A stretch of 64,000 nt of DNA from assembly GCF_029815055.1 (NCBI RefSeq), contig NZ_JAPPWA010000002.1:682001-746000 (forward strand). The letters run 5' to 3'. The stretch is from Ignatzschineria sp. RMDPL8A (GTDB lineage Bacteria; Pseudomonadota; Gammaproteobacteria; Cardiobacteriales; Wohlfahrtiimonadaceae). Numbering within the stretch: the first letter of the stretch is position 1; each line of letters opens with the position of its first letter. Made by a program: the position numbers and the translations under genes. This document shows, one piece after another, positions 1-64,000 of this stretch. The notes beneath the pieces were generated by a model that was not told the origin of the DNA, searched no databases, and worked only from the letters and a program-made list of their open reading frames with translations.

Positions 1-49
1 CTAACATTCTATTCTCCTTGGGGTTTGTTTCATTGTATGAATTGTTCAT
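1..49 (-). CDS. lysS: Lysyl-tRNA synthetase, N-terminal 16 codons only (window edge)
   Basis: A minus-strand start codon at 49-47 opens a frame that runs off the window edge and reads MNNSYNETNPKENRML. A purine-rich GAAGAGAT lies just upstream. The usual gene after prfB in gammaproteobacteria is lysS, whose poorly conserved N-terminus commonly has a short polar tail followed by an ENKL-like motif, comparable to the ENRML here. The assignment rests mainly on gene order. A second in-frame ATG at 7-5 with an AAGGAG in front is an alternative start. A hairpin with a U-run separates it from prfB, so it may be transcribed partly on its own. Confidence 0.5.
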   Translation of the reverse strand, partial: MNNSYNETNPKENRML

Positions 50-101
50 GATGAATCTCTTCAAGAATTAATGTAGCACAGGGCAGGAATATGACAGGCA
101 T

Positions 102-140
102 AAAAAAGGAGTGTCATCTAAACAATGAAACACTCCTTTT
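102..140 (-). terminator. Intrinsic terminator between prfB and lysS
   Basis: Inverted repeat with arms AAAAGGAGTGT and ACACTCCTTTT around a short loop, followed by a U-run when read on the minus strand just after the prfB stop. It also has an A/T run on the other side and could work in both directions. Confidence 0.7.
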
Positions 141-166
141 AATCAATTGGGTTTGATCGGGCTGAA

Positions 167-1268
167 TTAAAGCCCCATCTTTAAGCTCGCTTCAATAAAG
201 GGATCGAGATCCCCATCGAGAACCGCTTGGGTATTACCAGTTTCGTGCCCGGTACGCAGATCCTTAATGCGCGCCTGATCGAGCACGTAAGAGCGAATTT
301 GGCTTCCCCAACCCACATCAGCTTTAGTGTCTTCAAGGGCACTTGAAGCTTCCGCACGCTTTTGCAATTCAAGCTCATAGAGTTTTGAACGAAGTTGCGC
401 CATAGCGGTATCACGGTTACGGTGCTGTGATCGGTCGTTTTGACACTGGGTCACAATGCCGGTGGGAATATGGGTAATTCGCACCGCTGATTCCGTTCGG
501 TTAACGTGCTGACCGCCCGCGCCCGATGCGCGATAGACATCGATTTTAAGATCCGATGGATCGATTTCAATGTCGATATTATCGTCAATTTCAGGGGAAA
601 CAAACACAGAGCAAAATGAGGTATGACGCTTGTTATTGGAGTCAAAGGGCGATTTTCGTACTAAACGATGCACGCCCGTTTCGGTTCTGAGCCAACCATA
701 CGCATATTCACCAATAAATTTAATGCTCGCCGATTTAATGCCGGCCACATCCCCATCGGATACCTCAAGCACCTCTGTTTTAAAACCTTTATCTTCACCC
801 CAGCGCAGATACATTCGCAAAACGATCGAGGCCCAATCTTGAGCTTCCGTTCCGCCGGCTCCGGCTTGGATATCGATATAGGCATTCGCGCTATCCATCT
901 CACCGCTAAACATGCGTTGAAACTCAAAGCGCTCGATGAGTTTGGTGCACTCATCAAGATCGAGAGCGATCAATGAGACCGCTTCCTCGTCTTCTTCCAT
1001 TTTGGCAAGGTCCAATAGATCTTTTGAGTCAGTAAGACGGTCGCGAAGCGCTTCCATGCCGCTCACAAAATCATCGAGTCTTGCTCGTTCTTGCCCAAGT
1101 TCTTGGGCGTGTTCAGGATTATCGTTCCAAATATTGGGATCTTCTAGCTCCATTAAGACTTCATCAAGGCGCTCCTTTTTTTGATCGAAGTCAAAGATAC
1201 CTCCGAAGTAGGGAGGCGCGTTCAGTTAAGTCATCAATGATATTATTTAAGCTATTTACTTCTTCCAT
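167..1268 (-). CDS. prfB: Peptide chain release factor 2 (RF2), programmed +1 frameshift
   Basis: RF2 recognises UGA/UAA stop codons and triggers peptide release on the ribosome. The main frame (167-1153, extended upstream) carries the GGQ motif in the stretch [18 protein letters not shown] and the conserved [17 protein letters not shown] segment. The true start is the ATG at 1268-1266. It opens a 25-codon frame ([20 protein letters not shown]...) that ends in CTT TGA C at 1196-1190, after which the main frame continues in +1. With the shift the product is about 366 residues, against 365 in E. coli. Translation is autoregulated: low RF2 lets the ribosome shift at UGA. lysS follows downstream as expected. 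Confidence 0.96.
1190..1205 (-). promoter_or_regulatory. prfB programmed frameshift site
   Basis: Read on the minus strand: CGGAGGTATCTTTGAC. An internal Shine-Dalgarno (GGAGG, 1204-1200) lies just before the CTT slippery codon and an in-frame UGA followed by C. This is the classical RF2 autoregulatory recoding signal. Confidence 0.95.
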
Positions 1269-1314
1269 GGAACGATAATTCTTCTCTATTTAAAAACAGT
1301 TCAATTGTGTGAAC

Positions 1315-1647
1315 TTAGATGCGTTTTACCACACCTTCAACAAAATCCACTAATTGAGCTTTGCTTAAAAGACCGGCGTGTTGTGCTTCAACGTTTCCTT
1401 TGTTGAACACATAAAGTGCTGGAATCGCGCGGATTTGGTATTTGATCGCCATTTGCTGATTATTTTGTACGTCAAATTTAACCACTTTTACTTTACCTTG
1501 ATATTCGGCAGCAAGCTCTTCTACAAGTGGGCCAAGCATACGACAAGGACCACACCATTCTGCCCAAAAGTCTACTAATACAGGAAGATCTGAATTAAGA
1601 ACTTCTGCTTCAAAAGTTGCGTCTGTCGCGTGTACTACGTGGCTCAT
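1315..1647 (-). CDS. trxA: Thioredoxin 1
   Basis: This 110-residue cytoplasmic disulfide reductase has the active site WCGPC at about residues 31-35 (Cys32/Cys35), preceded by the typical LVDFWAE strand and followed by the cis-Pro segment IRAIPALYVF. Length and motif spacing are those of standard thioredoxin. AGGAG precedes the start. It is divergent from rhlB, a neighbourhood seen in many gammaproteobacteria (rhlB-trxA-rho). No sign of damage. Confidence 0.96.
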   Translation of the reverse strand: MSHVVHATDATFEAEVLNSDLPVLVDFWAEWCGPCRMLGPLVEELAAEYQGKVKVVKFDVQNNQQMAIKYQIRAIPALYVFNKGNVEAQHAGLLSKAQLVDFVEGVVKRI

Positions 1648-1835
1648 TATATATACTCCTATTGCGTTTTTAAATTACGATTTGGTTTTTTTGATGTAAA
1701 ATAAGATAATGTATGTTTTATTTAACCCGATTGAGGGGTAAATAACAAGCGAAAGCATAGATTAAATCTTTCAACGACAACAATAGTATATTTTTATAGA
1801 AATTCGAATAAGAGAGCATTTTTAGGTCATTTAAT

Positions 1836-3443
1836 ATGGGAAAACCACACTTAACTTCCACTAAGTTTTCAGATTTAGATCTTCACGATTCACTGAAAGA
1901 GAGCTTAGAGGATAATCAATATGAATACTGTACAGCGATTCAAGAAAAGACTCTGCCTAAGCTCTTAGCGGGAAAAGATATCACAGGACAAGCACAAACT
2001 GGAACCGGTAAGACAGCAACATTCCTTCTTGCAACGCTCAATCACTTGATGACGGTGCCCGTAGCGAAAAATAAAAAAGGTCCTTTTGCTCTCATTATGG
2101 CGCCGACGCGCGAACTTGCAGTGCAGATCCACGAAGATGCAGAGATGCTCGGGGCATATACCGGGCTCAAATTTGCACTTTTATATGGCGGTGCAGGCTA
2201 CGGCAAACAAAAGGCAGAGCTTGAAGCAAATGCCGATGTTGTGATCGGAACCGTCGGGCGTATTTTAGATTTTTACAAGCAACGTGAGCTCAATCTTCGG
2301 GATATCGAAGTCTTAGTCTTAGACGAAGCGGATCGTATGTTTGATCTTGGCTTTATCAATGATGTGCGCTATTTAGTACGTCAAATGCCATCGGCGGAAA
2401 AACGCCGTAACATGCTGTTTTCAGCGACATTCTCACAGCGGGTTTTAGAGCTCGCTTATGAATATATGAACGATCCTGAAACGATCAAGATCGAGCCTGA
2501 GCAAGTTACCGGCGATCGCATCGAGCAGGTGCTTTATCACGTCTCTAAAGATGAAAAACGCCAATTACTGTTTGGCCTTTTAAAACGTGAAAATCCCGAT
2601 CGCGCCATTATCTTTGTAAATACCAAGCGCGAAGCCGATGATCTTTACGCTTATTTAGGCGCCAATGATTATAAGGCGGCGGTCTTATCGGGCGATATTC
2701 CACAGCGTCGCCGTGAGAGCCTTTTAGAAGACTTTAAAGAGGGGAAACTCTCGATCATGGTGGCAACGGATGTCGCAGCGCGAGGACTACATATCGAAGG
2801 CGTAACGCACGTCTTTAACTATGATCTTCCACAAGATGTGGAAGATTACGTTCACCGTATCGGCCGTACTGCGCGAGCAGGAGCGACCGGGCGAGCCATT
2901 AGCCTTGCGTGTGAAGAGTATGTCTATTCACTTCCCGATATTGAAGAGTATATTAAAGCGCCGATTCCGGTGGAAACGATTGATGATGGGCTCTTAGTTG
3001 AGCTTGTTGAGCCAAGTCGTGAAGAGCGTCGCCGTAGCAATAATCGTCGTAATAATCAGCGCAATGATCGAAACGACCGCAATGATCGTGGCAATCGCAA
3101 CAATCGTTCGCGTCGTCCACGTCGTGATAATGCGCAACAAGAGAGTGGCCAGGATAATCGAGGCAAAGATCAAGGGCAAAATGAGGGGCAACCTCAACCG
3201 GCTCAAAACGATCAACGCCAACAGGATCAGCGTCAACAAGGTCAATCACGAAACGATGAGCCTCGCAACGATCATAATCAAGGCAATGAGGGAGAGGGCG
3301 GATCAGAGAATCAAAATCGCCGTCGCCCGAATAATCGCCGTCGTAATAATAATCAAAATCGTCGCCGTCCCAATAACCGTCGTCGTGGCCCGCGTAAAAG
3401 CAATGCCGACAACGCAGGTGGTGGCGAAAAAAGCGATTCATAA
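1836..3443 (+). CDS. rhlB: ATP-dependent RNA helicase RhlB, with long Arg/Asn/Gln tail
   Basis: DEAD-box helicase, 535 residues. Motifs in order: AQTGTGKT (about 53-60), PTRELA, DEAD (about 163), SAT, FVNTKREADD, ATDVAARGLHI and HRIGRTARAG. The opening KPHLTSTKFSDL and the SLACEEYVYSLPDIEEYI segment match RhlB rather than other DEAD paralogues. In E. coli RhlB unwinds RNA in the RNase E degradosome. Here the region after about residue 400 is a low-complexity tail of roughly 130 residues rich in R, N, Q, D and G, much longer than the short basic tail of E. coli RhlB. It is probably disordered and RNA-binding. Divergent from trxA, which supports the name. Confidence 0.93.
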   Translation: MGKPHLTSTKFSDLDLHDSLKESLEDNQYEYCTAIQEKTLPKLLAGKDITGQAQTGTGKTATFLLATLNHLMTVPVAKNKKGPFALIMAPTRELAVQIHEDAEMLGAYTGLKFALLYGGAGYGKQKAELEANADVVIGTVGRILDFYKQRELNLRDIEVLVLDEADRMFDLGFINDVRYLVRQMPSAEKRRNMLFSATFSQRVLELAYEYMNDPETIKIEPEQVTGDRIEQVLYHVSKDEKRQLLFGLLKRENPDRAIIFVNTKREADDLYAYLGANDYKAAVLSGDIPQRRRESLLEDFKEGKLSIMVATDVAARGLHIEGVTHVFNYDLPQDVEDYVHRIGRTARAGATGRAISLACEEYVYSLPDIEEYIKAPIPVETIDDGLLVELVEPSREERRRSNNRRNNQRNDRNDRNDRGNRNNRSRRPRRDNAQQESGQDNRGKDQGQNEGQPQPAQNDQRQQDQRQQGQSRNDEPRNDHNQGNEGEGGSENQNRRRPNNRRRNNNQNRRRPNNRRRGPRKSNADNAGGGEKSDS

Positions 3444-3463
3444 GTACGAATCGTTCTAAACTG

Positions 3464-3497
3464 TAAAAAAGCGTAACGCCTCAATGTTACGCTTTTT
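3464..3497 (+). terminator. Intrinsic terminator after rhlB
   Basis: Perfect stem AAAAAGCGTAAC / GTTACGCTTTTT with an 8-nt loop and a terminal T-run, 20 bp past the rhlB stop. Confidence 0.85.
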
Positions 3498-3590
3498 GCT
3501 TAAGTGTTGGGGAGTTGCTAGGTATCAAAGCACGGTAACGCTCCCCAAGTTAGGATAAGGTAATCCATTCAAATAAAAGGAATGCAACCA

Positions 3591-3869
3591 ATGATCAAAA
3601 AAATCATGATGATGGTAGGCGGACTCTTGCTCATTACAGGATGTATGACAAATGCCGATCTGCCGGAAGATCAGCAAAAATCGTTCTCAGGGAAGGCGAA
3701 AGTCGAATCGGTGATCGTTAAAGAGGAAGGTTATAAGGAAGTGGGCGTTCGTTCCGCAAAAGGTGAATATATCGTCGTGGTCGTGCCAGAAGAGACGATG
3801 GTGTTTCCCGAACAGATGGTACGGGTGAATAAGCGCAGTAGCGGTTTTGGAACAGTCACTCCAAGTTAA
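3591..3869 (+). CDS. Small predicted lipoprotein, function unknown
   Basis: About 92 residues. The N-terminus MIKKIMMMVGGLLLITGC is a lipoprotein signal with a lipobox ending ITG-C, so the mature chain should be lipidated and membrane-anchored. Residue +2 after the Cys is Met, not Asp, which would favour outer-membrane sorting. The start at 3591 is preferred to the ATG at 3582 because AAAAGG at 3575-3580 sits 10 nt upstream of it and only 1 nt from the other. The mature part is short, with a V-rich strand (EYIVVVVPEE). I do not recognise the family. It stands alone between two terminators. Confidence 0.7.
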   Translation: MIKKIMMMVGGLLLITGCMTNADLPEDQQKSFSGKAKVESVIVKEEGYKEVGVRSAKGEYIVVVVPEETMVFPEQMVRVNKRSSGFGTVTPS

Positions 3870-3905
3870 TTATTGGGTGAAAATACCAATATAGATGAGA
3901 TTGAA

Positions 3906-3934
3906 TAAAAAGCGTCGTTAATGGCGCTTTTTTT
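3906..3934 (+). terminator. Intrinsic terminator after the lipoprotein gene
   Basis: Stem AAAAGCG / CGCTTTT, loop of about 10 nt, then a run of T. It ends just before the open frame of the next gene, which helps place that gene's start further downstream. Confidence 0.75.
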
Positions 3935-3985
3935 ATGGCACAATATTGGCACGATAATATAGGTAAAGTCGATCCGGGAGGAACC

Positions 3986-5191
3986 ATGGTGACCACAAAC
4001 GAGCTTCCATATCCAAATGAGGCTGAACTTGCGCACACAACCAAGATGGCGCGTTTTTTAGTATCTTATATTCAAGAAAAGGGCGGACAGATCTCGTTTG
4101 CCGATTTTTTTGAGCAGGCGCTCTACCACAAAGAGTATGGTTATTACACCGGTGCTCTCCCGATTTTTGGTACCGAAGGGGACTTTATTACCGCACCACT
4201 CGTTTCGCCTTTTTTCAGCTATGGGCTTGCCAATCAAGTGATTGAGGTGGCGGAGAATCTCGGGGGCGTATACGATATTTTAGAGATTGGCGCCGGAAGT
4301 GGGGTGATGGCTGCGGATGTGTTAACTCATCTTAAAAAGCACGATTGTTTACCTCAAAAATATCTCATTTTAGAACGTTCTCCTCATCTTAAAGGCGAAC
4401 AACATGCTCATCTGTTAAAAACTCACCCTGATCTCATCGATCGAATTGAGTGGATTGATGAGGCGCCGAGCGAGAATTGGCGGGGCGTTCTGCTTGCTAA
4501 TGAAGTGATCGATGCGCTCCCGGTAGAGCGGTTTCGCTTTGAAAATGGCAAGCCATATTATGTGGATGTGGCGCTTAATATCGATCAAGCAAACGAATCG
4601 GTTTCACTTACGCCAACGCTACGAGAGAGTGATGAAGCGCTCAATCAATTTATCGCCGAACTTGCCGAATACGAGATCACCTTTAACGATGGGTTTGAGA
4701 GTGAATATTGCCCGCTGCTACACGATTGGCTTCCGGAAGTAACAAAAACGCTTACTGAAGGGGTGGCGCTCTTTATCGATTATGGTTATGACGAGGCGGA
4801 ATATTATCGCCCTGAGCGTAAAACAGGAACGCTTATTGCGCACTATAAACATCATGCTCATGAGGATTTTTATCTCTATCCGGGGCTTCAGGATTTAACG
4901 GCGAACGTTAATTTCACACAAGTGGCAATGATTGCGGAAGCGGCGGGAATGGATGTGTTGGGCTACACGACGCAAAACTTCTTCCTCTTTGGTAATCAGC
5001 TTGAAGCGCTATTAACAGAGGCGAAAGCGAATACGCCCGACGAGGTGGAGTGGTATCGAATTTCTCAAGGGGTGCAAGAAGTGGTGCTCCCGAATGCGAT
5101 GGGCGAGCGCTTTAAAGTGATGGCGCTTGGGCGAAATTATGAGCATGACCTGCAAGGCTTTTCGCTCGCAGAGTATTCCTATCAGCTCTAA
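3986..5191 (+). CDS. Class I SAM-dependent methyltransferase, NDUFAF7/MidA family (COG1565)
   Basis: About 401 residues. The family signature FADFFEQALYHKEYGYYTG near the N-terminus and the SAM-binding motif EIGAGSG (glycine-rich loop after strand 1) are clear, as is the later LLANEVIDALPVERF block. The human member NDUFAF7 dimethylates an arginine of the NDUFS2 subunit of respiratory complex I; bacterial members are largely uncharacterised. The start at 3986 is chosen because GGGAGG at 3976-3981 precedes it, whereas the upstream ATG at 3935 sits on the terminator of the previous gene. The next gene, convergent, encodes an NDUFAF3-like protein. Confidence 0.85.
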   Translation: MVTTNELPYPNEAELAHTTKMARFLVSYIQEKGGQISFADFFEQALYHKEYGYYTGALPIFGTEGDFITAPLVSPFFSYGLANQVIEVAENLGGVYDILEIGAGSGVMAADVLTHLKKHDCLPQKYLILERSPHLKGEQHAHLLKTHPDLIDRIEWIDEAPSENWRGVLLANEVIDALPVERFRFENGKPYYVDVALNIDQANESVSLTPTLRESDEALNQFIAELAEYEITFNDGFESEYCPLLHDWLPEVTKTLTEGVALFIDYGYDEAEYYRPERKTGTLIAHYKHHAHEDFYLYPGLQDLTANVNFTQVAMIAEAAGMDVLGYTTQNFFLFGNQLEALLTEAKANTPDEVEWYRISQGVQEVVLPNAMGERFKVMALGRNYEHDLQGFSLAEYSYQL

Positions 5192-5210
5192 ATTAGCCAT
5201 CTAGGCATTA

Positions 5211-5241
5211 AAAAACCGCCATAACAGTGCTTGTTGGCGGT
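5211..5241. terminator. Bidirectional terminator between convergent genes
   Basis: Stem AAAAACCGCC / GGCGGTTTTT with a 15-nt loop lies between the methyltransferase stop and the end of the minus-strand operon. A/T runs on both sides suit both directions. Confidence 0.8.
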
Positions 5242-5282
5242 TTTTGCTTTTATCTCTTATGCTCAGTTTATATAGTTTGTAA

Positions 5283-5693
5283 CTATGCTTTCGTCTCTTC
5301 CGTGAGTGGAAAAAATAGTCCGAGCGCATTACGATCTTCTACTGCTAAAATCGCGAAGGTACGGCAGAGCGAATCGGTGGGCATGGTTTCAATGCCGATC
5401 CCTTTTTGATAGAAAAAAGTCTGCCATTTGGGATCTAAAAATGCCATTTTATTCCCGGTCCCGATTAAAATTAGCGTTGGTTTCAGCGCAAGCCACTTCT
5501 CAAAGTGCGCTTCGGTCAGCTCATCAAAGGATTCTGGCAAAAGATCGGTATAGACCGACTCATTTAAAATGCCGATGGCACTATTATGAAATTCACGACC
5601 ATCCGTTAAATAGAAATATTGGCGATCGTAACGGCGAATATGTAGGTTATCCGTCACTTCTCGTTGTAAATTACTAGGGGTAAAACCATCCAT
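5283..5693 (-). CDS. Mth938-like / NDUFAF3-family protein (COG3737)
   Basis: 136 residues with the family's central pattern LILIGTGNKMAFLDP followed by GIGIETMPTDSLCRTFAIL, the Mth938 (DUF498) fold signature. The human relative NDUFAF3 is a complex I assembly factor; bacterial copies have no settled biochemical role. It follows the ATPase gene by 2 bp on the same strand, so the two are almost certainly one operon. It is convergent with the NDUFAF7-like gene. Confidence 0.8.
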   Translation of the reverse strand: MDGFTPSNLQREVTDNLHIRRYDRQYFYLTDGREFHNSAIGILNESVYTDLLPESFDELTEAHFEKWLALKPTLILIGTGNKMAFLDPKWQTFFYQKGIGIETMPTDSLCRTFAILAVEDRNALGLFFPLTEETKA

Positions 5694-5695
5694 AA

Positions 5696-6538
5696 TTACT
5701 GTTTCGCTTTCTCAATAAGATTAAAAAAGTCCGCTTCATCGCGTGCAAAATAGACCTCTTCTGCACATAAGGTAATGCCGAAACGTTCGGCGATCGATTC
5801 ATAAAGCGATAAGCGGTGCTCAATGAGGCGGGGGAAAATCCAGATCGCAAATGCGCTCGGGTCGATCTCGCGTTCGCTCGCAAGATTATTTGCCTCACAA
5901 TATTGTTTGATGACGTCCATTAAAAAGGGCGCTTGATAATAGAGCGGTTTGGGGTGGGTTTGGGCGCGTTCAATCACCTTTTCCTGCATGCGATCGCTCG
6001 CTTTTAGATAGATAAGAAGGGTCTCTTCACCAAGAGTTTTTGAAAGATCATCATCGCCAAGCTCACAAAAACTGCCACTCAGATCAGCAATAAAATTAGG
6101 GTATTGATAGATCCGTTTCGCGCGGGTCATAAAATCGAGAACATCGTACGAGGCGTTAATCTCAGCGATGCGGTGCTTTTCCAGACGTTCTAAAAAATCC
6201 TCTAAGAGCGAGCCGCCTTTTTCAAGCGCGCCTACCATACCTAAATAGATCGACAGCGGCTGAAGATTATCAAAGGTGAGATTGGATTTAATCGAGATCG
6301 AATGATTGTAGAGCAGTTTCCGCAGAACATCGCTCTTCATCGCCTCAAGTTTGAAAAAATCATTGATCTCTTCATCTAAGTAACGGGTGCCGATGCGATA
6401 ATCGATCGAGTAGTGAAACCAGCGCTCGCGGGGGAGTTTTTTAGAGAGGTGGGTTTTGCCTACACCGCTCATTCCCATCAGTGAAATGTGTTTATCGGGC
6501 GCGTTTAAAAAAGAATCGATTAATGTCGCTTTATCCAT
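5696..6538 (-). CDS. P-loop ATPase of unknown function
   Basis: 280 residues. A Walker A motif lies at about residues 22-32 (LMGMSGVGKTHLSKKL), followed by a WFHYSIDYRIGTRYL segment reminiscent of small-molecule or nucleoside kinase folds. A possible Walker B-like strand is FIADLSGSFCEL. The rest is helical and acidic, and I cannot assign a substrate. It is first in an operon with the NDUFAF3-like gene, so a linked role in protein-complex assembly or metal/cofactor handling is possible but unproven. Confidence 0.7.
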   Translation of the reverse strand: MDKATLIDSFLNAPDKHISLMGMSGVGKTHLSKKLPRERWFHYSIDYRIGTRYLDEEINDFFKLEAMKSDVLRKLLYNHSISIKSNLTFDNLQPLSIYLGMVGALEKGGSLLEDFLERLEKHRIAEINASYDVLDFMTRAKRIYQYPNFIADLSGSFCELGDDDLSKTLGEETLLIYLKASDRMQEKVIERAQTHPKPLYYQAPFLMDVIKQYCEANNLASEREIDPSAFAIWIFPRLIEHRLSLYESIAERFGITLCAEEVYFARDEADFFNLIEKAKQ

Positions 6539-7067
6539 GGTACGTGTCGATCTCGATCGAAAAATGATGAAAATAAAAGAGCCATTTTAGGGCATCAATC
6601 CCTATAAACGCTCTGCGAATAATATTTAATTATATTTTTAATGAGAGGGGCGTAATCATCAATCTCCCCGATCGTTGCCCTTTTTTCTCTCTATCTCTTG
6701 AGTGTACCAAAAAATGAAAAACTCGGCACGCTAAGAGTTCTATATTTAGCCCTTTTTGAGTGTGATAACAAGTTGATTTTCACTTTGTTTGCCGTTTCCG
6801 TAAAAAAGGGAAACGAAAGGGCGATGCGGTGGGCTGATGATTTTTAACAAAAGATGCGATTTCTTATGTTGCAGAGGGTAAAAATTAGGGCTATGATGAA
6901 ATCCTTAGCGCTTATAAATCGTTACTTAAAAAAGGTTCAGCACGAGAATGAAAAATACTCTAGAATATAAAGGTTATTTACTGCGACGATGATTTAACTC
7001 ATCTCTCATTTTTGGAGAGCTCGTATTTTTTTGAGTTAAATTTATCTACTTTATTCTGGAATTTTTC
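6539..7067. other. Intergenic region with candidate art promoter
   Basis: 529 bp between divergent operons without a convincing gene. A weak sigma70-like pair TTGCAG (6869-6874) - 17 bp - TATGAT (6892-6897) could drive artP. I looked for ArgR boxes (TGAATN6ATTCA-like) and found none I would defend. Confidence 0.4.
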
Positions 7068-7793
7068 ATGATACAACTGAACAACATCGATTATGCATAT
7101 GGCAATACCCAAGTGTTGCATAATATTTCGCTTTCTGCTGATCAAGGGGAAGTGGTCGTGTTACTCGGACCAAGTGGCGCGGGAAAAAGCTCGCTACTAC
7201 GCATCTTAAACCTCTTAGAGCAACCTAAAAAAGGCTCGCTATCGATCGCTGGTTTCAATTTTGATTTTGATAAACCGATCTCTGAACAAGAGATTCGCGC
7301 ACTTCGTCAAGATGTGGGCATGATCTTCCAGCAATATCACCTTTGGCCTCACAAAACTGTTTTAGATAATCTCATTTATGCGCCGATGAAATTAAAAGGC
7401 ATCGACCGTAAAACAGCGGTAAACGAAGCGCTCGAAGCGCTCTCGAATCTAAAACTTGATGGCTTAGAGAAGCGGTATCCCCTTAAATTATCCGGCGGAC
7501 AGCAACAACGCGTGGCCATTGCCCGTGCACTAATGATGAATCCTGAGGTTCTCTTATTTGACGAACCGACCGCAGCGCTTGACCCTGAAATCACCTCCCA
7601 AGTAGCCTCCATTATTGAAGATCTTGCCAAAACCAACATCACACAAGTGGTGGTGACGCACGATGTCGATTTTGCAAAACGGATCGCAACATTTGTGGTG
7701 TATTTAGAAGGGGGCGAGATTGTTGAGAAGGGTCGTAATACGATTTTTGAAGCGCCTCAAACTGAGAAATTTAAGCGATATTTATCGCACTAA
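7068..7793 (+). CDS. artP: Arginine ABC transporter, ATP-binding subunit
   Basis: 241 residues, nearly colinear with E. coli ArtP. Walker [10 protein letters not shown] (about 34-42), Q-loop [11 protein letters not shown], signature [15 protein letters not shown], Walker [15 protein letters not shown] and the switch histidine in VVTHDVDF are all intact. It powers uptake of arginine, or a related basic amino acid, across the inner membrane. First gene of artP-artI-artQ-artM, in the same order as E. coli. Confidence 0.93.
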
Positions 7794-7827
7794 ATCAACA
7801 TCAATCGACTAAGAGGAGTTGGCAATT

Positions 7828-8565
7828 ATGATGAAGAAAACGTTAGGAGTTCTCGCACTGACTGCAGGATTACTTGCAACACCGGCGATCGCAAAAGAAC
7901 TTAAAATTGGTACAAACCCCGCGTATCCCCCTTTTGAATATAAAGGTGAAAATAATGAGCTATTAGGCTACGACATCGACGTGATGAACGAGCTTTGTGC
8001 CATTATGGAGCGTGAGTGTGTCTATGTAGAACAAAACTTTGATGCGTTAATCCCAAATCTTCGTCTCCGCCGTTTTGACGCGATTATCTCGTCAATGGAC
8101 GTGACCGAAGAGCGTGCAAAACAAGTGGCGTTTTCCGATGCCTATTATCAAAACTACTCAATCTACATCACCACGAAAGATAAAGCGGAAAAACTAGACG
8201 CGCTTGAAGGGGAAAAAATTGGAGTATTAACCGGATCAACGCATCAGCAATATATCCGCGATACTTATCCAAAAGCAACCGTTTCAAGCTACCCACAATA
8301 TCCCGCTGCGATTAACGACCTCTTAATTGGTCGTGTGAACGTAGTATTTGGTGATGGTGAAGTGGTTTATGATTATGTAAAAGATAATGACAAACTCACC
8401 GTTCACGGCGAAAAAGTTACAGACGAAAAATACTTTGGTCAAGGGCTTGCAATTGCCGTTCGTCATCGTGATAAAGAGCTTTTAGAAGAGATTAATAAAG
8501 CACTTGAAACGTTCAAAGGAACAGAAAAGTATCAAGAAATTTACAATAAGTGGTTTGATAAATAA
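7828..8565 (+). CDS. artI: Periplasmic arginine-binding protein
   Basis: About 245 residues. The signal peptide MMKKTLGVLALTAGLLATPA is followed by IAKELKIG and the family-3 solute-binding motif TNPAYPPFEYKGENNELLGY(D). The ATG at 7828 is preferred because AGAGGAG lies 9 nt upstream; the frame is open from a TTG at 7819. It captures the amino acid in the periplasm and delivers it to ArtQM. A hairpin after the gene may favour its expression over the permeases. Confidence 0.92.
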   Translation: MMKKTLGVLALTAGLLATPAIAKELKIGTNPAYPPFEYKGENNELLGYDIDVMNELCAIMERECVYVEQNFDALIPNLRLRRFDAIISSMDVTEERAKQVAFSDAYYQNYSIYITTKDKAEKLDALEGEKIGVLTGSTHQQYIRDTYPKATVSSYPQYPAAINDLLIGRVNVVFGDGEVVYDYVKDNDKLTVHGEKVTDEKYFGQGLAIAVRHRDKELLEEINKALETFKGTEKYQEIYNKWFDK

Positions 8566-8589
8566 CCCACCGTTGTGAAGTAACGTAAG

Positions 8590-8610
8590 GAGCGCTCGTG
8601 TTGAGCGCTC
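8590..8610 (+). terminator. Intra-operon stem-loop between artI and artQ
   Basis: Stem AGCGCTC / GAGCGCT with a 5-nt loop and a weak pyrimidine tail (TTCTT). Such hairpins after binding-protein genes typically stabilise the upstream message or cause partial termination, so that binding protein exceeds permease. Confidence 0.55.
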
Positions 8611-8633
8611 TTCTTATGAAGTAGGGAACAGGA

Positions 8634-9368
8634 ATGATCGATTTTTTTACAACAGGGCATTTTGCTGCGATGTTGATAGGGGCGAAAACGACGCTCTATT
8701 TAGCATTTTCAGCGGTGATTTTAGGATTTTTATTGGCGATGGGCTTTGCATTATTGGAGTTGAGTCGCTTTCGTTTTGTTCGCTGGCCTGTGACATTTTT
8801 TGTCTCCATCATTCGCTCGCTTCCTGAATTAATTGTCATCTTTTTGATCGGTATCGGCATTCCGTATCTCTTCTTGAATTACGAAGATGCGTGGCTTCCA
8901 AGCAAGATGCACGATCTATCAAACGCACTTTTTGGGCATGATTTCGAGTTCTCATTTTTCTGGCTCGGCGTCATTGCACTCTCATTAATTTATGCCTCTT
9001 ACGCATCGCAAACGATTCGTGGAGCGCTCCTTGCCGTACCGAAAACCCAGTGGCATTCGGGCGCGGTGTTGGGTCTTTCAAAAACATCAACCTTTTTCTA
9101 TATTATTCTCCCTCAAATGTGGCGTCATGCGTTCCCAGGTCTTGGGAATCAGTGGCTCGTTCTGTTAAAAGATACAGCGCTCGTGTCGCTGATCGCCATT
9201 GAAGAGATTATGCAAAAAACCGACTACGCCTTCACCTCAACGGGGGATGGTTTTACTTGGTACGGATTAGCCGCGCTCATCTATTTAGCGATTTCATTGG
9301 TGAGTCAAAAACTTCAAGAGAAGCTCTACAACCGCATGACGGCGTATGAGCGTGAGCCAGCGGTATAA
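8634..9368 (+). CDS. artQ: Arginine ABC transporter permease
   Basis: 244 residues, about five membrane helices. The HisM/HisQ-type coupling loop is visible as AVPKTQWHSGAVLGLSKTSTF followed by PQMWRHAFPGLGNQW, where the ATPase docks. It pairs with ArtM as the transmembrane heterodimer. Length is close to the E. coli protein (238). Located 68 bp after artI and 11 bp before artM. Confidence 0.92.
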   Translation: MIDFFTTGHFAAMLIGAKTTLYLAFSAVILGFLLAMGFALLELSRFRFVRWPVTFFVSIIRSLPELIVIFLIGIGIPYLFLNYEDAWLPSKMHDLSNALFGHDFEFSFFWLGVIALSLIYASYASQTIRGALLAVPKTQWHSGAVLGLSKTSTFFYIILPQMWRHAFPGLGNQWLVLLKDTALVSLIAIEEIMQKTDYAFTSTGDGFTWYGLAALIYLAISLVSQKLQEKLYNRMTAYEREPAV

Positions 9369-9379
9369 GGAGAGAGAGT

Positions 9380-10066
9380 ATGTGGGATTGGGAAAGTATT
9401 ATCACCTCATTTAAAGAGATGATTGTGGTCGGGGTGCCAACGAGCCTTATTTTAACGGTATCGGCGCTCATTTTAGGATTTGTATTAGCGATTTTAATCA
9501 CCGTGATGCGCTCACTGTGGGAAGGGAAGATTGCAGGTCGCCTCGCCGAGATGTTTGTCATCTTCTTTACCGGAACGCCGCTTCTTGTGCAGATGTTCCT
9601 TATCTATTATGGCCCGGGGCAATTTGAGTGGGTCAAAAACACTTTTTTATGGGCTGCTTTTGGCAATGCGTGGTTCTGCGGTATTTTAGCCCTTGCGCTG
9701 AACTCCGCCGCCTATAGCAGTCAGCTTTTCTATGGGGCTCTTAAAAATATCTCCCAAGAACAGTGGAACTCCTGTTTAGCCCTTGGAATGAATAAGCGCG
9801 AAGCCTTTAGACCGCTCTTTTCACTCGCACTCCGCCGTGCGCTTCCAAGCTACTCCAATGAAATCGTTCTTGTCTTTAAGAGTACCTCGCTTGTCTCAGT
9901 GATCGCGCTCTTAGACATTATGGGCGTTGCAAGAGAATGGGCAGGGCGCACCTATGATCAGCTAACCTATTTCTTAGTCGCCGCTGTAATCTATCTTGCC
10001 ATTAATGGCGTTTTAATCGCCGTAGCGAAAACCATCGAATCAAAAGCGCTTGCGTTTGAGAAGTGA
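9380..10066 (+). CDS. artM: Arginine ABC transporter permease
   Basis: 228 residues and the second permease of the transporter. The EAA-type loop reads NISQEQWNSCLALGMNKREAF, followed by LRRALPSYSNEIVLVFKSTSL. Several hydrophobic helices place it in the inner membrane. GGAGAGAGAG precedes the start. Last gene of the operon, closed by the terminator at 10103-10145. E. coli has an extra artJ binding protein that is absent here. Confidence 0.92.
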   Translation: MWDWESIITSFKEMIVVGVPTSLILTVSALILGFVLAILITVMRSLWEGKIAGRLAEMFVIFFTGTPLLVQMFLIYYGPGQFEWVKNTFLWAAFGNAWFCGILALALNSAAYSSQLFYGALKNISQEQWNSCLALGMNKREAFRPLFSLALRRALPSYSNEIVLVFKSTSLVSVIALLDIMGVAREWAGRTYDQLTYFLVAAVIYLAINGVLIAVAKTIESKALAFEK

Positions 10067-10102
10067 TTAATTGGTAAATTAGTAGACATAGTCTTATATA
10101 TT

Positions 10103-10145
10103 AAGCCCTAATAAGTGTGATTAAACAACTTGTTAGGGCTTTTTG
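10103..10145 (+). terminator. Terminator of the art operon
   Basis: Arms AGCCCTAATAAG and CTTGTTAGGGCT (one mismatch/wobble) around a loop of about 12 nt, with TTTTTG after. Confidence 0.75.
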
Positions 10146-10213
10146 TTATGCGTCGATTAAATTGCCTATCTAGATAGGTTTATCTAAGTAGATTAATTTT
10201 AATTCTGGATAAG

Positions 10214-10245
10214 AAAAAGCCCCAACTTAATAAGTCAGGGCTTTC
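10214..10245 (-). terminator. Terminator downstream of tRNA-Ser
   Basis: AAAGCCC / GGGCTTT stem followed by a U-run when read on the minus strand, immediately after the tRNA 3' end. Confidence 0.65.
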
Positions 10246-10250
10246 GCGTC

Positions 10251-10341
10251 TGGCGGAAAAGGAGGGATTCGAACCCTCGATACGCTATAAACGTATACAC
10301 CCTTAGCAGGGGTGCGCCTTCAGCCTCTCGGCCACTTTTCC
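10251..10341 (-). tRNA. tRNA-Ser (anticodon GCU)
   Basis: Minus-strand sequence begins GGAAAAGTGGCCGAGAGGCT and ends with the T-arm GGGTTCGAATCCC, the acceptor strand CTTTTCC, discriminator G and an encoded CCA. The anticodon loop reads CCCTGCTAAGG, giving GCU, which reads AGC/AGU. The long variable arm (GTATACGTTTATAGCGTAT) is the class II type expected for serine. 91 nt including CCA. Confidence 0.95.
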
Positions 10342-10355
10342 TTCAACAGGTAAGT

Positions 10356-10383
10356 ATTATAATAGAGATCGAAAAAATGTAAA
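10356..10383 (-). promoter_or_regulatory. Sigma70 promoter of tRNA-Ser
   Basis: On the minus strand: TTTACA - 16 bp - TATAAT, with the -10 ending about 15 nt upstream of the tRNA 5' end. Confidence 0.75.
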
Positions 10384-10721
10384 GGGCAAAAAAGAGGCAA
10401 ATGCGCTTTTTGTTGATTTTATTGGAGATGAGCCGGTTATAAGAGATCATATTAACAGAGTGAATCGCTTCATGGTTTTTGTGTTATGGAGTATATATTA
10501 TTGTTTTGGAAGGAGTGTAATATTTCTTTACAAGGAAAAAAAAGAGATGTTATAGTTTTGTTATTAGCTTTCAAAAGAGAGTGGTTATCGTTAATAACAA
10601 TTAATTATAAGTAGAGAAAACGATAGCCTCTTTAATTCATCCTCTTTCGTTTAAATTAATCTTATATTTAAGCGGCCCACCTATAGCGGGATTGATTCGA
10701 TTCCCGGCAAAGGAGTCTGAT
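10384..10721. other. Intergenic region before the aldehyde dehydrogenase
   Basis: AT-rich stretch of 338 bp without a supported gene. The frame of the next gene is open from 10692, but translation most likely starts at 10722. I see no clear promoter pair. Confidence 0.4.
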
Positions 10722-12152
10722 ATGACGTTTGAGCGATTATCTAATTTTATTGGCGGAGCATTTATTGCATCCGCAAGTTCCGAGAATTTTGATTTAATAG
10801 ATCCAACAACAGGAAGTGTGAATGGAGTGTCACCAAAATCCAATGCAGATGATGTGGAACGTGCGCTCAACGTTGCACAAGAAGCATTTAAGTGTTGGCG
10901 CGAGACAACGCCTTCACAGAGACAACATTATTTATTGAAATTAGCGGATGCATTAGAGGCTGAGAGTGAAGCGATTATTAAGGCGCAAAGCCGTAACACA
11001 GGACAGCTTTATCATATGTTAGCAACTGAAGAGATGGCACCAGGAATCGATCAGATTCGTTTTTTTGCAGGAGCCGCGCGGATGCTAGAGGGGCGAGCTA
11101 GTGCAGAATACATTGAAGGGCTAACTTCGTCGATTCGACGTGAACCTTTAGGGGTCATTGCTCAAGTTGCTCCATGGAATTATCCCTTTATGATGGCGGT
11201 ATGGAAAGTAATTCCTGCGATTGCGGCGGGGAATACAGTTGTTTTAAAGCCCAGTGATACCACGCCAGAAAGTACGTTGCTTTTTGCCAAAATTGCGGCG
11301 GATATATTACCAAAGGGGGTATTTAATGTGATTTTAGGAGATGCTGAAACGGGCGCGTTATTAATGCAACATCCTTTACCACAGATGGTCTCGATTACAG
11401 GATCAGTTCGAGCGGGGCGTGAAGTAGCAACGGCTGCGGCACAAAATTTAACAAAATCACATCTTGAGCTTGGAGGGAAAGCTCCGGTGATTGTCTTTGC
11501 TGATAGTGATTTAGATCGTGCAGCGGATCATATAGCGATGACAGGTTTATTTAATGCCGGGCAAGATTGTACTGCGGCAACGCGAGTTTTAGTTGAAGCC
11601 TCTATTTATGATCAATTTCTTAACAAATTAGTCGAGAGAACAAAAAATTATTCATATGGATCGCCTGGTGATGAGTCAGCTCACTATGGGCCCTTGAATA
11701 ATGCTCGCCAGCTCAAACGGATTGAGGAGATGATCGCGCGCTTACCCCCTCATGGAAAGATTGAGATCGGCGGTAAACAAGCAGATCGTCCCGGATATTA
11801 TTTTGAGGCAACTGTGATATCGGGGTTAACTCAAGAAGATGAATTGATTCAAACAGAGATTTTCGGTCCAGTGATTACTGTGCAATCATTTATAAATGAC
11901 GATGATGCGCTTGAACAAGCCAACGGGGTGATTTATGGGTTAGCGGCAAGTGTCTGGACGGAGAGTCACTCTCATGCACAGCATTTTGCTAAATATCTTG
12001 ATTTTGGAACGGTCTGGTTGAATACTCATATTCCACTCACGGCTGAAATGCCTCATGGTGGTTTTAAATCTTCAGGATATGGGAAAGACCTCTCACTTTA
12101 TGGGTTAGAAGAGTATACACGCATTAAGCATGTGATGAGTGCATTAAATTAG
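10722..12152 (+). CDS. Aldehyde dehydrogenase, gamma-aminobutyraldehyde dehydrogenase-like
   Basis: 476 residues, NAD(P)-dependent. Motifs: QVAPWNYPFMMA, the coenzyme loop SITGSVRAG, the catalytic glutamate in LELGGKAP and the catalytic cysteine in FNAGQDCTAATR. The C-terminal block TAEMPHGGFKSSGYGKDLSL and the FNAGQDCTA motif are closest to the PatD/YdcW type that oxidises 4-aminobutanal to GABA in putrescine degradation. That substrate is inferred. The start at 10722 has AAAGGAG upstream. It is 8 bp before the NTF2-like gene and convergent with a GABA-type aminotransferase, which fits GABA metabolism. Confidence 0.82.
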   Translation: MTFERLSNFIGGAFIASASSENFDLIDPTTGSVNGVSPKSNADDVERALNVAQEAFKCWRETTPSQRQHYLLKLADALEAESEAIIKAQSRNTGQLYHMLATEEMAPGIDQIRFFAGAARMLEGRASAEYIEGLTSSIRREPLGVIAQVAPWNYPFMMAVWKVIPAIAAGNTVVLKPSDTTPESTLLFAKIAADILPKGVFNVILGDAETGALLMQHPLPQMVSITGSVRAGREVATAAAQNLTKSHLELGGKAPVIVFADSDLDRAADHIAMTGLFNAGQDCTAATRVLVEASIYDQFLNKLVERTKNYSYGSPGDESAHYGPLNNARQLKRIEEMIARLPPHGKIEIGGKQADRPGYYFEATVISGLTQEDELIQTEIFGPVITVQSFINDDDALEQANGVIYGLAASVWTESHSHAQHFAKYLDFGTVWLNTHIPLTAEMPHGGFKSSGYGKDLSLYGLEEYTRIKHVMSALN

Positions 12153-12160
12153 GAGGAGAT

Positions 12161-12931
12161 ATGGCAGAGTCAACGTTAGCGCTGGTTAAAAAAGCACATC
12201 AAACGCTTTTTACATTGCATCAATTTGATGTGGCGGAAGAGTTCTTTTCTCCTCAATTTATTGAGCACTCACCTCTAGTCAAACAGGGGCTAAAGGGTTT
12301 AAAGGAATTAATTGAACGTCGAGCTGGACAATTCAGTTATAGCTTAGAGCGCGCCTTTTCTGATGGAGAATATGTCGTATTGCATGGTCTTTTTGAAGGA
12401 CTGAGTGAACAGCCCCTTGTGGGGTTTGATCTCTATCGAGTGGTTCAAGGTCGTATTATTGAACATTGGGATATGTTGGTGGATCAAATGCCACCTAATT
12501 CCAGTGGACATACGCAACTTGATGGGGTGAGACATCTCAATCCAGAAGCAAGAAGAAGCGAGAGTCTTGAGCGTGTACTTCCTTTTTTTCAAACGGTTCT
12601 TATAGATCAGCAGTACGATAAAATCTCGCTTTATACAACGGGTGAGAGTTTTATTCAGCATAGCAGTGATATAGGTGATGGTGCAGCTGCTATGGAGGCA
12701 TTTTTAGTGCAGGCTAAAGCATCTGGAAATGCGCTCAATTATCATCATCTGCATCGAGTAGTGGCATCAGGTGATTTTGTGTTTACCCATTCAGAAGGAG
12801 ATATTGGAGGGCGACGTGCTGCATTTGGAGAGCTTTGGCGCGTAGAGGCGGGCGGTGTTGCAGAACTTTGGGATGCAATTATGCCGGTACCTCTTGATGA
12901 GGAAGCGCTTCATCCTTACGGTATTTTTTAA
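12161..12931 (+). CDS. Tandem NTF2/SnoaL-like domain protein, function unknown
   Basis: 256 residues made of two similar halves. The first (about 10-115) contains FFSPQFIEHSPLVKQGLKGL and ends IIEHWDMLVDQMP. The second (about 138-250) contains TTGESFIQHSSDIGDGAAAM and ends GVAELWDAIMPVP. Both show the SnoaL-like pattern of an aromatic/His strand, a xxxHWD or xxLWD strand, and a closing MP. The family includes small-molecule isomerases, hydrolases and binding proteins; no reaction can be assigned. AGGAGG precedes the start and it follows the dehydrogenase by 8 bp, so it is cotranscribed. The duplication in one chain is the notable feature. Confidence 0.72.
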   Translation: MAESTLALVKKAHQTLFTLHQFDVAEEFFSPQFIEHSPLVKQGLKGLKELIERRAGQFSYSLERAFSDGEYVVLHGLFEGLSEQPLVGFDLYRVVQGRIIEHWDMLVDQMPPNSSGHTQLDGVRHLNPEARRSESLERVLPFFQTVLIDQQYDKISLYTTGESFIQHSSDIGDGAAAMEAFLVQAKASGNALNYHHLHRVVASGDFVFTHSEGDIGGRRAAFGELWRVEAGGVAELWDAIMPVPLDEEALHPYGIF

Positions 12932-13023
12932 TTATAGTGATTAGGAGCGATTGTAAAAGACAGAGAGTAGCGATTGCTTCTCAATTTATTCTTTTGCTTA
13001 CGTTCAATAAGTACAACAAATAG

Positions 13024-13050
13024 ATAGGTGGTTTCTCCCACCTATTTTTT
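13024..13050 (+). terminator. Terminator of the dehydrogenase-NTF2 operon
   Basis: Perfect 8-bp stem ATAGGTGG / CCACCTAT, 6-nt loop, then TTTTT. Confidence 0.85.
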
Positions 13051-13146
13051 ATATCTAGTAATTTGAGTCACTTTAGAAAAAAATTATAAGTGTAGGAGGA
13101 GGCCTATCATTTTTGTTAAAACTTTTTATTCATCTATAGACATAAA

Positions 13147-13174
13147 AGGGCGCCCGATAAGAAAATATCAAGGC
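13147..13174 (-). terminator. Terminator of the aminotransferase operon
   Basis: GGCGCC ... GGCGCC inverted repeat, followed on the minus strand by CTTTTATG, about 50 bp past the aminotransferase stop. The U-run is short. Confidence 0.55.
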
Positions 13175-13226
13175 GCCAATGCGTTGAGTAACTCGAATAT
13201 TGTAGGTCATGATTAACGCTAATTCA

Positions 13227-14528
13227 TTACGCAGTCTTTTGTAATGTTTTTTCTAAAATAGCAAGCCCACGGTTTAGCTCATCATCATGAATTGTGAGGG
13301 GGGCTAAGAAACGAATGACATTACTATGAATCCCGGCAGAGTGGAGTAGTAACCCATGTTGGTTTGCATATTCGGTAATTTTACGAGTGCGATCCCCATC
13401 AGGGGTTCGGCTATTGGGATCTTTAACTATTTCGATCGCAACCATCGCACCTAGGCGGCGAACATCACCAATAAATGGATAGGTTGTTTGTAGTTTTTTC
13501 AAGGCAATTTCAAATTTCTTTCCTAGAACTTCAGCTTTGTCATTGAGATTTTCTTCTTCAATAATATCGAAAACAGCAAGCGCTGCTGCACATGCAAGTG
13601 GACTACCTGAATAAGTACCTCCTAATTCTCCAGGATTGGGAGTATCGATAATCTCAGCTCGTCCGATGACAGCACTCAATGGGACTCCTGCAGCAAGTGA
13701 TTTAGAGACGGTCATTAGATCAGGAATAATATCAAAATGTTCCATAGCAAAGGTTTTCCCGGTACGTGAAAATCCCGCTTGGATCTCATCGGCAACAAAA
13801 AGAATGCCATGAGTTTGACACATCTGATAGACATGTTCGACAAAGCGTTTCGGAGGAATAATGAAACCACCTTCGCCCTGCACTGGCTCCATGACAAGGC
13901 AGGCGATCATTTCAGGCGCTGCCGTTGCGCTAAAAAACTCATCAAATCGTTCAATCATATAATCAATATAATCTTCTTTAGAAAGGTGAGCTGGGCGTTG
14001 ATAAAGATAGGGGTAGGGCGCTTGATAGACCTCTGCAGCAAAAGGACCGAACCCTGCTTTATAAGGTTTAACTTTGCTGGTCATCGCCATGGTAAGATTA
14101 GTACGTCCATGGAAGGCTCGATTAAAAGTGATAACCCCAGTACGTCCTGTATATTTGCGTGCAATTTTAACCGCATTTTCTACTGCTTCAGCGCCAGTGT
14201 TAAAGAGTGCTGCTTTTTTCTTGTGATTGCCAGCTGTAATATTGCATAGCCGTCTGCATACTTCTAGATAGTTCTCGTAGAGCATGACATTAAAGCCAGG
14301 GTGAGTAAATTTTTCGGTTACTTCTTGAATGGCGCTGATTACTTTGGGGTGACTATGTCCGACGTTCATCACACCGATAGCGCCAATAAAGTCGATAAAT
14401 TCTTTGCCGTCAATTGTCGTGATAGTGGCATTTTTAGCAAAATCAGCCACATTGAGATTGCTATTGCTGATGCCTCGCGCAACGTATTCTTCACGCATTT
14501 TTTGTAGAGTTTCTGTTCGGGTTGTCAT
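13227..14528 (-). CDS. gabT: 4-aminobutyrate aminotransferase-like class III PLP enzyme
   Basis: 433 residues, omega-aminotransferase fold. Seen: the FNTGAEAVENAVKIARKYTG cofactor phosphate segment, FHGRTN, the PLP-contacting VADEIQAGFSRTG with its Asp, the Schiff-base lysine in MTVSKSLAAGVPLSAV, and GGTYSGSPLACAAALAV. These match GabT/PuuE, which convert GABA and 2-oxoglutarate to succinate semialdehyde and glutamate. It lies 70 bp after the permease on the same strand. Other omega-amino substrates cannot be excluded. Confidence 0.85.
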   Translation of the reverse strand: MTTRTETLQKMREEYVARGISNSNLNVADFAKNATITTIDGKEFIDFIGAIGVMNVGHSHPKVISAIQEVTEKFTHPGFNVMLYENYLEVCRRLCNITAGNHKKKAALFNTGAEAVENAVKIARKYTGRTGVITFNRAFHGRTNLTMAMTSKVKPYKAGFGPFAAEVYQAPYPYLYQRPAHLSKEDYIDYMIERFDEFFSATAAPEMIACLVMEPVQGEGGFIIPPKRFVEHVYQMCQTHGILFVADEIQAGFSRTGKTFAMEHFDIIPDLMTVSKSLAAGVPLSAVIGRAEIIDTPNPGELGGTYSGSPLACAAALAVFDIIEEENLNDKAEVLGKKFEIALKKLQTTYPFIGDVRRLGAMVAIEIVKDPNSRTPDGDRTRKITEYANQHGLLLHSAGIHSNVIRFLAPLTIHDDELNRGLAILEKTLQKTA

Positions 14529-14598
14529 GATAAATCTCCTTAAACATCTATTTTTATAATTTATAATAATTTGATTGCTAGATTAGCTGTTAGATTGA

Positions 14599-15975
14599 CT
14601 ACTGATTTTTGAGGTGGCGATACCCTTCAAAGTGCACTTCAGGAATTGGTTTTTTACGAATTATTAGAAACCATGCACCAATGAGATACCATCCCAAAAC
14701 TAAACTCCATTCAATAGGAAAGCTAAGTGCTGATGGCATGCCGGGGAGATAGAGAGTTAAAAACCCGATACTTAAGATTACCGCCGTATAGCCGATCAAG
14801 CGAGGGTAACGGATTTCATAAGGGCGCTCTAATTCGGGCTCTAATTTACGTAATCGAATAAAAGCAAGTGTCACAATGAGATAGCCAAGAACTACGCCTA
14901 TGCTACCTGCATTTACCAGCCACCCAAGCGCTTGACGACCTAAGAGTGGGGCAAAAAAAGCAAGCGCGGTAAGAAAGAGAATCGCATTTGAGGGCGTTCT
15001 AAATTTAGGATGAAGCTTAGCGAACCATGTTGGGAGCATATTTCGAAGTGCCATAGCATAAAGAATTCTGCTTCCCCCAATAACAAAGGCATTCCAACTG
15101 GTGATAATTCCAGCAATCCCCCCAATCACTAAGATTTTTCCTAAAAGAGGACTATTAAAGAGATGGGTCATCGCATCAGCTGTTGCGAGCTTTGAGGTTA
15201 GAAGTTCTGATTCAGGTAAACCCAACGAGACGCCATATATAATTAGGATATAGAACGCGAGAGCAGAGATGATTGAGATGACTAAGATTTTCCCGATTGA
15301 TTTAGTTGCACGGATTTCAGAGGCAATTTGTGGGATTACATCAAATCCGACAAACATAAAGGGCACCATTACAAGAACATTGGTCATGCCTGACAGCCCA
15401 CCTGTAAAGAGAGGATGAAGATTTTGAGAGTCCCCATAAGAGAGTGCGCCAAAGATCAATAAGAGCCCCACCCCAATAATGGCTAGAGTGAAAATGGTTT
15501 GAAAAATCGTCGCAGAACGAATGCCAATATAGTTGAGTGCTCCTAAGAAAAGTGCGCCGATTGAACCAATCATTGCCCATGTCAAATAGATATCTGATCC
15601 AGCAAGTGTCCAGAGTTTAACTTTATGTTCAATAGGTGCGATATAATCGATAACTGTGGGGAGCGCCACAGCTTCAAAAGCGATGACAGACATATAGCCA
15701 AAGAGGACGGACCATCCCGCAATGAAAGCAAGGGAAGGGTTGTAGGCTCTTTGTACAAATACAACACCTCCACCCGCTTCAGGTATAGCCGTGGCGAGTT
15801 CAGCATAGGTAAGACCAATGAGGGTGATAAGAATGCCACCTATGATAAATGCGAGAGTTGCACCTACAAAGCCTGCTGTTGCGACCCATTCGCCGGAAAG
15901 AATTACCCATCCCCAACCGAGCATTGCGCCCATGGCGAGAAACAGAACATCCATTGAGGAAATTGTTTTATCCAT
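14599..15975 (-). CDS. APC-superfamily amino-acid permease (candidate GABA/putrescine uptake)
   Basis: 458 residues, about 12 hydrophobic helices, with the APC first-helix signature (LGWGWVILSG) and the TYAELATAIPEAGG motif after helix 2. Basic C-terminal tail. AAAGGAG sits 6 nt before the start. It is the first gene of a two-gene operon with the aminotransferase, so transport of GABA or a related amine or amino acid is the likely role; substrate is inferred from context only. Confidence 0.8.
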   Translation of the reverse strand: MDKTISSMDVLFLAMGAMLGWGWVILSGEWVATAGFVGATLAFIIGGILITLIGLTYAELATAIPEAGGGVVFVQRAYNPSLAFIAGWSVLFGYMSVIAFEAVALPTVIDYIAPIEHKVKLWTLAGSDIYLTWAMIGSIGALFLGALNYIGIRSATIFQTIFTLAIIGVGLLLIFGALSYGDSQNLHPLFTGGLSGMTNVLVMVPFMFVGFDVIPQIASEIRATKSIGKILVISIISALAFYILIIYGVSLGLPESELLTSKLATADAMTHLFNSPLLGKILVIGGIAGIITSWNAFVIGGSRILYAMALRNMLPTWFAKLHPKFRTPSNAILFLTALAFFAPLLGRQALGWLVNAGSIGVVLGYLIVTLAFIRLRKLEPELERPYEIRYPRLIGYTAVILSIGFLTLYLPGMPSALSFPIEWSLVLGWYLIGAWFLIIRKKPIPEVHFEGYRHLKNQ

Positions 15976-16204
15976 TGTTAACTCCTTTGTGCCTCGTATT
16001 AAAATTACCGGGGTAAATAAGGCGTTTATTGCATCATTTTTATTGTTATTATCGATATAGTTTTATGTAGTGTGTTACATGCAACTATGATGACTATGAG
16101 TTACTTATGACATAATAATTAACGTTTATCAACAAATAAAAGAGGTTGATTAGAAATTAAACCAATAAATTAGATAAAATTATAGATGTCTTGTTTATCT
16201 GTAT

Positions 16205-16259
16205 TTGAGGTTTTTTTGGGCTGTTTTCGAGGATGCTGGGTGGGTATAAAAAACCTCAA
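16205..16259. repeat. 12-bp perfect inverted repeat
   Basis: TTGAGGTTTTTT (16205-16216) and AAAAAACCTCAA (16248-16259) are perfect reverse complements separated by 31 bp. Could be a weak terminator or a remnant; nothing else identifies it. Confidence 0.5.
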
Positions 16260-16338
16260 TGATATGTTTTTGCTAAGACTAATTTTTGATCAGTTTTGAT
16301 GTTGTGGCGTGTCCATATAAAGATATGATCTGTGTGTC

Positions 16339-16372
16339 ACTACATCGCTTTGGTGTTCGGTTGGAGGCTATC
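16339..16372 (+). repeat. Left copy of a 34-bp direct repeat flanking the CRISPR-Cas locus (att-like)
   Basis: 32 of 34 bases are identical, in the same orientation, to 28990-29023, which is the last ten codons and stop of the glutamate-synthase-like gene. This copy, read on the minus strand, still encodes DSLQPNTKAM and a stop, but its upstream sequence is unrelated. It looks like the second attachment site left when DNA integrated at the 3' end of a gene. Confidence 0.75.
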
Positions 16373-16723
16373 CAGACACTTGGTGATATTATGGAAATAG
16401 TTTTTGGGAATAAAGTAAAAGAGGAAACTTTTAAGTTTATTTATCTTTGTATTTTTATTTAATGTCTGGTTTCTATGTTATTTATTTATCTGGTGTCTAG
16501 AGCGGACATTGTTGCGTGTACAGATCTTACAATCATTTTTACCGGTGCGAGGGGTTGACGCTTCTTTTTTTGCAAGATTTTAACCTGTCCAAAATAAATT
16601 AAAGGAAAGAAAAACTGTCTAAATTCTTGATTTATTTGATGATGAAATATCAATAGTAATTTTTTATAATGGGGTTCAACCTGTTTTTAGGTATCCCATT
16701 AAAAATAAAAATAGACATTCATT

Positions 16724-17713
16724 ATGCGAAAGACTCCCTATTTTGATAGCTCAGACCTCTCCACCATTCTCCACTCGAAGCGAGCGAATCTCTACTACTT
16801 GGAATATTGCCGAGTGCTCGTTAATGGTGGTCGCGTTGAATATGTGACAAATGTGGGGAAAGAATCGCTCTACTTTAATATCCCAATTGCGAATACCACC
16901 TGTCTTTTGCTCGGTATTGGAACATCAATTACCCATGCTGCGGTAAGAGATTTATCTAAGGCAGGAGTCATGATCGGTTTTGCCGGTAATGGTGGAACGC
17001 CTCTATTATCAGGAACTGAGCCTGAGATCGGCTGTGATTTCTTCTCGCCACAATCTGAATATCGCCCGACTGAGTATTTACAAAAATGGTGTGGATTTTG
17101 GTTTGATGATGCAAAACGATTATTCGCTGCAAAGTTTTTACAAAAGGCGCGTTTGCAATTTACGCTGAAATGTTGGAAGCGGCATGATTGGTCTTTTGAA
17201 ATCGGAGATTTGGAGTCGGCAGTTGAGGCCTACAATAATGAAATTGACGCGGCTCCAAATACGCAAGCCCTTTTATTAACAGAAGGGCGTCTCACAAAGC
17301 GTCTCTATCATTTAGCCAATAAAGCAACGCTGAATCATGAGGGTTTTAGAAGAGACTCCACAGATGGTGATTACCGCAAGAAAGACCCGACGAATCGATT
17401 TCTTGATCATGGCAATTATCTTGCATATGGGCTCGGTGCGACAGCGACGTGGGTTTTGGGGATTCCGCATGGATTATCGATCTTGCATGGTAAAACTCGT
17501 CGAGGGGGCTTAGTATTTGATGCGGCCGATATTATTAAGGATGGTATCGTATTACCGATGGCATTTATCTCTGCATTAGAGGGCGATAATGAACGTATGT
17601 TTAGAGAGCGGGTTATTATGGAGTTTCGTCAATATGAAGCGCTCGATATGATCTTTGATACCTTAAAGGCGATCTCAGAGTTGGATTTTGATATGAAGCA
17701 TTCAGAGGAGTGA
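16724..17713 (+). CDS. cas1: CRISPR-associated endonuclease Cas1, type I-F
   Basis: 329 residues. The beta-rich N-terminus carries the KRANLYYLEYCRVLVNGGRVEY pattern in two parts, and the C-terminal helical domain carries the metal-binding residues: Glu in LTEGRLTKRLYHLA, His in GIPHGLSILHG and Asp in GLVFDAADIIKDG. These define the integrase that inserts new spacers with Cas2, here fused to Cas3. The I-F assignment follows from overall similarity to Pseudomonas/Pectobacterium I-F Cas1 and the cas2-3 fusion next door. Seven bp separate it from cas2-3. No obvious Shine-Dalgarno precedes the start. Confidence 0.95.
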   Translation: MRKTPYFDSSDLSTILHSKRANLYYLEYCRVLVNGGRVEYVTNVGKESLYFNIPIANTTCLLLGIGTSITHAAVRDLSKAGVMIGFAGNGGTPLLSGTEPEIGCDFFSPQSEYRPTEYLQKWCGFWFDDAKRLFAAKFLQKARLQFTLKCWKRHDWSFEIGDLESAVEAYNNEIDAAPNTQALLLTEGRLTKRLYHLANKATLNHEGFRRDSTDGDYRKKDPTNRFLDHGNYLAYGLGATATWVLGIPHGLSILHGKTRRGGLVFDAADIIKDGIVLPMAFISALEGDNERMFRERVIMEFRQYEALDMIFDTLKAISELDFDMKHSEE

Positions 17714-17720
17714 TGATTTA

Positions 17721-20700
17721 ATGAATATTATTTTAGTCTCCGAATGTACAAAGAAAGCGTTAATAGAAACACGGCGGATTTTAGACCAGTTTGCCGAACG
17801 CACTGGACAGCGAACCTGGCAGACGGCGATTACAATGGAGGGCGTGAAGACAATTCATTATCTTCTTCGGAAAACAGCAAGGCGAAATACAGCCGTTGCC
17901 TGTTTTTGGGTGCGTGGCAAGAATCGCACCGAATTAATGTGGACGGTGGGGAAGCGAGCTGTTTTTGATGAGAATGGGCGCGTGCCGACAAATCGAAGCG
18001 AACGCAATATAGATCCGGGCGCTGAGTTGGTATGGAAAGATGGTAGAACAATAGAAGTTGTTACAGCGATGTCTGCTCTGTTTCACGATCTAGGGAAGCT
18101 TACTGTTGGTTTTCAAAAAAAATTAAGACCCGGTGGAGAAAATGTCGATCCGTATCGTCACGAATGGATTTCGCTTCTGCTCTTTTCCTTAATAATTAGA
18201 GGGTGCGAAACGGATGAAGCTGTTTTAGAACGATTATCGACGTTCACCTTTGATCATGAATGGTATCAAGGTCTGCAAGATATCGATTTTGATCGAGCTA
18301 TCATGACAACGCCTTTGACAAGATTAATTGCATGGCTCATTGTCTCGCATCATCGCCTTCCTTTTATTGAACGAAAGGCGGAATTTAGTGGCAAATATTA
18401 TTCTATTAATGACTTTTTTGAAAACCTCTCAGCAGTACCAGGATGGGTCCGAAATAGTAAGGTTGAATTAACAGATGATTTTAAATTAATTATGGATGAT
18501 CTTGCTGAGATTCATCCTGATATTGCCAAAGAATTTGAGGGTTGGAGTTATGCGTTACGTTATCGGGCGCAAGAAGCATTGAATCTGAAGCTCTATGATC
18601 GGGGAGAAGACTTGCTTTCACCCTTTATAACTTATTTATGTAGAACGGCCTTAATCATGGGGGATCATACTTATTCAAGTATGAGCTATGGCGATAAACT
18701 TAAATTCTATGAGGGCGGTAAAAAGCAGAAAATCCCCTTGATTGCCAATACGCATCGAAGCACAAGAGAGCCAAATCAGCCCCTTTCAAAACATCTGACA
18801 TCAGTGGCTAGATATGCTGGGGATTTTGCCGGAAAGCTCTCATTTTTGCGAGCTGAATTACCGGCATTAAATGATAATCAGGTTTTAAAGCGTTCAAGAA
18901 CCCCTGAGAGATTAAAGAAGTTTATATGGCAAGATAGCGCACGAGACTTAGGGAATAGTTTGAGCATGTCTGCTGAAACTAAAGGTTTTTTTGGGATCAA
19001 TATGGCATCTACAGGGCATGGAAAGACGCTAGGAAATGTGAAAATCATGGCGGCGCTCAATAGCGAGCGAGCAAAGCCGAGAATTACCATTGCACTTGGG
19101 CTTCGAGTTCTGACGCTTCAAACAGGGGAGAAGCTTAAAGAAGATCTCAATCTCTCTGAAGATGAGATTGCAACGCTTGTGGGTGGCGCCGGCATTACGG
19201 CTTTGCAAAAGATGAATGATGAGGAATCTCATCAAGCGGAAAATAGCTCTTCTGAGGATTTTTTAGCGAGTATTGGTAGTGAATCGCAAGCTGAATTTAT
19301 CGATGGCGATGTGTTTGGTGGATATGATACTCCACTCACTGAGGCTGATTTTGGCGTTTTGCTAAATGATAGTAAGGCACGAAAGCTTCTCTATACGCCG
19401 ATTATCTCCACCACGATCGATCATCTAGTACCAGCAACGGAATCTCTTCGAGGAGGTCGACAGATTGTACCGTTATTAAGGCTCTTAACGTCAGATCTGA
19501 TTTTAGATGAAGTTGATGATTTTGGCACGAAAGACCTCTATGCGGTTACGCGCTTGATCTATCTGTCAGGATTGTTGGGGAGCAGAATCATGCTCTCTTC
19601 AGCAACACTCGCACCGGATTTAGTTATCGGGCTTTTTAACGCATATCAAGCAGGTTATAGAGAGTGGCAGAAGCAACATTCATTAGCGGATGATACCGGC
19701 GTTATCTGCGCATGGTTTGACGAATTTAAGCAAGATCATGTAGTCGTTCAAAATGAATCAGCCTTTGAAAAAGCTCATCAATCCTACATTACTCATCGAG
19801 CGATGCAATTAGAAGGGATGCGAGTAACCGCCCCGCAAAGGCAAGGCGTGATTGTGCCATTTACAATGCCAGCATCGACAAATCCTTCTAAAGCAGACTA
19901 TGAAGCTTTTGCACAAAGTCTATTGCCGGCAATCAAACAGATGCATGAATACCACGCTGAGCCAGTACCTGCTTCAAATAGCAAGAATGATCAGGGAAAA
20001 ACGGTCAGTACCGGCATTTTGCGAATTGCACATATTAGCAATATTATTCCCCTGACAAAGGCATTCTTTGAGCTCAATATTAATCAGGATCACGCTGAAT
20101 CATATGCTCTTCACATCGTTCCTTATCATGCAAGACAACTGTTGCTTTTAAGATCAGTTTTAGAAAAGCGCTTAGATCGAATCCTCAATCGTAAAAATGA
20201 AGAGGCGATTTTTAATCAGCCTGAAATTAAAAGAGCGCTCGAAAAGAGTGATGCTAAGCATCATATTTTTATGATTATTGCTTCGCCGGTGATAGAGGTC
20301 GGGCGTGATATTGATGTAAACTGGGCAATTTCAGAGCCTTCGAGTATGGGAAGCTTAATCCAATTATGTGGGCGTGTTTTACGGCATCGTGCTGATAAGA
20401 TTCCAATAGCGCCTAATATTGGAGTCTTAAATAGCAGTATTAGAGCCAAGTTAACGCCGGATTTGATTGGGTATTGTAATCCAGGTTTTGAGGATGCTGA
20501 TCATCGTTTAGTAAAAAACTGGGCGGATGAGCATTTTAAGTATCTGTTTAGGGCCGATGAGATCGCCATTATTGATTCTATTCCAAGAATTATAAAGGTT
20601 TCTGAAAATACCGAAACACCTGTAGGGCGATCGCGAAGAGGAAGAAGGGCGAGTACTGCCGCGCCGGTATTGAAGGTTCATTATCTATCAACGTTGGAGC

Positions 20701-21206
20701 ATTCGGTATTGCACGATCTCTATTTTAAAGGTCGTAATGAGGGCGCTTGTTATAATGATATGAATATCTTTAGCGCTTCCGGGTCGGCATCGCATCTCTA
20801 TGGCGATTTACAGATGCGAACAAGATTCCGTGAGAGTCACGGCGAAGATCGGCGCTATATCCTCTTTCCGGTAGAGGAGATAAAACGTCGGGTAATTGAG
20901 ATCGCTGAATTGAAATTTGTGACTTATGCCTCGATAGAGGATTATAAAACTTGGTTCAATATGCGGGTAGAGGATACCTATGAACAGTTCGTAAGCTCTA
21001 AAGAGATGGATGTTATTCCCGTTGTGGATAATGAATATGTAAAGCCTTGGTTGGTTCCTGATGTGCGAGAAGAATTTGATAAGGTCTGTCGTTATTTTAA
21101 AAATAGATCGCCAAGAAATAATGCGATTCAATTTTTAACCGTCTCTTTGGATTCGAAATATCAGTATGACTTTAATGCGTGGCTTGGGTTTTCTCTAAGG
21201 AAATAA
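17721..21206 (+). CDS. cas3: Cas2-Cas3 fusion: adaptation subunit plus HD nuclease-helicase, type I-F
   Basis: 1161 residues. Domains in order: Cas2-like ferredoxin fold (about 1-95, MNIILVSECTKKAL...); HD nuclease with SALFHDLGK (H122, D123); SF2 helicase with Walker A ASTGHGKT (429-436), DEVD (596-599), motif III LSSAT and motif VI LIQLCGRVLRH; C-terminal domain. It degrades DNA bound by the Csy complex and joins Cas1 in spacer acquisition. Walker A has His where many I-F proteins have Cys. GAGGAG precedes the start. A pseudo-array RNA gene begins right at its stop codon, and its -10 box overlaps that end. Confidence 0.96.
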   Translation: MNIILVSECTKKALIETRRILDQFAERTGQRTWQTAITMEGVKTIHYLLRKTARRNTAVACFWVRGKNRTELMWTVGKRAVFDENGRVPTNRSERNIDPGAELVWKDGRTIEVVTAMSALFHDLGKLTVGFQKKLRPGGENVDPYRHEWISLLLFSLIIRGCETDEAVLERLSTFTFDHEWYQGLQDIDFDRAIMTTPLTRLIAWLIVSHHRLPFIERKAEFSGKYYSINDFFENLSAVPGWVRNSKVELTDDFKLIMDDLAEIHPDIAKEFEGWSYALRYRAQEALNLKLYDRGEDLLSPFITYLCRTALIMGDHTYSSMSYGDKLKFYEGGKKQKIPLIANTHRSTREPNQPLSKHLTSVARYAGDFAGKLSFLRAELPALNDNQVLKRSRTPERLKKFIWQDSARDLGNSLSMSAETKGFFGINMASTGHGKTLGNVKIMAALNSERAKPRITIALGLRVLTLQTGEKLKEDLNLSEDEIATLVGGAGITALQKMNDEESHQAENSSSEDFLASIGSESQAEFIDGDVFGGYDTPLTEADFGVLLNDSKARKLLYTPIISTTIDHLVPATESLRGGRQIVPLLRLLTSDLILDEVDDFGTKDLYAVTRLIYLSGLLGSRIMLSSATLAPDLVIGLFNAYQAGYREWQKQHSLADDTGVICAWFDEFKQDHVVVQNESAFEKAHQSYITHRAMQLEGMRVTAPQRQGVIVPFTMPASTNPSKADYEAFAQSLLPAIKQMHEYHAEPVPASNSKNDQGKTVSTGILRIAHISNIIPLTKAFFELNINQDHAESYALHIVPYHARQLLLLRSVLEKRLDRILNRKNEEAIFNQPEIKRALEKSDAKHHIFMIIASPVIEVGRDIDVNWAISEPSSMGSLIQLCGRVLRHRADKIPIAPNIGVLNSSIRAKLTPDLIGYCNPGFEDADHRLVKNWADEHFKYLFRADEIAIIDSIPRIIKVSENTETPVGRSRRGRRASTAAPVLKVHYLSTLEHSVLHDLYFKGRNEGACYNDMNIFSASGSASHLYGDLQMRTRFRESHGEDRRYILFPVEEIKRRVIEIAELKFVTYASIEDYKTWFNMRVEDTYEQFVSSKEMDVIPVVDNEYVKPWLVPDVREEFDKVCRYFKNRSPRNNAIQFLTVSLDSKYQYDFNAWLGFSLRK

Positions 21207-21208
21207 AG

Positions 21209-21214
21209 TATAAT
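21209..21214 (+). promoter_or_regulatory. -10 box of the crRNA-like RNA gene
   Basis: Perfect TATAAT 3 bp after the cas3 stop codon. The best -35 is poor (TTGGGT at 21184-21189, 19-bp spacing). Transcription would begin around 21219-21222, exactly at the first pseudo-repeat hairpin. Confidence 0.6.
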
Positions 21215-21217
21215 ATG

Positions 21218-21245
21218 CAGAACCGCCGGAAAGGTGGCTGAGAAA
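21218..21245 (+). repeat. Degenerate CRISPR repeat 1 of the pseudo-array
   Basis: 20 of 28 positions match the array repeat. The hairpin is kept (CCGCC / GGTGG with one G-U pair and loop GGAAA), and the 5'-handle reads CTGAGAAA against CTTAGAAA in the array. Csy4 would be expected to cleave 3' of the hairpin and release that handle. Confidence 0.8.
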
Positions 21246-21265
21246 AGTCAGATATAACTTGTAAC

Positions 21266-21285
21266 ATTATCCGCCGAATAGGCGG
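21266..21285 (+). repeat. Degenerate CRISPR repeat 2 of the pseudo-array
   Basis: ATTAT followed by CCGCCGAATAGGCGG. The 15-nt hairpin core is identical to the array repeat and 18 of the first 20 bases match. The 8-nt handle that would follow is lost (TACTATAG), so no further guide can be made. Confidence 0.85.
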
Positions 21286-21300
21286 TACTATAGTACTGAT

Positions 21301-21337
21301 AAAGCCAAGAGTAGTTACATACTCTTGGCTTTTTTTG
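21301..21337 (+). terminator. Intrinsic terminator of the pseudo-array RNA
   Basis: Stem AAAGCCAAGAGTA / TACTCTTGGCTTT (13 bp, perfect) with a short loop and T7. It also insulates csy1-4 from cas1-cas3 transcription, so csy1 needs its own promoter. Confidence 0.92.
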
Positions 21338-21365
21338 TCTTTATGAAAATATTATGAATAAATGG

Positions 21366-21393
21366 TTGACATAAAAAATCATCACGTTATGAT
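21366..21393 (+). promoter_or_regulatory. csy1-4 operon promoter
   Basis: TTGACA (21366-21371) - 16 bp - TATGAT (21388-21393), a strong sigma70 match just after the terminator. The predicted start at about 21400 abuts the guide target. Confidence 0.85.
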
Positions 21394-21402
21394 ATTTTAT
21401 GT

Positions 21403-21424
21403 CCAGTCAAATATAACTTATATT
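21403..21424 (+). promoter_or_regulatory. Predicted Csy-complex operator: PAM plus protospacer for the pseudo-spacer
   Basis: CC at 21403-21404 is the type I-F PAM. It is followed by AGTCAAATATAACTTATATT, matching the pseudo-spacer AGTCAGATATAACTTGTAAC at positions 1-5, 7-15, 17 and 18. Position on the transcript start suits steric repression without full complementarity and hence without Cas3 cleavage. Confidence 0.75.
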
Positions 21425-21471
21425 TTTTAATGAGTTTTAATAATTGCTATGTAAGATTGAAGGAGGTGTAT

Positions 21472-22836
21472 ATGAAAGAATTAGTCCCCTCTATCTTAGC
21501 GGAAATTATCAGACAGTATTTTGAAACTGAACTGAAAATTCCTAGAGATGAGATAGAAGATTGGTTTATCAAAAATGCCGAGAAGGCAGAAGGATTGCAG
21601 TCTGGTAGTCATGTTGCTAAGGGTATCCATTCTAGCTCAAAGGCTTCGAATGTCGTTTTTAAGCCGGATGCAGAATTAGAAGGGCAAGATCTCGGTTTAA
21701 TCGGTACGCACTCTTTGAAGGATATCATCTTAGATGTATCTGGCAATGGGGCATTAATTACTTTGATGCGCGTTGTTGCTATGCCGGTTCAAGAGCGGTA
21801 TCTTTATGATCTGTTAATTGAGGATCACCCAGCATTAGATGGCGTATTTTCTAAAGACCCAGAGAAATCAAAGGCGATTCAAAAAGCCTTAAAATCAGTC
21901 TATTTAACGCCGGAGAAATTGGAGTCAGATGAGCTTTTAAAACAGATTATCTGGCCATTAGATGAAAGCCGTTCTATTGGGGCTGATCACTATCGCAATC
22001 TGATTCCGCTTCATGCTTCTTCCTTTATTTATGAAGCGAACTTACGAATTCGAGAAAGATATAGTGATGAGCAGAAAAAGGCGCGTGAAGCGCGGCGAGA
22101 TTGGCGCAAGATCGAATTGGGTGAGCAGGTAGTAAAGCCAGAAGTGAAGGCCGAAAAATTGGCAGGACTCACGGCTTATGCCAATTTTAAAGATTTAGCA
22201 AGAGTGAAGTTAGGGGGCGCTCACCCTCGTAATGTGGGGCTTCATACTCACAATCTGTTTGGGCGAAATCATCTTTTACCCTCATTCCCACCAAGTACCT
22301 CTTTGGGAAATGCTTTTTTCTTACATAAAGATGCGAAGACGATTTTCGATCAGCGACTTGCGTATCATTGTGAAAATGGTTTTAGAGAGCTTTCAACCGC
22401 GATGAAGCGCATTCAATACCAAGAGTCTAAGAATATTAATATGGCAATTGCCGAGCATTTTAGACTGGCGCTAGATGAGATTTTTTATAGCATCTTGCAA
22501 GTAATGTCAGCGTATCGTGCGCTTCCAGCGGGTTGGAGTGATGCCTATGAACTCAAAGCAATTGAAAAAAATTGGTTAGATCCTAATCGTGAAAAAAATG
22601 CCGGAAAAGCGCTAACACGAGAATCGATTGAGCATTTGGCAGCATCGATTAAAGATTGGGTTGTCAAAACTCAACAGAAGAATAGAGAACTTCAATCGAT
22701 TCTAGAAGGAAAGGGAGAAGCCATGCTCTTTGCGGATAGAGAATATGAAAGTTGGCTTAAAATGCTTAAAGCAACGCTCTTTGATTCGTTAAGTGAGACA
22801 GCTTCGGCAGTGGATAAGGAGGATCACAATGTCTAA
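21472..22836 (+). CDS. csy1: Csy1 / Cas8f, large subunit of the type I-F surveillance complex
   Basis: 454 residues. Recognised by place in the operon and the conserved VKLGGAHPRNVGLHTHN block (compare LGGTKPQNI in Pseudomonas Csy1) followed by LLPSFPP. With Csy2 it forms the tail that holds the crRNA 5' handle and reads the CC PAM. The start at 21472 has AGGAGG 5 nt upstream; the frame opens earlier at 21430 without a ribosome-binding site. Its 3' end overlaps csy2 by 8 bp. Predicted to be repressed by the upstream crRNA-like RNA. Confidence 0.93.
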   Translation: MKELVPSILAEIIRQYFETELKIPRDEIEDWFIKNAEKAEGLQSGSHVAKGIHSSSKASNVVFKPDAELEGQDLGLIGTHSLKDIILDVSGNGALITLMRVVAMPVQERYLYDLLIEDHPALDGVFSKDPEKSKAIQKALKSVYLTPEKLESDELLKQIIWPLDESRSIGADHYRNLIPLHASSFIYEANLRIRERYSDEQKKAREARRDWRKIELGEQVVKPEVKAEKLAGLTAYANFKDLARVKLGGAHPRNVGLHTHNLFGRNHLLPSFPPSTSLGNAFFLHKDAKTIFDQRLAYHCENGFRELSTAMKRIQYQESKNINMAIAEHFRLALDEIFYSILQVMSAYRALPAGWSDAYELKAIEKNWLDPNREKNAGKALTRESIEHLAASIKDWVVKTQQKNRELQSILEGKGEAMLFADREYESWLKMLKATLFDSLSETASAVDKEDHNV

Positions 22837-23824
22837 TCTCGATTTAAATCAGCAAAGCGTGTATCAGTATTTCTTAGCGCTTGATCATATCGATGCGAAA
22901 GATGTGAATGCGATTTCAGGAAGCCTTATCTATGGTACGCCCGCACTAACAGCAACGGCTGGGTTTGTGCATAATCTTAATCGTCAAATTCAAACATTGC
23001 CGGAATCAGCATTAGGCGTAGCGGTTAATCTGAAAAAGATTCAGCTTGAAGGTTTTATGGTAATCGCTCATCAGTGCGAGCCGAAGATATATCGTGAACA
23101 TTCAGGGCAGGATTATACATTTTTATTAAAAAAAGCACCTTTAACGCGATCAGGGGCAAATCCGCCGATTATTGAAGAAGGGCGACTCGATTATCTCTCC
23201 TCTTTAGTCGTTCGCTTTAAGACATCAGAGTTATTGAGTAAAGATCAACAAGAGGCACTCGGTAGAGCGATTAAAAATTTAATCCCAACTCTTCGTTTAG
23301 CTGGTGGAACCATTGCCTCGATTCGTGGCGCTTGGATTTTTAATCATAATGATTTAGTTGGCAGAGAGATTCTACAAAAAATCGGCTTTGGTTATGTGCT
23401 TTTATCGCAAGAAAAATTGTTAGAGCAACTCGTAATGGAAGGCGATGGATCTGAGGCTCTGGAGGGATCAGAAACTCAGAAAGATGGTCTTGATTATCTA
23501 TTGGATACCGCAAGAATCTACTATCATCCGCCTAAAGATGAACATAGCCGCTGGACGATTCGAACACTTCAGCAGGGGCGTGGTTGGTTAGTGCCATTAA
23601 TGGTGGGATATCAGGCAATTAGCGATGTAATAGCGCCAGGCGAACTTGAAAATATTAGGAATCCCGAATATGAGAGTCAATTTGTAGAGTCAATCTATTC
23701 ATTAGGAAAATGGGTGCTGACATATCGTTTACTTAATGACCCAAACCAGAAACTCGAACAATTATTTTGGAATGTATCTACTTCAGATGAGCTCTATTTA
23801 GTAGAGCAAGCATTTGAAGATTAA
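22829..23824 (+). CDS. csy2: Csy2 / Cas5f subunit of the type I-F complex
   Basis: 331 residues. The N-terminal pattern AISGSLIYGTPALTATAGFVHNL in two parts, HQCEPK, and the FNHNDLVGREILQKIGFGYVLL stretch fit Cas5f. It binds the crRNA 5' handle together with Csy1. The ATG at 22829 follows AAGGAGG and overlaps the csy1 stop, so translation is coupled. The frame is also open upstream within csy1 (from 22793), which is not used. Confidence 0.92.
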   Translation: MSNLDLNQQSVYQYFLALDHIDAKDVNAISGSLIYGTPALTATAGFVHNLNRQIQTLPESALGVAVNLKKIQLEGFMVIAHQCEPKIYREHSGQDYTFLLKKAPLTRSGANPPIIEEGRLDYLSSLVVRFKTSELLSKDQQEALGRAIKNLIPTLRLAGGTIASIRGAWIFNHNDLVGREILQKIGFGYVLLSQEKLLEQLVMEGDGSEALEGSETQKDGLDYLLDTARIYYHPPKDEHSRWTIRTLQQGRGWLVPLMVGYQAISDVIAPGELENIRNPEYESQFVESIYSLGKWVLTYRLLNDPNQKLEQLFWNVSTSDELYLVEQAFED

Positions 23825-23893
23825 CTTAACCATTGTGTATTTAAATAACAGAATCAAGATTGAATCATTTTATAAATTTAGGAGATATTGATT

Positions 23894-24859
23894 ATGACTA
23901 AGGTAACTTATCCAACCGTTCTCGCTTTTGAGCGTAAATTTGATTTTTCGGATGTCTATTTTGCGCAAAAGCACGCATCATCGACAGAAACGTTTCCGAT
24001 CGCTTTAATTGAAAAAACAGTACTCGGAACGATTTCTCATAAGAGTGCAAAAGAGGCCGATAAAAAATCAGCAAATATTCAACGTGTTGATGTAGCACAG
24101 CTCGATAGTGATAAAGATCAGTTAGTTGCAACGCTTAACTTTAAGGTTTTACCATTTACAGGTAAGCCATGGAGCTGTAATGAACCTGCATTCCAAGATA
24201 AACTTGTGGCGCTCGTTTCGGATTATTTAGCCGATGAGAAAAATATTAAAGTATTAGCCGATCGTTATGCCTACAACATTTTAAATGCAAGATGGTTATG
24301 GCGTAATCGTATTGCTGCGAAAAGCGTGTATATTGAGATTACTAAAGATGGTGAAAATGCGCCTTTTATCACGATCGATGATGCAAAATTACTCCCTCTA
24401 CAAGAATTTTCAAGTAGTAAAGAAGTAGATCTTTTAGCATCTGAGATTATTAAAGGCCTAAAAGGGGAGGTATTCACGAACCTTAAGATTGTCGCAACAG
24501 CACATATCGGTGAAGGCCATGAAGTCTATCCATCACAAGAATTCGTGCAAGAAGCGAGTTCAGCAAAAGGCGGAAAGAGCAAAGTCCTTTATACAACGAA
24601 TGAGACAGCTGGCATGCACTCACAAAAGGCAGGGAATGCAATTCGTACCATTGATACTTGGTATGAAGATGCTAGCTTCCCAATTGCGATTGAACCTTTT
24701 GGGACTGTTTCAACGATGGGTGAGGCATTTAGAGCAAAAGATAACTTCTATAAATTCTTTGAAGATTGGGTTGTTAAGGATAAAGAGATTACGGCAGAAC
24801 AGAAACATTATGTGATCGCGAATCTTCTTAGAGGTGGCGTATTTGGTGGAAAGTCTTAA
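23894..24859 (+). CDS. csy3: Csy3 / Cas7f backbone subunit
   Basis: 321 residues. Typical opening YPTVLAFERKFDFSDVYF and ending (AEQKHYVIANLLRGGVFGGK), with the HSQKAGNAIRTIDTWY segment in between. Six copies form the helical backbone along the crRNA, and its thumb displaces every sixth guide base. The ATG at 23894 is preferred over the TTG at 23888, with TAGGAGA upstream. A stable hairpin separates it from csy4, which may help the high Csy3:Csy4 ratio. Confidence 0.95.
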   Translation: MTKVTYPTVLAFERKFDFSDVYFAQKHASSTETFPIALIEKTVLGTISHKSAKEADKKSANIQRVDVAQLDSDKDQLVATLNFKVLPFTGKPWSCNEPAFQDKLVALVSDYLADEKNIKVLADRYAYNILNARWLWRNRIAAKSVYIEITKDGENAPFITIDDAKLLPLQEFSSSKEVDLLASEIIKGLKGEVFTNLKIVATAHIGEGHEVYPSQEFVQEASSAKGGKSKVLYTTNETAGMHSQKAGNAIRTIDTWYEDASFPIAIEPFGTVSTMGEAFRAKDNFYKFFEDWVVKDKEITAEQKHYVIANLLRGGVFGGKS

Positions 24860-24881
24860 TCGCTTAAAACCTTAACGACAG

Positions 24882-24928
24882 AGATATCGAATGATCTATC
24901 TTTATATGAGTCGATCGATTCGATATCT
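24882..24928 (+). other. Stem-loop between csy3 and csy4
   Basis: AGATATCGAATGATC (24882-24896) pairs with GATC-G-ATTCGATATCT (24913-24928), giving 15 bp with one bulged G and a 16-nt loop. No U-run follows, so it is more likely a message-stability or processing element than a terminator. Confidence 0.65.
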
Positions 24929-24967
24929 TACCTCAGAATTAAATATTAAGAAGAGAAGGAGTAAGTA

Positions 24968-25540
24968 ATGATTATTACTCATTATTTTGATCTAAAGGCG
25001 ATTCCTCAAGAGGATATGACTGAAGATCTTATCATTAGCGAATTAATGGAGCGGCTCCACGTATTGTTAGTGAGTACTAATTTAAAAGGACAAATAGGGA
25101 TAGGTTTTCCTAACTATAACCTCAATAAGCGCTTAGGTGGCATTATTCGGGTTTTTAGTAGTGAAATTGTTCTAACCGATTTTGAAAAAGCGGTGAGGGC
25201 TGACTCAACGATTCGGGATTATTCAATCGTGACGGATAATAAAAGGGTGCCGGAACAGGTCGATAAACATGTTGTCTTTGCGCGTTTACGTTCTAGACAC
25301 CTTAGTCAAAGCCAGATTCGCCGCTATCAAAAACGCCATCCTGATAAATGGACCAAGGATGTAGCGGAGCAGGCTTTAGATAATCGTGAGCGATTATTTG
25401 GGATTCCACATTTTAAAATGAATAGTGGTAGTAACAAACAGCATTTCACTATTTGGGTTAAAAGACAGGAAAAACCAGAAACGATTGGTGAATTTGGGAG
25501 TTACGGTTTAAGTAACAAGGCGACTGTGCCAATCTTTTAA
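24968..25540 (+). CDS. csy4: Csy4 / Cas6f, CRISPR RNA-processing endoribonuclease
   Basis: 190 residues. The catalytic His (H31 in MERLHVLLV, equivalent to H29 of Pseudomonas Csy4) and the GSNKQHFTIWVKR segment containing the partner Ser are present. It ends SYGLSNKATVPIF as in the family. The arginine-rich helix for repeat recognition is RSRHLSQSQIRRYQKRH. It cleaves pre-crRNA at the 3' base of each repeat hairpin and stays bound as the complex head. AGGAG precedes the start. It should also process the pseudo-array RNA. Confidence 0.95.
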   Translation: MIITHYFDLKAIPQEDMTEDLIISELMERLHVLLVSTNLKGQIGIGFPNYNLNKRLGGIIRVFSSEIVLTDFEKAVRADSTIRDYSIVTDNKRVPEQVDKHVVFARLRSRHLSQSQIRRYQKRHPDKWTKDVAEQALDNRERLFGIPHFKMNSGSNKQHFTIWVKRQEKPETIGEFGSYGLSNKATVPIF

Positions 25541-25587
25541 GGCCTTAAGTTTGTAAATAAAGAGATTCAGTTCTCAATTAGTAAAGC

Positions 25588-25665
25588 AAAACCCTATTTT
25601 TTGACAAGATTGCAAGTGATTGATTTCATGGGTTATTTAATGGTCATAGAAAAATAGGGTTTTTT
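25588..25665 (+). terminator. 14-bp inverted repeat with T-run in the leader
   Basis: AAAACCCTATTTTT (25588-25601) and AAAAATAGGGTTTT (25650-25663) are perfect reverse complements with 48 nt between them and a T-run after. May end the csy transcript; the IHF site sits in the loop. Confidence 0.5.
25613..25625 (-). promoter_or_regulatory. IHF binding site in the CRISPR leader
   Basis: CAAGTGATTGATT is an exact match to the reverse complement of the IHF consensus WATCAANNNNTTR, centred about 100 bp before repeat 1. IHF bends leaders for spacer integration in type I-F systems. Confidence 0.7.
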
Positions 25666-25721
25666 ACTATGAGTTCTTTAACAATTTGGATACAATGAGT
25701 CGCGCGAGCAATTCGCGTCTA

Positions 25722-28629
25722 GTTACCCGCCGAATAGGCGGCTTAGAAAGTTATAGATCGAGGCTCTGAAAGCTTCTGCAAGTTACCCGCCGAATAGGCG
25801 GCTTAGAAAAATCCCAACACCTAAAGCATCGTTATCAGCTTGTTACCCGCCGAATAGGCGGCTTAGAAATCAAATAACTCTAGTAAATTTTTCATTTTAT
25901 TGTTACCCGCCGAATAGGCGGCTTAGAAAGAAAAGATTGATGGACTGCCGTGAACGAGTAAGTTACCCGCCGAATAGGCGGCTTAGAAACTACGCCTAAA
26001 TACTCTTTTAGCTCCTGCTACGTTACCCGCCGAATAGGCGGCTTAGAAATCAAGCGTAAAAGTAACAGGGGAAGCCTTACGGTTACCCGCCGAATAGGCG
26101 GCTTAGAAATTCACCAAAAGACGGGGACGATATATGGGTATGTTACCCGCCGAATAGGCGGCTTAGAAATTTACCCTTTACATGCCAATCCTTTTACATG
26201 CGTTACCCGCCGAATAGGCGGCTTAGAAAGTTAAATTGGTATCTGTAAATTCAGTGCTAATGTTACCCGCCGAATAGGCGGCTTAGAAATACCCAAATCC
26301 ATGAACCGCATAATTCGACTTGTTACCCGCCGAATAGGCGGCTTAGAAAAGGTTCAGGCAAGACATATGAAGCCGTTTTTAGTTACCCGCCGAATAGGCG
26401 GCTTAGAAATCTGTAAGTGAGAGATGGGGGGATTATGAAACGTTACCCGCCGAATAGGCGGCTTAGAAACATGATATTTATTTCACTTTCATTGATCGAA
26501 GGTTACCCGCCGAATAGGCGGCTTAGAAATTTTGGGCATTAAAAATGCCGCCATACCATTCGTTACCCGCCGAATAGGCGGCTTAGAAATTCGAGCTTAA
26601 TAATGCCCTGTTGAATTTGCAGTTACCCGCCGAATAGGCGGCTTAGAAACGTCGCCTCACTTCATGCTTATTGGTTAACTCGTTACCCGCCGAATAGGCG
26701 GCTTAGAAATAACGGTCTACGCATAGTAACATCCCGTTGATGTTACCCGCCGAATAGGCGGCTTAGAAATTTCTCAATCGTTCCGTCTAACTTGACGATG
26801 AGTTACCCGCCGAATAGGCGGCTTAGAAACTCCCCATCTTTTCGTTGATAGGTATCAATGAGTTACCCGCCGAATAGGCGGCTTAGAAAATTAATCCAAG
26901 AAGCTAGAAAAGAGATTATAGGTTACCCGCCGAATAGGCGGCTTAGAAAAATCGCTTTGGTATCGTTATGTTCTTGCCAACGTTACCCGCCGAATAGGCG
27001 GCTTAGAAACACACGAACCATAGTCCGCATCACAAACTCCGGTTACCCGCCGAATAGGCGGCTTAGAAAAACATTTAACAACATTCCATTTTTAACAGTG
27101 TGTTACCCGCCGAATAGGCGGCTTAGAAAATAAAGACTGGTCGACCGAGATACGTTGCAAGGTTACCCGCCGAATAGGCGGCTTAGAAATTAATTAAAAG
27201 CGATCCGAGCATTAGCGCTATGTTACCCGCCGAATAGGCGGCTTAGAAATTTTGAGCCATTATCTCGATCAACCATCGATCGTTACCCGCCGAATAGGCG
27301 GCTTAGAAATTGCGCCCAATCTTCATAGAGTGAAATGATATGTTACCCGCCGAATAGGCGGCTTAGAAATGCAAGCCGGATGGGGTTTTTTTTGACTCCA
27401 TGTTACCCGCCGAATAGGCGGCTTAGAAAAATTATCAAAGTCATCCCAATCAAAATTAACTGTTACCCGCCGAATAGGCGGCTTAGAAATAACAAATAAT
27501 CTTTGCAGAAGCTTTCAGAGCGTTACCCGCCGAATAGGCGGCTTAGAAAATACTCTTCACCGCACTGGGTACATTGATACAGTTACCCGCCGAATAGGCG
27601 GCTTAGAAAAGACTCGACATTCTCAATTTTAACCGCTGAATGTTACCCGCCGAATAGGCGGCTTAGAAACGTTAAAGCTTGAAACGTAAAAAACCCCCGA
27701 AGTTACCCGCCGAATAGGCGGCTTAGAAATAAGCAGTTAATCTCAGCTTATCTAAACGGCCGTTACCCGCCGAATAGGCGGCTTAGAAACCGCCAGCCTT
27801 CCATGAAACTCTTCAGGATGGGTTACCCGCCGAATAGGCGGCTTAGAAACATGGCGATCAATCACAAAACCCATGCAATCAGTTACCCGCCGAATAGGCG
27901 GCTTAGAAAATAAAGCGGTTCTTTTTTTCGTAAAAGCAATAGTTACCCGCCGAATAGGCGGCTTAGAAAGCACTTCATTACAGCTTTGGAGCAATCCAAT
28001 CGTTACCCGCCGAATAGGCGGCTTAGAAATTTAGTTATCAAGTAATCTCGATTCGGTAAGAGTTACCCGCCGAATAGGCGGCTTAGAAATTGATGGCCTG
28101 TATTAATTGACTTGATATACTGTTACCCGCCGAATAGGCGGCTTAGAAATTATCGAGCGTCATATTCAATCTCTCTGTTCTGTTACCCGCCGAATAGGCG
28201 GCTTAGAAATTGAGTCGTGCGCGAACGGAACGGCGCTGTATGTTACCCGCCGAATAGGCGGCTTAGAAATTCAGAAATGAGAACTAATACAACTTCAGAC
28301 AGTTACCCGCCGAATAGGCGGCTTAGAAAACTGGACGGGTAAGCTCGAAACAGAAAAGAAGGTTACCCGCCGAATAGGCGGCTTAGAAATTCGAAACCAA
28401 ACAGCTCCATAAACTCAAGCGGTTACCCGCCGAATAGGCGGCTTAGAAATTAATCGGAGTTGATTTAGAACCATCTATTTTGTTACCCGCCGAATAGGCG
28501 GCTTAGAAAAAAGGTCAAAACAGTTACCCGTTTATGGATATGTTACCCGCCGAATAGGCGGCTTAGAAAGTTGAAATTTGAACACTACCGCTAGAATTAT
28601 TGTTACCCGCCGAATAGGCGGTTTATGGA
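25722..28629 (+). CRISPR. Type I-F CRISPR array: 49 repeats, 48 spacers
   Basis: The 28-bp repeat consists of GTTACCCGCCGAATAGGCGG followed by the handle CTTAGAAA. Repeats begin at 25722 and recur every 60 bp without exception, so every spacer is 32 bp. 48 repeats are identical; the last (28602-28629) keeps the first 20 bases but ends TTTATGGA, marking the old, trailer end. The palindrome CCGCC/GGCGG is the Csy4 hairpin. No spacer matches elsewhere in the window by eye. Spacers 1 and 30 overlap on opposite strands. Apparent reading frames inside (for example 26858-27133) are repeat artefacts. Confidence 0.99.
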
Positions 28630-28793
28630 TGAGAAAGAGGTGCTCATAAAACACCACAATCATACTGACCAGAACAATCAAAATACTCGTCTGAACAAGA
28701 TGTATCCACCCATCAACTAATCTGGTTTAATAGAGGTGGACACTATATTCAAACCAATAAGAAGCAATCAATAAAACCAAGGGAGAGAAAACG

Positions 28794-28904
28794 ATGGATA
28801 CCATTATTATTGTGTGGCGCTATCTTTATAAGAATCTAAAAATATTTGTCGTGCCGGCACTTGTGGTGCTGCTTACGATCTATCTGTTAAAGACGTTTAA
28901 ATAG
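28794..28904 (+). CDS. 36-residue predicted single-span membrane protein
   Basis: ATG at 28794 with GGGAGAG 8 nt upstream. The frame begins MDTIIIVWRYLYKNLKIF and continues with a hydrophobic segment VVPALVVLLTIYLL and a basic end KTFK, then TAG. The pattern is a short N-terminal stretch, basic residues, one membrane helix and a positive tail. It is followed by a strong terminator. It lies between the array and the right flanking repeat. No family recognised; it could be a small regulatory or toxin-like membrane peptide, but nothing proves it is expressed. Confidence 0.5.
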   Translation: MDTIIIVWRYLYKNLKIFVVPALVVLLTIYLLKTFK

Positions 28905-28923
28905 GCAGTTAATAATAGACACT

Positions 28924-28962
28924 AAAAGCCCCAACCGACGTGTTTGTCAGATTGGGGCTTTT
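28924..28962. terminator. Bidirectional terminator
   Basis: AAAAGCCCCAA / TTGGGGCTTTT, 11-bp perfect stem, between the small membrane ORF and the end of the minus-strand glutamate-synthase-like gene. Confidence 0.85.
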
Positions 28963-28989
28963 GTCTATTTAGATGAAATTTTAGCGTTA

Positions 28990-29023
28990 ACTACATCGCT
29001 TTGGTGTTGGGTTGGAAGCTATC
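28990..29023 (+). repeat. Right copy of the 34-bp direct repeat (3' end of the glutamate-synthase-like gene)
   Basis: Differs at two positions from 16339-16372. It covers codons for DSFQPNTKAM and the stop of the intact gene. The pair brackets 12.6 kb that contains the whole CRISPR-Cas locus. Confidence 0.75.
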
Positions 29024-30619
29024 GGTTTGGGCAATCTCCCAGATGTTGTTGTAGTAAACACTGTCGGCGGTGCCATCAAGGAGCGCGCCTTTTTTGATGT
29101 AGTAGTGCGTATTTGAGAAGAGTCGAACCTCATTTTCAGTGGTGCGCAGACTCAAATGTTGCGGGAGCAGATCTTGCGGATGAGAGACGCCGGCCGATGA
29201 AAGAATCTCAGAGAGTGCGTGAAGCGTATTTTTGTGGAAGTTGGCTACACGGACTTTTTTATCTTTCACCACAAGGGAATGTTGGCGAATCGGATCTTGC
29301 GTTGCAATCCCCGTTGGGCAGGTATTGGTATGGCATGAGCGCGATTGAATGCACCCAAGCGCAAACATAAATCCACGGGCAGAGTTAACCCAGTCCGCTC
29401 CCATTGCGAGAATGCGAGTGATGTCAAAGGCGGTGATAATTTTACCGCTCGCACCAATTTTAATTTGATCGCGCAGCCCCACCCCAGTTAAGACGTTATG
29501 GACAAATAAAAGCCCCTCTTGAAGCGGCATGCCGATATGGTCGGCAAATTCGATCGGCGCAGATCCCGTGCCGCCTTCTTTACCATCTACTACGATAAAG
29601 TCTGGCACAATACCGGTTTTAATCATCGCTTTTGCAATTGCCATAAACTCCCAAGGATGGCCCACGCAGAGCTTAAATCCAACGGGTTTTCCAAGGCTGA
29701 GTTCACGCAGTTGCTGGATAAATTCAAGCAGTTCAACCGGCGTACTAAAGGCGCTATGATTGGAAGGTGAGATACAGTCGCGATCTTGCGGAACACCGCG
29801 AGCTTCGGCAATTTCAGGGGTGATTTTATCTTTGGGAAGTACACCGCCATGGCCAGGTTTTGCCCCTTGGCTGATCTTAATTTCGATCATTTTTACCTGC
29901 TCAAGAGAGGCTTGTTTGGCAAATTTTTCAGGATCGAAATGCCCATCATCGGTACGGCATCCAAAATAGCCACTGCCGAGTTCCCACACAAGGTCGCCCC
30001 CATGTTTTTTGTGATAAATACTGATGCCGCCTTCGCCGGTATCGTGGAAGAAGTTACCAAGTTTCGCGCCGCCGTTTAAGGATTCCACCGCGCGAGAACT
30101 GAGCGCGCCAAAACTCATGGCTGAGATATTTAAAATCGATGCTGAGTAGGGCTGCGAGCAGGCTTTATTGCCGATGGTAATGCGGAAGGTGTTGGGATCG
30201 GGCGCCGGAACCGGCGTCATTGAATGGGTGATATGCTGATACCCCGGTTTATAAACATCTTCGAGCGTTCCAAAAGCGATGCTGGAATCGGCTTTGAGAT
30301 TGCGGGCACGCGCATAGACAAGATTGCGTTCGTGGTGGGTAAAGGGTACCGCTTCGTTGTCGGCCTCGATAAAATATTGGCGAATTTCAGATCTAAAATG
30401 TTTCAGAAGATAACGCAGATTCCCGATCACCGGGTAGTTTTTTCGTACGGCATAAGTATCTTGCATCATGTCGACAACGCCAATAATCGTCAAAATTGCC
30501 GTAATTGAGACTAAAATAAGATTGGTGGTTGTAGGTTTGAGAAAGAAAATCCCATATAATGTAAAGGCGAGAACGCCGATAAAGACGAGGTAACGACCGA
30601 AACGGTGAACTAATGACAT
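28991..30619 (-). CDS. FMN-binding glutamate-synthase-family protein
   Basis: 542 residues. Two N-terminal hydrophobic segments (about 10-50) suggest membrane attachment. The body is the FMN-binding barrel of glutamate synthase large subunit: NISAMSFGALSSRAVESLN, GEGGIS, KISQGAKPGHGG, VDGKEGGTG, and an Fe-S motif C-x5-C-x4-C in GCIQSRSCHTNTCPTG. It lacks the glutaminase domain of true GltB, so it belongs to the short GOGAT-like oxidoreductases of uncertain donor. AGAGGA precedes the start. Its 3' end is duplicated at 16339. A large GltD/Nfn-like flavoprotein is encoded nearby at 32017. Confidence 0.85.
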   Translation of the reverse strand: MSLVHRFGRYLVFIGVLAFTLYGIFFLKPTTTNLILVSITAILTIIGVVDMMQDTYAVRKNYPVIGNLRYLLKHFRSEIRQYFIEADNEAVPFTHHERNLVYARARNLKADSSIAFGTLEDVYKPGYQHITHSMTPVPAPDPNTFRITIGNKACSQPYSASILNISAMSFGALSSRAVESLNGGAKLGNFFHDTGEGGISIYHKKHGGDLVWELGSGYFGCRTDDGHFDPEKFAKQASLEQVKMIEIKISQGAKPGHGGVLPKDKITPEIAEARGVPQDRDCISPSNHSAFSTPVELLEFIQQLRELSLGKPVGFKLCVGHPWEFMAIAKAMIKTGIVPDFIVVDGKEGGTGSAPIEFADHIGMPLQEGLLFVHNVLTGVGLRDQIKIGASGKIITAFDITRILAMGADWVNSARGFMFALGCIQSRSCHTNTCPTGIATQDPIRQHSLVVKDKKVRVANFHKNTLHALSEILSSAGVSHPQDLLPQHLSLRTTENEVRLFSNTHYYIKKGALLDGTADSVYYNNIWEIAQTDSFQPNTKAM

Positions 30620-30755
30620 CTTAAAGATTATCCTCTTAAATTTTGAGTGGTTCGCATAAAATGGGCTATATGATAACGTAAATACGATTATTGCGTGATT
30701 AAAAATGTAAAACTACACAATAACTACATTTTACTGAATCGGGAACAAGGATACA

Positions 30756-31421
30756 ATGAAAGAAGCTGAAAATAGCTGGGATAACGAGATCGTCCCGCGC
30801 CGAAAACTGGATGAAAAAGAGTATAAGGTGCGCGGTGGGCGAATTCGTAATGAAAAACGGGTGATTGGGCAGATCGGGCGGAAACGTGTGGAGATCCGCG
30901 AAATCGCCATTGCGGTGCGTCGCTCGTTACAGCTGTCGTATGTGGAGCCTCTGTTTCAAAATATGTTGCAACCGCCCCTTAAAGGCCAGCTCTATATCTA
31001 TACGATCGGCCGGCGTTATTGGGTGATCGGTGCGCGAAAAGCGGAGTTTGCCAATGTGTTTCGTTTCTATGAAAAAGAGATTCGCGATTCCCTTGAAAAG
31101 CATCTCAATAAAGTCTCGCAAAAAACCTGGCGCGTGCCGCCCTTTAAAGTGAAAGTGATTCCGCAAAATCCCGATGATCTCCATTATCAAGAGGAGCTCG
31201 AAGCGCTCTTTGATGTCACCTCGGTGCCGATGCTCTCCAAAGCTGAAAAACGCCGGCATGAAAAAGTAAAAGTGCTCGGGAAACCTTCCGAAGCGCCCAA
31301 TCCCGATATCTCGTCTAAAATTCAAGCGATCAGTGCATGGCTTCATGAAGAGAATAAGCGCTTTAAACAGACCGAACGGGAAAAGAGAGAAAAACGACTC
31401 CATGATCTACAAAACGGATAA
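30756..31421 (+). CDS. Hypothetical protein with a DUF721/DciA-like core
   Basis: 221 residues, highly charged. The middle part (about 52-115: SLQLSYVEPLFQNMLQPPL, then GRRYWVIGARKAEFANVFR and FYEKEIRDSLEKHL) has the strand-helix pattern of DUF721/DciA proteins, which help load the replicative helicase in bacteria without DnaC. Similarity is judged by eye and weak. The N- and C-terminal parts are basic and probably disordered. It overlaps recX by 20 bp, so the two are translated together. Divergent from the glutamate-synthase-like gene. Confidence 0.45.
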   Translation: MKEAENSWDNEIVPRRKLDEKEYKVRGGRIRNEKRVIGQIGRKRVEIREIAIAVRRSLQLSYVEPLFQNMLQPPLKGQLYIYTIGRRYWVIGARKAEFANVFRFYEKEIRDSLEKHLNKVSQKTWRVPPFKVKVIPQNPDDLHYQEELEALFDVTSVPMLSKAEKRRHEKVKVLGKPSEAPNPDISSKIQAISAWLHEENKRFKQTEREKREKRLHDLQNG

Positions 31422-31917
31422 TCCTTGGGGCGATGAAGCCTCCGCTAAAAAACGCCGGAAGACGCGAGAACCGCATCCATTTACTCAATATGGGCATGCG
31501 GGAGAATCAGCAATTCCGGAGGAAGAGCGCGAGGAGTTTGAGAAATATTGGTATCAGCGCGGGCTCAATTTTTTAGTCAGACGAGAGCATAGTGCCGTTG
31601 AGATGATGGAAAAATTGACGCAGCGAGGCTGTCCGGATTGGTTGGCGGATCGGCTGATTGCGCGCTTTAAAGAGCTCAACTATTTAAGTCTTGAGCGATT
31701 TGCTTACAGTTATTCAAAAAACCGGGCCGATCTTGGTTACGGGCCGATTCGTACACGTTATGAGCTTGGTTATCACGACATTCCCGGGAATGCGATTGAT
31801 GAGGCATTTGCTGAGATCGATTGGGAGAGTGCCCGAGAGGTCGCAGAACGTAAAATTAGGCAAGATGATCCGATTAAACGCCGGCAAGCGCTCTATCGGC
31901 GGGGATTTTCCGATTAA
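31402..31917 (+). CDS. recX: RecX family regulatory protein
   Basis: 171 residues. Helical repeats typical of RecX: FLVRREHSAVEMMEKLTQRG, LIARFKELNYLSLERFAYSY, LGYGPIRTRYELGYHDIPG and AREVAERKIRQDDPIKRRQA. RecX binds RecA filaments and limits their activity. The start at 31402 (MIYKTDNPWG) inside the preceding gene is preferred; the frame also opens at 31333. It is not next to recA here; it is coupled to the DciA-like gene. Confidence 0.8.
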   Translation: MIYKTDNPWGDEASAKKRRKTREPHPFTQYGHAGESAIPEEEREEFEKYWYQRGLNFLVRREHSAVEMMEKLTQRGCPDWLADRLIARFKELNYLSLERFAYSYSKNRADLGYGPIRTRYELGYHDIPGNAIDEAFAEIDWESAREVAERKIRQDDPIKRRQALYRRGFSD

Positions 31918-31940
31918 CGTAGAGATGTTGATCTATAACG

Positions 31941-31969
31941 TTATTAAATACGGGGTTTCTCTGTATAAT
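31941..31969 (+). promoter_or_regulatory. Promoter of the large flavoprotein gene
   Basis: TTATTA (31941-31946) - 17 bp - TATAAT (31964-31969), 47 bp upstream of the start codon. -35 is moderate, -10 perfect. Confidence 0.55.
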
Positions 31970-32016
31970 AGTGCGCATTAATCGGTTTTATATTTATTGA
32001 TAGAGAAGGATAGGGT

Positions 32017-35000
32017 ATGTCATTAGATAAGATGTTGAGCCAAAAAGGGCTCTCTTTCAAACAGCTACAAACCTTAGAGGGATTGCGAACCTTAGATCAG
32101 CAATATTGCGATTTTTTACCCGCAGACCTTCTTGAAGCGCTCCAAAAATGGCGCATGGGCAACCTGCCGATGAGTGAGATGGAAGAATCTGAATTCCAGA
32201 TCAAACTTGGGGAGCAGTTAAACCAATTTTTATCAGAGACATTTGGCATCAGTGACGAAACCAAAAAACTGATTGACGTTGCTGAAGAACATAAAGCATT
32301 GATGGCGTTTAAAGAGCGCTTTATACAGCGGGGCGCACGTCGCTATCGTCGCGAAGTCGAGGGCGATTTTGAAACGCATCATACAATGCTCCTTGGGAAA
32401 ATTGACGGCAATTCAAGCGAACGTTTAGAAGATCGCGTTGCTCGTTATGCGCTTACATTAGAAGCCGGCTCGCCCGAAGAAGAGGCGATTTTTCAGTGGG
32501 GGTATTTAGCGTTAAACGATCCCCGCGGACAAGAGCGCGTTAAAGATTGGGTCACCTTTAAATTCCCAGAACGCGTTGATCATACCGCATTAGTTGATAC
32601 TAAAGAGGCGAGCTTTCAGGGCATTCCCGTTAAAATCGGTACGCGCCCAAATCGTCGTCGTGATGGCTTTGCACTTACTGATCACCGCATGGATAAACGC
32701 GAAGTGGCGAGTGAAATTGCCTATTGTAAATATTGTCACGATCATGATGGGGATTTCTGTAGCATTGGCTTCCCGACGAAAAAGGGTGAGCCTGAATTAG
32801 GTTTTAGAGATGGCCCACTTGGAAAACCGTTAGTCGGTTGTCCGCTTGAAGAGAAAATCTCCGAGATGCAACGCCTTGAGAAAGATGGATTCTCCATCGG
32901 GGCGCTTGCCATTATGATGGTGGAAAACCCGATGGCACCGGCGACCGGGCATCGTATCTGTAATGACTGTATGAAATCCTGTATCTATCAGCGTCAAGAG
33001 CCGGTTAACATTCCACAAATTGAAACCAATATTTTAACCACCGTTCTCGATCTTCCTTGGGGTGTTGAGTTATACGATATTCTCGCGCGCTGGAATCCTC
33101 TAAAACGTGAAGGATATCTACCAGCAGATCCTAATAATCGTAAAGTACTCGTTGCGGGAATGGGGCCTGCGGGCTTTACCATGGCGCATTATCTCTCGCA
33201 AGCGGGCTGTTATGTTGCTGGGGTGGATGGGCTTAAAATTGAACCGCTTCCACAAGAATTGCTTGATAATCCCGTCAAAGAGTGGTCGTCTTTAGAAGAA
33301 AATCTCGATGAGCGTATCCTCTACGGATTTGGTGGGGTTGCGGAATATGGAATCACCGTGCGCTGGGATAAAAACTTCCTTAAACTGATCTATTTAACCT
33401 TGGCGCGTCGTCAAAATATCGATATTTATGGCGGGATTCGCCTAGGCGGTACGATGATGCTCGAAGATGCCTTTGAACTTGGCTTTGACCACGTTTCAAT
33501 GGCGGTGGGAGCAGGTTTACCGCGCGTCCTTAAAATTGAAAATTCGCTCGCAAAAGGGATGAAACAAGCCTCTGATTTCTTAATGGCGATGCAATTAACC
33601 GGCGCGGCAAAAGCGACATCACTTGCAACGCTTCAAGTGCGTCTTCCGGCCGTTGTGATCGGGGGCGGACTTACCGCGATCGATACCGCAACAGAAGTGC
33701 AAGCCTACTATATTAAACAGGTGGAAAAAGTGCTTCGCCGTGTAGAGATCTTAGGTGAAGCGAAAATTCGCGAGAATTTATCCCCTGAAGATAATGATAC
33801 ATTAACGGAATTTTTAGCCCATGGCCGCGAAGTCCGTGAGGAGCGTTCGCGCGCGGAAGGCATGAAAGAGATGCCAAACTTTACCCCGCTCATTCAAAAA
33901 TGGGGTGGCGTGATGATTGCGTATCGCCGTACCATGGAGGAATCGCCTGCTTATCGCCTCAATCATGAAGAGATCATTAAAGCCTTTGAAGAGGGCATTC
34001 ACTTTGGTGAAGAGCTCAATCCGCAAGGGGTGGATCTTGATAAATATGGTCACGTGGAATCGATTCGTTTTACTAAAAATGATGAGGTGGTCAAGGTGCC
34101 GGCGCGTTGCGTATTAGTGGCTGCAGGAACCTCGCCCAATACCATCTACGCGAACGAGCATAAAGGCTCGCTCGAGATTGAAGCGGATAACCATTTCCAA
34201 GGATTTGATATCGATGGTAAGAAGATTGAAGTGGATTGGGAGAGTACGCCAAAAGATGAGTTTGCACCCTTCACCTCCTATCGCGATGGCGATAAACGCG
34301 TCTCTTACATTGGCGATACGCACCCAACCTTTAACGGAAACGTGGTAAAAGCGATCGCAAGTGCGAAGCGTTCATCGGAAAAAGTGATGGAAGCGCTCGA
34401 AGCACTTCCGGATAACACGGTATCGAATGATGAGCTGAGCGCGTTTTTGCGTCAAGGCTTAGTGGCGACGATTAAATCAATCGATAGCAGTAATCCCACC
34501 ATGGCTGAAGTTTGGGTAAAAGCGCCGATGGCCGCGAAAAACTTCAAGCCTGGTCAATTCTTCCGTATGCAGACCTTTGAGCAACACTCAGAAGTTGTGG
34601 AAGGAACGCGCATGCAGATTCCGCTCTTAACCGTTTCAGGAACGGGCGCGACAGAGGATTCAATTCGCCTGTTAGTCTTCCAATGGGGAACCGGCCAGCG
34701 CTTAATTCCGCACCTTAAAGCGGGCGATCCGGTGATTTTAGCCGGACCTACCGGGGCGCCGACCGATCTTCCAAGCGGGAAAACGATTCTCGTTGTGGCA
34801 GGGCGTTGGGGCGCGGCGGTAATGCTCGATATTGGGGTCGCACTCCGTGAGGCGGGTAATAAGGTGATCTACCTTGCGGCGATGGGTCAAAAAGAAGATG
34901 TGGATCATATGGATGAGCTTGAAGCGGGTGCGGATCAGATTATCTGGTGTGTACAGCGCGGAGAGAAAATCACGCCACGTCGTCCTCAAGACCGCAGTGT

Positions 35001-35433
35001 TGAAGCGTGGGATATGATCAAACTGATGCAAGATCTCAATGCAAGCGGCGACCTTGATACCATGAGCGTCGATCGCTTAATGGCGATGGGTTCAACCGGC
35101 CTTCTTAAAGGATTGCAAACCGAGCTCTCAGCGGGCGGTAAACTTGCGGATATCTTCAAAGAAGATCTCGAGATTACCGGCACCATCGGTAGTCCGATGC
35201 AGTGTATGATGAAGGGCGTTTGCGGACAGTGTCTGCAGTGGCAAGTCGATCCTGAAACGGGCGAGCGCACCAAAGCGGTCTTCACCTGTGCAGGGCAAGA
35301 TCAGCCGCTTAAATCGGTGGATCTTGATAACCTCGCCGCACGTACCGGACAAAATCGTCTCTTAGATATCATCTCAGCGCACTGGCTCACCTATCTGTTT
35401 GAGAAGGCAAAAGAGGAAAATATCGAGTTTTAA
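32017..35433 (+). CDS. Large Fe-S flavoprotein: GltD/NfnB-like plus PyrK/NfnA-like fusion
   Basis: 1138 residues. Order: a unique N-terminal helical part; Cys-rich regions YCKYCHDHDGDFCS and CNDCMKSC (Fe-S ligands); FAD Rossmann motif VLVAGMGPAGFTMAHYLSQAG at about 380; a second nucleotide motif VVIGGGLTAIDTATE at about 548; a ferredoxin-NADP reductase-like segment from about 815 (FKPGQFFRM, VVAGRWGAAVML); and a C-terminal MKGVCGQCLQW Fe-S motif as in PyrK. This is the layout of SudA/SudB or NfnB/NfnA joined in one chain, suggesting NAD(P)H electron transfer; the partner is unknown. A role with the glutamate-synthase-like protein at 28991 is possible. Confidence 0.75.
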   Translation: MSLDKMLSQKGLSFKQLQTLEGLRTLDQQYCDFLPADLLEALQKWRMGNLPMSEMEESEFQIKLGEQLNQFLSETFGISDETKKLIDVAEEHKALMAFKERFIQRGARRYRREVEGDFETHHTMLLGKIDGNSSERLEDRVARYALTLEAGSPEEEAIFQWGYLALNDPRGQERVKDWVTFKFPERVDHTALVDTKEASFQGIPVKIGTRPNRRRDGFALTDHRMDKREVASEIAYCKYCHDHDGDFCSIGFPTKKGEPELGFRDGPLGKPLVGCPLEEKISEMQRLEKDGFSIGALAIMMVENPMAPATGHRICNDCMKSCIYQRQEPVNIPQIETNILTTVLDLPWGVELYDILARWNPLKREGYLPADPNNRKVLVAGMGPAGFTMAHYLSQAGCYVAGVDGLKIEPLPQELLDNPVKEWSSLEENLDERILYGFGGVAEYGITVRWDKNFLKLIYLTLARRQNIDIYGGIRLGGTMMLEDAFELGFDHVSMAVGAGLPRVLKIENSLAKGMKQASDFLMAMQLTGAAKATSLATLQVRLPAVVIGGGLTAIDTATEVQAYYIKQVEKVLRRVEILGEAKIRENLSPEDNDTLTEFLAHGREVREERSRAEGMKEMPNFTPLIQKWGGVMIAYRRTMEESPAYRLNHEEIIKAFEEGIHFGEELNPQGVDLDKYGHVESIRFTKNDEVVKVPARCVLVAAGTSPNTIYANEHKGSLEIEADNHFQGFDIDGKKIEVDWESTPKDEFAPFTSYRDGDKRVSYIGDTHPTFNGNVVKAIASAKRSSEKVMEALEALPDNTVSNDELSAFLRQGLVATIKSIDSSNPTMAEVWVKAPMAAKNFKPGQFFRMQTFEQHSEVVEGTRMQIPLLTVSGTGATEDSIRLLVFQWGTGQRLIPHLKAGDPVILAGPTGAPTDLPSGKTILVVAGRWGAAVMLDIGVALREAGNKVIYLAAMGQKEDVDHMDELEAGADQIIWCVQRGEKITPRRPQDRSVEAWDMIKLMQDLNASGDLDTMSVDRLMAMGSTGLLKGLQTELSAGGKLADIFKEDLEITGTIGSPMQCMMKGVCGQCLQWQVDPETGERTKAVFTCAGQDQPLKSVDLDNLAARTGQNRLLDIISAHWLTYLFEKAKEENIEF

Positions 35434-35487
35434 GTGAGTTTTTATCGCATTTAGTTTGATTATATAACTCATTATTAAGCTAAAATT

Positions 35488-35536
35488 AAAACCCCATGAG
35501 TATTGTGGTTAACATAATATTCATGGGGTTTCTTTT
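35488..35536 (+). terminator. Terminator after the large flavoprotein
   Basis: AAACCCCATGA / TCATGGGGTTT stem extended by AT pairs, followed by CTTTTT. Confidence 0.8.
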
Positions 35537-35865
35537 TGCGTGTGATGTTTACGTTAAGGGAGGTTGATCTATCTATAAAATTTTTTGCATAAAGACCATT
35601 CTGTAGCGCTTTCATTACATTTCTATAATCAAAAATGAGAGCTGATACACGTCAATTTTACATCTTAGGAATTCATATATAGTCGACAAGTGTGGTGTTA
35701 TAGATAAGGTGATATTAATTAAAACGATTTGACATAACCATTTGAAATATAATACTATCCTTTCTGGTTAAATATTGATTAATGTCATTAATTATTAATC
35801 GAATATTGATTAAGAGGATGATGTCAAGACACTTAAATTAGCGTAGAACGATATTGGAGAGCATT
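35537..35865. other. Intergenic region with direct repeats upstream of the zinc-ribbon gene
   Basis: 329 bp, AT-rich. TTGACA at 35729-35734 with TACTAT at 35753-35758 (18 bp) or TATAAT at 35748 (13 bp, too close) is a candidate promoter. AATATTGATTAA occurs twice (35771-35782, 35802-35813), 31 bp apart, which may be an operator. No gene seen. Confidence 0.45.
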
Positions 35866-36555
35866 ATGCAACATGCACAGAGAGCGAAATCAGTCAACAT
35901 AACTAAAAAGAGTAGCTATTTTTGTCCGCATTGTCACGAGCAGGTGGTAGAGGGCTATTTTCAACATCTGTATAGTGAAATGGTGGTCTTTAAAGGGCGC
36001 CCGCAAGAGTATCAGGTGGATTTTGGTATGTCGATTTGCCCAAAATGTGAGATAGAATCGGCGTGGATGGTCGCCCGTGGTGATGACATTGATAATATTT
36101 TAGATCTGCTCCCGATGAAAGAAGAGAGCGATGTGCTCTTTGAATGGTCCTCTCCCTCTGAAATGCTCCCTCGTGATATTTCGCGCGATTATATCGATGC
36201 GATGCAAGTCTATAGCTATTCACCCCGTGCGTCGGTGGCGCTCATTCATGCCGTGATCGGGCGATATCTGCGTTACCTTGGCGGCATGGGGCAAAACTTT
36301 GAAGAAGATTTAAATTTTCTGTTTGAAGTGAATATGCTCTCGAATGTTGCCTATCAAGCAGCAGCACCTTATTACATCGATCAAGGAAATTTAGTGGAGA
36401 AATGGTTATCGGGCGATCTTGCGGATAATTTATTTGATGTATCAGGCCTCTTTCGTCTGATCAACTTAATCGCAGTGAGTGATCCGCTTGCGGCCTTTAA
36501 AGAGGAATTTTTGGAACTCTCGTTTGAAGATGAGCCGCTTCCTTGTATGATTTAA
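35866..36555 (+). CDS. Zinc-ribbon protein with DUF4145-like domain
   Basis: 229 residues. N-terminal zinc ribbon CPHC...CPKC (about 20-60). The C-terminal helical region YIDAMQVYSYSPRASVALIH and VIGRYLRYLG resembles DUF4145, a domain found in defence-associated and hypothetical proteins. The ATG at 35866 is chosen over the TTG at 35854 because GGAGAG lies 4-5 nt upstream of it. Single gene with its own promoter region. Role unknown. Confidence 0.6.
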   Translation: MQHAQRAKSVNITKKSSYFCPHCHEQVVEGYFQHLYSEMVVFKGRPQEYQVDFGMSICPKCEIESAWMVARGDDIDNILDLLPMKEESDVLFEWSSPSEMLPRDISRDYIDAMQVYSYSPRASVALIHAVIGRYLRYLGGMGQNFEEDLNFLFEVNMLSNVAYQAAAPYYIDQGNLVEKWLSGDLADNLFDVSGLFRLINLIAVSDPLAAFKEEFLELSFEDEPLPCMI

Positions 36556-36604
36556 CGGACAGATAACCAATAGAGAAAGGGATCTATGACTCGATTCACA
36601 GGCT

Positions 36605-36639
36605 AAGCAGTGTTTCCACGGATTGGGCACTGCTTTTTT
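36605..36639. terminator. Terminator between convergent genes
   Basis: AGCAGTG / CACTGCT stem with a loop of about 16 nt and T6 on the plus strand. Confidence 0.7.
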
Positions 36640-36650
36640 CATGCTTGGAT

Positions 36651-37958
36651 TTAATCCATCTTGAGAGTCGGAGTCACGCCGGTTGCGGTGATATGCGGTG
36701 CAAGGGATTTAGCGATCCCAAGGCTTTGAACCCAATAGATCTCATGGGTTTCTTGGTTACGCAGTACCCATAAATTTTCCCGAATCCAAGGCGGGACATT
36801 GTTTTCTTGGAGTAGCTTCTTAAGCGTTTGGCTTTTATCGCGATAAATGGGATGAAAGCGCGCACCATTCGGACGTTTGACAAGTTCAGGGTTGAGTGAA
36901 TCCCACACCGTTTGACTTGGCATATTGGGAGCGGGCATCCAATTGAGACTCGGGGTACAGGTGAGCTGTTTTGTATCAATCAATGTCAGTGCATCATCAA
37001 AATAAAAAAGCGTATAGGGGCCGATAATAAAGCGCGATTGCGTAGTGGTTTCCGTCTCAATATAGCTTTGATAAAATCTCTCAAATTGATCAGGATTGAG
37101 CGATAATCCAAATTTGCCGAGCCAAAAATGGATGAGATTCCGAATCCGTGCGCGGGATAGCTCTCTAAGCTTTGAATAACAAAGGCTCTCTTTAGGGAGA
37201 TTAAGATCCGTGTTTAACCGAGTAAAATCGGTCGTTGCGATCTCATCGTGGAGATCTTGAGCTTCTTGTAAAAAGAGCGAGGTTTGATAAAAGGCCGCTT
37301 CATAATCGGGGAAAAATTCCGCTACTTTCGGGAAGATGCCATTGCGGATCATATTGCGGGTCACATCAATATCGTGATTGGTGTAATCCTCGAGCCAAGG
37401 GATATTATGCGTGCGCGCTGTTTCGTAGAGCGTTACTTTTGAGATTGATAAAAGAGGCCGTAAAATTTCGACCTCGCAGTGATTAAAGTGAAGCGTTGTG
37501 TGATCGCGCATTGCGCCCATGCCTTTCAATCCTGAACGGCGGAGCAGGCGATGGAAAAGAGTTTCAGCTTGATCCGAGCGGTGATGGGCGGTGAGTAATA
37601 GACTATTATCCACCATGGCATTGGCCATCATTTCATAGCGCGCTTCACGGCCTTCCGCTTCCAGGGTTTTGTTTTCAACGGCAGGGAAATTAAGTTCAAA
37701 ATGGTGGTGGGGGAAGCCGTATGCTTGAGCGCGTTCTCGTGCAAAATCCGCCCAGAGATAAGAATAATCGCCATGCCAATTGTGATTTACATGAAACGTT
37801 GAAATCGGGGGTAACGTTTCTTTATAGGTATACAAAAAGTGGAGTAACAGATTGGAATCAACGCCGGCACTCAGGGCTAAATAGAGATGATCATAGCGGT
37901 TGAGCATCTCTTGATAACGTGCAAATACCGCATCATACCAATCAGGTTTTGCTGTCAT
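36651..37958 (-). CDS. tilS: tRNA(Ile)-lysidine synthase
   Basis: 435 residues. N-type ATP pyrophosphatase with the PP-loop LALSAGVDSNLLLHFL (consensus SGGxDS; here the first Gly is Ala), then HVNHNWHGDY and the LLTAHHRSDQAETLFHRLLRRSG block specific to TilS. It converts C34 of tRNA-Ile(CAU) to lysidine with lysine and ATP, letting it read AUA. C-terminal TilS domain present. It is last in the lysC-tamA-tilS run, 18 bp after tamA. Confidence 0.9.
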   Translation of the reverse strand: MTAKPDWYDAVFARYQEMLNRYDHLYLALSAGVDSNLLLHFLYTYKETLPPISTFHVNHNWHGDYSYLWADFARERAQAYGFPHHHFELNFPAVENKTLEAEGREARYEMMANAMVDNSLLLTAHHRSDQAETLFHRLLRRSGLKGMGAMRDHTTLHFNHCEVEILRPLLSISKVTLYETARTHNIPWLEDYTNHDIDVTRNMIRNGIFPKVAEFFPDYEAAFYQTSLFLQEAQDLHDEIATTDFTRLNTDLNLPKESLCYSKLRELSRARIRNLIHFWLGKFGLSLNPDQFERFYQSYIETETTTQSRFIIGPYTLFYFDDALTLIDTKQLTCTPSLNWMPAPNMPSQTVWDSLNPELVKRPNGARFHPIYRDKSQTLKKLLQENNVPPWIRENLWVLRNQETHEIYWVQSLGIAKSLAPHITATGVTPTLKMD

Positions 37959-37976
37959 ACGGAGTCCTTTGAGGGA

Positions 37977-39824
37977 TTAAAAATCGGCGCTAATCGTCAA
38001 GTGGAGACGATAGGTTTCGCCAAATTCTTTATTAAAGCCATGGGCAATGTCAAAACGGACTGAACCAATGGGGGAATACCAGCGAATTCCGGCGCCGGCG
38101 CCAAATTTTAGATTAGGCTTGCCGTGATTAAAGGCATCCCCAGCATCGACAAATCCGGCAACGGCAAAATCATCGGAGAGTTTATGCTCAAGCTCGGTAC
38201 TTAATACCATGAGTTTTTTTCCGCCAACCACATCACCATTGTAGCCATATTCACCAATCCCATCGTATTTATAGCCTCGCACGGAGTTATCTCCACCGGC
38301 GTAAAAACGCAAACTAGGCGGAAGTTTTTCTAAGTCCTCACTTTTAATAAAGGTGTGGCCGATCTCACCGCGTAAAATTAGGCGATTGCGATCATTGATG
38401 GGAAGGTGATAGATCCCGCGGAGACGCGCTTGAATAAAATCCACATCCCCTAAAAACATCGAGCCACGGAGCATACCATCCACTTTAAACCCTGCGCGAT
38501 CAAATCGGAGTGTACTTAATGTGCGCCATTCACCGTAAATTGATGGAATAATGAGATTTACCCGCTGTTTGTCACCATTGAGTGAGCGGAAGCGGTCGTG
38601 CTGATAATCGAGCGCGTAACCGTAAGTGTATTGGAAGCGTTTGCGCTCAAGCGCGGCTCCAATCACAAAGGTGGTGTAATCCTTATTGGAGGTATCTTCA
38701 AAGGCGTATTTGGTATAAAAATGATAAAAATCCCGCCACGGCTCTTTCCCTGGGACGGTGTAGCGAATCTCACCATCACGCTTTTTCTGCGCAAGGAGCA
38801 GATCCGTTGAGAGCATGTGCCCATATTGATTAATATAGTGCCAATTCATCGCGCCCATAATTTTGGCGCCAATGTCGGTACTGTATCCAACGCCGCCCAT
38901 AAAAGTGCGCTGTTTACGACGTTTGAGGTCATATTCAAGATCCACTTCATGGGTATCATGATCGACGGTGCGCGACACCACAACGGCATCAAAATAGGTG
39001 GTGCTATTGAGGTACGATTGAATGCGCTCCATTTTGGTATCGGAGTAGGCGCGTGGATCAATGCGGGGGCTCATCTGTTTAAATTGCGCAAAGCGTTGGA
39101 GAAATTCTTCATCGAAATAATCGGTCGTAAACTTTACATCACGAATGCGGTAACGCTCACCGGTATCGAGATTGAGATTGACGCTTGAACGATAGCGATC
39201 AAGGTCGACGATAATCTCATGCTGAGTGTATTCGGCATCAAAATACCCCCGTTCCAAAGCATTTTCAAGCAGCTTACTTTTGGTCTCCTCATACGCCTCA
39301 TGCTGAAGCGCATCACCCTCTTTAATTTCGGTGCGTTCGGCAATGCGTTTTAATAGCCAGTTATCATTACCAGCGCCGCTTAAATTGATGTTCACTTTGG
39401 TGAGCGGAATGGCCTCGCCGGGGGTGACATTATAAATGGCCACCCATTTTCCGCCTTGATAGGCAAGCGAGCTTGAGACTTTCGCTTTATAGTAACCAAA
39501 GGGCTCGAGCGAGGTTAAAATCTCCTCTTTGCCTTGATTAAAGAGCCAGCGAAGGCGAAGTTCATTATCCATCTCATCGGGATCGATAAAATTGAGCGAG
39601 GTGGCGTTATAGGCATTTTGATACGCCAATTCATCGCGAATTCCTTTGATGGTAACGGTGAGAAGATCATTCACTTCTACCGTTTTTTCATCCGGTGCCG
39701 GTGCGTCTTGCTTCGGATTGCTTGAGCCGTTTGTTGCCGATTTTTCAGCAAGGGCAGGGCTTGAGCTAAGCGCGAGGAGCAGAGCGGTTGTAAGGAATAG
39801 TGGGCGATGAATCAGTCGTGTCAT
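37977..39824 (-). CDS. tamA: Translocation and assembly module subunit TamA (Omp85 family)
   Basis: 615 residues with a signal peptide ending ALLLALSSSPALA. POTRA repeats occupy about 55-300, and a 16-strand barrel with the VRGY-type motif in RFYAGGDNSVRGYKYDGIG follows. It ends in LTISADF with the C-terminal Phe of outer-membrane proteins. TamA works in the outer membrane with inner-membrane TamB in inserting some surface proteins and in lipid transport. The usual tamB neighbour is absent; tilS follows instead. It lies 23 bp after lysC, so cotranscription is likely. Confidence 0.88.
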   Translation of the reverse strand: MTRLIHRPLFLTTALLLALSSSPALAEKSATNGSSNPKQDAPAPDEKTVEVNDLLTVTIKGIRDELAYQNAYNATSLNFIDPDEMDNELRLRWLFNQGKEEILTSLEPFGYYKAKVSSSLAYQGGKWVAIYNVTPGEAIPLTKVNINLSGAGNDNWLLKRIAERTEIKEGDALQHEAYEETKSKLLENALERGYFDAEYTQHEIIVDLDRYRSSVNLNLDTGERYRIRDVKFTTDYFDEEFLQRFAQFKQMSPRIDPRAYSDTKMERIQSYLNSTTYFDAVVVSRTVDHDTHEVDLEYDLKRRKQRTFMGGVGYSTDIGAKIMGAMNWHYINQYGHMLSTDLLLAQKKRDGEIRYTVPGKEPWRDFYHFYTKYAFEDTSNKDYTTFVIGAALERKRFQYTYGYALDYQHDRFRSLNGDKQRVNLIIPSIYGEWRTLSTLRFDRAGFKVDGMLRGSMFLGDVDFIQARLRGIYHLPINDRNRLILRGEIGHTFIKSEDLEKLPPSLRFYAGGDNSVRGYKYDGIGEYGYNGDVVGGKKLMVLSTELEHKLSDDFAVAGFVDAGDAFNHGKPNLKFGAGAGIRWYSPIGSVRFDIAHGFNKEFGETYRLHLTISADF

Positions 39825-39847
39825 AATGCGTTTAAATCAAGTTGAGT

Positions 39848-41077
39848 TTAGTGTTCTAATTGGTCGAGCCCAAACACATCGTGCAGGGTGCGCGTCGCAA
39901 GCTCAGTATACTTGGTATCGATCACAACAGAAATCTTAATCTCAGAGGTGGAGATCATGTGGATGTTAATTTTCTCATCGGCAAGCGCTCTGAACATTTT
40001 ACTTGCAACGCCCGCGTGTGAGCGCATACCAAGGCCAACCAGCGAGATTTTTACGATCTCTTCATTGCCGAGTACTTTGCGTGCGCCGATGCGTTTTGCC
40101 GTCGCTTCGGAGATGGTCATTGCTTTATCGTAATCCACAGCGCCTACCGTGAAGGTGAAATCCGTGGTCTCATCTTGACTAATGTTTTGTACAATCATGT
40201 CCACTTCGATGTTGGCCGAGCTAATTTCGCCCAATAGATCGAATGCAATGCCGGGACGATCAGGCACGCCAAGCACAGTAATTTGTGCTTCATTTTTGTT
40301 GATGGCGATGCCGGAAATGATGGCCGCTTCCATGCCGATTTCTTCTTCTGTAGTGATCAAGGTACCTTCTCCTTCTTCTAGTAATGATGATAGTACGCGA
40401 ATGGGCACATTATATTTAGCCGCCAATTCGACGGAGCGAATTTGTAATACTTTTGAGCCAAGGCTCGCCAGTTCAAGCATCTCTTCAAAACTGAGTTTGG
40501 TGAGACGTTTTGCTTTCGGTTCGATGCGTGGGTCGGTGGTATAAACGCCGTCCACATCGGTATAAATTTGGCACTCTTCTGCGCCAAAGGTAGCAGCTAA
40601 GGCCACCGCTGTAGTATCTGAGCCACCACGTCCGAGTGTGGTTACGGCGCCGTCATCGGTCACCCCTTGGAAACCAGCGACCACCACCACATAGCCATCG
40701 TCTAAATCTTGTTGAATGGTGCTTGGGTCAATATTAATAATGCGCGCTTTGGTGTGAACATGGTCGGTTAAGATTTTCGCTTGATTTCCGTTATAGGATT
40801 TTGCCTTAATGCCCATCTCATGAAGAGCGATCGATAAAAGTGAAATGCTCACTTGTTCGCCGGTCGCAACGAGTGCGTCAAATTCACGCTCAAGCGGAGT
40901 TTTTGAGAGAGAGCGGGCAAGGTTAATCAAGGTGTCGGTTGTGCCAGACATTGCAGATAAAACTACGATTAAATCATGTCCTGCATCTTTAAACTTCTTC
41001 ACGCGACGCGCGACGTTTTGGATGCGATCGATATTGGCGACAGAACTTCCGCCATACTTTTGCACTAAAAGCGACAT
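39848..41077 (-). CDS. lysC: Aspartokinase
   Basis: 409 residues. Kinase domain begins LLVQKYGGSSVA; GFQGVTDDGAVTTLGRGGSD and TDVDGVYTTDPR are the nucleotide and Asp-binding loops. Two ACT domains at the end (ITVLGVPDRPGIAFDLLGEI; KISLVGLGMRSHAGVASKMF) indicate allosteric control by lysine and/or threonine, as in the Pseudomonas-type stand-alone enzyme. It catalyses the first step of the Lys/Thr/Met pathway. First gene of lysC-tamA-tilS. I see no lysine riboswitch in the 179-bp space upstream. Confidence 0.95.
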   Translation of the reverse strand: MSLLVQKYGGSSVANIDRIQNVARRVKKFKDAGHDLIVVLSAMSGTTDTLINLARSLSKTPLEREFDALVATGEQVSISLLSIALHEMGIKAKSYNGNQAKILTDHVHTKARIINIDPSTIQQDLDDGYVVVVAGFQGVTDDGAVTTLGRGGSDTTAVALAATFGAEECQIYTDVDGVYTTDPRIEPKAKRLTKLSFEEMLELASLGSKVLQIRSVELAAKYNVPIRVLSSLLEEGEGTLITTEEEIGMEAAIISGIAINKNEAQITVLGVPDRPGIAFDLLGEISSANIEVDMIVQNISQDETTDFTFTVGAVDYDKAMTISEATAKRIGARKVLGNEEIVKISLVGLGMRSHAGVASKMFRALADEKINIHMISTSEIKISVVIDTKYTELATRTLHDVFGLDQLEH

Positions 41078-41132
41078 ATTAATTTGCCTCTATGGTTGAT
41101 GGTTGAAAATGGATAATTTATCGATTATCGCT

Positions 41133-41162
41133 AAAAAGCGCTAGAAAATCTAGCGCTTTTCG
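41133..41162 (-). terminator. Terminator after the antiporter gene
   Basis: AAAAGCGCTAGA / TCTAGCGCTTTT, 12-bp perfect stem with a very short loop, between the antiporter and lysC. Confidence 0.8.
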
Positions 41163-41256
41163 GTGGTTTTACTCATAAAAATGAGCTTTTTGATTCAATT
41201 TTAAATGCCTTCGTTTCTTGAATAAGACCTTCTTAAAATTTATCCTCTACTATCGG

Positions 41257-42675
41257 CTACAAGAAGAGGTAAATCAAGAGGAAATAGACCGGTACTAAGA
41301 CGATCATCGCGCGGAACATATAGCCAAAGAAGGAGGGCATTTTAATTCCCTCCTGTTCAGCGAGCGCTTTGATCATAAAGTTTGGCGCATTTCCGATATA
41401 GGTGAGCGGCCCTGTAAATACCGTACCCATCGAGATCGCAAGAAGCGTCGTTGGCACAGAATTCATCAAGTATTGCGCAGCATCCGGGCCATTTAAGTCA
41501 CCGGCCGCCATATTAAAGAAGACAAGATAGGTCGGCGCATTATCTAAGAAGGCCGATAAGAAGGTGGTCACCCAGAAATAGACCGCATTAATGGGATTGC
41601 CCGCCTCATCGTGGGTGACTTCCATAATTTTTGCAAACGCGCCATTTTCCCCGGCTTGTAAAATCATAATGACCGGAACAATGGTGAGAAAAATCCCTGA
41701 GAAGAGTTTAGCCACCTCAATAATGGGGTACCAGTTAAAGTTATTACTACGGCGAATCTCGCGCGAGGTGATCTTCATCGACACAAGCGTCAATACAATA
41801 AAGAGAAGATCGCGCATGATGCCTTGAATGGTGAGCGTCGTATCGTAGATTTTAAACTCAATGCCAGGATTCCACGTCCCTGATACGATAATGCCTAAAA
41901 GAACGCCTAAAATAATGAGGAAATTGAGTTTTCCAATCATAATAAAGGTGGTCTTTTCATCACTTTTCTTAAGACCTTCTTTACGGAATAGATAAGTATC
42001 CATCACAAAGAAGAGCGCAAGCAGTAATCCAGACATCACCAGCACCGGGCCGAACATATATTTTAACGTCCAGAAAAAGTCAATCCCGTTTAAGAATCCA
42101 AGAAAGAGTGGCGGATCCCCAAGCGGCGTTAACCCACCACCGACGTTGGCAACTAAGAAGATAAAGAAGATCGCAAGGTGCATACGATATTTACGATTGC
42201 GATTGGCTTGTAAGAGTGGGCGAATAAGTAACATTGCAGCGCCAGTTGTCCCCATCACTGAGGCAAGTACGGTGCCGAGGGCTAGTATCCCTACGTTAAA
42301 CTTTGGGCTCGCGACTAAATTCCCTGAAATATTGATTCCGCCAGAGGCTGCAAAGAGCACCAGCAGTAATAAAATAAAGGGGATAAATTCGCTAAAAAGC
42401 GCGTCGACAAAGATGCTCATCCCGGTATTAAATCCATATTGATAGATTAATGGCAGGAAGAAAGTCAGTGTCCAGGCAAGGGTGATTTTTCCGAAATTTT
42501 CGTCCCAAACTTTAGGGGCAAAAAGGGGAAAGAGGGCGATGGAGAGGATAATTCCGGCGAAGGGGATTCCCCAGATTGGAGAGAGCAATTCTCCTTGAAA
42601 GTTGGCAGCTTGATCGGCGTGTGCGCTGAGTGGCAACAGTAGAAGTCCGAACAGCATAAAAACGGTTTTACGCAT
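41257..42675 (-). CDS. Sodium:proton antiporter, NhaD-like (ion transporter superfamily)
   Basis: 472 residues. N-terminal signal-like helix MRKTVFMLFGLLLLPLSAHA, then 11-12 hydrophobic segments. Motifs GTVLASVMGTTGAAMLLIRP and VANVGGGLTPLGDPPLFLGFL (the TPxGDPP signature) match NhaD/ArsB-type transporters. Likely exports Na+ in exchange for H+. An uncharacterised carboxylate-transporter role is the alternative. Stands alone with its own terminator. Confidence 0.8.
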   Translation of the reverse strand: MRKTVFMLFGLLLLPLSAHADQAANFQGELLSPIWGIPFAGIILSIALFPLFAPKVWDENFGKITLAWTLTFFLPLIYQYGFNTGMSIFVDALFSEFIPFILLLLVLFAASGGINISGNLVASPKFNVGILALGTVLASVMGTTGAAMLLIRPLLQANRNRKYRMHLAIFFIFLVANVGGGLTPLGDPPLFLGFLNGIDFFWTLKYMFGPVLVMSGLLLALFFVMDTYLFRKEGLKKSDEKTTFIMIGKLNFLIILGVLLGIIVSGTWNPGIEFKIYDTTLTIQGIMRDLLFIVLTLVSMKITSREIRRSNNFNWYPIIEVAKLFSGIFLTIVPVIMILQAGENGAFAKIMEVTHDEAGNPINAVYFWVTTFLSAFLDNAPTYLVFFNMAAGDLNGPDAAQYLMNSVPTTLLAISMGTVFTGPLTYIGNAPNFMIKALAEQEGIKMPSFFGYMFRAMIVLVPVYFLLIYLFL

Positions 42676-42922
42676 TAATACCTCCCTAAGTATCTAAACG
42701 GCGTGAATCATTAATTGTAAGTGGCATACAATAAAATAGACCGAAGAAGGGCTAGACTTTATTGAGTCGTTTAATTGTTTAATGGTGGTAGGTCGTTAAC
42801 CTTAAAAATGCACGATTTTTAAATTATTGTAACGGCTGTGCTAAAGCGAAATCGGCGCTTTATAAATTTCGATAAAGTGCTATGCTATAGACCATCATAA
42901 ACAATTTAGAATACCATAATAA

Positions 42923-43795
42923 ATGAAACATTTTCAAAATATTGGCCTCATCTTAAGCGATGAAAATTCCCCAGAAGTGCGCGAGGTGGTTGAGCGTACG
43001 AAGCGAATTTTAGACGATAATGGATGTCGCTATTATGAAGTCGACAATTTGCCGTATCGATCAACGGCCTATCCTGAAAATGTGATGCAGCGTTTAGGCG
43101 CGTGCGATCTTTTAATGGTATTTGGGGGTGATGGTACGTTTTTAGGCATTGCGCGAAAAGTCCATGCCCTCAATGTTCCGCTTTTAGGGGTGAACCTCGG
43201 TCATCTTGGGTTTTTAGTGGATCTTGACCAAAAGGCGGTGCGTGAAAATCTTGAGAATATATTAAATGGGGAATATACCCGTGAAAATCGCTTTTTGCTC
43301 TCGATGCGCATCAATGAAGAGTTGATGTCGCTTGCGATGAATGATGTGGTGATTCATAAAACCCAGCTCTCGCGCCTTATTGAACTTGATGTGAACGTCA
43401 ATGGCGAATATCTAACTAGTTACCGTGCCGATGGGCTGATTTTCTCAACGCCCACAGGGTCAACGGCCTATTCGCTCTCAACGGGCGGGCCGATTATCTA
43501 TCCAACGCTTCCCGCGATCTTAATTGCACCGATCTGTCCGCATACCTTTAGCCATCGTCCGATTGTGTTGCCATCGAGCAGTGCGATTACCATTCAACAT
43601 CACCCCTCGATGGAAAAGCCGGTCAATGTCACCTGCGATGGGCAAGAGCTCTTTACTCTAAAAAAGGAAGATAGACTCTCGATCCATAGCAATGAATTTG
43701 ATATCACCTTGATTCATCCGCTGGAATACAGCTTTTTTAGCATCTTAAAAGAGAAGCTTAGCTGGGGATTACAGCCATCGCTCCAAGGACGTTAG
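42923..43795 (+). CDS. nadK: NAD kinase
   Basis: 290 residues. The GGDGT motif (LLMVFGGDGTFLGIARK, about 67), the GVNLGHLGFLVD block, the RADGLIFSTPTGSTAYSLS active-site region and the late CDGQE motif define ATP-NAD kinase, which makes NADP+. Full length. Single gene; no terminator recognised behind it. Confidence 0.95.
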   Translation: MKHFQNIGLILSDENSPEVREVVERTKRILDDNGCRYYEVDNLPYRSTAYPENVMQRLGACDLLMVFGGDGTFLGIARKVHALNVPLLGVNLGHLGFLVDLDQKAVRENLENILNGEYTRENRFLLSMRINEELMSLAMNDVVIHKTQLSRLIELDVNVNGEYLTSYRADGLIFSTPTGSTAYSLSTGGPIIYPTLPAILIAPICPHTFSHRPIVLPSSSAITIQHHPSMEKPVNVTCDGQELFTLKKEDRLSIHSNEFDITLIHPLEYSFFSILKEKLSWGLQPSLQGR

Positions 43796-43851
43796 GTCTA
43801 TTTTTTGTTGGCTATATTGTTGACTATATTTTACACGATGTTAAATTAAGC

Positions 43852-43879
43852 TTGTCAACGTAAAAAAAATCATTATAAT
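43852..43879 (+). promoter_or_regulatory. Promoter of the leader-amidohydrolase unit
   Basis: TTGTCA (43852-43857) - 16 bp - TATAAT (43874-43879). Predicted start at about 43886, giving a leader of about 230 nt before the amidohydrolase start codon. Confidence 0.8.
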
Positions 43880-43923
43880 AATGATCGTTTTGTTTAGATG
43901 AACGATAAGGAATTGAGAAAAAA

Positions 43924-44025
43924 ATGAAGCCAGCCGCTTTTTTTTTGTCACAACAACGACGCGACATGGTGATGACCATCGCTCTTTCTCTTTTCCGTTT
44001 TTATAGAAAATCCTCCTTTTATTAA
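43924..44025 (+). CDS. 33-residue leader peptide ahead of the amidohydrolase
   Basis: The frame starts MKPAAFFLSQQRRDMVM and ends FRFYRKSSFY. AAGGA lies 12 nt upstream. Its last codons and stop (44023-44025) fall inside the terminator hairpin at 44007-44042, and the message before the hairpin is U-rich (CTTTCTCTTTTCCGTTTTTAT). This is the arrangement of the pyrBI leader, where RNA polymerase pausing at U-rich sequence lets the ribosome block the terminator when UTP is low. No single amino acid is enriched as in trp or his leaders. Confidence 0.55.
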   Translation: MKPAAFFLSQQRRDMVMTIALSLFRFYRKSSFY

Positions 44026-44042
44026 TAGGGGGATTTTTTTTT
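44007..44042 (+). terminator. Attenuator terminator before the amidohydrolase
   Basis: AATCCTCC / GGGGGATT stem (one U-G pair), loop of 11 nt containing the leader stop codon, then a run of nine or more T. It lies 73 bp before the amidohydrolase start. Confidence 0.8.
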
Positions 44043-44115
44043 GCCCAGAGAATTTACAAACCGATTATCAATCGACTTTTCAACCCCGATGAGTTGCAAA
44101 AAAAAGGAAAAAATT

Positions 44116-45165
44116 ATGAACGCATTAGCACAATCACGACAAATTTTAAATCACGATTTCTATACCCGTAACAAAAGCCTTAAAGCCCATCTCTTACGCA
44201 GCATTCAAGAAAATGGCGGGTGGGTCAATGCGCATATGCATGGTGACCGTGCGTTCACAATCGACTTTGAAGGGTTTGAGGTCTATCAAAACCAAACGCT
44301 CATCGAAAAATGGGACACTTTAGATCGCATCAAATCACAAATGACCGAAGATGATTACTATCGTCACTTTAGCATGGCGCTTGAGCGTATGATCGAGCAG
44401 GGCGTTGCCGCGGTGGGAAGTTTCATCGATATCGACCCAATTTGTGAAGAGCGCGCAATTACCGCAGCCCTTAAAGCCCGTGAAATCTACAAAAATGACA
44501 TCACGGTAAAACTTGTGAATCAAACGCTTAAAGGGGTGATTGATAAAGAAGCGCGTTACTGGTTCGATAAAGGGGCGGATTTAGTGGATATTATCGGCGG
44601 TTTACCACGTCGTGACCTTCGCGATCATGGGGAAGGCATGGACTTAAAACACCTCGATATATTGATGGAAACCGGTAAAAAGCTCGATAAAATGGTGCAC
44701 GTTCACGTTGACCAATTTAACTCATGTGACGAGAAAGAGACCGAGATGTTGACCGATAAAACCATCGAGCACGGCATGAACGGAAAAGTGGTAGCGATTC
44801 ACTCGATCTCCATTACCGCGCATTCAGAAGAATATCGTCAAATGCTCTACAAAAAAATGTTAGAAGCGCAAATGATGGTGATTGCTTGCCCATTTGCTTG
44901 GATCGATAGCCCACGCCGTGAAGATCAAGGTCCAACGCGCAACTCAATTACCCCAGCGGACGAGCTTGCTAAAGCAGGAATTCCCGTTGCAGTCGGTACC
45001 GATAATATCGCTGACTACATGCTTCCTTTTACCGATGGAGACATGTGGGAAGAGCTTAAATTACTCATCACCGGTTGCCGTTACACCAACATCGATGAAG
45101 CGATCAATATCGCAACTCGTAACGGTCGTATGGCGCTCGGTTTAGAACCCTATTCACGCGTATAG
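44116..45165 (+). CDS. Amidohydrolase, cytosine-deaminase-like
   Basis: 349 residues. Metal ligands as in the cytosine deaminase/TRZ-ATZ branch: HxH in NAHMHGDRAF (H40, H42), HVHVDQFNSCD, HSISITAHS, and the Asp in AVGTDNIADYMLPFTDGD. Arrangement and spacing resemble CodA, but the substrate is not certain. The ATG at 44116 has AAGGAAA upstream; the frame is open from 44041 on the attenuator U-run, which is not a start. A pyrimidine or related ring-opening/deaminating role would agree with the pyrBI-like leader. Confidence 0.7.
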   Translation: MNALAQSRQILNHDFYTRNKSLKAHLLRSIQENGGWVNAHMHGDRAFTIDFEGFEVYQNQTLIEKWDTLDRIKSQMTEDDYYRHFSMALERMIEQGVAAVGSFIDIDPICEERAITAALKAREIYKNDITVKLVNQTLKGVIDKEARYWFDKGADLVDIIGGLPRRDLRDHGEGMDLKHLDILMETGKKLDKMVHVHVDQFNSCDEKETEMLTDKTIEHGMNGKVVAIHSISITAHSEEYRQMLYKKMLEAQMMVIACPFAWIDSPRREDQGPTRNSITPADELAKAGIPVAVGTDNIADYMLPFTDGDMWEELKLLITGCRYTNIDEAINIATRNGRMALGLEPYSRV

Positions 45166-45166
45166 A

Positions 45167-45197
45167 CATCCCGATTAACGGAGGAGACATCGGGATG
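45167..45197 (+). terminator. Stem-loop after the amidohydrolase
   Basis: CATCCCGAT / ATCGGGATG, 9-bp perfect stem, but no T-run follows, so termination strength is doubtful. Confidence 0.45.
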
Positions 45198-45382
45198 ATT
45201 GAGGGAATGATGCAAGCAATTGGCACGCCCTCATCATCTCTTTGTTTTAACGTGTCATAAAAGGGTCATACGTTTGCGATAGATTGGGATCTATAGAGGC
45301 CTATGGCAGGTTTCTGATGAGGTTAGGATCGCTTTAAAAGCGTAAACTAGATCCTTAAAATCTCACCAGAAAATTAAAAAGT

Positions 45383-45409
45383 TTGACATTTATAAAAAAG
45401 AGATATACA
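45383..45409 (+). promoter_or_regulatory. Candidate trp operon promoter
   Basis: TTGACA (45383-45388) with TATACA at 45404-45409 (15-bp spacer). The overlapping ACTAATAGG resembles half a TrpR operator, but the match is too poor to claim. The remaining part of 45198-45458 holds no gene. Confidence 0.5.
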
Positions 45410-45458
45410 ACTAATAGGCATCAGACAACTTCAATTTTTTATTGGAACGACATTCAAA

Positions 45459-45521
45459 ATGAACAACAACGTTTTTTCTTTTAACTTTTGGTGGCAAATC
45501 TCTCGGGAGCGGGAGATATAA
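45459..45521 (+). CDS. trpL: trp operon leader peptide
   Basis: 20 residues: MNNNVFSFNFWWQISREREI, with two adjacent Trp codons (45489-45494) and a stop at 45519-45521. The sequence covering the second half (ATCTCTC ... GGGAGAT) forms the 1:2 pause hairpin, and a classic terminator follows at 45566. This is ribosome-mediated attenuation by charged tRNA-Trp. Confidence 0.9.
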   Translation: MNNNVFSFNFWWQISREREI

Positions 45522-45565
45522 CTGTGCACGTCTAAAAAAGAAGAAACGACACGTATATCGTCAAT

Positions 45566-45592
45566 AGCCCGCTGAATCAGCGGGCTTTTTTA
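45566..45592 (+). terminator. trp attenuator
   Basis: AGCCCGCT / AGCGGGCT, 8-bp perfect GC-rich stem, 5-nt loop, T6. It terminates when ribosomes pass the tandem Trp codons without stalling. Confidence 0.92.
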
Positions 45593-45798
45593 TGCCCAAA
45601 ATAAAGTAAACAGAGCAGCAACCCCCTCGGAAGAGACAAAAATTTAATCAAATCGGGCCCAAAATGCCCATCAAATCGAATGTAAGTCCTTTGCTTGAAC
45701 ACCAAGGGCAACCAAACAACCCAGCTTAATTAGACAACCATTAAACAGACAACCCAACGCACCACTTGTACGCAGAGAGATAAAAAAGGAATCGAATC
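45593..45798 (+). other. Long C-rich, G-poor segment between attenuator and trpD
   Basis: 206 bp of transcribed leader without a gene. About 45699-45770 has roughly 24 C to 8 G in 72 nt, with CAACCA/ACAACC motifs, a composition typical of Rho-loading (rut) sites or unstructured leaders. Confidence 0.4.
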
Positions 45799-46803
45799 AT
45801 GAAAGCAATTTTTAATAAACTCTACCAATCAGAAAGTCTCTTTTTAGGCGAGAGCCAAACGTTGTTTTCAAGCATCGCTCGTGGTGAGCTGACGCACTCT
45901 CAACTTGCCGCAGCACTCATCTGTATGAAGCTTCGCGGTGAAACGCCTGAAGAGATCGCTGGCGCTGCCCAATCTTTTTTAGAAGTGGTCAAACCCTTTC
46001 CCCGTCCTGATTATGCGTTTGCTGATATCGTCGGTACCGGCGGTGATGGGGCAAACACTGTCAATATCTCAACAGCGAGTGCCCTTGTTGCGGCAAGCTG
46101 TGGTGTAAAAGTTGCCAAACATGGAAATCGCTCCGTATCGAGCCTCACAGGATCATCGGACCTTTTAGCAAAACTTGGAGTGAATCTCGCAGCAACGCCG
46201 AATGAATCACGCAAAATGATGGACGAGCACAATATCTGCTTTCTCTTTGCACCGCAATATCATGAAGGCTTTAAACATGCGGCGCCCGTTCGTACAGAGC
46301 TTGGCACGCGGACGCTCTTTAATGTGCTCGGGCCCCTTGTGAACCCGGCACGTCCTCCTTATGCGTTGATTGGTGTTTATCACGAAGATCTCGTCCGTCC
46401 CATCGCGGAAACGCTCAATCTTCTCGGCTATAAACGTGCAATGGTGGTGCATGGTAGCGGGGTTGATGAGGTAGCGCTTCATGGGCCAACGAAAGTGGCG
46501 GAACTTAATGGCGGTAAGATCGATGAATATGAGGTGGTGCCACAAGATTTTGGTTTAAATAGCCATCCGCTCTCTATGTTGGTCGGCGGTACGCCCGATG
46601 AAAACCGTGCCTCGCTCCTTAAAATGCTTGAGGGACGAGCACCAGAAGCCCATGAACATGCCGTTGCCATCAATGTGGCGATGCTGTTAAAACTCTTTGG
46701 CAATGAAGATTTAAAAGAGAATGCCGCCACTGCGTTAGCCTCGATTCGAGAAGGGCGTGCGCTCGCACTTTTAAATACCATTACCGGAAAAGAGGTGCAA
46801 TAA
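45799..46803 (+). CDS. trpD: Anthranilate phosphoribosyltransferase
   Basis: 334 residues. Phosphate/PRPP loop [17 protein letters not shown] and [17 protein letters not shown] are intact, as are [10 protein letters not shown] and the [14 protein letters not shown] block. It transfers phosphoribosyl to anthranilate. Unlike E. coli it has no TrpG glutaminase domain fused in front. First structural gene after the attenuator, 1 bp before trpCF. Confidence 0.95.
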
Positions 46804-46804
46804 G

Positions 46805-48271
46805 ATGAAATTGACTCATACCGTTCTCGATGAGATTGTGCGCCTTCGTAAGATCGATATCGACGCACTTAAAATTAAAGAGCCGCTCGACACCTTCCAA
46901 AACGCGCTTCTCCCCAGTGACCGTGATTTTTACGCGGCACTTAACGCAAAAAAAGCCGCTCATCAACCGGCCTTTATTCTTGAATGTAAAAAAGCCTCGC
47001 CCTCAAAAGGATTAATACGTGATGACTTTGATGTCACCACCATCGTTGAGACCTATAACCACTACGCCACCGCAATTTCAGTTTTGACCGAGCATCGCCA
47101 TTTTCAAGGGGAGTTCCACTATTTAGAACTTGCGAAAGCGGCGAGTCAGCAGCCGATTCTCTGTAAAGATTTTGTGGTGGATGCCTATCAAATTTATAAA
47201 GCACGTTTCCATGGCGCGAATGCGATTTTACTGATGCTTTCGGTGCTGGATGATGCGGAATATGAGGCGTTAGCCAGTGTGGCGCATAGTCTTAAGATGG
47301 GCGTTTTAACGGAAGTGAATGATGAAGCGGAAGTTGAGCGAGCGTTAGCGCTTAATGCGAAAGTGATCGGCATTAATAACCGTGATCTTCGCGATCTCTC
47401 TATTGATTTAGGGAAAACGGAACGTCTTGCCAAATTGATGCCGGCAGAGCAGATCATCATTAGTGAATCGGGCATTTTAGAGCACGGGACGATGAAGGAA
47501 TTGACCCAATTTGCCGATGGATTTTTAATTGGCAGTGCGCTGATGGCGGAAACCAATCTCGATCAAGCGGTGCGCAAAATGGTCAATGGCCCCCATAAAG
47601 TCTGTGGACTTACCTCAAATCAAGATGCTCAAGCGGCCTATGATGCGGGCGCAAGTTTCGGTGGCTTGATTTTTGTCCCGAGTTCTCCTCGCGCGGTAAC
47701 ACTCGATGAGGCGAAAACCATTATCGATGGCGTAAATCTTGGCTTTATCGGTGTATTCCAAAATGAATCGATTGATGAAATCGTAACCATTGCAACGGCA
47801 TTAAATCTTGTAGGTATCCAGCTGCATGGCGATGAGTCAGGGGCCTATATCGAAAACCTTCAGAACGCTCTAGCTGTAGCAGGGAAGCCTTCAATCAAAC
47901 TGATTAAAGCACTCTCCATTAAAGAGGATTTTGCGGAGATGATGAAAGGGGAGGAGACACCATTTTGCGAGCTTTTAACTCTCCACCGTGACGGCGTGAT
48001 CGATTATCTACTGCTCGATGGTAAAAAGGGCGGCAGCGGCACGCCATTTAATTGGGCAATATTGCAAAATGCACCGCTGAAATCGCATCTTAAGCGCAGT
48101 TTTTTAGCCGGTGGCCTCAATCAAGATAATTTAGTCGAGGCGTTAGCCTTTAACAGTTACGGCGTCGATATTAACTCTGGCGCAGAGCGTGCACCTGGCA
48201 AAAAAGATGCCGGCATGCTGAATACCCTTTTTCAAATAATGACAGATAACTTAGTAGGAGTAAAACAATGA
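46805..48271 (+). CDS. trpC: Bifunctional indole-3-glycerol phosphate synthase / phosphoribosylanthranilate isomerase
   Basis: 488 residues, a fusion as in enteric bacteria. IGPS part (1 to about 258): [51 protein letters not shown] part (about 260-488): [53 protein letters not shown]. The active-site lysines and the PRAI Cys/Asp pair are present. It catalyses two successive steps between TrpD and TrpAB. Overlaps trpB by 4 bp. Confidence 0.96.
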
Positions 48272-49458
48272 ATCGTTTAGACCCATATTTTGGTGATTTT
48301 GGTGGCCAATTTGTGCCAGAGATCTTAATTCCAGCGCTCGATCAGCTTGAGTCGGCGTTCATTGATGCGCAAAATGATCCGGAATTCCAAGCGGAATTTA
48401 CCGATCTTTTAAAGAACTATGCCGGGCGCCCGACCGCGCTTACAAAATGTCGCAATTTAACGGAAGGCACAAATGCGACGCTCTATCTTAAACGAGAAGA
48501 TCTATTGCACGGCGGGGCCCATAAAACCAATCAAGTATTGGGGCAGGCACTTCTTGCAAAACGCATGGGGAAAACTCGTATTATTGCGGAAACCGGTGCC
48601 GGTCAACATGGCGTTGCTACCGCGATTGCGTGTGCGCTGTTAGGACTTGAATGTAAAATTTATATGGGCGCAAAAGATGTGGCGCGTCAGTCCCCGAATG
48701 TTTTTCGTATGAAGCTGATGGGGGCGGAGGTGATTGCTGTTGAAACTGGTTCAAAAACTCTTAAAGATGCCTGTAACGAGGCGCTTCGCGACTGGTCTGC
48801 AAATTATGAAGATACGCACTATCTTTTAGGAACGGCGGCAGGCCCGCATCCTTTTCCCACCATTGTGCGCGAGTTTCAAAAGATGATTGGTGAAGAGACG
48901 AAACGCGAGATTGTAAAACGTGAAGGACGACTTCCTGATGCGGTCATTGCTTGCATTGGCGGTGGCTCGAATGCGATCGGTATGTTTACCGATTTTATCC
49001 CTGAAACGGGTGTGAGATTAATTGGCGTTGAGCCCGCAGGAAAAGGGATTGATACCGGCGTTCATGGCGCATCTTTAAAACACGGCACACTCGGGGTCTA
49101 TTTTGGTATGAAGGCGCCGATGATGCAGGATGAGGATGGGCAAATTATGGAATCCTATTCCATTTCAGCAGGACTTGATTTCCCCGCAGTTGGCCCGCAA
49201 CACGCCCATCTTGATAGCATTGGTCGCGCCGAATATGTCTCGGCAACGGATAAAGAGGCGTTAGGTGCCTTTCAAGATCTGTGTCACCGCGAAGGAATTT
49301 TACCGGCGCTTGAATCATCGCACGCGCTTGCCTATGCGCTCAAAATGATTCGAGACAACCCTGAAAAAGAGCAGTTACTGGTGGTGAATCTCTCCGGACG
49401 GGGCGATAAAGATATTTTCACGGTGTATGACATTTTAGAAAAAGAGCTTGAGAAATAG
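48268..49458 (+). CDS. trpB: Tryptophan synthase beta chain
   Basis: 396 residues. The PLP lysine in [17 protein letters not shown], the glycine-rich phosphate loop [12 protein letters not shown], and [13 protein letters not shown] are all typical. It condenses indole, channelled from TrpA, with serine. ATGA overlap with trpC. Confidence 0.97.
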
Positions 49459-49470
49459 GAGGGAATGACG

Positions 49471-50307
49471 ATGACACAGCAACATTCAACCGGGCGTTAC
49501 GCCAAACTTTTTACCCGTTTAGAGGCCAATCAGGAAGGCGCGTTTGTTCCCTTTGTGGTACTTGGCGATCCTGGCTTTGAGGCGTCGTACAACATTTTGG
49601 TGACATTGATCGAAAATGGGGCCGATGCCCTTGAACTTGGGATTCCCTTTTCCGATCCGCTTGCCGATGGGCCAGAGATTCAAACGGCGGTGCTTCGTGC
49701 ATTTGCGGGGGGCATTAATGTGGAAAAATCCTTTGAGCTTATTCGCCGGATTCGCCAAAACTACCCCAATATTCCGATCGGACTACTGATGTATAGCAAT
49801 CTAGTGCAGAAAAACGGGATCGATCATTTTTACCGTAGGGCAGAAGCGGCGGGCGTTGATTCCGTTCTCGTTGCGGACGCGCCATTGCGTGAATATGCCG
49901 AATTTATGAAGGCGGCAGAAGCCCATAATATTGATCCGATCTTTATCTGCCCCCCGAATGCGACGCCTGAAACACTTGAGAAAATCGCCGAATTGGGCGC
50001 AGGATACACCTATTTAGTTACCCGTGCAGGGGTCACCGGTGTCGACCAAGCGCTCACAACGGATGTCGCGGTGCGGGTAAACGAGCTAACAAAAGTGGGC
50101 GCACCTCCAGCGATTCAAGGGTTTGGCATTAGCACCCCTGAACAAGCAGCATTTTACATTCAAAGTGGCGTAAAAGGGGTGATTAGCGGATCGGCCATTG
50201 TGCGGATTATTCGTGAGAATTTAACTGACGAAGCGGTGCGTTTATCAAAGCTTGGGGAATTTGTTCGCACTATGAAAGCGGCCACTAAGTTTAAACAGTC
50301 AGCATAA
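49471..50307 (+). CDS. trpA: Tryptophan synthase alpha chain
   Basis: 278 residues. Catalytic Glu in ALELGIPFSDPLADGPEIQ and Asp in VLVADAPL, with the phosphate loop GFGIS and VISGSAIV. It cleaves indole-3-glycerol phosphate to indole. The start at 49471 is preferred over 49465 because AGGAGGG ends at 49463, leaving 7 nt rather than 1 nt. Confidence 0.95.
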   Translation: MTQQHSTGRYAKLFTRLEANQEGAFVPFVVLGDPGFEASYNILVTLIENGADALELGIPFSDPLADGPEIQTAVLRAFAGGINVEKSFELIRRIRQNYPNIPIGLLMYSNLVQKNGIDHFYRRAEAAGVDSVLVADAPLREYAEFMKAAEAHNIDPIFICPPNATPETLEKIAELGAGYTYLVTRAGVTGVDQALTTDVAVRVNELTKVGAPPAIQGFGISTPEQAAFYIQSGVKGVISGSAIVRIIRENLTDEAVRLSKLGEFVRTMKAATKFKQSA

Positions 50308-50318
50308 GGATGATGATT

Positions 50319-50390
50319 ATGGCACTTCAATTACAGATGGTTTACCGAGATCAAAGAGAACTGAAAAAACGATGGCGAGGGGTCTTTTAA
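50319..50390 (+). CDS. Possible 23-residue ORF between trpA and trpE
   Basis: ATG at 50319 (also in-frame ATGs at 50310 and 50313) with TAAGGA upstream. It reads MALQLQMVYRDQRELKKRWR plus GVF and a stop. One Trp codon, no terminator after it. It could be a translated spacer, a leader for trpE or chance. Confidence 0.25.
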   Translation: MALQLQMVYRDQRELKKRWRGVF

Positions 50391-50438
50391 GATGACACGC
50401 TATTGCCCCAAATTTTATCGTTATACAAGGAATTGACC

Positions 50439-51992
50439 ATGAATTTATTAACATCCCATCGTATTCACGCAAGAGCTTCAGAGGAAACCTCTGATCGCCC
50501 CATCAACCTTTATCGTTTTGAGAGTGCCGTTTCCTATAAAGCCGATCCGCTTGCGCTCTATCACGGATTAACTCAGGGGAACAAAAATACACTTCTCTAT
50601 GAGTCAGCCGATCTTGACCATCAACATGCGCTCAAAAGTTTTATGATTATTGATGTGAGCCTTCGAATTGCGGGGCTTCGTGATGAGGTAACAGTAACAG
50701 CGCTCACCCTAAACGGGGAGGGCATGCTTAAGATTTTGGCAGAAAGTGCATTAAAACCCTATCTGAGCGAAAAAAATCGCAAAGCGCTTCGCTTTAAATT
50801 TAAAGAGGAGCATCCCCATTCCCCCATCGATATTTTGCGCACGATTCAGGCTCTTGCCGATCCTGCGTTAGACAATGATTATTCGCTCTTTTTAGGCGGA
50901 CTGCTTGGCTATGATCTCGTGGGTTTTTATCATGGCATCACCATTCCTGAGAAAAATCGCACCCACGATATGGTGGTCTATCTTGCGGAATCGATGGTCG
51001 CGATCGATCATGTGACGAAAACGGCGACGCTGCAAATCAATCAATATGGCGATGATGCCGAGCTTGAGATGCAGCTGCGTGACCGATTTGTGGAGCTTAA
51101 AGAGGCGATTGCGGAGCGTTATACGCTTCCAGAAGCACCTAAAAAAGTTGCAAAACCTGAGGTGATTGAGAGCGATGAAACTCACTTTTTGGAGAGCGTA
51201 ACTGCGCTAAAAGAACGGATTAAGAGCGGTGAATTTGCTCAAATTGTGCCTTCACGAACCTTTAAAATTGCGTGCGATTCTCCGCTTCATGCTTATGCGC
51301 GTCTTAAAGCGTCTCATCCGAGCCCATATCTTTTTTATCTCAATGATGCCGATTTTGTCCTCTTTGGCGCGTCACCGGAGCGGGCGCTTAAGTTTGATCG
51401 AATCAGCCGTGAACTTGAGCTCTATCCCATTGCCGGCACAAAACCCCGTGGGCGGATTGACGGGGAAATTGATCCAACGCTCGATGAGCGCATTGAAGAA
51501 GAGCTTAAAAATGACCCCAAAGAGGTGAGCGAACATATGATGCTCGTCGAGCTTGCAAAAGAGGATTTAGCCCCGATCTCGGAAGCGGATTCGATCATTG
51601 TGCGCGATCTGATGAAAATTGACCGTTATGCCTATGTGATGCATCTTGTCTCGCGGGTTCAATCGCGGTTACAACCTGGTCTTGATGCCTTTGATGCCTA
51701 CATTGCGACGATGAATATGGGTACTTTAACCGGTAGCCCGAAAGGCCATGCGATGGAGACGATCTACCAGATAGAAGATGAAGCGCGCGGAAGCTACGGA
51801 GGGGGAATTGGCTATCTTACAAGTTTTGGTGATCTCGATAGCTGTATTGTGATTCGCTCTGCGATGGTGAAAGAGGGGATTGCCAAAGTCCAAGCCGGTG
51901 CCGGAATTGTTGCCGATTCAGTTCCACAAACCGAGCTCGAAGAGACCCGCAATAAAGCCAGCGCGGTGGTGAGAGCGATTGTGGGCGAGTAG
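50439..51992 (+). CDS. trpE: Anthranilate synthase component I
   Basis: 517 residues, enteric type. The Trp feedback site is recognisable (NTLLYESADLDHQHALKSF), and the chorismate-binding half has IVPSRTFKIAC, FGASPERALKF, YPIAGTKPRGR, IDRYAYVMHLVSRV, GTLTGSPKGHAM and YGGGIGYLT. LAKEDLAP replaces the usual LARNDLAR. It makes anthranilate from chorismate with an amidotransferase partner (TrpG/PabA) not encoded in this window. The start at 50439 follows AAGGAA. It sits after trpA, 131 bp downstream, instead of at the head of the operon. Confidence 0.93.
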   Translation: MNLLTSHRIHARASEETSDRPINLYRFESAVSYKADPLALYHGLTQGNKNTLLYESADLDHQHALKSFMIIDVSLRIAGLRDEVTVTALTLNGEGMLKILAESALKPYLSEKNRKALRFKFKEEHPHSPIDILRTIQALADPALDNDYSLFLGGLLGYDLVGFYHGITIPEKNRTHDMVVYLAESMVAIDHVTKTATLQINQYGDDAELEMQLRDRFVELKEAIAERYTLPEAPKKVAKPEVIESDETHFLESVTALKERIKSGEFAQIVPSRTFKIACDSPLHAYARLKASHPSPYLFYLNDADFVLFGASPERALKFDRISRELELYPIAGTKPRGRIDGEIDPTLDERIEEELKNDPKEVSEHMMLVELAKEDLAPISEADSIIVRDLMKIDRYAYVMHLVSRVQSRLQPGLDAFDAYIATMNMGTLTGSPKGHAMETIYQIEDEARGSYGGGIGYLTSFGDLDSCIVIRSAMVKEGIAKVQAGAGIVADSVPQTELEETRNKASAVVRAIVGE

Positions 51993-52048
51993 TGGTTTTT
52001 TCCCCCTAATTTATACTTTAAGTTTTACATTAGCTTAAGTTGAGCTAG

Positions 52049-52083
52049 AAGCTTTAATGCCCTGAGTATTAAAGCTTTTTTCT
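52049..52083 (+). terminator. Terminator of the trp operon
   Basis: AAGCTTTAAT / ATTAAAGCTT stem with a 9-nt loop, followed by TTTTT. Confidence 0.8.
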
Positions 52084-52407
52084 TTCCTCATTATCTTGCT
52101 AACAAGATAATCTCAAACAATAAATCCCTTCTATTTCAATTGAATAGAATATATTACAATTAAATAAAATGTATTAAAATAATAACAAATGTAATTAATT
52201 GTAATGTTTTTGTATAAAAACTTTGTGTAATGTATATTTTCAACTGATTAGGTTGTTTTTATTTGTCTTTAGTTAAGACCTTAAAGGATTGTATGTTGAC
52301 GGCCTTAATTTGAAGCGCAATAAAAACAATACTGAGTCAGTCAAAACGTATGTTGAGTTGATTAGGCAGTTTACTAAGAAGATTTAGATTAGGAGTAATA
52401 GTACATT
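52084..52407. other. Very AT-rich regulatory region before the pilus operon
   Basis: 324 bp with no gene. 52130-52260 is almost entirely A and T, with tracts that would bend DNA and attract H-NS-like silencers. AGGAGT at 52391-52396 is the ribosome-binding site of the first pilus gene. No promoter can be singled out in such sequence. Confidence 0.5.
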
Positions 52408-52956
52408 ATGGGAAAAATGAATCTTAAGCAGTTATTAACAGTCGGAACCATTTTGATGGTGGGAAGTGTTTTTTCATCAGCGCAGGCACAAAACCAAGCA
52501 ACAGGCACCATTGATGTCAAACTCACCTTGACTGAATCGTGTAGCGTCGGTGGGGCAGACTTAAAGCCGGGCGATAATATCAAAATGGGTGAGTTTAACT
52601 TCGGAACAGAACCTGCAAGTTACATTGGGGATTTAGAGGAATCGTTATCACTCAAAGTGCGTTGCGTTACCGCCAATCCTGTAAAACTAACATTAACGAG
52701 CGGTCTGTATGATACGCAACTCGCTGATTCCCGTGCAATGAAGAGTACTGATGGGGATGTTTATGTTGGCTATAACGTCTATAAACAGCCTTTAAAAGTA
52801 GATAAAGTGTCCAATGGCGATGTTTTTTATGAACAGCCAGCCAATACTGTTGAAGAGCAAACTGTTGTGTTACATGGTGTTGCAACGATGGTTTCGGGAG
52901 GCGGTTATAAGCCGGGCGATTATGCCGATACTTTAACGGTTAATGTCGATTTCTAA
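52408..52956 (+). CDS. Spore-coat-U domain pilin, CsuA/B-like major subunit
   Basis: 182 residues. A signal peptide ends GSVFSSAQAQ. The SCPU domain follows: CSVGG near the start, FNFGTE, and the second Cys in LKVRC, ending GDYADTLTVNVDF, the donor-strand type C-terminus. Subunits of this kind polymerise through the archaic chaperone-usher pathway (Csu pili of Acinetobacter), used for biofilm attachment. First gene of a five-gene operon. Confidence 0.8.
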   Translation: MGKMNLKQLLTVGTILMVGSVFSSAQAQNQATGTIDVKLTLTESCSVGGADLKPGDNIKMGEFNFGTEPASYIGDLEESLSLKVRCVTANPVKLTLTSGLYDTQLADSRAMKSTDGDVYVGYNVYKQPLKVDKVSNGDVFYEQPANTVEEQTVVLHGVATMVSGGGYKPGDYADTLTVNVDF

Positions 52957-52976
52957 AGCGAACGGGAATCTTAATA

Positions 52977-53501
52977 ATGATGAGAAATACCAAACGTTTT
53001 TTAATCGGGATGTTTGGTATTTTTTTGCTTAGCCAGAGTCCCGCTGTTGAATGCATGCAAAGTAGTGGCAATTGCGTTATTAAGGTGAGTGCAACGATTA
53101 CAGAAGGCTGTTCGATCTCAAGTCAATCGGATAATGCCCCATTGGGTATGTTAGATTTTGGTGTCCATCCTGCGTTAGGAAGAGGTGATCTCTATGCAAG
53201 TTTTACCAGCAATAGTGCAATCACTTTTCTGTGTACGCCGGGATTGACACTGCAGATGAGTATTGATGGGGGAAATCATTATTTGGAAAGTCGGCGACTT
53301 GAAAATATGGGGAGCTATATCTCCTATACGCTCTATTTCGATAATGCCTTTCAAAAAGAGATTGGCATTGGCGTTCCTGTAAATATCTCACCCAATGCGG
53401 ATGGAACATTGGTTCTACCGGTTTATGGGGCGTTAACCTTACCGGAAACGGGGCCTTCAGGACTGTATCGAGATACATTAACGGTCACAATTACTTATTA
53501 A
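52977..53501 (+). CDS. Spore-coat-U domain pilus subunit (minor)
   Basis: 174 residues. Signal peptide, then a domain with GCSISSQSDNAPLGMLDFGVHPA and CTPG; it ends SGLYRDTLTVTITY. It is similar in layout to the preceding pilin and probably a CsuA/CsuB-type minor subunit. It follows by 20 bp. The Acinetobacter operon has one more small subunit than this one. Confidence 0.72.
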   Translation: MMRNTKRFLIGMFGIFLLSQSPAVECMQSSGNCVIKVSATITEGCSISSQSDNAPLGMLDFGVHPALGRGDLYASFTSNSAITFLCTPGLTLQMSIDGGNHYLESRRLENMGSYISYTLYFDNAFQKEIGIGVPVNISPNADGTLVLPVYGALTLPETGPSGLYRDTLTVTITY

Positions 53502-53519
53502 TAATGGATATATAGAGAG

Positions 53520-54287
53520 ATGTCATCTAATAATCGAGTCGGTGTGATTTGTGCGGTATTTGCATTGATTGCAATCTCCTTTTTTTATATGTTTTCATCG
53601 GCGGCGTTACTGATTTGGCCAACGCGATTGCATATGGAAAAAAATGAAAAATCCGTAGCGATTTGGATTGAAAACCAAGGAAATGAAGAGCAGATGCTAC
53701 AAGCTCGCGCATTTTTATGGACTCAAAAAGAGGGGAAGGATCAGCTCACGCCTCAAGCGACTGTGATGGTGAGCCCGCCCATGGCGAAAGTGGCTCCCGG
53801 CGCTAAACAGCTCTTTCGTGTGGTAAATAAAATCCCGGCACCTCAAGGGACGCTACAGACCTATCGCATTATTGTGGATGAGATCCCTAAAAAAAGTACG
53901 CCTAAACCACTTGATTTTGACACAGATGTTCAGCAAGGGGTGAAGTTTCAGTTTCGTTACTCCATTCCGCTTTTTATCTATGGTCAAGGATTGCAAGAAA
54001 AAGCGCGTTTAGCCCTCTCTAATGAGGCTATTTTAGAAAATCTCTCATGGAAGATTAGAGAAGAGAGCGGAACCCGTTGGCTCGAGATCAGCAATAAAGG
54101 CGCTTATTATCTCCATTTAACAGACATTTCGTTTGATCAACCGGCAAAGTCTACGGGAAGTGGTGAGTTATCCGGTTATATTTTGCCAAAAAGTACCGTG
54201 AAATGGCCTCTTCCTCAAAAAATAGTGATTGGCGATCGATTACATGCGATTTTAAATGGAAAGGATGCCATCGTTCTCTCCAAATAG
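53520..54287 (+). CDS. Periplasmic pilus chaperone, CsuC-like
   Basis: 255 residues. Membrane/signal helix at about 10-30, then a PapD-like double immunoglobulin fold: LLIWPTRLHMEKNEKSVAIW, VSPPMAKVAPGAKQLFRVVN (G1-type strand with basic residue) and YRIIVDEIP. It holds pilins folded for the usher by donor-strand complementation. The archaic-family VSPP motif is present. Confidence 0.85.
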   Translation: MSSNNRVGVICAVFALIAISFFYMFSSAALLIWPTRLHMEKNEKSVAIWIENQGNEEQMLQARAFLWTQKEGKDQLTPQATVMVSPPMAKVAPGAKQLFRVVNKIPAPQGTLQTYRIIVDEIPKKSTPKPLDFDTDVQQGVKFQFRYSIPLFIYGQGLQEKARLALSNEAILENLSWKIREESGTRWLEISNKGAYYLHLTDISFDQPAKSTGSGELSGYILPKSTVKWPLPQKIVIGDRLHAILNGKDAIVLSK

Positions 54288-54299
54288 AGACAATGATAC

Positions 54300-56741
54300 A
54301 TGGGTAAAGATCAATTAAGTGAGCGATTTCAAGGAATGGTTGAAAGTAGAGTAGAACCTCTATCGAGAGTTTTATTGAGGTCTCTTTTTAAGGCATTCAC
54401 ACGACTATTTTTATGGAGTATCCTCTCCATTCAAATGCTCTTTGCGGCGGATCATCCTGCCGAAGATATGGAGCTTTTTTTAGAGCTCATTGTCAATGAT
54501 GTGTCAACCGGGCACGTGGCGCTGATTGATTATAAAAAGCCCTACTATTATATCGATACTGGTGATCTAAAAGAGACGCCGATCTTATTTGAGTATTTAG
54601 AGGATCAAACGAAGGGCACTATTGTGACGTTAAATGCTTCTGATGATGTGAGTGTGCGCTATAACGAAGAGTGGCAACAACTCTACATCACCGTGCCGAC
54701 TCAGTGGCTTCCAAGACAATCGATCGGTTATGGATCGCGCGAGACGGTGGAATCGTATACGAGTTTTGGCGCCATTGTTAATTACGATCTTTACGCCTCT
54801 AAACCCCGCCATAATAGTGGGAGCCTCAATAGTTGGGGGGAGTTTAGACTTTTTGGAGATTACGGAACGATTAGCCATTCGGGGGTTTATAATCATTATT
54901 TCGGCAGTGAAAGCTACCAGAAAAATCGCTATACCCGTTACGATACTTATTGGCAATATTCCGATGAGGATAAGCTCTATACGCTCACGGTGGGAGATCT
55001 GATTACTCGGCCTTTAGTCTGGAGTAATGCGGCGCGTCTTGGTGGGATTCAGTTTTCACATAACTTTAAATTGCGCCCAGATCTGATTACCTATCCGTTG
55101 CCTGAATTTAGTGGTGAGGTTGGGCTCCCATCGACGGTTGATCTTATTATTAATGGCTCAAACTATCAAAGCAGTAACATTAATCCAGGGCCGTTTGATA
55201 TTACCGATGTCACTCATTTAAGCGGTGCTGGTGAAGCGGTGGTAGTTACAACGGATGCGCTTGGGCGTACGGTGAGTATTAATGTTCCTTTTTATGTCAC
55301 GTCTCGATTATTACGTGAAAATTTAATGGATTATACGCTCAGTGTGGGAACGTTGCGCCAACACTATGGTCAGAAAAACTTCTCCTATAGCCGTTATGCG
55401 ATCGATGGAAGCATGCGCTACGGGGTAAACGACCATTTAACGGTGGAATTTCATAGTGAATTGGCCACCTCCTTAACGCTCGTTGGAGCGGGATTTGTTA
55501 CCAATATTGGACGCATTGGGGATCTGAATGCCGCGCTCACATTAACGAATTATAAAAACAGAACCGGCACGCAACTCTACCTTGGGTATAACTATCTGCA
55601 TCCGAAATTTAATTTTTTAGCGAGCTATATTCGTCGCAGCAGTGATTATCGAGATATTTCGAGCATCGATAGTGAATATGGCGTGGTGCCTGAAAGTTTA
55701 CAGTTTACTTTTAGCATTCCGACTGAGCGATATGGCAGTTACAGCATCGGATTTTTCTCCAATCAATATCAGTATGAAGAGGGCAAACGGCGTAGTAATA
55801 CCTTTAGCCTTGGGTGGAATAAATCATTAGGTGAATATGGGAATGTGTCTGCCTATATCAATCATCACAATAATTCCGATAATCGCTGGTCGGCGGCACT
55901 GCAGTGGACGATTCCCCTTGACAATGATTATGGGCAGGTATCGGTGGCGGCGAATCGAAATGACAGTAAAAATGATTCAACCTCGGTGTACTATAGCCGA
56001 AGTATCCCAAGTGATGGCGGGTTTGGTTGGAATCTTAATTATAAAAATAATCGCTCAAATGCTGATTACTATAATGCCGCGCTTAAATGGCGTAATCCGA
56101 ACATTGAAATGCAGGGCGGTATGTATGGCTCGAGTGGCGATTATACCTACTGGTCGGATCTTTCAGGTTCGCTCGTTGCGATGGATGGAGAGCTCTTTAT
56201 GGCCAATAGAGTCTACGATTCCTTTGTGCTTCTTTCAGCGGATGGAGTCGGCGATGTGCCGGTGTTATATGAAAATAATGTGATCGGCCGTACCAATCAA
56301 AAAGGCTACTATCTCGTGCCACAAGTCCCTTCGTATTATGATGCCAAATATGAGATTGATGGGCTTGAAATTCCGGTCAATCTTAATGTGCCAGAGCTTG
56401 AAAAACGGATATCGGTCAAGGCCAATAGTGGGTATGTTTTAAAATTCCCGGTGGAAAAAATTAATCCCGTTACGTTAACGCTTGTCGATGAGGCATCGGA
56501 TTATATTCCTGTTGGTTCATACATTGAAACGGATCATGGCGAGGAGTCCTATGTCGGTTGGGATGGCGCTGTCTATTTTGAGCATCTACAAGCGATCAAT
56601 CAGTTAACGGTATATCTACCCGATGGAGAGCGTTGCTCCCTTGAGGTTGAGCTTAAAGCAGATGATGAGAGTGACAAATCCACTGAGGTCAGTATCCTCG
56701 ATTTAGGGGAGTTCCGTTGCCATAAAGGAGGATCACAATGA
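54300..56741 (+). CDS. Outer-membrane usher, CsuD-like
   Basis: 813 residues. Export signal late in an N-terminal extension (LFLWSILSIQMLFA). Then an N-terminal chaperone-binding domain, a large beta-barrel with plug (SAPS: GEVGLPSTVDLIINGSNYQS) and C-terminal domains. It assembles and secretes the pilus through the outer membrane. The start may be at a later Met (for example the one before VESRVEP), since 50 residues precede the mature part. Overlaps the adhesin gene by 4 bp. Confidence 0.85.
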   Translation: MGKDQLSERFQGMVESRVEPLSRVLLRSLFKAFTRLFLWSILSIQMLFAADHPAEDMELFLELIVNDVSTGHVALIDYKKPYYYIDTGDLKETPILFEYLEDQTKGTIVTLNASDDVSVRYNEEWQQLYITVPTQWLPRQSIGYGSRETVESYTSFGAIVNYDLYASKPRHNSGSLNSWGEFRLFGDYGTISHSGVYNHYFGSESYQKNRYTRYDTYWQYSDEDKLYTLTVGDLITRPLVWSNAARLGGIQFSHNFKLRPDLITYPLPEFSGEVGLPSTVDLIINGSNYQSSNINPGPFDITDVTHLSGAGEAVVVTTDALGRTVSINVPFYVTSRLLRENLMDYTLSVGTLRQHYGQKNFSYSRYAIDGSMRYGVNDHLTVEFHSELATSLTLVGAGFVTNIGRIGDLNAALTLTNYKNRTGTQLYLGYNYLHPKFNFLASYIRRSSDYRDISSIDSEYGVVPESLQFTFSIPTERYGSYSIGFFSNQYQYEEGKRRSNTFSLGWNKSLGEYGNVSAYINHHNNSDNRWSAALQWTIPLDNDYGQVSVAANRNDSKNDSTSVYYSRSIPSDGGFGWNLNYKNNRSNADYYNAALKWRNPNIEMQGGMYGSSGDYTYWSDLSGSLVAMDGELFMANRVYDSFVLLSADGVGDVPVLYENNVIGRTNQKGYYLVPQVPSYYDAKYEIDGLEIPVNLNVPELEKRISVKANSGYVLKFPVEKINPVTLTLVDEASDYIPVGSYIETDHGEESYVGWDGAVYFEHLQAINQLTVYLPDGERCSLEVELKADDESDKSTEVSILDLGEFRCHKGGSQ

Positions 56742-57751
56742 GTATGAGTAAATATATATTGAAATGGGCTTTTGCAGTGATACTCTTTATGATATTGGGT
56801 ATTAGCATGGGAAATATCGCATGGGCAAAAAAGGGATGTCAAATTACTAATGCGATGCCAACCATTAATTTAGGTAGTGAAACATCATTTAATATAATCA
56901 ATAAAGCTAAAACATCTCATACAGAAAATGCAGGTGTATTTTGCGAGATACCTAAATTAACCGCATCTTTTGCAACACAAGAGTTGTATGCTACAGCTTC
57001 TTATGAATCAGGGGGTGTCAGTTATTTAAGTAAGAAAGGCGGAGATGTTGCAGATAAAATAGATTATAAACTCTATTTTGATAAAAGTATGAGCTCAAAG
57101 TATGAAGTTCATCATGGGGTTAGATTAGACTTGAAGCAGTTTTCATGGGTTATTGGAGGTAAGGAAGACCTTCAATATCCTGCCTATGTGAGTATTTTCC
57201 CTCAAAATGTAAATTTATCAGCAGGCCTCTATAGTGATACAGTTACAGTTTTGTGGGAGTGGGATATTTGTCTTATGGGAACAGATCTATGGTGTTTGAG
57301 TTCGGACAAGAATAAAGGTACATCCACCATCGCAATTAATCTCATCGTTACCGAAGATTGTAAAATTTCCGCCAGTGATATTAATTTTGGTTCTGCCCCG
57401 GTGACGGCGGCATTTTCAGATGTGGATGGAACGATCAATATTATCTGCACTAAAGGGACGTTTTATAGCGCAGGGCTCAGTAAAGGAGATAATTTCTCTG
57501 GCTCAAGGCGCATGAAGAGCGGGAGTAATTTTATTGACTATGAGATCTATAAAGGCAATCAAGCTCATGAAGTGTGGGGCAATCAAGGCAGTGAGCGCCG
57601 AGATTCAGCAAGTGCCGATGAAAATCCCGGTGCCGGATGGGGCGGGACGAAAGCTCAGCGCTTTAATTATCGCGCTAAAATCTTACCCAATCAGCCCAAT
57701 AAACCTGCCGGAACCTATATCGACCATATTATGATTGATGTCGAATTTTAA
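56738..57751 (+). CDS. Pilus tip adhesin, CsuE-like, two spore-coat-U domains
   Basis: 337 residues. Signal peptide ends NIAWAKKGC. Two tandem SCPU-type halves (about 25-170 and 195-337) are each bounded by Cys pairs; the second reads EDCKISASDINFGSAPVTAAF and ends IDHIMIDVEF. The two-domain plan is that of CsuE, which binds hydrophobic surfaces. The first half uses more AT-rich codons than the second, consistent with faster divergence of the exposed tip. Confidence 0.8.
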   Translation: MSMSKYILKWAFAVILFMILGISMGNIAWAKKGCQITNAMPTINLGSETSFNIINKAKTSHTENAGVFCEIPKLTASFATQELYATASYESGGVSYLSKKGGDVADKIDYKLYFDKSMSSKYEVHHGVRLDLKQFSWVIGGKEDLQYPAYVSIFPQNVNLSAGLYSDTVTVLWEWDICLMGTDLWCLSSDKNKGTSTIAINLIVTEDCKISASDINFGSAPVTAAFSDVDGTINIICTKGTFYSAGLSKGDNFSGSRRMKSGSNFIDYEIYKGNQAHEVWGNQGSERRDSASADENPGAGWGGTKAQRFNYRAKILPNQPNKPAGTYIDHIMIDVEF

Positions 57752-57848
57752 GTACATCGCCCCTTGAGCCCTCTCCATCAATCACCTACACTAATTATAA
57801 AGGCATTGATTGAGGCGCTTCGTTAAATTGCTTGGCAAAGGGGACATT

Positions 57849-60458
57849 ATGCGGATTGTTAAATATGGTATCTATTCTCTATTAACGCTCGTTGTACTGC
57901 TTATTATCGGGATTGGGAGCATTGTGCTCTTTATCGATCCCAATCATTTTAAAGGGCAGATTGAGACGTTAGCGAAAGAGAAGGCGGGGATAGCACTCTC
58001 CATTTCAGGCGATCTTTCATGGACGTTTTATCCGTGGCTTGGAGTGACCTTTGAAGAGACTGCCATTGCGCCGGTAAGTGCGCCCGAAGAGACACTCGCG
58101 AAGGTCAATAATGTGGCGATTTCGCTTAAAGTGATGCCTTTAATTCAGGGCGATCTTGAGATGAGTCGTATCAAAATCGATGGGCTGACGCTCAATGTGA
58201 TTCGCGATCAAGCGGGTAAAAGCAATTGGGACTTTTTAGGTAAGCATGAGTCTGAGGAAAGAGGGGGAAAAAAGGCTGTAACGGCTGATGAATCGAGTAC
58301 GAAGGCGAAGCGGACGGAGGCTAAAGCGGCACGTTCGCTCAATATTAGTGGGATCGATATCACCGGTAGCACCATTATTTATCACGACCAGGCGCAAGGA
58401 TTGCAATTAAATGCGGATAACATCAGTTTAAGTGCCGATGAGATTCGTCAAAATGGCCCGCATATTAGTCTAGGTGAGCTTAAAATCAAAGAGGGCGATA
58501 TTACCTTTTTTGATTATACGAGCGGAAAAGCAGTGGCGTTTGAGGCGATTAAACTCAGTTTAGAGCGGCTTATTGCAGAAATTTTATCGGACGAAAATGA
58601 TGAATCGGGCATTAAGTTTTCTCTTGATCGTGTGGCATTAGGTAATTCAAAAATCACCTACAGTGAGCGAGATTCAGGCCTTAATCTTTGGTTGCAACCA
58701 AACGCCTTTGAGACGGGAAATCTCTATATCAATACGCTTCCACAAAAAAATGAGCTCCCGTGGCAAGTGGAAGGTATTCACCTAAAAGACGCGACGCTTT
58801 TTTATCGCGCTGATGGGGCAGACAGTTACCTTAAAGCGGAAGGATTGACGCTAACAAGCTCAAAGCTCGATTCTGGTAATAAGAGTGATTTGGCATTAAG
58901 CGGGCATCTCACAAAAGAGCATGTGATCGATCTGAGTTTTGATGGGAAAACGGCACTTGTTTATGATTTAGAAAATAGCCTCTATCAATTAAATCATCTC
59001 GCCTTAACCGCCGTAATTGATTCAATCGTGGGTGAGAAACGGGGCATTACGTTGAATGCCGGCGGGGAATTAACGCTCGATTTAATGAAAGAACGAATCT
59101 ATTGGAAAGCGCCTAATCTTAAGCTCAATCAGCTAAAACTCCCTCATGATATTGCGTTGCAGGGATTTAATCCGGAAACATTAACATTTGCCACAACGCT
59201 CGATCTGAAAAATCTTAACCTCCGCACATTTTTAACGGATTTAGGGATAGCGCTTCCAAAAATGCAAAGCTCAAAAGCATTGACGAATCTATCGTTATCG
59301 GGTGATCTTAAAGCAGGGATGAACCGCATTGAGCTCACCAATCTTGCGATGAATCTTGACGGAACAGCTCTGCGTGGATCGGTATTCGCCAATGATTTGA
59401 GTAAAAAATCTTATACCGTGCGATTAAGTGGCGATCGACTCAATTTAAATGATTATTTACCGCCGAAAGTAAGTGCCTCGAAAGGCGCATTAGCGAGTAA
59501 TCAAGGTAAGGGCACGCAAAATGCATCGCCGTTTGAGGCGCTTAGAGGCATGACGATAAACGCGGATTTTGCGCTCAATCAGCTTATTTATAATGCCTAT
59601 ACGATTAATCATTTGGATCTAGGTCTTTCGATTAATGATCGGCTCATTAGTCTCCATCGAGGCCGTGGCGAGATGTTTAGCGGAACCGTCGGTATTACCG
59701 GGAAAATAGATGGTCGCAGTGCATTGCCGAGCATTGAGATCACGCCTGATATTCAAAACCTCGCATTGGGCGAGGCATTTAACGCCTTTGAGCTCAATAT
59801 TCCGCTTACAGGACGTTTGCAACTATCGGGAAGTTTACGCACTAAAGGACTGGATAAAGCGCCGATCCTTGCCAATTTATCGGGAAATCTTCGGGCGAAT
59901 GTTTTAAATGGGGTACTCGAAGGAGTAAATTATGAGAAGGAGATCTGTCAGGGGCTTGCGATGCTCAATAAAGAGCGTCTGACCACATCGTTTAATCGTG
60001 CTTCAACGCCTTTTAATGCCCTTCGCGCGTCGCTCACGATTAAAAATGGCGTGCTCAATAATCAGGATCTCGCTGTGGAGATTCCCGGCATTGATGCCAA
60101 AGGGGCGGGAAGCGTTAATTTAAATAATCAGACGCTCGATTACCGCATCGGACTCACCTTAAAAGGGGATCAGCGTGAGAATCGCGATCCTGCGTGTCGC
60201 GTCAATAAATATATCGCCAATACGCCGATTCCACTCCGTTGCCAAGGCTCATTTGTGAATGCCGAGAAAAATCTCTGTGGTCTTGATAATGACGCTATCG
60301 GTAAGATGATTGCAGAGATGGCCGGTAAAGCGGTGGAGAAAAAGATCGAAGAGACCGTGAAAGAGACCATTAAGCCAGAGATTGATCGAGTGTTAAAAGA
60401 GGAGCTTGGTGATCAGCTCGAAGATGTTAAAAATCTATTTGATGGGCTCTTTAAATAG
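57849..60458 (+). CDS. asmA: AsmA family protein
   Basis: 869 residues. One N-terminal membrane helix (about 8-28), then the AsmA opening VLFIDPNHFKGQIETLAKEK and ISGDLSWTFYPWLGVTFEE. The long beta-rich periplasmic part ends in the conserved LSGNLRANVLNGVLEGVNYE and helical tail. AsmA-like proteins are thought to carry lipids between membranes. The ATG at 57849 with AAAGGGGA upstream is preferred over a TTG at 57810. Its 3' end overlaps the convergent permease by 8 bp. Confidence 0.85.
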   Translation: MRIVKYGIYSLLTLVVLLIIGIGSIVLFIDPNHFKGQIETLAKEKAGIALSISGDLSWTFYPWLGVTFEETAIAPVSAPEETLAKVNNVAISLKVMPLIQGDLEMSRIKIDGLTLNVIRDQAGKSNWDFLGKHESEERGGKKAVTADESSTKAKRTEAKAARSLNISGIDITGSTIIYHDQAQGLQLNADNISLSADEIRQNGPHISLGELKIKEGDITFFDYTSGKAVAFEAIKLSLERLIAEILSDENDESGIKFSLDRVALGNSKITYSERDSGLNLWLQPNAFETGNLYINTLPQKNELPWQVEGIHLKDATLFYRADGADSYLKAEGLTLTSSKLDSGNKSDLALSGHLTKEHVIDLSFDGKTALVYDLENSLYQLNHLALTAVIDSIVGEKRGITLNAGGELTLDLMKERIYWKAPNLKLNQLKLPHDIALQGFNPETLTFATTLDLKNLNLRTFLTDLGIALPKMQSSKALTNLSLSGDLKAGMNRIELTNLAMNLDGTALRGSVFANDLSKKSYTVRLSGDRLNLNDYLPPKVSASKGALASNQGKGTQNASPFEALRGMTINADFALNQLIYNAYTINHLDLGLSINDRLISLHRGRGEMFSGTVGITGKIDGRSALPSIEITPDIQNLALGEAFNAFELNIPLTGRLQLSGSLRTKGLDKAPILANLSGNLRANVLNGVLEGVNYEKEICQGLAMLNKERLTTSFNRASTPFNALRASLTIKNGVLNNQDLAVEIPGIDAKGAGSVNLNNQTLDYRIGLTLKGDQRENRDPACRVNKYIANTPIPLRCQGSFVNAEKNLCGLDNDAIGKMIAEMAGKAVEKKIEETVKETIKPEIDRVLKEELGDQLEDVKNLFDGLFK

Positions 60459-61539
60459 ATTTTCTTCGAAACTTAAAGGGCGCGTAGAGGAGGAGTCCGA
60501 TTAGGATAAAGCCTAAGTAGCCCATTAAGGGGTAGAGATAGCCAACCACATCGGTAAATCCAAAACTGCTGAGGAGTAGTGCGACCGCCATTAATAAGAC
60601 GATAAAGGGCTTGGATTGTTTGGTTTCCATCGGAACAAAGCGCGCGGAGACCACATAAAACATGCTCACCGAGGTGTTGTAGATCATCCCGAAAATAATC
60701 AGCATCATCAGCCAGCTTACAATGGGGGGAAAACTCGCCGTAATTGCAAGCAGGGGCATATCGGCAACGATCAGTTTTCCCGCTTTTGATGCGGTAATCG
60801 CTTCAATATTGGTAAAGAGATTAAAGTGCCCGAGTAGTAAAATTCCGCCGATTAAGAGCCCGCCGAGTGCCCCTCCCAGAAGGGCGTGCTTCGGGTTTTT
60901 CTCACAACTGCCAATGACAAGCGCCATACCCGCACCGACTGCCATATTAAATGAGACGTGATTGAGTGCGGCAATCAGCCAATTTGGTAGTGTTCCGGGA
61001 AGGGTCTCTTTTGTTTTTAATACTAGTGGTTCAAGTTCGGTGAGCGGCGTTTGATTATTAATTAGGCTGTAGCTGCAGATCGCGATTAAAAAAAGCAGTA
61101 AAAAAGGTGTCAATGCGCCGACAGCAATCACCACCTTGCGCGCGTTTAGCATAATGGTGAGTGCGGTAATCACTGCCATTAAGAGCGAGCCTTGCCAAAA
61201 AGGGAGATCAAATTGTTGATGGAGAATTGAGCCACCACCTGCGATCATGGCAACGCCCGTTGAAAACATGGTGAGTAAAATCACAACATCAATCACAATG
61301 CCAAGCGGTTTTCCTGAGAGGGCGTAGAGCGCTTTATGCGGGGTTTTATTGCGAAAACGCTGACCAATATAGACTAAAATCATACTGAAATAGGCATATA
61401 AAAGGGTGGCAATGATGAGTCCCCACGTCCCTTTTAATCCAAAACTTGTGTAAAAGATAAGTGATTCTCGGCCGGTTGCAAAGGCAGCGCCGACAATGGC
61501 TCCAACCAGTGCAAATGCGACGATTAATATTCGACTCAT
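60451..61539 (-). CDS. YkvI-like membrane transporter
   Basis: 362 residues with about ten hydrophobic segments. The opening ALVGAIVGAAFATGRESLIFY and the CEKNPKHALLGG loop resemble the YkvI/COG3949 group, distantly related to the APC superfamily. Substrate unknown. It lies 62 bp after nnrE on the same strand and has a convergent end with asmA. Confidence 0.65.
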   Translation of the reverse strand: MSRILIVAFALVGAIVGAAFATGRESLIFYTSFGLKGTWGLIIATLLYAYFSMILVYIGQRFRNKTPHKALYALSGKPLGIVIDVVILLTMFSTGVAMIAGGGSILHQQFDLPFWQGSLLMAVITALTIMLNARKVVIAVGALTPFLLLFLIAICSYSLINNQTPLTELEPLVLKTKETLPGTLPNWLIAALNHVSFNMAVGAGMALVIGSCEKNPKHALLGGALGGLLIGGILLLGHFNLFTNIEAITASKAGKLIVADMPLLAITASFPPIVSWLMMLIIFGMIYNTSVSMFYVVSARFVPMETKQSKPFIVLLMAVALLLSSFGFTDVVGYLYPLMGYLGFILIGLLLYAPFKFRRKSI

Positions 61540-61601
61540 AATGAGTTTTTGGCAAACCTTTTGTTAAAAAACGAATCCCTAGGATATCATGCCAAAGGCG
61601 T

Positions 61602-62246
61602 TTATGTATTTGGTCTTAAATGGCGAGGCAGATCGAGCGCATCGACCAAAATCTCCCCTGCATATTGCTTACCTCGATTAAAATAGAGCGCCGGTTTATC
61701 CGATAAAAAGGTGAGCGTTGCCGTCGCATAAATCACCGCGCCGAAGGTTTCATGGGTGTAAGGATTAAGTCCCGATGGTGTATCAAGGGCAAGCACATTT
61801 TTCGCTTTCAACTCATTGAGAGACTCGATGATATCGCACCATTTTGGCGAGAGCGCACGATTGAGTCCAATGCCGAAAAGTCCATCAATGAGGCAGATAT
61901 TTTTCGGATCGCATTCGGTTAATTCCTCAAGATTTGTAAGCGTCTCGATTTCCGGAAGAGCATTCAGACGGCAGAGCCTTAGCGCCTCCTGTGCTTGTGG
62001 GCTTATAACCGGTTCGGGGATAAAAAGAATCACGTTAAATCCACGAGAATCGAGATTAAGCGCCACCCAAAGTGCATCGCCACCATTATTTCCTGTTCCA
62101 ACGGCCACTAAAATTGGGCGACTTTTAGAAATATGGACACTCACCCAGTCGGTGGCAGAACGCGCCGCTCGCTGCATTAGATCGATGCCTGCATGGTCAG
62201 CATCATGTTCAATCTGTCTTAACTGCGTTAAAGAATAAAACGTCAT
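61602..62246 (-). CDS. nnrE: NAD(P)H-hydrate epimerase (YjeF N-terminal domain)
   Basis: 214 residues. VAVGTGNNGGDALWVALNLD is the family signature, with LIDGLFGIGLNR and ALDTPSGLNPYT following. It epimerises damaged NAD(P)HX for repair. Many bacteria fuse it to the NnrD dehydratase; here it stands alone. GAGAGGGGGA precedes the start. Confidence 0.85.
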   Translation of the reverse strand: MTFYSLTQLRQIEHDADHAGIDLMQRAARSATDWVSVHISKSRPILVAVGTGNNGGDALWVALNLDSRGFNVILFIPEPVISPQAQEALRLCRLNALPEIETLTNLEELTECDPKNICLIDGLFGIGLNRALSPKWCDIIESLNELKAKNVLALDTPSGLNPYTHETFGAVIYATATLTFLSDKPALYFNRGKQYAGEILVDALDLPRHLRPNT

Positions 62247-62286
62247 AATGAATCCCCCTCTCTTTCCTTTAGCTTATCAAAATTGA

Positions 62287-62315
62287 TTGACAAATAGACA
62301 GGATTTTTAGATGAT
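62287..62315 (+). promoter_or_regulatory. ytfE promoter
   Basis: TTGACA (62287-62292) - 17 bp - GATGAT (62310-62315), with the NsrR-type operator directly downstream of the -10. Confidence 0.6.
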
Positions 62316-62320
62316 GCTTA

Positions 62321-62343
62321 AAGATTCATTTTATATGAATGTT
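62321..62343 (+). promoter_or_regulatory. NsrR-type operator upstream of ytfE
   Basis: AAGATTCATTT-T-ATATGAATGTT against the NsrR consensus AAGATGCATTT-N-AAATGCATCTT: 18 of 22 defined positions match. It lies where a bound repressor would block ytfE transcription. Confidence 0.65.
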
Positions 62344-62407
62344 TAATGGTAACCTTGGAATTAAACCGAACATGCAAACAGAAAGTGCAAACAGAAAAGG
62401 AGCGGGT

Positions 62408-63145
62408 ATGTTGCTAGATAAAACGGTATCAGTGGGGGCGGTTGTCGCGGAGCAATTTAGAGCGGCTGAGGTCTTTAATTTTTATGGCATTGATTTTTGT
62501 TGTGCGGGCGAACGTACGTTAGAGGAGGCAGCAAGTGAGCATCAAATCGAGCTGGATGTTTTACTCAATGCGTTAAGCAATGTGCTTGAAAATGAGGCGG
62601 GGCAAGGTGGTGTTGGCCTGCTTGATTTTAAAGCGTGGTCATTGGAGCTATTGGTGGATTACGTCATAAAATATCATCATCGCCGTATTCGAGAAGTGGG
62701 ACCAAAAACGTTGGTGCTTTTAGAGAAAGTGTGTGAGGTTCATGGCGAAGATCATCCGGAATTGCACGATGTCCACAGGCTGTATGAGAGCTCGTTAAAT
62801 GAGTTAACGCTGCATTTGCAAAAAGAGGAGCGAATTCTTTTTCCATTTATCTACCAAATTGCACAGGCCTATGAAGCACAAACTCCGATGCCACACGCGC
62901 CGTTTGGTACGGTTGAAAATCCCATTAATATGATGATGCACGAACACGACCAAGAGGGCGAGCGGATGCGCCAAATCTCAGAGATTACGGGTAAATACAG
63001 CGTTCCAGAAAACGCTTGCAACAGTTACCGGCAAGTAATGTGGGAATTGCACGCATTTGAAACCCATCTTCATGAGCATATTCATATTGAGAATAATATT
63101 ATTTTTCCACGAGCCATTCATCTTGAAAAGGGTGGGCGCTTGTAA
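62408..63145 (+). CDS. ytfE: Iron-sulfur cluster repair di-iron protein (RIC/YtfE/ScdA)
   Basis: 245 residues. The N-terminal DUF542-type segment with CC in GIDFCCAGERTLEEA is followed by a hemerythrin-like domain whose His/Glu ligands lie in YHHRRIRE, LHLQKEERILFPF, MMHEHDQEGE and FETHLHEHIHIENNIIFPRA. It repairs Fe-S clusters after nitric oxide or oxidative damage. The start at 62408 has AAAAGGAG upstream. It is adjacent to and convergent with nsrR and has an NsrR-type operator. Confidence 0.92.
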   Translation: MLLDKTVSVGAVVAEQFRAAEVFNFYGIDFCCAGERTLEEAASEHQIELDVLLNALSNVLENEAGQGGVGLLDFKAWSLELLVDYVIKYHHRRIREVGPKTLVLLEKVCEVHGEDHPELHDVHRLYESSLNELTLHLQKEERILFPFIYQIAQAYEAQTPMPHAPFGTVENPINMMMHEHDQEGERMRQISEITGKYSVPENACNSYRQVMWELHAFETHLHEHIHIENNIIFPRAIHLEKGGRL

Positions 63146-63172
63146 TGGTTGTTTGCCAATTTTAGGAGTGCA

Positions 63173-63616
63173 TTAGGATAAATGGGTCAATTGGCTAAGA
63201 TCAATGGTATTTAAAGGCAGTGAGGGAAGCAAAATATCAGCGAGTGTGTAGTGATCGAGCACCGCTAAAAAAGCACGGGTGGCCTCCGCTAAAATGGCTT
63301 TAAATTCACATTGTGGGCGGATGACGCATTGGTTTTTTTCACCAAAACACTCCACTAAGGTGAAGGATTCCAGTGCTCGAATGAGCTCACCTAAGGGGAT
63401 CAATTCAGGGGCTTTCCCTAGTTTAAGGCCGCCCCCTTTCCCGCGAATGCTTTTTAGATAGCCAAGCTCACTTAAAAACGCCACAATCTTGGTTAAATGG
63501 CTCCGCGAAATGGCATAAAACTCGGCAATTTCAGTAATATTGACAAGACGATCCGCGTGAAATGCCGTATAAATTAATGTACGGATTGCATAATCAGTTT
63601 GTTGGGTGAGTTGCAT
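63173..63616 (-). CDS. nsrR: Nitric-oxide-sensing Rrf2 repressor NsrR
   Basis: 147 residues. Winged helix at the N-terminus (MQLTQQTDYAIRTLIYTAF, ISRSHLTKIVAFLSELGYL) and three Cys ligands C90, C97 and C103 (VECFGEKNQCVIRPQC) with NsrR spacing. NO destroys the Fe-S cluster and releases DNA. Operators are seen before ytfE and between nsrR and the divergent oxidoreductase, so autoregulation is likely. Confidence 0.9.
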   Translation of the reverse strand: MQLTQQTDYAIRTLIYTAFHADRLVNITEIAEFYAISRSHLTKIVAFLSELGYLKSIRGKGGGLKLGKAPELIPLGELIRALESFTLVECFGEKNQCVIRPQCEFKAILAEATRAFLAVLDHYTLADILLPSLPLNTIDLSQLTHLS

Positions 63617-63663
63617 AGTAATGGGGCTTATTTTAAGTGAGAAACAAAAGATTGAATGATTAT

Positions 63664-63686
63664 AACATTCATTTTAAAGCGATCTT
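63664..63686. promoter_or_regulatory. NsrR-type operator between nsrR and the divergent oxidoreductase
   Basis: AACATTCATTT-T-AAAGCGATCTT, 17 of 22 positions agreeing with the NsrR consensus. It sits 22 bp before the oxidoreductase start and about 50 bp upstream of nsrR. Confidence 0.55.
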
Positions 63687-63707
63687 TAAAAGAAGAGAGG
63701 AGAGCGG

Positions 63708-64000
63708 ATGAAAATAGTGGTGATTGGTGGAAATGCGGCGGGCATGAGCGTCGCGCTAAAGGCAAAGCGGGAGTGTAAAACGGCAGAGGTGATCGTGATC
63801 ACGAAAGAGAATCAGATCTCCTTTGCCCCGGGCGCACTCTCTTTTTATTTAAAAGGGGCGATTGAAGATGAAGCGCTCTATGCAAGAACGCCGGATTCGG
63901 TGAGAGCCGCGGGGATTGAACTCTATTTGCAAAGCCCCGTGATTGAAGTGGATACCGTCTTAAAAAGTGTTACGTTTCTTCCTCATAATCAGGCCCAAAA
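63708..64000 (+). CDS. FAD-dependent NADH oxidase / CoA-disulfide-reductase-like protein, 5' part (window edge)
   Basis: 97 codons before the window ends. It starts MKIVVIGGNAAGMSVALKAK, the FAD-binding GxGxxG variant of the CoA-disulfide reductase/NADH oxidase family, followed by EVIVITKENQISFAPGALSF. In many family members a catalytic Cys occurs near residue 40-45 (SxxxCGxP); here the equivalent stretch reads ISFAPGALSFYL with no Cys, so a different acceptor is possible. GAGAGGAG precedes the start. Likely NsrR-controlled. Confidence 0.75.
   Translation, partial: MKIVVIGGNAAGMSVALKAKRECKTAEVIVITKENQISFAPGALSFYLKGAIEDEALYARTPDSVRAAGIELYLQSPVIEVDTVLKSVTFLPHNQAQ

Follow-up and report, generated by a model that had tools for sequence, protein, structure and literature searches.

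What occupies the space between cas2-3 and csy1 in the type I-F CRISPR-Cas locus of Ignatzschineria sp. RMDPL8A? The locus (cas1, cas2-3, csy1-csy4 and an array) lies complete inside the window, by which we mean the whole 64,000-nucleotide stretch of DNA that was analysed, and its cas2-3/csy1 gap of 265 bp houses a mini-array, a terminator, the csy1 promoter and a target for the guide that the mini-array carries. An earlier note had proposed that the RNA from this element is a CreR-like guide directed at the promoter of csy1-4. We consider it very probable that positions 21218-21293 are a CreR-type regulatory mini-array that steers the Csy complex to this promoter. The features on which the argument draws are as follows.

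16724-17713: cas1, above the NCBIfam cut-off.
17721-21206, plus strand: cas2-3 (Cas3f), TIGR02562, 873 bits, above the NCBIfam cut-off.
21209-21214, plus strand: TATAAT, the likely -10 of the mini-array, read from the sequence and kept in relative L004; it did not score as a full promoter.
21218-21245, plus strand: psiR1, a degenerate repeat with a 5-bp stem and the handle CTGAGAAA, from sequence and folding; both sides of the stem are changed in relative L024.
21246-21265, plus strand: the guide, 20 nt, AGTCAGATATAACTTGTAAC, from sequence, its match to the target and the structure-only survey.
21266-21293, plus strand: psiR2, a degenerate repeat with a stem-loop as in the array, from sequence and folding.
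21301-21340, plus strand: intrinsic terminator of the mini-array, a 13-bp stem and T run, fold z-score -6.3.
21366-21393, plus strand: csy1-4 promoter, TTGACA-16-TATGAT, 11 of 12 consensus positions.
21403-21404, plus strand: CC PAM of the target, from sequence; in the related loci, all 24 of the best matches adjoin CC.
21405-21424, plus strand: guide target, 16/20, directly downstream of the -10, from matching and a genome scan.
21472-22836, plus strand: csy1 (cas8f), leading gene of the operon predicted to be controlled, TIGR02564, 197 bits, above the NCBIfam cut-off, ribosome-binding site AAGGAGG.
22793-25540, plus strand: csy2, csy3 and csy4, the remainder of the operon, TIGR02565, TIGR02566 and TIGR02563, each above the NCBIfam cut-off.
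25722-28569, plus strand: CRISPR array of 48 repeats, which would supply competing crRNAs, Rfam CRISPR-DR4 and repeats.

The degenerate two-repeat mini-array is present between cas2-3 and csy1 as the earlier note described it. Both repeats fold into hairpins with 5-bp stems and 5-nt loops; the stem of psiR1 is CCGCC/GGTGG and its handle ends at 21245, and the psiR2 stem-loop (21271-21285, CCGCCGAATAGGCGG) is identical to the stem-loop of the array repeat. The guide is flanked by two cognate repeat-like hairpins outside the array and within the cas locus, which is a feature of cas-regulating mini-arrays, and the element lacks the near-identical repeats and spacers of about 32 nt of a canonical I-F array, its repeats being degenerate and its guide 20 nt long. 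The intrinsic terminator claimed for it is borne out and is strong, with a 13-bp stem at 21301-21332 followed by a T run (chance expectation 0.1). The claim of a promoter of its own holds in part: the TATAAT is a good -10, but it comes without a scored -35. Read-through from cas2-3, whose stop lies 2 nt upstream, could possibly supply the transcript.

Downstream, TTGACA at 21366 and the TATGAT behind it agree with the promoter that the earlier note had assigned to csy1, a prediction that is consensus-based. The target AGTCAAATATAACTTATATT begins 12 nt past this -10 and is mismatched with the guide at positions 6, 16, 19 and 20. The 16/20 match was confirmed as exceeding chance: none of 5,000 dinucleotide shuffles of the region, and none of 5,000 of the guide, reached 16, and the second-best CC-flanked site for the guide in the region scores 9/20. 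Across the whole genome the csy1 site is the only good CC-flanked match to the guide, the others being the guide itself and one weak match without CC. The guide is thus complementary in part to a site that adjoins a PAM and lies at its own cas operon's promoter. Owing to the mismatch at position 16, the match falls slightly short of those of most relatives.

The earlier note had made its proposal depend on the conservation of guide-target pairing in relatives. We drew I-F loci both from named genomes and from a sample across the class, collecting them by Csy3 alignment (a search with Cas2-3 alone returned nothing, and no csy3 match was found in the same-species genome G096), and scanned 124 csy1 upstream regions for a mini-array together with a match next to CC that scored at least 13/17, omitting positions 6, 12 and 18. 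Both were found in 31 of the 124, with complete turnover of sequence, and this conserved pairing supports the proposal that the guide is directed at the promoter of csy1-4. Among the hosts are Shewanella, Pseudoalteromonas, Colwellia, Amphritea, Legionella and Methylococcaceae, as well as records labelled Helicobacteraceae, Desulfocapsa and Veillonellaceae. Relative to csy1, 26 of the mini-arrays are divergent and five, including the window's, are co-oriented. The targets are again at the csy promoter; in most of the divergently oriented loci the PAM immediately precedes a -35-like hexamer. Guide length ranges from about 15 to 33 nt, nearly all guides being shorter than 32 nt, and because of this variation a strict scan for a spacing of exactly 20 nt missed most relatives.

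Closer to the window, genome G007, from the same family and with a csy1 55% identical, has the identical layout in the identical place. Its repeat stem reads CTGCT/AGCAG where the window has CCGCC/GGTGG, and its guide ATTTAGTAGTTATTTTGTTT, which differs from the window's, has a CC-flanked target of its own that matches at 17/20 and is mismatched only at positions 6, 12 and 18. Taken alone this match is weaker evidence than the window's, because the guide is AT-rich and 31 of 5,000 shuffles of it equal its score. Within the window's order, pairing is kept, though the sequence has changed, in L024, L017 and L022, in the last two of which the mini-array is on the opposite strand.

Presence of the element goes with the size of the cas gap. 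Among loci with measurable gaps, a mini-array was found in 31 of 40 whose gap measures 180 bp or more and in 0 of 71 with a smaller one, the 71 including some loci without the element that were fetched, and so counted, twice; csy1 starts in relatives were set by rule, and some csy1 distances are off (for example L049 and L075). Predicted effector autorepression by a dedicated guide would then be the common state in I-F loci whose csy1 stands well apart. We inspected the large-gap loci without a mini-array (L015, L054, L062, L066, L070, L084, L106, L111 and L112): the large gap of L015 is an artefact of the chosen start codon, L084 retains one hairpin, and some of the others seem to have no cas3 beside csy1. 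Weak hits at L025, L065, L078, L100 and L108, and at L006 and L023 in a looser scan, were rejected as chance, being in coding sequence or without repeat hairpins. A separate observation concerns two loci of the window's family with a short cas2-3/csy1 gap (L019 and L021, minus strand), in which a lone repeat-like hairpin, ACTCTGCTGAAAAAGCAGCTTAGCGG, stands right before csy1 with neither guide nor target; it could be what is left of a mini-array, or else a site in the csy1 leader to which Csy4 binds.

As controls, we compared guides with the upstream regions of other loci, where 8 of 928 pairs reached at least 13/17, and scanned 620 shuffled regions, 31 of which produced a hit (six at 14/17 or better, and none with a perfect handle). 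Since the scan had required both CC and a match, we ran a second survey in which mini-arrays were picked on repeat structure alone and the best match was sought without regard to a PAM. It yielded 26 mini-arrays, 24 of which have a best match of at least 13/17; the two below this are a single locus fetched twice. All 24 good matches lie beside CC, against a background CC frequency of 3.3%. Counted by guide position, the matches among these 24 are 24, 23, 24, 24 and 24 at positions 1-5 and 6 at position 6; 24, 23, 22, 22 and 23 at positions 7-11 and 11 at position 12; 24, 22, 23, 18 and 20 at positions 13-17; and 6, 10 and 9 at positions 18-20. Pairing is thus approximately complete at 1-5, 7-11 and 13-17, partial at 12 and near chance at 6 and 18, so that the tolerance of a mismatch at position 6, suggested earlier for the window, holds across the family. 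Cascade-type complexes read DNA by skipping each sixth base, and for this reason the pairing looks selected as a target of the Csy complex. In Legionella drozanskii and L. nautarum (L082 and L087) the guides differ from one another at position 6 alone, a position that needs no pairing.

From the sequence we infer the following course of events. Csy4 would cut the mini-array transcript at both hairpins to give a crRNA-like RNA of about 48 nt (8+20+20), predicted to span 21238-21285, with CUGAGAAA at its 5' end and its 3' end at 21285. Loaded into the Csy complex, this RNA would lead it to the CC-flanked site just past the csy1 -10, where the bound complex would block transcription of csy1-4; a target past the -10, as in the window, or a PAM before a -35-like hexamer, as in most divergently oriented relatives, should in either case obstruct RNA polymerase. 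A 20-nt guide that pairs to about position 17 should form an incomplete R-loop, leaving the site bound and uncut by Cas2-3. Pairing stops at about 17, and almost no guide is as long as 32 nt; a full R-loop and recruitment of Cas2-3 are therefore not expected. These guides may share a rule in which 17 positions, paired in three 5-nt blocks, separate binding from cutting. A quantitative rule of this sort, describing guides that should bind without cutting, would be useful for the design of CRISPRi, and would also help in understanding how hosts answer anti-CRISPRs. By analogy with CreR (PMC13131331, PMC12737573), the outcome expected is negative feedback on the level of Csy, which should relax once array crRNAs or anti-CRISPRs occupy the complex.

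In the window and in L024 the mini-array shares the orientation of cas1-cas2-3, starts immediately behind the stop of cas2-3 and has a strong terminator, so that the guide may be a product of the 3' end of the cas2-3 transcript. We put forward only tentatively, as a rather doubtful extension, that the adaptation and nuclease operon thereby governs how much repressor of the effector operon is made and that I-F guides share the 17-position rule across phyla.

The I-F mini-array belongs to a kind already described, and the principle of autorepression is already published. Shmakov et al. in 2023 reportedly described regulatory mini-arrays that target the promoters of cas8 genes in systems across type I, and one I-F1 mini-array that they tested is said to act as a regulatory guide; these elements resemble the window's in having two repeat-like sequences around a guide with partial complementarity to the promoter of a cas gene, notably cas8 (csy1). 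Workman et al. in 2021 reportedly found that Cas9 is autoregulated by a long-form tracrRNA, which is similar in that a natural guide, by a short stretch of pairing, lets a CRISPR effector repress its own promoter, but differs in being type II and in using a form of tracrRNA instead of a mini-array. CreR (cas-regulating RNA; Liu et al. 2023, Cell Host Microbe 31:1481, as presented in PMC13131331 and PMC12737573) is documented in those two accounts for types I-B, I-E and V-A. It shares with the window's element a crRNA-like RNA, limited complementarity to a cas promoter and an expected autorepression relieved by crRNA or anti-CRISPR, whereas the window's mini-array is of type I-F. We class the window's mini-array with the known kind because of CreR in those types and the reported I-F1 mini-array. 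Less familiar, perhaps, are the co-oriented form that follows cas2-3 directly and carries a terminator of its own, and the clean rule of 17 positions across the family.

CreTA, a type VIII toxin-antitoxin found in Acinetobacter I-F loci, offers another way to read the same anatomy, namely as a module in which the guide holds in check a small toxin RNA or peptide, harmful to the cell once Csy fails. There, as in the window, a crRNA-like RNA with a 20-nt guide and a CC-flanked partial match (17/20 in Acinetobacter) is encoded in the cas3-csy1 gap, so that position, guide length, PAM and pairing pattern are those of creA; the CreA product was sequenced as 8+20+20 nt, and its guide gives about 7-fold transcriptional repression that requires the Csy complex and dispenses with Cas3 (Wang et al. 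2023, PMC10097628). CreTA, however, represses a divergent toxin gene, creT, whereas the window's target promoter runs directly into csy1 and the mini-array, unlike creA, is co-oriented with csy1. Only 47 nt separate the target from csy1, and a search of this interval in the window found neither a separate ORF nor a creT-like toxin gene. Its ATG at 21430 is in frame with csy1, so a separate gene cannot fit there; the start of csy1 is most likely not this ATG but 21472, behind AAGGAGG. With no toxin gene under the target promoter, and none that would fit, the mini-array appears to work like CreR and not like CreTA, and a toxin-guarding module is very unlikely.

That the element is a decayed array remnant or a defence spacer, with a functionless match to the promoter, seems slightly more improbable still. 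Its repeats are degenerate, and one-spacer arrays can come from decay; yet the guide is 20 nt and not 32, and guide and target change together in 31 loci with the hairpins kept, which decay would not yield. A search of viral contigs found no exact copy of the guide. Hardly credible is antisense action, in which the RNA would pair not with DNA but with the leader of the csy1 mRNA. A small structured RNA resembling that leader might suggest it, but in the window guide and csy1 mRNA are of the same sense, which excludes such pairing, most divergently oriented relatives have the target upstream of the promoter and outside the mRNA, and RNA pairing leaves both CC and the 6-nt periodicity unexplained.

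Other features of related loci were seen in passing. In a Veillonellaceae MAG (L085) the stretch between the target promoter and csy1 holds a long inverted repeat, rich in G+C, that seems to be an inserted repeat element. A 1.5-Mb genome of the window's order (G020:C12, locus L020) has csy1-3 without cas2-3 directly upstream, and its csy3 match contains two in-frame stops. Immediately upstream of csy1 in five loci is a protein of about 58-73 amino acids that starts M-x-[KR]-[KR]-Y-V-x-x-E-T, for which searches gave no Pfam match over the cut-off and no PADLOC match:

L028, 2028-2237: small pre-csy1 ORF.
L032, 1975-2241: small pre-csy1 ORF.
L099, 2045-2233: small pre-csy1 ORF.
L031, 2070-2243: small pre-csy1 ORF.
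L121, about 1191-1388, minus strand: small pre-csy1 ORF.

Because it lies behind the targeted promoter in four of the five loci, this protein may be co-repressed with csy1-4.

Follow-up and report, generated by a model that had tools for sequence, protein, structure and literature searches.

The locus poses two questions: what kind of leader precedes its PRK06886-family amidohydrolase gene, and what the encoded enzyme does. We addressed both in the window, that is, the whole stretch of 64,000 nucleotides analysed, and in related genomes. A first-pass annotation had described a strong promoter, a 33-codon leader ORF whose stop falls inside a U-tailed terminator hairpin, and a U-rich segment just ahead of the hairpin, and each of these elements was recovered (Table 1). 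The promoter ranks top among 11 candidates in 4 kb and its −10 region is kept in relatives, the leader stop sits in the terminator loop (44018–44026) with an in-frame TAG directly after it, and the U-rich segment corresponds to a pyrimidine-rich tract that comes immediately 3′ of a pause-like hairpin. Compared with 200 dinucleotide shuffles, the leader folds more stably (z −3.9). In the window alone, overlap between ORF and hairpin could arise by chance (29.5% of shuffles show it, and 3% show it together with an SD-like motif), and terminator-like sites in the region are likewise not above chance (5 found versus 4.3 expected). It is recurrence in relatives, and not the window sequence by itself, that lifts the arrangement above chance, and the leader of promoter, ORF, pyrimidine-rich tract and U-tailed hairpin is confirmed as real. 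Close by, a Trp leader (RF00513, 43.7 bits) occupies positions 45483–45593 ahead of a trpD-like gene at 45799 and is an ordinary amino-acid attenuator; further off, the window carries a CRISPR array at 25722–28569 with 48 repeats of 28 bases and a period of 60.

Table 1. Positions in the window of the leader elements and of the gene they precede.
Feature	Position	Strand	Basis
Sigma-70-type promoter, TTGTCA-16-TATAAT	43852–43879	+	11/12 consensus matches
Small 5′ hairpin, ATCGTT..AACGAT	43884–43906	+	−5.4 kcal/mol, predicted fold
Predicted transcript start, GTTTTG	43887–43892	+	predicted from sequence
AAGGA, possible ribosome binding site of leader ORF	43907–43911	+	sequence
Leader ORF, 33 codons, ATG at 43924, stop TAA at 44023–44025	43924–44025	+	sequence
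Pause-like hairpin 5′ of pyrimidine-rich tract	43958–43984	+	−10 kcal/mol; putative pausing
Pyrimidine-rich tract UCUUUCUCUUUUCCGUUUUUA, putative UTP-sensitive pause region	43983–44003	+	sequence inspection
Intrinsic terminator (attenuator), stem 44005–44017/44027–44039, T9 run 44034–44042	44005–44042	+	predicted fold and sequence
AAGGA, ribosome binding site of amidohydrolase gene	44104–44108	+	sequence
PRK06886-family amidohydrolase, 349 aa	44116–45165	+	469.5 bits, cut-off 340

Orthologues of the amidohydrolase were found in Ignatzschineria (82–83% identity), in Orbaceae (74–84% over the matched part), in one Saccharibacteria record (44%), in family f172 (57–62%, with the gene in 56 of 61 genomes) and in family f36 (39–41%, 7 of 42 genomes). 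We term f172 Pasteurellaceae-like because its loci are enriched in AAGTGCGGT and ACAAGCGGT (28 and 38 copies in 169 kb, versus 0 and 2 copies across the 362 kb of the remaining loci), which we take to be uptake-sequence cores. Promoter-like −10 boxes, a short ATG ORF and a hairpin recur before the orthologues even though the upstream genes differ. A terminator lies at most 230 nt upstream of the gene in 75 of 83 rows, a tally in which some rows are duplicates, the window counts twice and E. coli pyrB is one entry; it is present in 18/18 rows of the window's genus and Ignatzschineria, in 31/31 Orbaceae rows, in the single Saccharibacteria row, before E. coli pyrB and in 24 of 29 Pasteurellaceae-like rows (one of the 24 being doubtful, so that about 5–6 are without), and it is missing from all three f36 rows. 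As a background, a terminator scored under a slightly stricter energy limit also lies upstream of 41 out of 224 other genes in the examined loci whose gap measures 150 nt or more. One Pasteurellaceae-like subgroup (L070, L121 and L126–L129) has no terminator but a long, conserved hairpin within which the leader ATG lies. In Orbaceae (L034–L063) a strongly conserved AT-rich block (TCT..AAAATAATACTTTAAC..TTTCATTTATTTA; for example, about 3713–3765 in L034) lies ahead of the promoter and is perhaps a regulator site, and the Orbaceae ESL0721 records (L046, L047, L064, L067 and L068) hold several near-identical copies of the locus, some of them frame-broken, which are probably an assembly duplication.

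The first-pass reading carried with it the expectation that overlap between leader and terminator would be conserved, and this expectation was borne out. Among 38 leaders selected for diversity and for having a hairpin (hand-picked in five cases), an ATG ORF of at least 12 codons reaches the hairpin in 33, versus 8.2 expected from dinucleotide shuffles, and overlap together with an SD-like motif is found in 20, versus 0.63 expected. In the remaining five (L007, L060, L109, L110 and L114) the ORF ends at most about 15 nt before the hairpin; the control L065 has no leader ORF reaching the hairpin. Relatedness among the leaders makes the formal probabilities, 2e-18 for overlap and 2e-27 for overlap with the SD-like motif, too small, and they are rough only, since the leaders were in addition chosen for a hairpin that in five was picked by hand. 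The Pasteurellaceae-like leaders have a first hairpin and a T-run ahead of the terminator, and an R/Q-G-L/V-A core encoded by that first hairpin lies in the leader frame, 17 to 32 codons from the ATG, in 15 of the 25 leaders of this family with a recognised ATG. A pyrimidine-rich tract between pause-like hairpin and terminator was seen by inspection in the window and in the Pasteurellaceae-like leaders. The leader anatomy thus looks to be a real feature that distant relatives share, recurring in Ignatzschineria, Orbaceae and the Pasteurellaceae-like family.

The window leader shares with that of E. coli pyrBI (leader ORF pyrL) a promoter, a leader ORF overlapping a T-run terminator, a short distance to the gene and a pyrimidine-rich tract upstream of the terminator, with CCGTTTTT in both tracts by an eye comparison of GCCGTTTTTCTTCC in pyrL with UCUUUCUCUUUUCCGUUUUUA in the window. 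Reading of the E. coli sequence gives, in turn, a leader ORF, a CCGTTTTTCTTCC tract, a hairpin with T8 and the gene, an order that is also the window's, and in both systems the content of the peptide appears not to be the signal. The pyrBI attenuator is described as lying within a 135-bp leader gene in which pausing couples translation to transcription (PMC4824070). The two leaders differ in that pyrL runs past its hairpin, whereas the window leader and several relatives stop inside the hairpin loop, and in that the gene behind the window leader, which starts 73 nt after the T-run, is neither pyrB nor pyrI; it belongs to PRK06886, and no PyrB over cut-off is present in the genome.

The predicted transcript start adds a further likeness to a pyrimidine gene in part of the set. 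GTTT(T)G occurs 6–7 nt after the −10 box in 11/11 rows of the window's genus and Ignatzschineria (GTTTG at 6 nt in Ignatzschineria), and these are the first bases of E. coli carAB P1, a promoter subject to UTP-sensitive reiterative transcription whose transcript begins GUUUGC and slips at high UTP (PMC6245113). The same bases are absent from most Orbaceae and Pasteurellaceae-like leaders (present in 4/31 and 1/28 rows, respectively), and because of this rarity in other clades we treat the putative start as a side feature.

What distinguishes the possible kinds of leader is that the overlap is conserved and the peptide is not: beyond the core of the Pasteurellaceae-like family, leader peptides show no conservation, which fits pyrBI-type control by ribosome position over amino-acid-specific attenuation. 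Classical attenuation through control codons in the leader could draw on the Arg codons of the window's genus and Ignatzschineria (7.8% of residues), but Arg falls to 2.7% in Orbaceae leaders and 4.6% in the Pasteurellaceae-like set, no residue is enriched in all three clades and there is no run of one codon, so that we regard this mechanism as highly improbable; the Phe_leader model gave 20.6 bits on the window leader versus a threshold of 55. That promoter and terminator instead form an independent small RNA gene, or that the hairpin merely terminates nadK and the ORF is accidental, would accord with a transcript of about 155 nt and a weak Rfam hit for an sRNA (32.9 bits versus a threshold of 60). 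Yet the transcript sequence is not conserved while the leader frame is maintained, and upstream genes vary among relatives, whereas the enzyme keeps its promoter, ORF and hairpin; because the unit travels with the gene, we hold such an origin to be very unlikely. A PyrR-binding attenuator (RF00515) scored 24.2 bits versus a gathering score of 54, and a riboswitch reading of the leader was unsupported in the search. Pyrimidine-linked, pyrBI-type attenuation is accordingly our best reading of the leader, with UTP as the presumed signal.

The enzyme itself had been taken for a cytosine-deaminase-like salvage enzyme. Although the window protein passes the model of its family (NF005365), the sole name given to PRK06886 is 'hypothetical protein', and belonging to it says nothing about function. 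An AlphaFold model (pLDDT 78.4) has cytosine deaminases and AtzC, N-isopropylammelide isopropylaminohydrolase, as its nearest solved folds (TM 0.70–0.78), and residues were compared using a map of the CodA and AtzC active sites (PMC4577212) and an alignment of 81 family members drawn from 91 loci, of which 7 gave no family ORF and 3 with fewer than 300 aa were left out, several duplicate genomes remaining. Deamination of cytosine or a related ring is favoured by the solved homologues, the best of which are cytosine deaminases at about 20% identity (20–27% for CodA), and by metal ligands that are shared with CodA and invariant across the 81 rows. Key residues of CodA are nevertheless replaced: all 81 rows have Gln in place of the catalytic Glu217, Leu in place of Gln156 and Asn in place of Asp314, and the Thr66 position is Arg in 78 and Lys in 3. 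The window protein scored 85.8 bits with the CodA model NF006685 (cut-off 483) and 89.6 bits with NF005748 (cut-off 438), a genuine CodA (697.6 bits) is encoded elsewhere in the same genome, and salvage would leave PyrD without PyrB and PyrC unexplained. A salvage deaminase is on these grounds unlikely. The residue and genome evidence, the latter placing the gene where PyrB and PyrC are missing, speaks against that part of the first-pass annotation, while its pyrBI-like logic on a pyrimidine-linked gene is supported by the conserved overlap, the unconserved peptide and the genomic link to pyrimidines. Comparison with AtzC, an amine-releasing hydrolase, is closer at some positions: its Lys65, His219, Gln160, Asn304 and His249 correspond to Arg45, Gln200, Leu138, Asn297 and His229 in the window protein, so that 3 of 5 are the same or similar and the full AtzC set is absent.

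The link to pyrimidines comes from the distribution of the gene. PyrB, both PyrC types, PyrD, ArgG, ArgH and CarA were searched for in 78 genomes, a chosen set that includes all f172 genomes found without the gene. PyrB over cut-off was found in none of the 59 gene-bearing genomes and in 14 of the 19 gene-free ones (Fisher 1e-11 for exclusion across the 78), and the gene and PyrB swap within family f1 (g1 and g4 versus g2 and g3) and within f36. PyrC is present in only 2 of the 59, both Orbaceae (Orbus, G497, and Zophobihabitans, G500), and neither PyrB nor PyrC scored over cut-off in the 39 f172 genomes tested. Class-2 PyrD is retained in 53 of the 59; the six without it are Orbaceae, all with only weak DHODH-like matches in its place. 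A PyrE was noted in one f172 genome, and a PyrF likewise in one. All five gene-free genomes that lack PyrB belong to f172; four of these also lack PyrD and OTC, and the fifth, G454, has PyrD and OTC with neither the gene nor PyrB/PyrC. A diverged PyrB may have been missed by the model in gene-bearing genomes.

Further associations point the same way. In f36 (L162–L165) the enzyme is fused at its N-terminus to the C-terminal domain of CarB (43 bits), giving proteins of 470–500 aa in all, and in CarB this domain is where UMP acts. UMP is reported to inhibit the carbamoyl-phosphate synthase that contains CarB (PMC6245113). In Orbus, the gene next to the orthologue is DHODH-like (80.5 bits, below cut-off). 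Two Pasteurellaceae, A. succinogenes and M. succiniciproducens, are reported to grow in defined medium, and the requirements listed for them do not include pyrimidines (PMC3091790). That the gene occurs in genomes lacking PyrB and PyrC argues for a part in de novo synthesis and not in salvage, and the PyrB/PyrC exclusion, the retention of PyrD and the CarB-domain fusion together suggest that the enzyme most likely feeds de novo pyrimidine synthesis above PyrD. It is an uncharacterised enzyme that probably has no salvage role and substitutes for two textbook steps of pyrimidine synthesis.

Arginine genes are common in the gene-bearing genomes: OTC is present in 57, ArgG in 58 and ArgH in 57 of the 59. 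The OTC counts rest on matches to the PyrB model that stay below its cut-off. Of four such proteins checked, three exceed the OTC cut-off and the fourth narrowly misses it; most genomes have one or two carbamoyltransferases. CarA is present in 42 of the 59 and absent from 17, including the window's own genome, as a bare count. Several irregular loci were also observed. The window's genome encodes a second OTC-like protein (L223, 7675–8742; 272.1 bits versus the OTC cut-off of 280.85), and several f172 genomes without CarA have OTC adjoining a carbamate-kinase-like gene (one checked). In Ignatzschineria G003 (L234, 7963–11699) CarA is cut to 171 aa, its first domain only, directly before a whole CarB, which suggests an ammonia-fed carbamoyl-phosphate synthase. 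In the 1.6-Mb genome G400 the orthologue (L171, 5465–6451) is broken by an in-frame stop, PyrB and PyrC are also missing, and CarA, OTC and PyrD remain. Orbus (L049; G497:C3:150543-152562) has PyrC beside a second DHODH-like gene and no PyrB, a pair that is possibly catabolic.

Which reaction the enzyme would catalyse can be framed as a choice between replacing PyrC alone and replacing PyrB and PyrC together. A non-orthologous dihydroorotase would act on N-carbamoyl-aspartate made by an unrecognised aspartate carbamoyltransferase or by a side activity of OTC. Its amidohydrolase fold, the absence of PyrC from 57 of the 59 genomes and the CarB regulatory domain fused in f36 would suit this role, but the dihydroorotase models TIGR00856 and TIGR00857 are not among the families matching the window protein at E up to 1 (nor was either matched in the window's genome), carbamoyltransferases are few, and a simple replacement is weakened because PyrB is also missing and CarA is in part; we find this role somewhat doubtful. 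The other chemistry, which we put forward tentatively as a specific, AtzC-like version of the explanation favoured below, would start from argininosuccinate, in which the aspartate skeleton, the carbamoyl carbon and one nitrogen are already present. In its six-membered cyclic form the whole dihydroorotate ring is in place, the sole difference from dihydroorotate being the ornithine attached to C2, and AtzC is an enzyme that removes an amine from a ring carbon. By splitting the bond between guanidine carbon and ornithine, the enzyme would yield dihydroorotate and ornithine, so that OTC and ArgG, with ornithine as carrier, would replace PyrB and PyrC. Argininosuccinate could come from citrulline and aspartate (ArgG) or from arginine and fumarate (ArgH reversed), and no carbamoyl-phosphate synthase of the cell's own would be needed when arginine or citrulline is available. 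Argininosuccinate anhydrides have been measured by mass, in a passage that gives no ring size (PMC11016166).

The argininosuccinate chemistry would explain the joint loss of PyrB and PyrC, and, if citrulline or arginine is available, would make sense of the CarA-free genomes, that of the window included, a loss that a route from carbamoyl phosphate through PyrB would not readily tolerate. It agrees with the frequency of OTC and ArgG and, on the structural side, with the AtzC type at two positions where CodA and AtzC differ (Arg/Lys for Lys65 and Asn for Asn304). Against it, AtzC His219 and Gln160 are replaced in the family, Saccharibacteria G502 has the gene with no OTC, ArgG or ArgH, and ArgG and ArgH discriminate little because they are nearly universal in the set (Fisher 0.43 and 1.0). 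It appears to be the most economical chemistry that we found for the enzyme.

Taking leader and enzyme together, the explanation we favour, and judge fairly probable, is that a pyrBI-type, translation-coupled attenuator controls an amidohydrolase that takes over from PyrB and PyrC. With ample UTP, RNA polymerase would outrun the leader ribosome, the terminator hairpin would form and transcription would stop. When UTP is short, polymerase would pause in the pyrimidine-rich tract, allowing the ribosome on the 33-codon leader to catch up and cover the 5′ arm of the hairpin, and read-through into the amidohydrolase gene would follow. The enzyme would then supply PyrD with dihydroorotate or its immediate precursor.

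Searches of the open-licence literature listed no report of such an attenuator or of such a pathway. An argininosuccinate-based pyrimidine pathway that bypasses PyrB and PyrC under a pyrBI-type attenuator would be previously undescribed; we consider it conceivable but less likely than not. Entire bacterial groups, among them apparently a large part of the Pasteurellaceae as well as the bee-gut Orbaceae, retain the late pyrimidine genes without the PyrB and PyrC that would feed them, and the present analysis offers one candidate gene for that gap, with a regulatory signature in its support. If this is true, an enzyme family so far labelled as no more than hypothetical proteins performs a core reaction of nucleotide synthesis, and the routes to arginine and to pyrimidines may have an intermediate in common.
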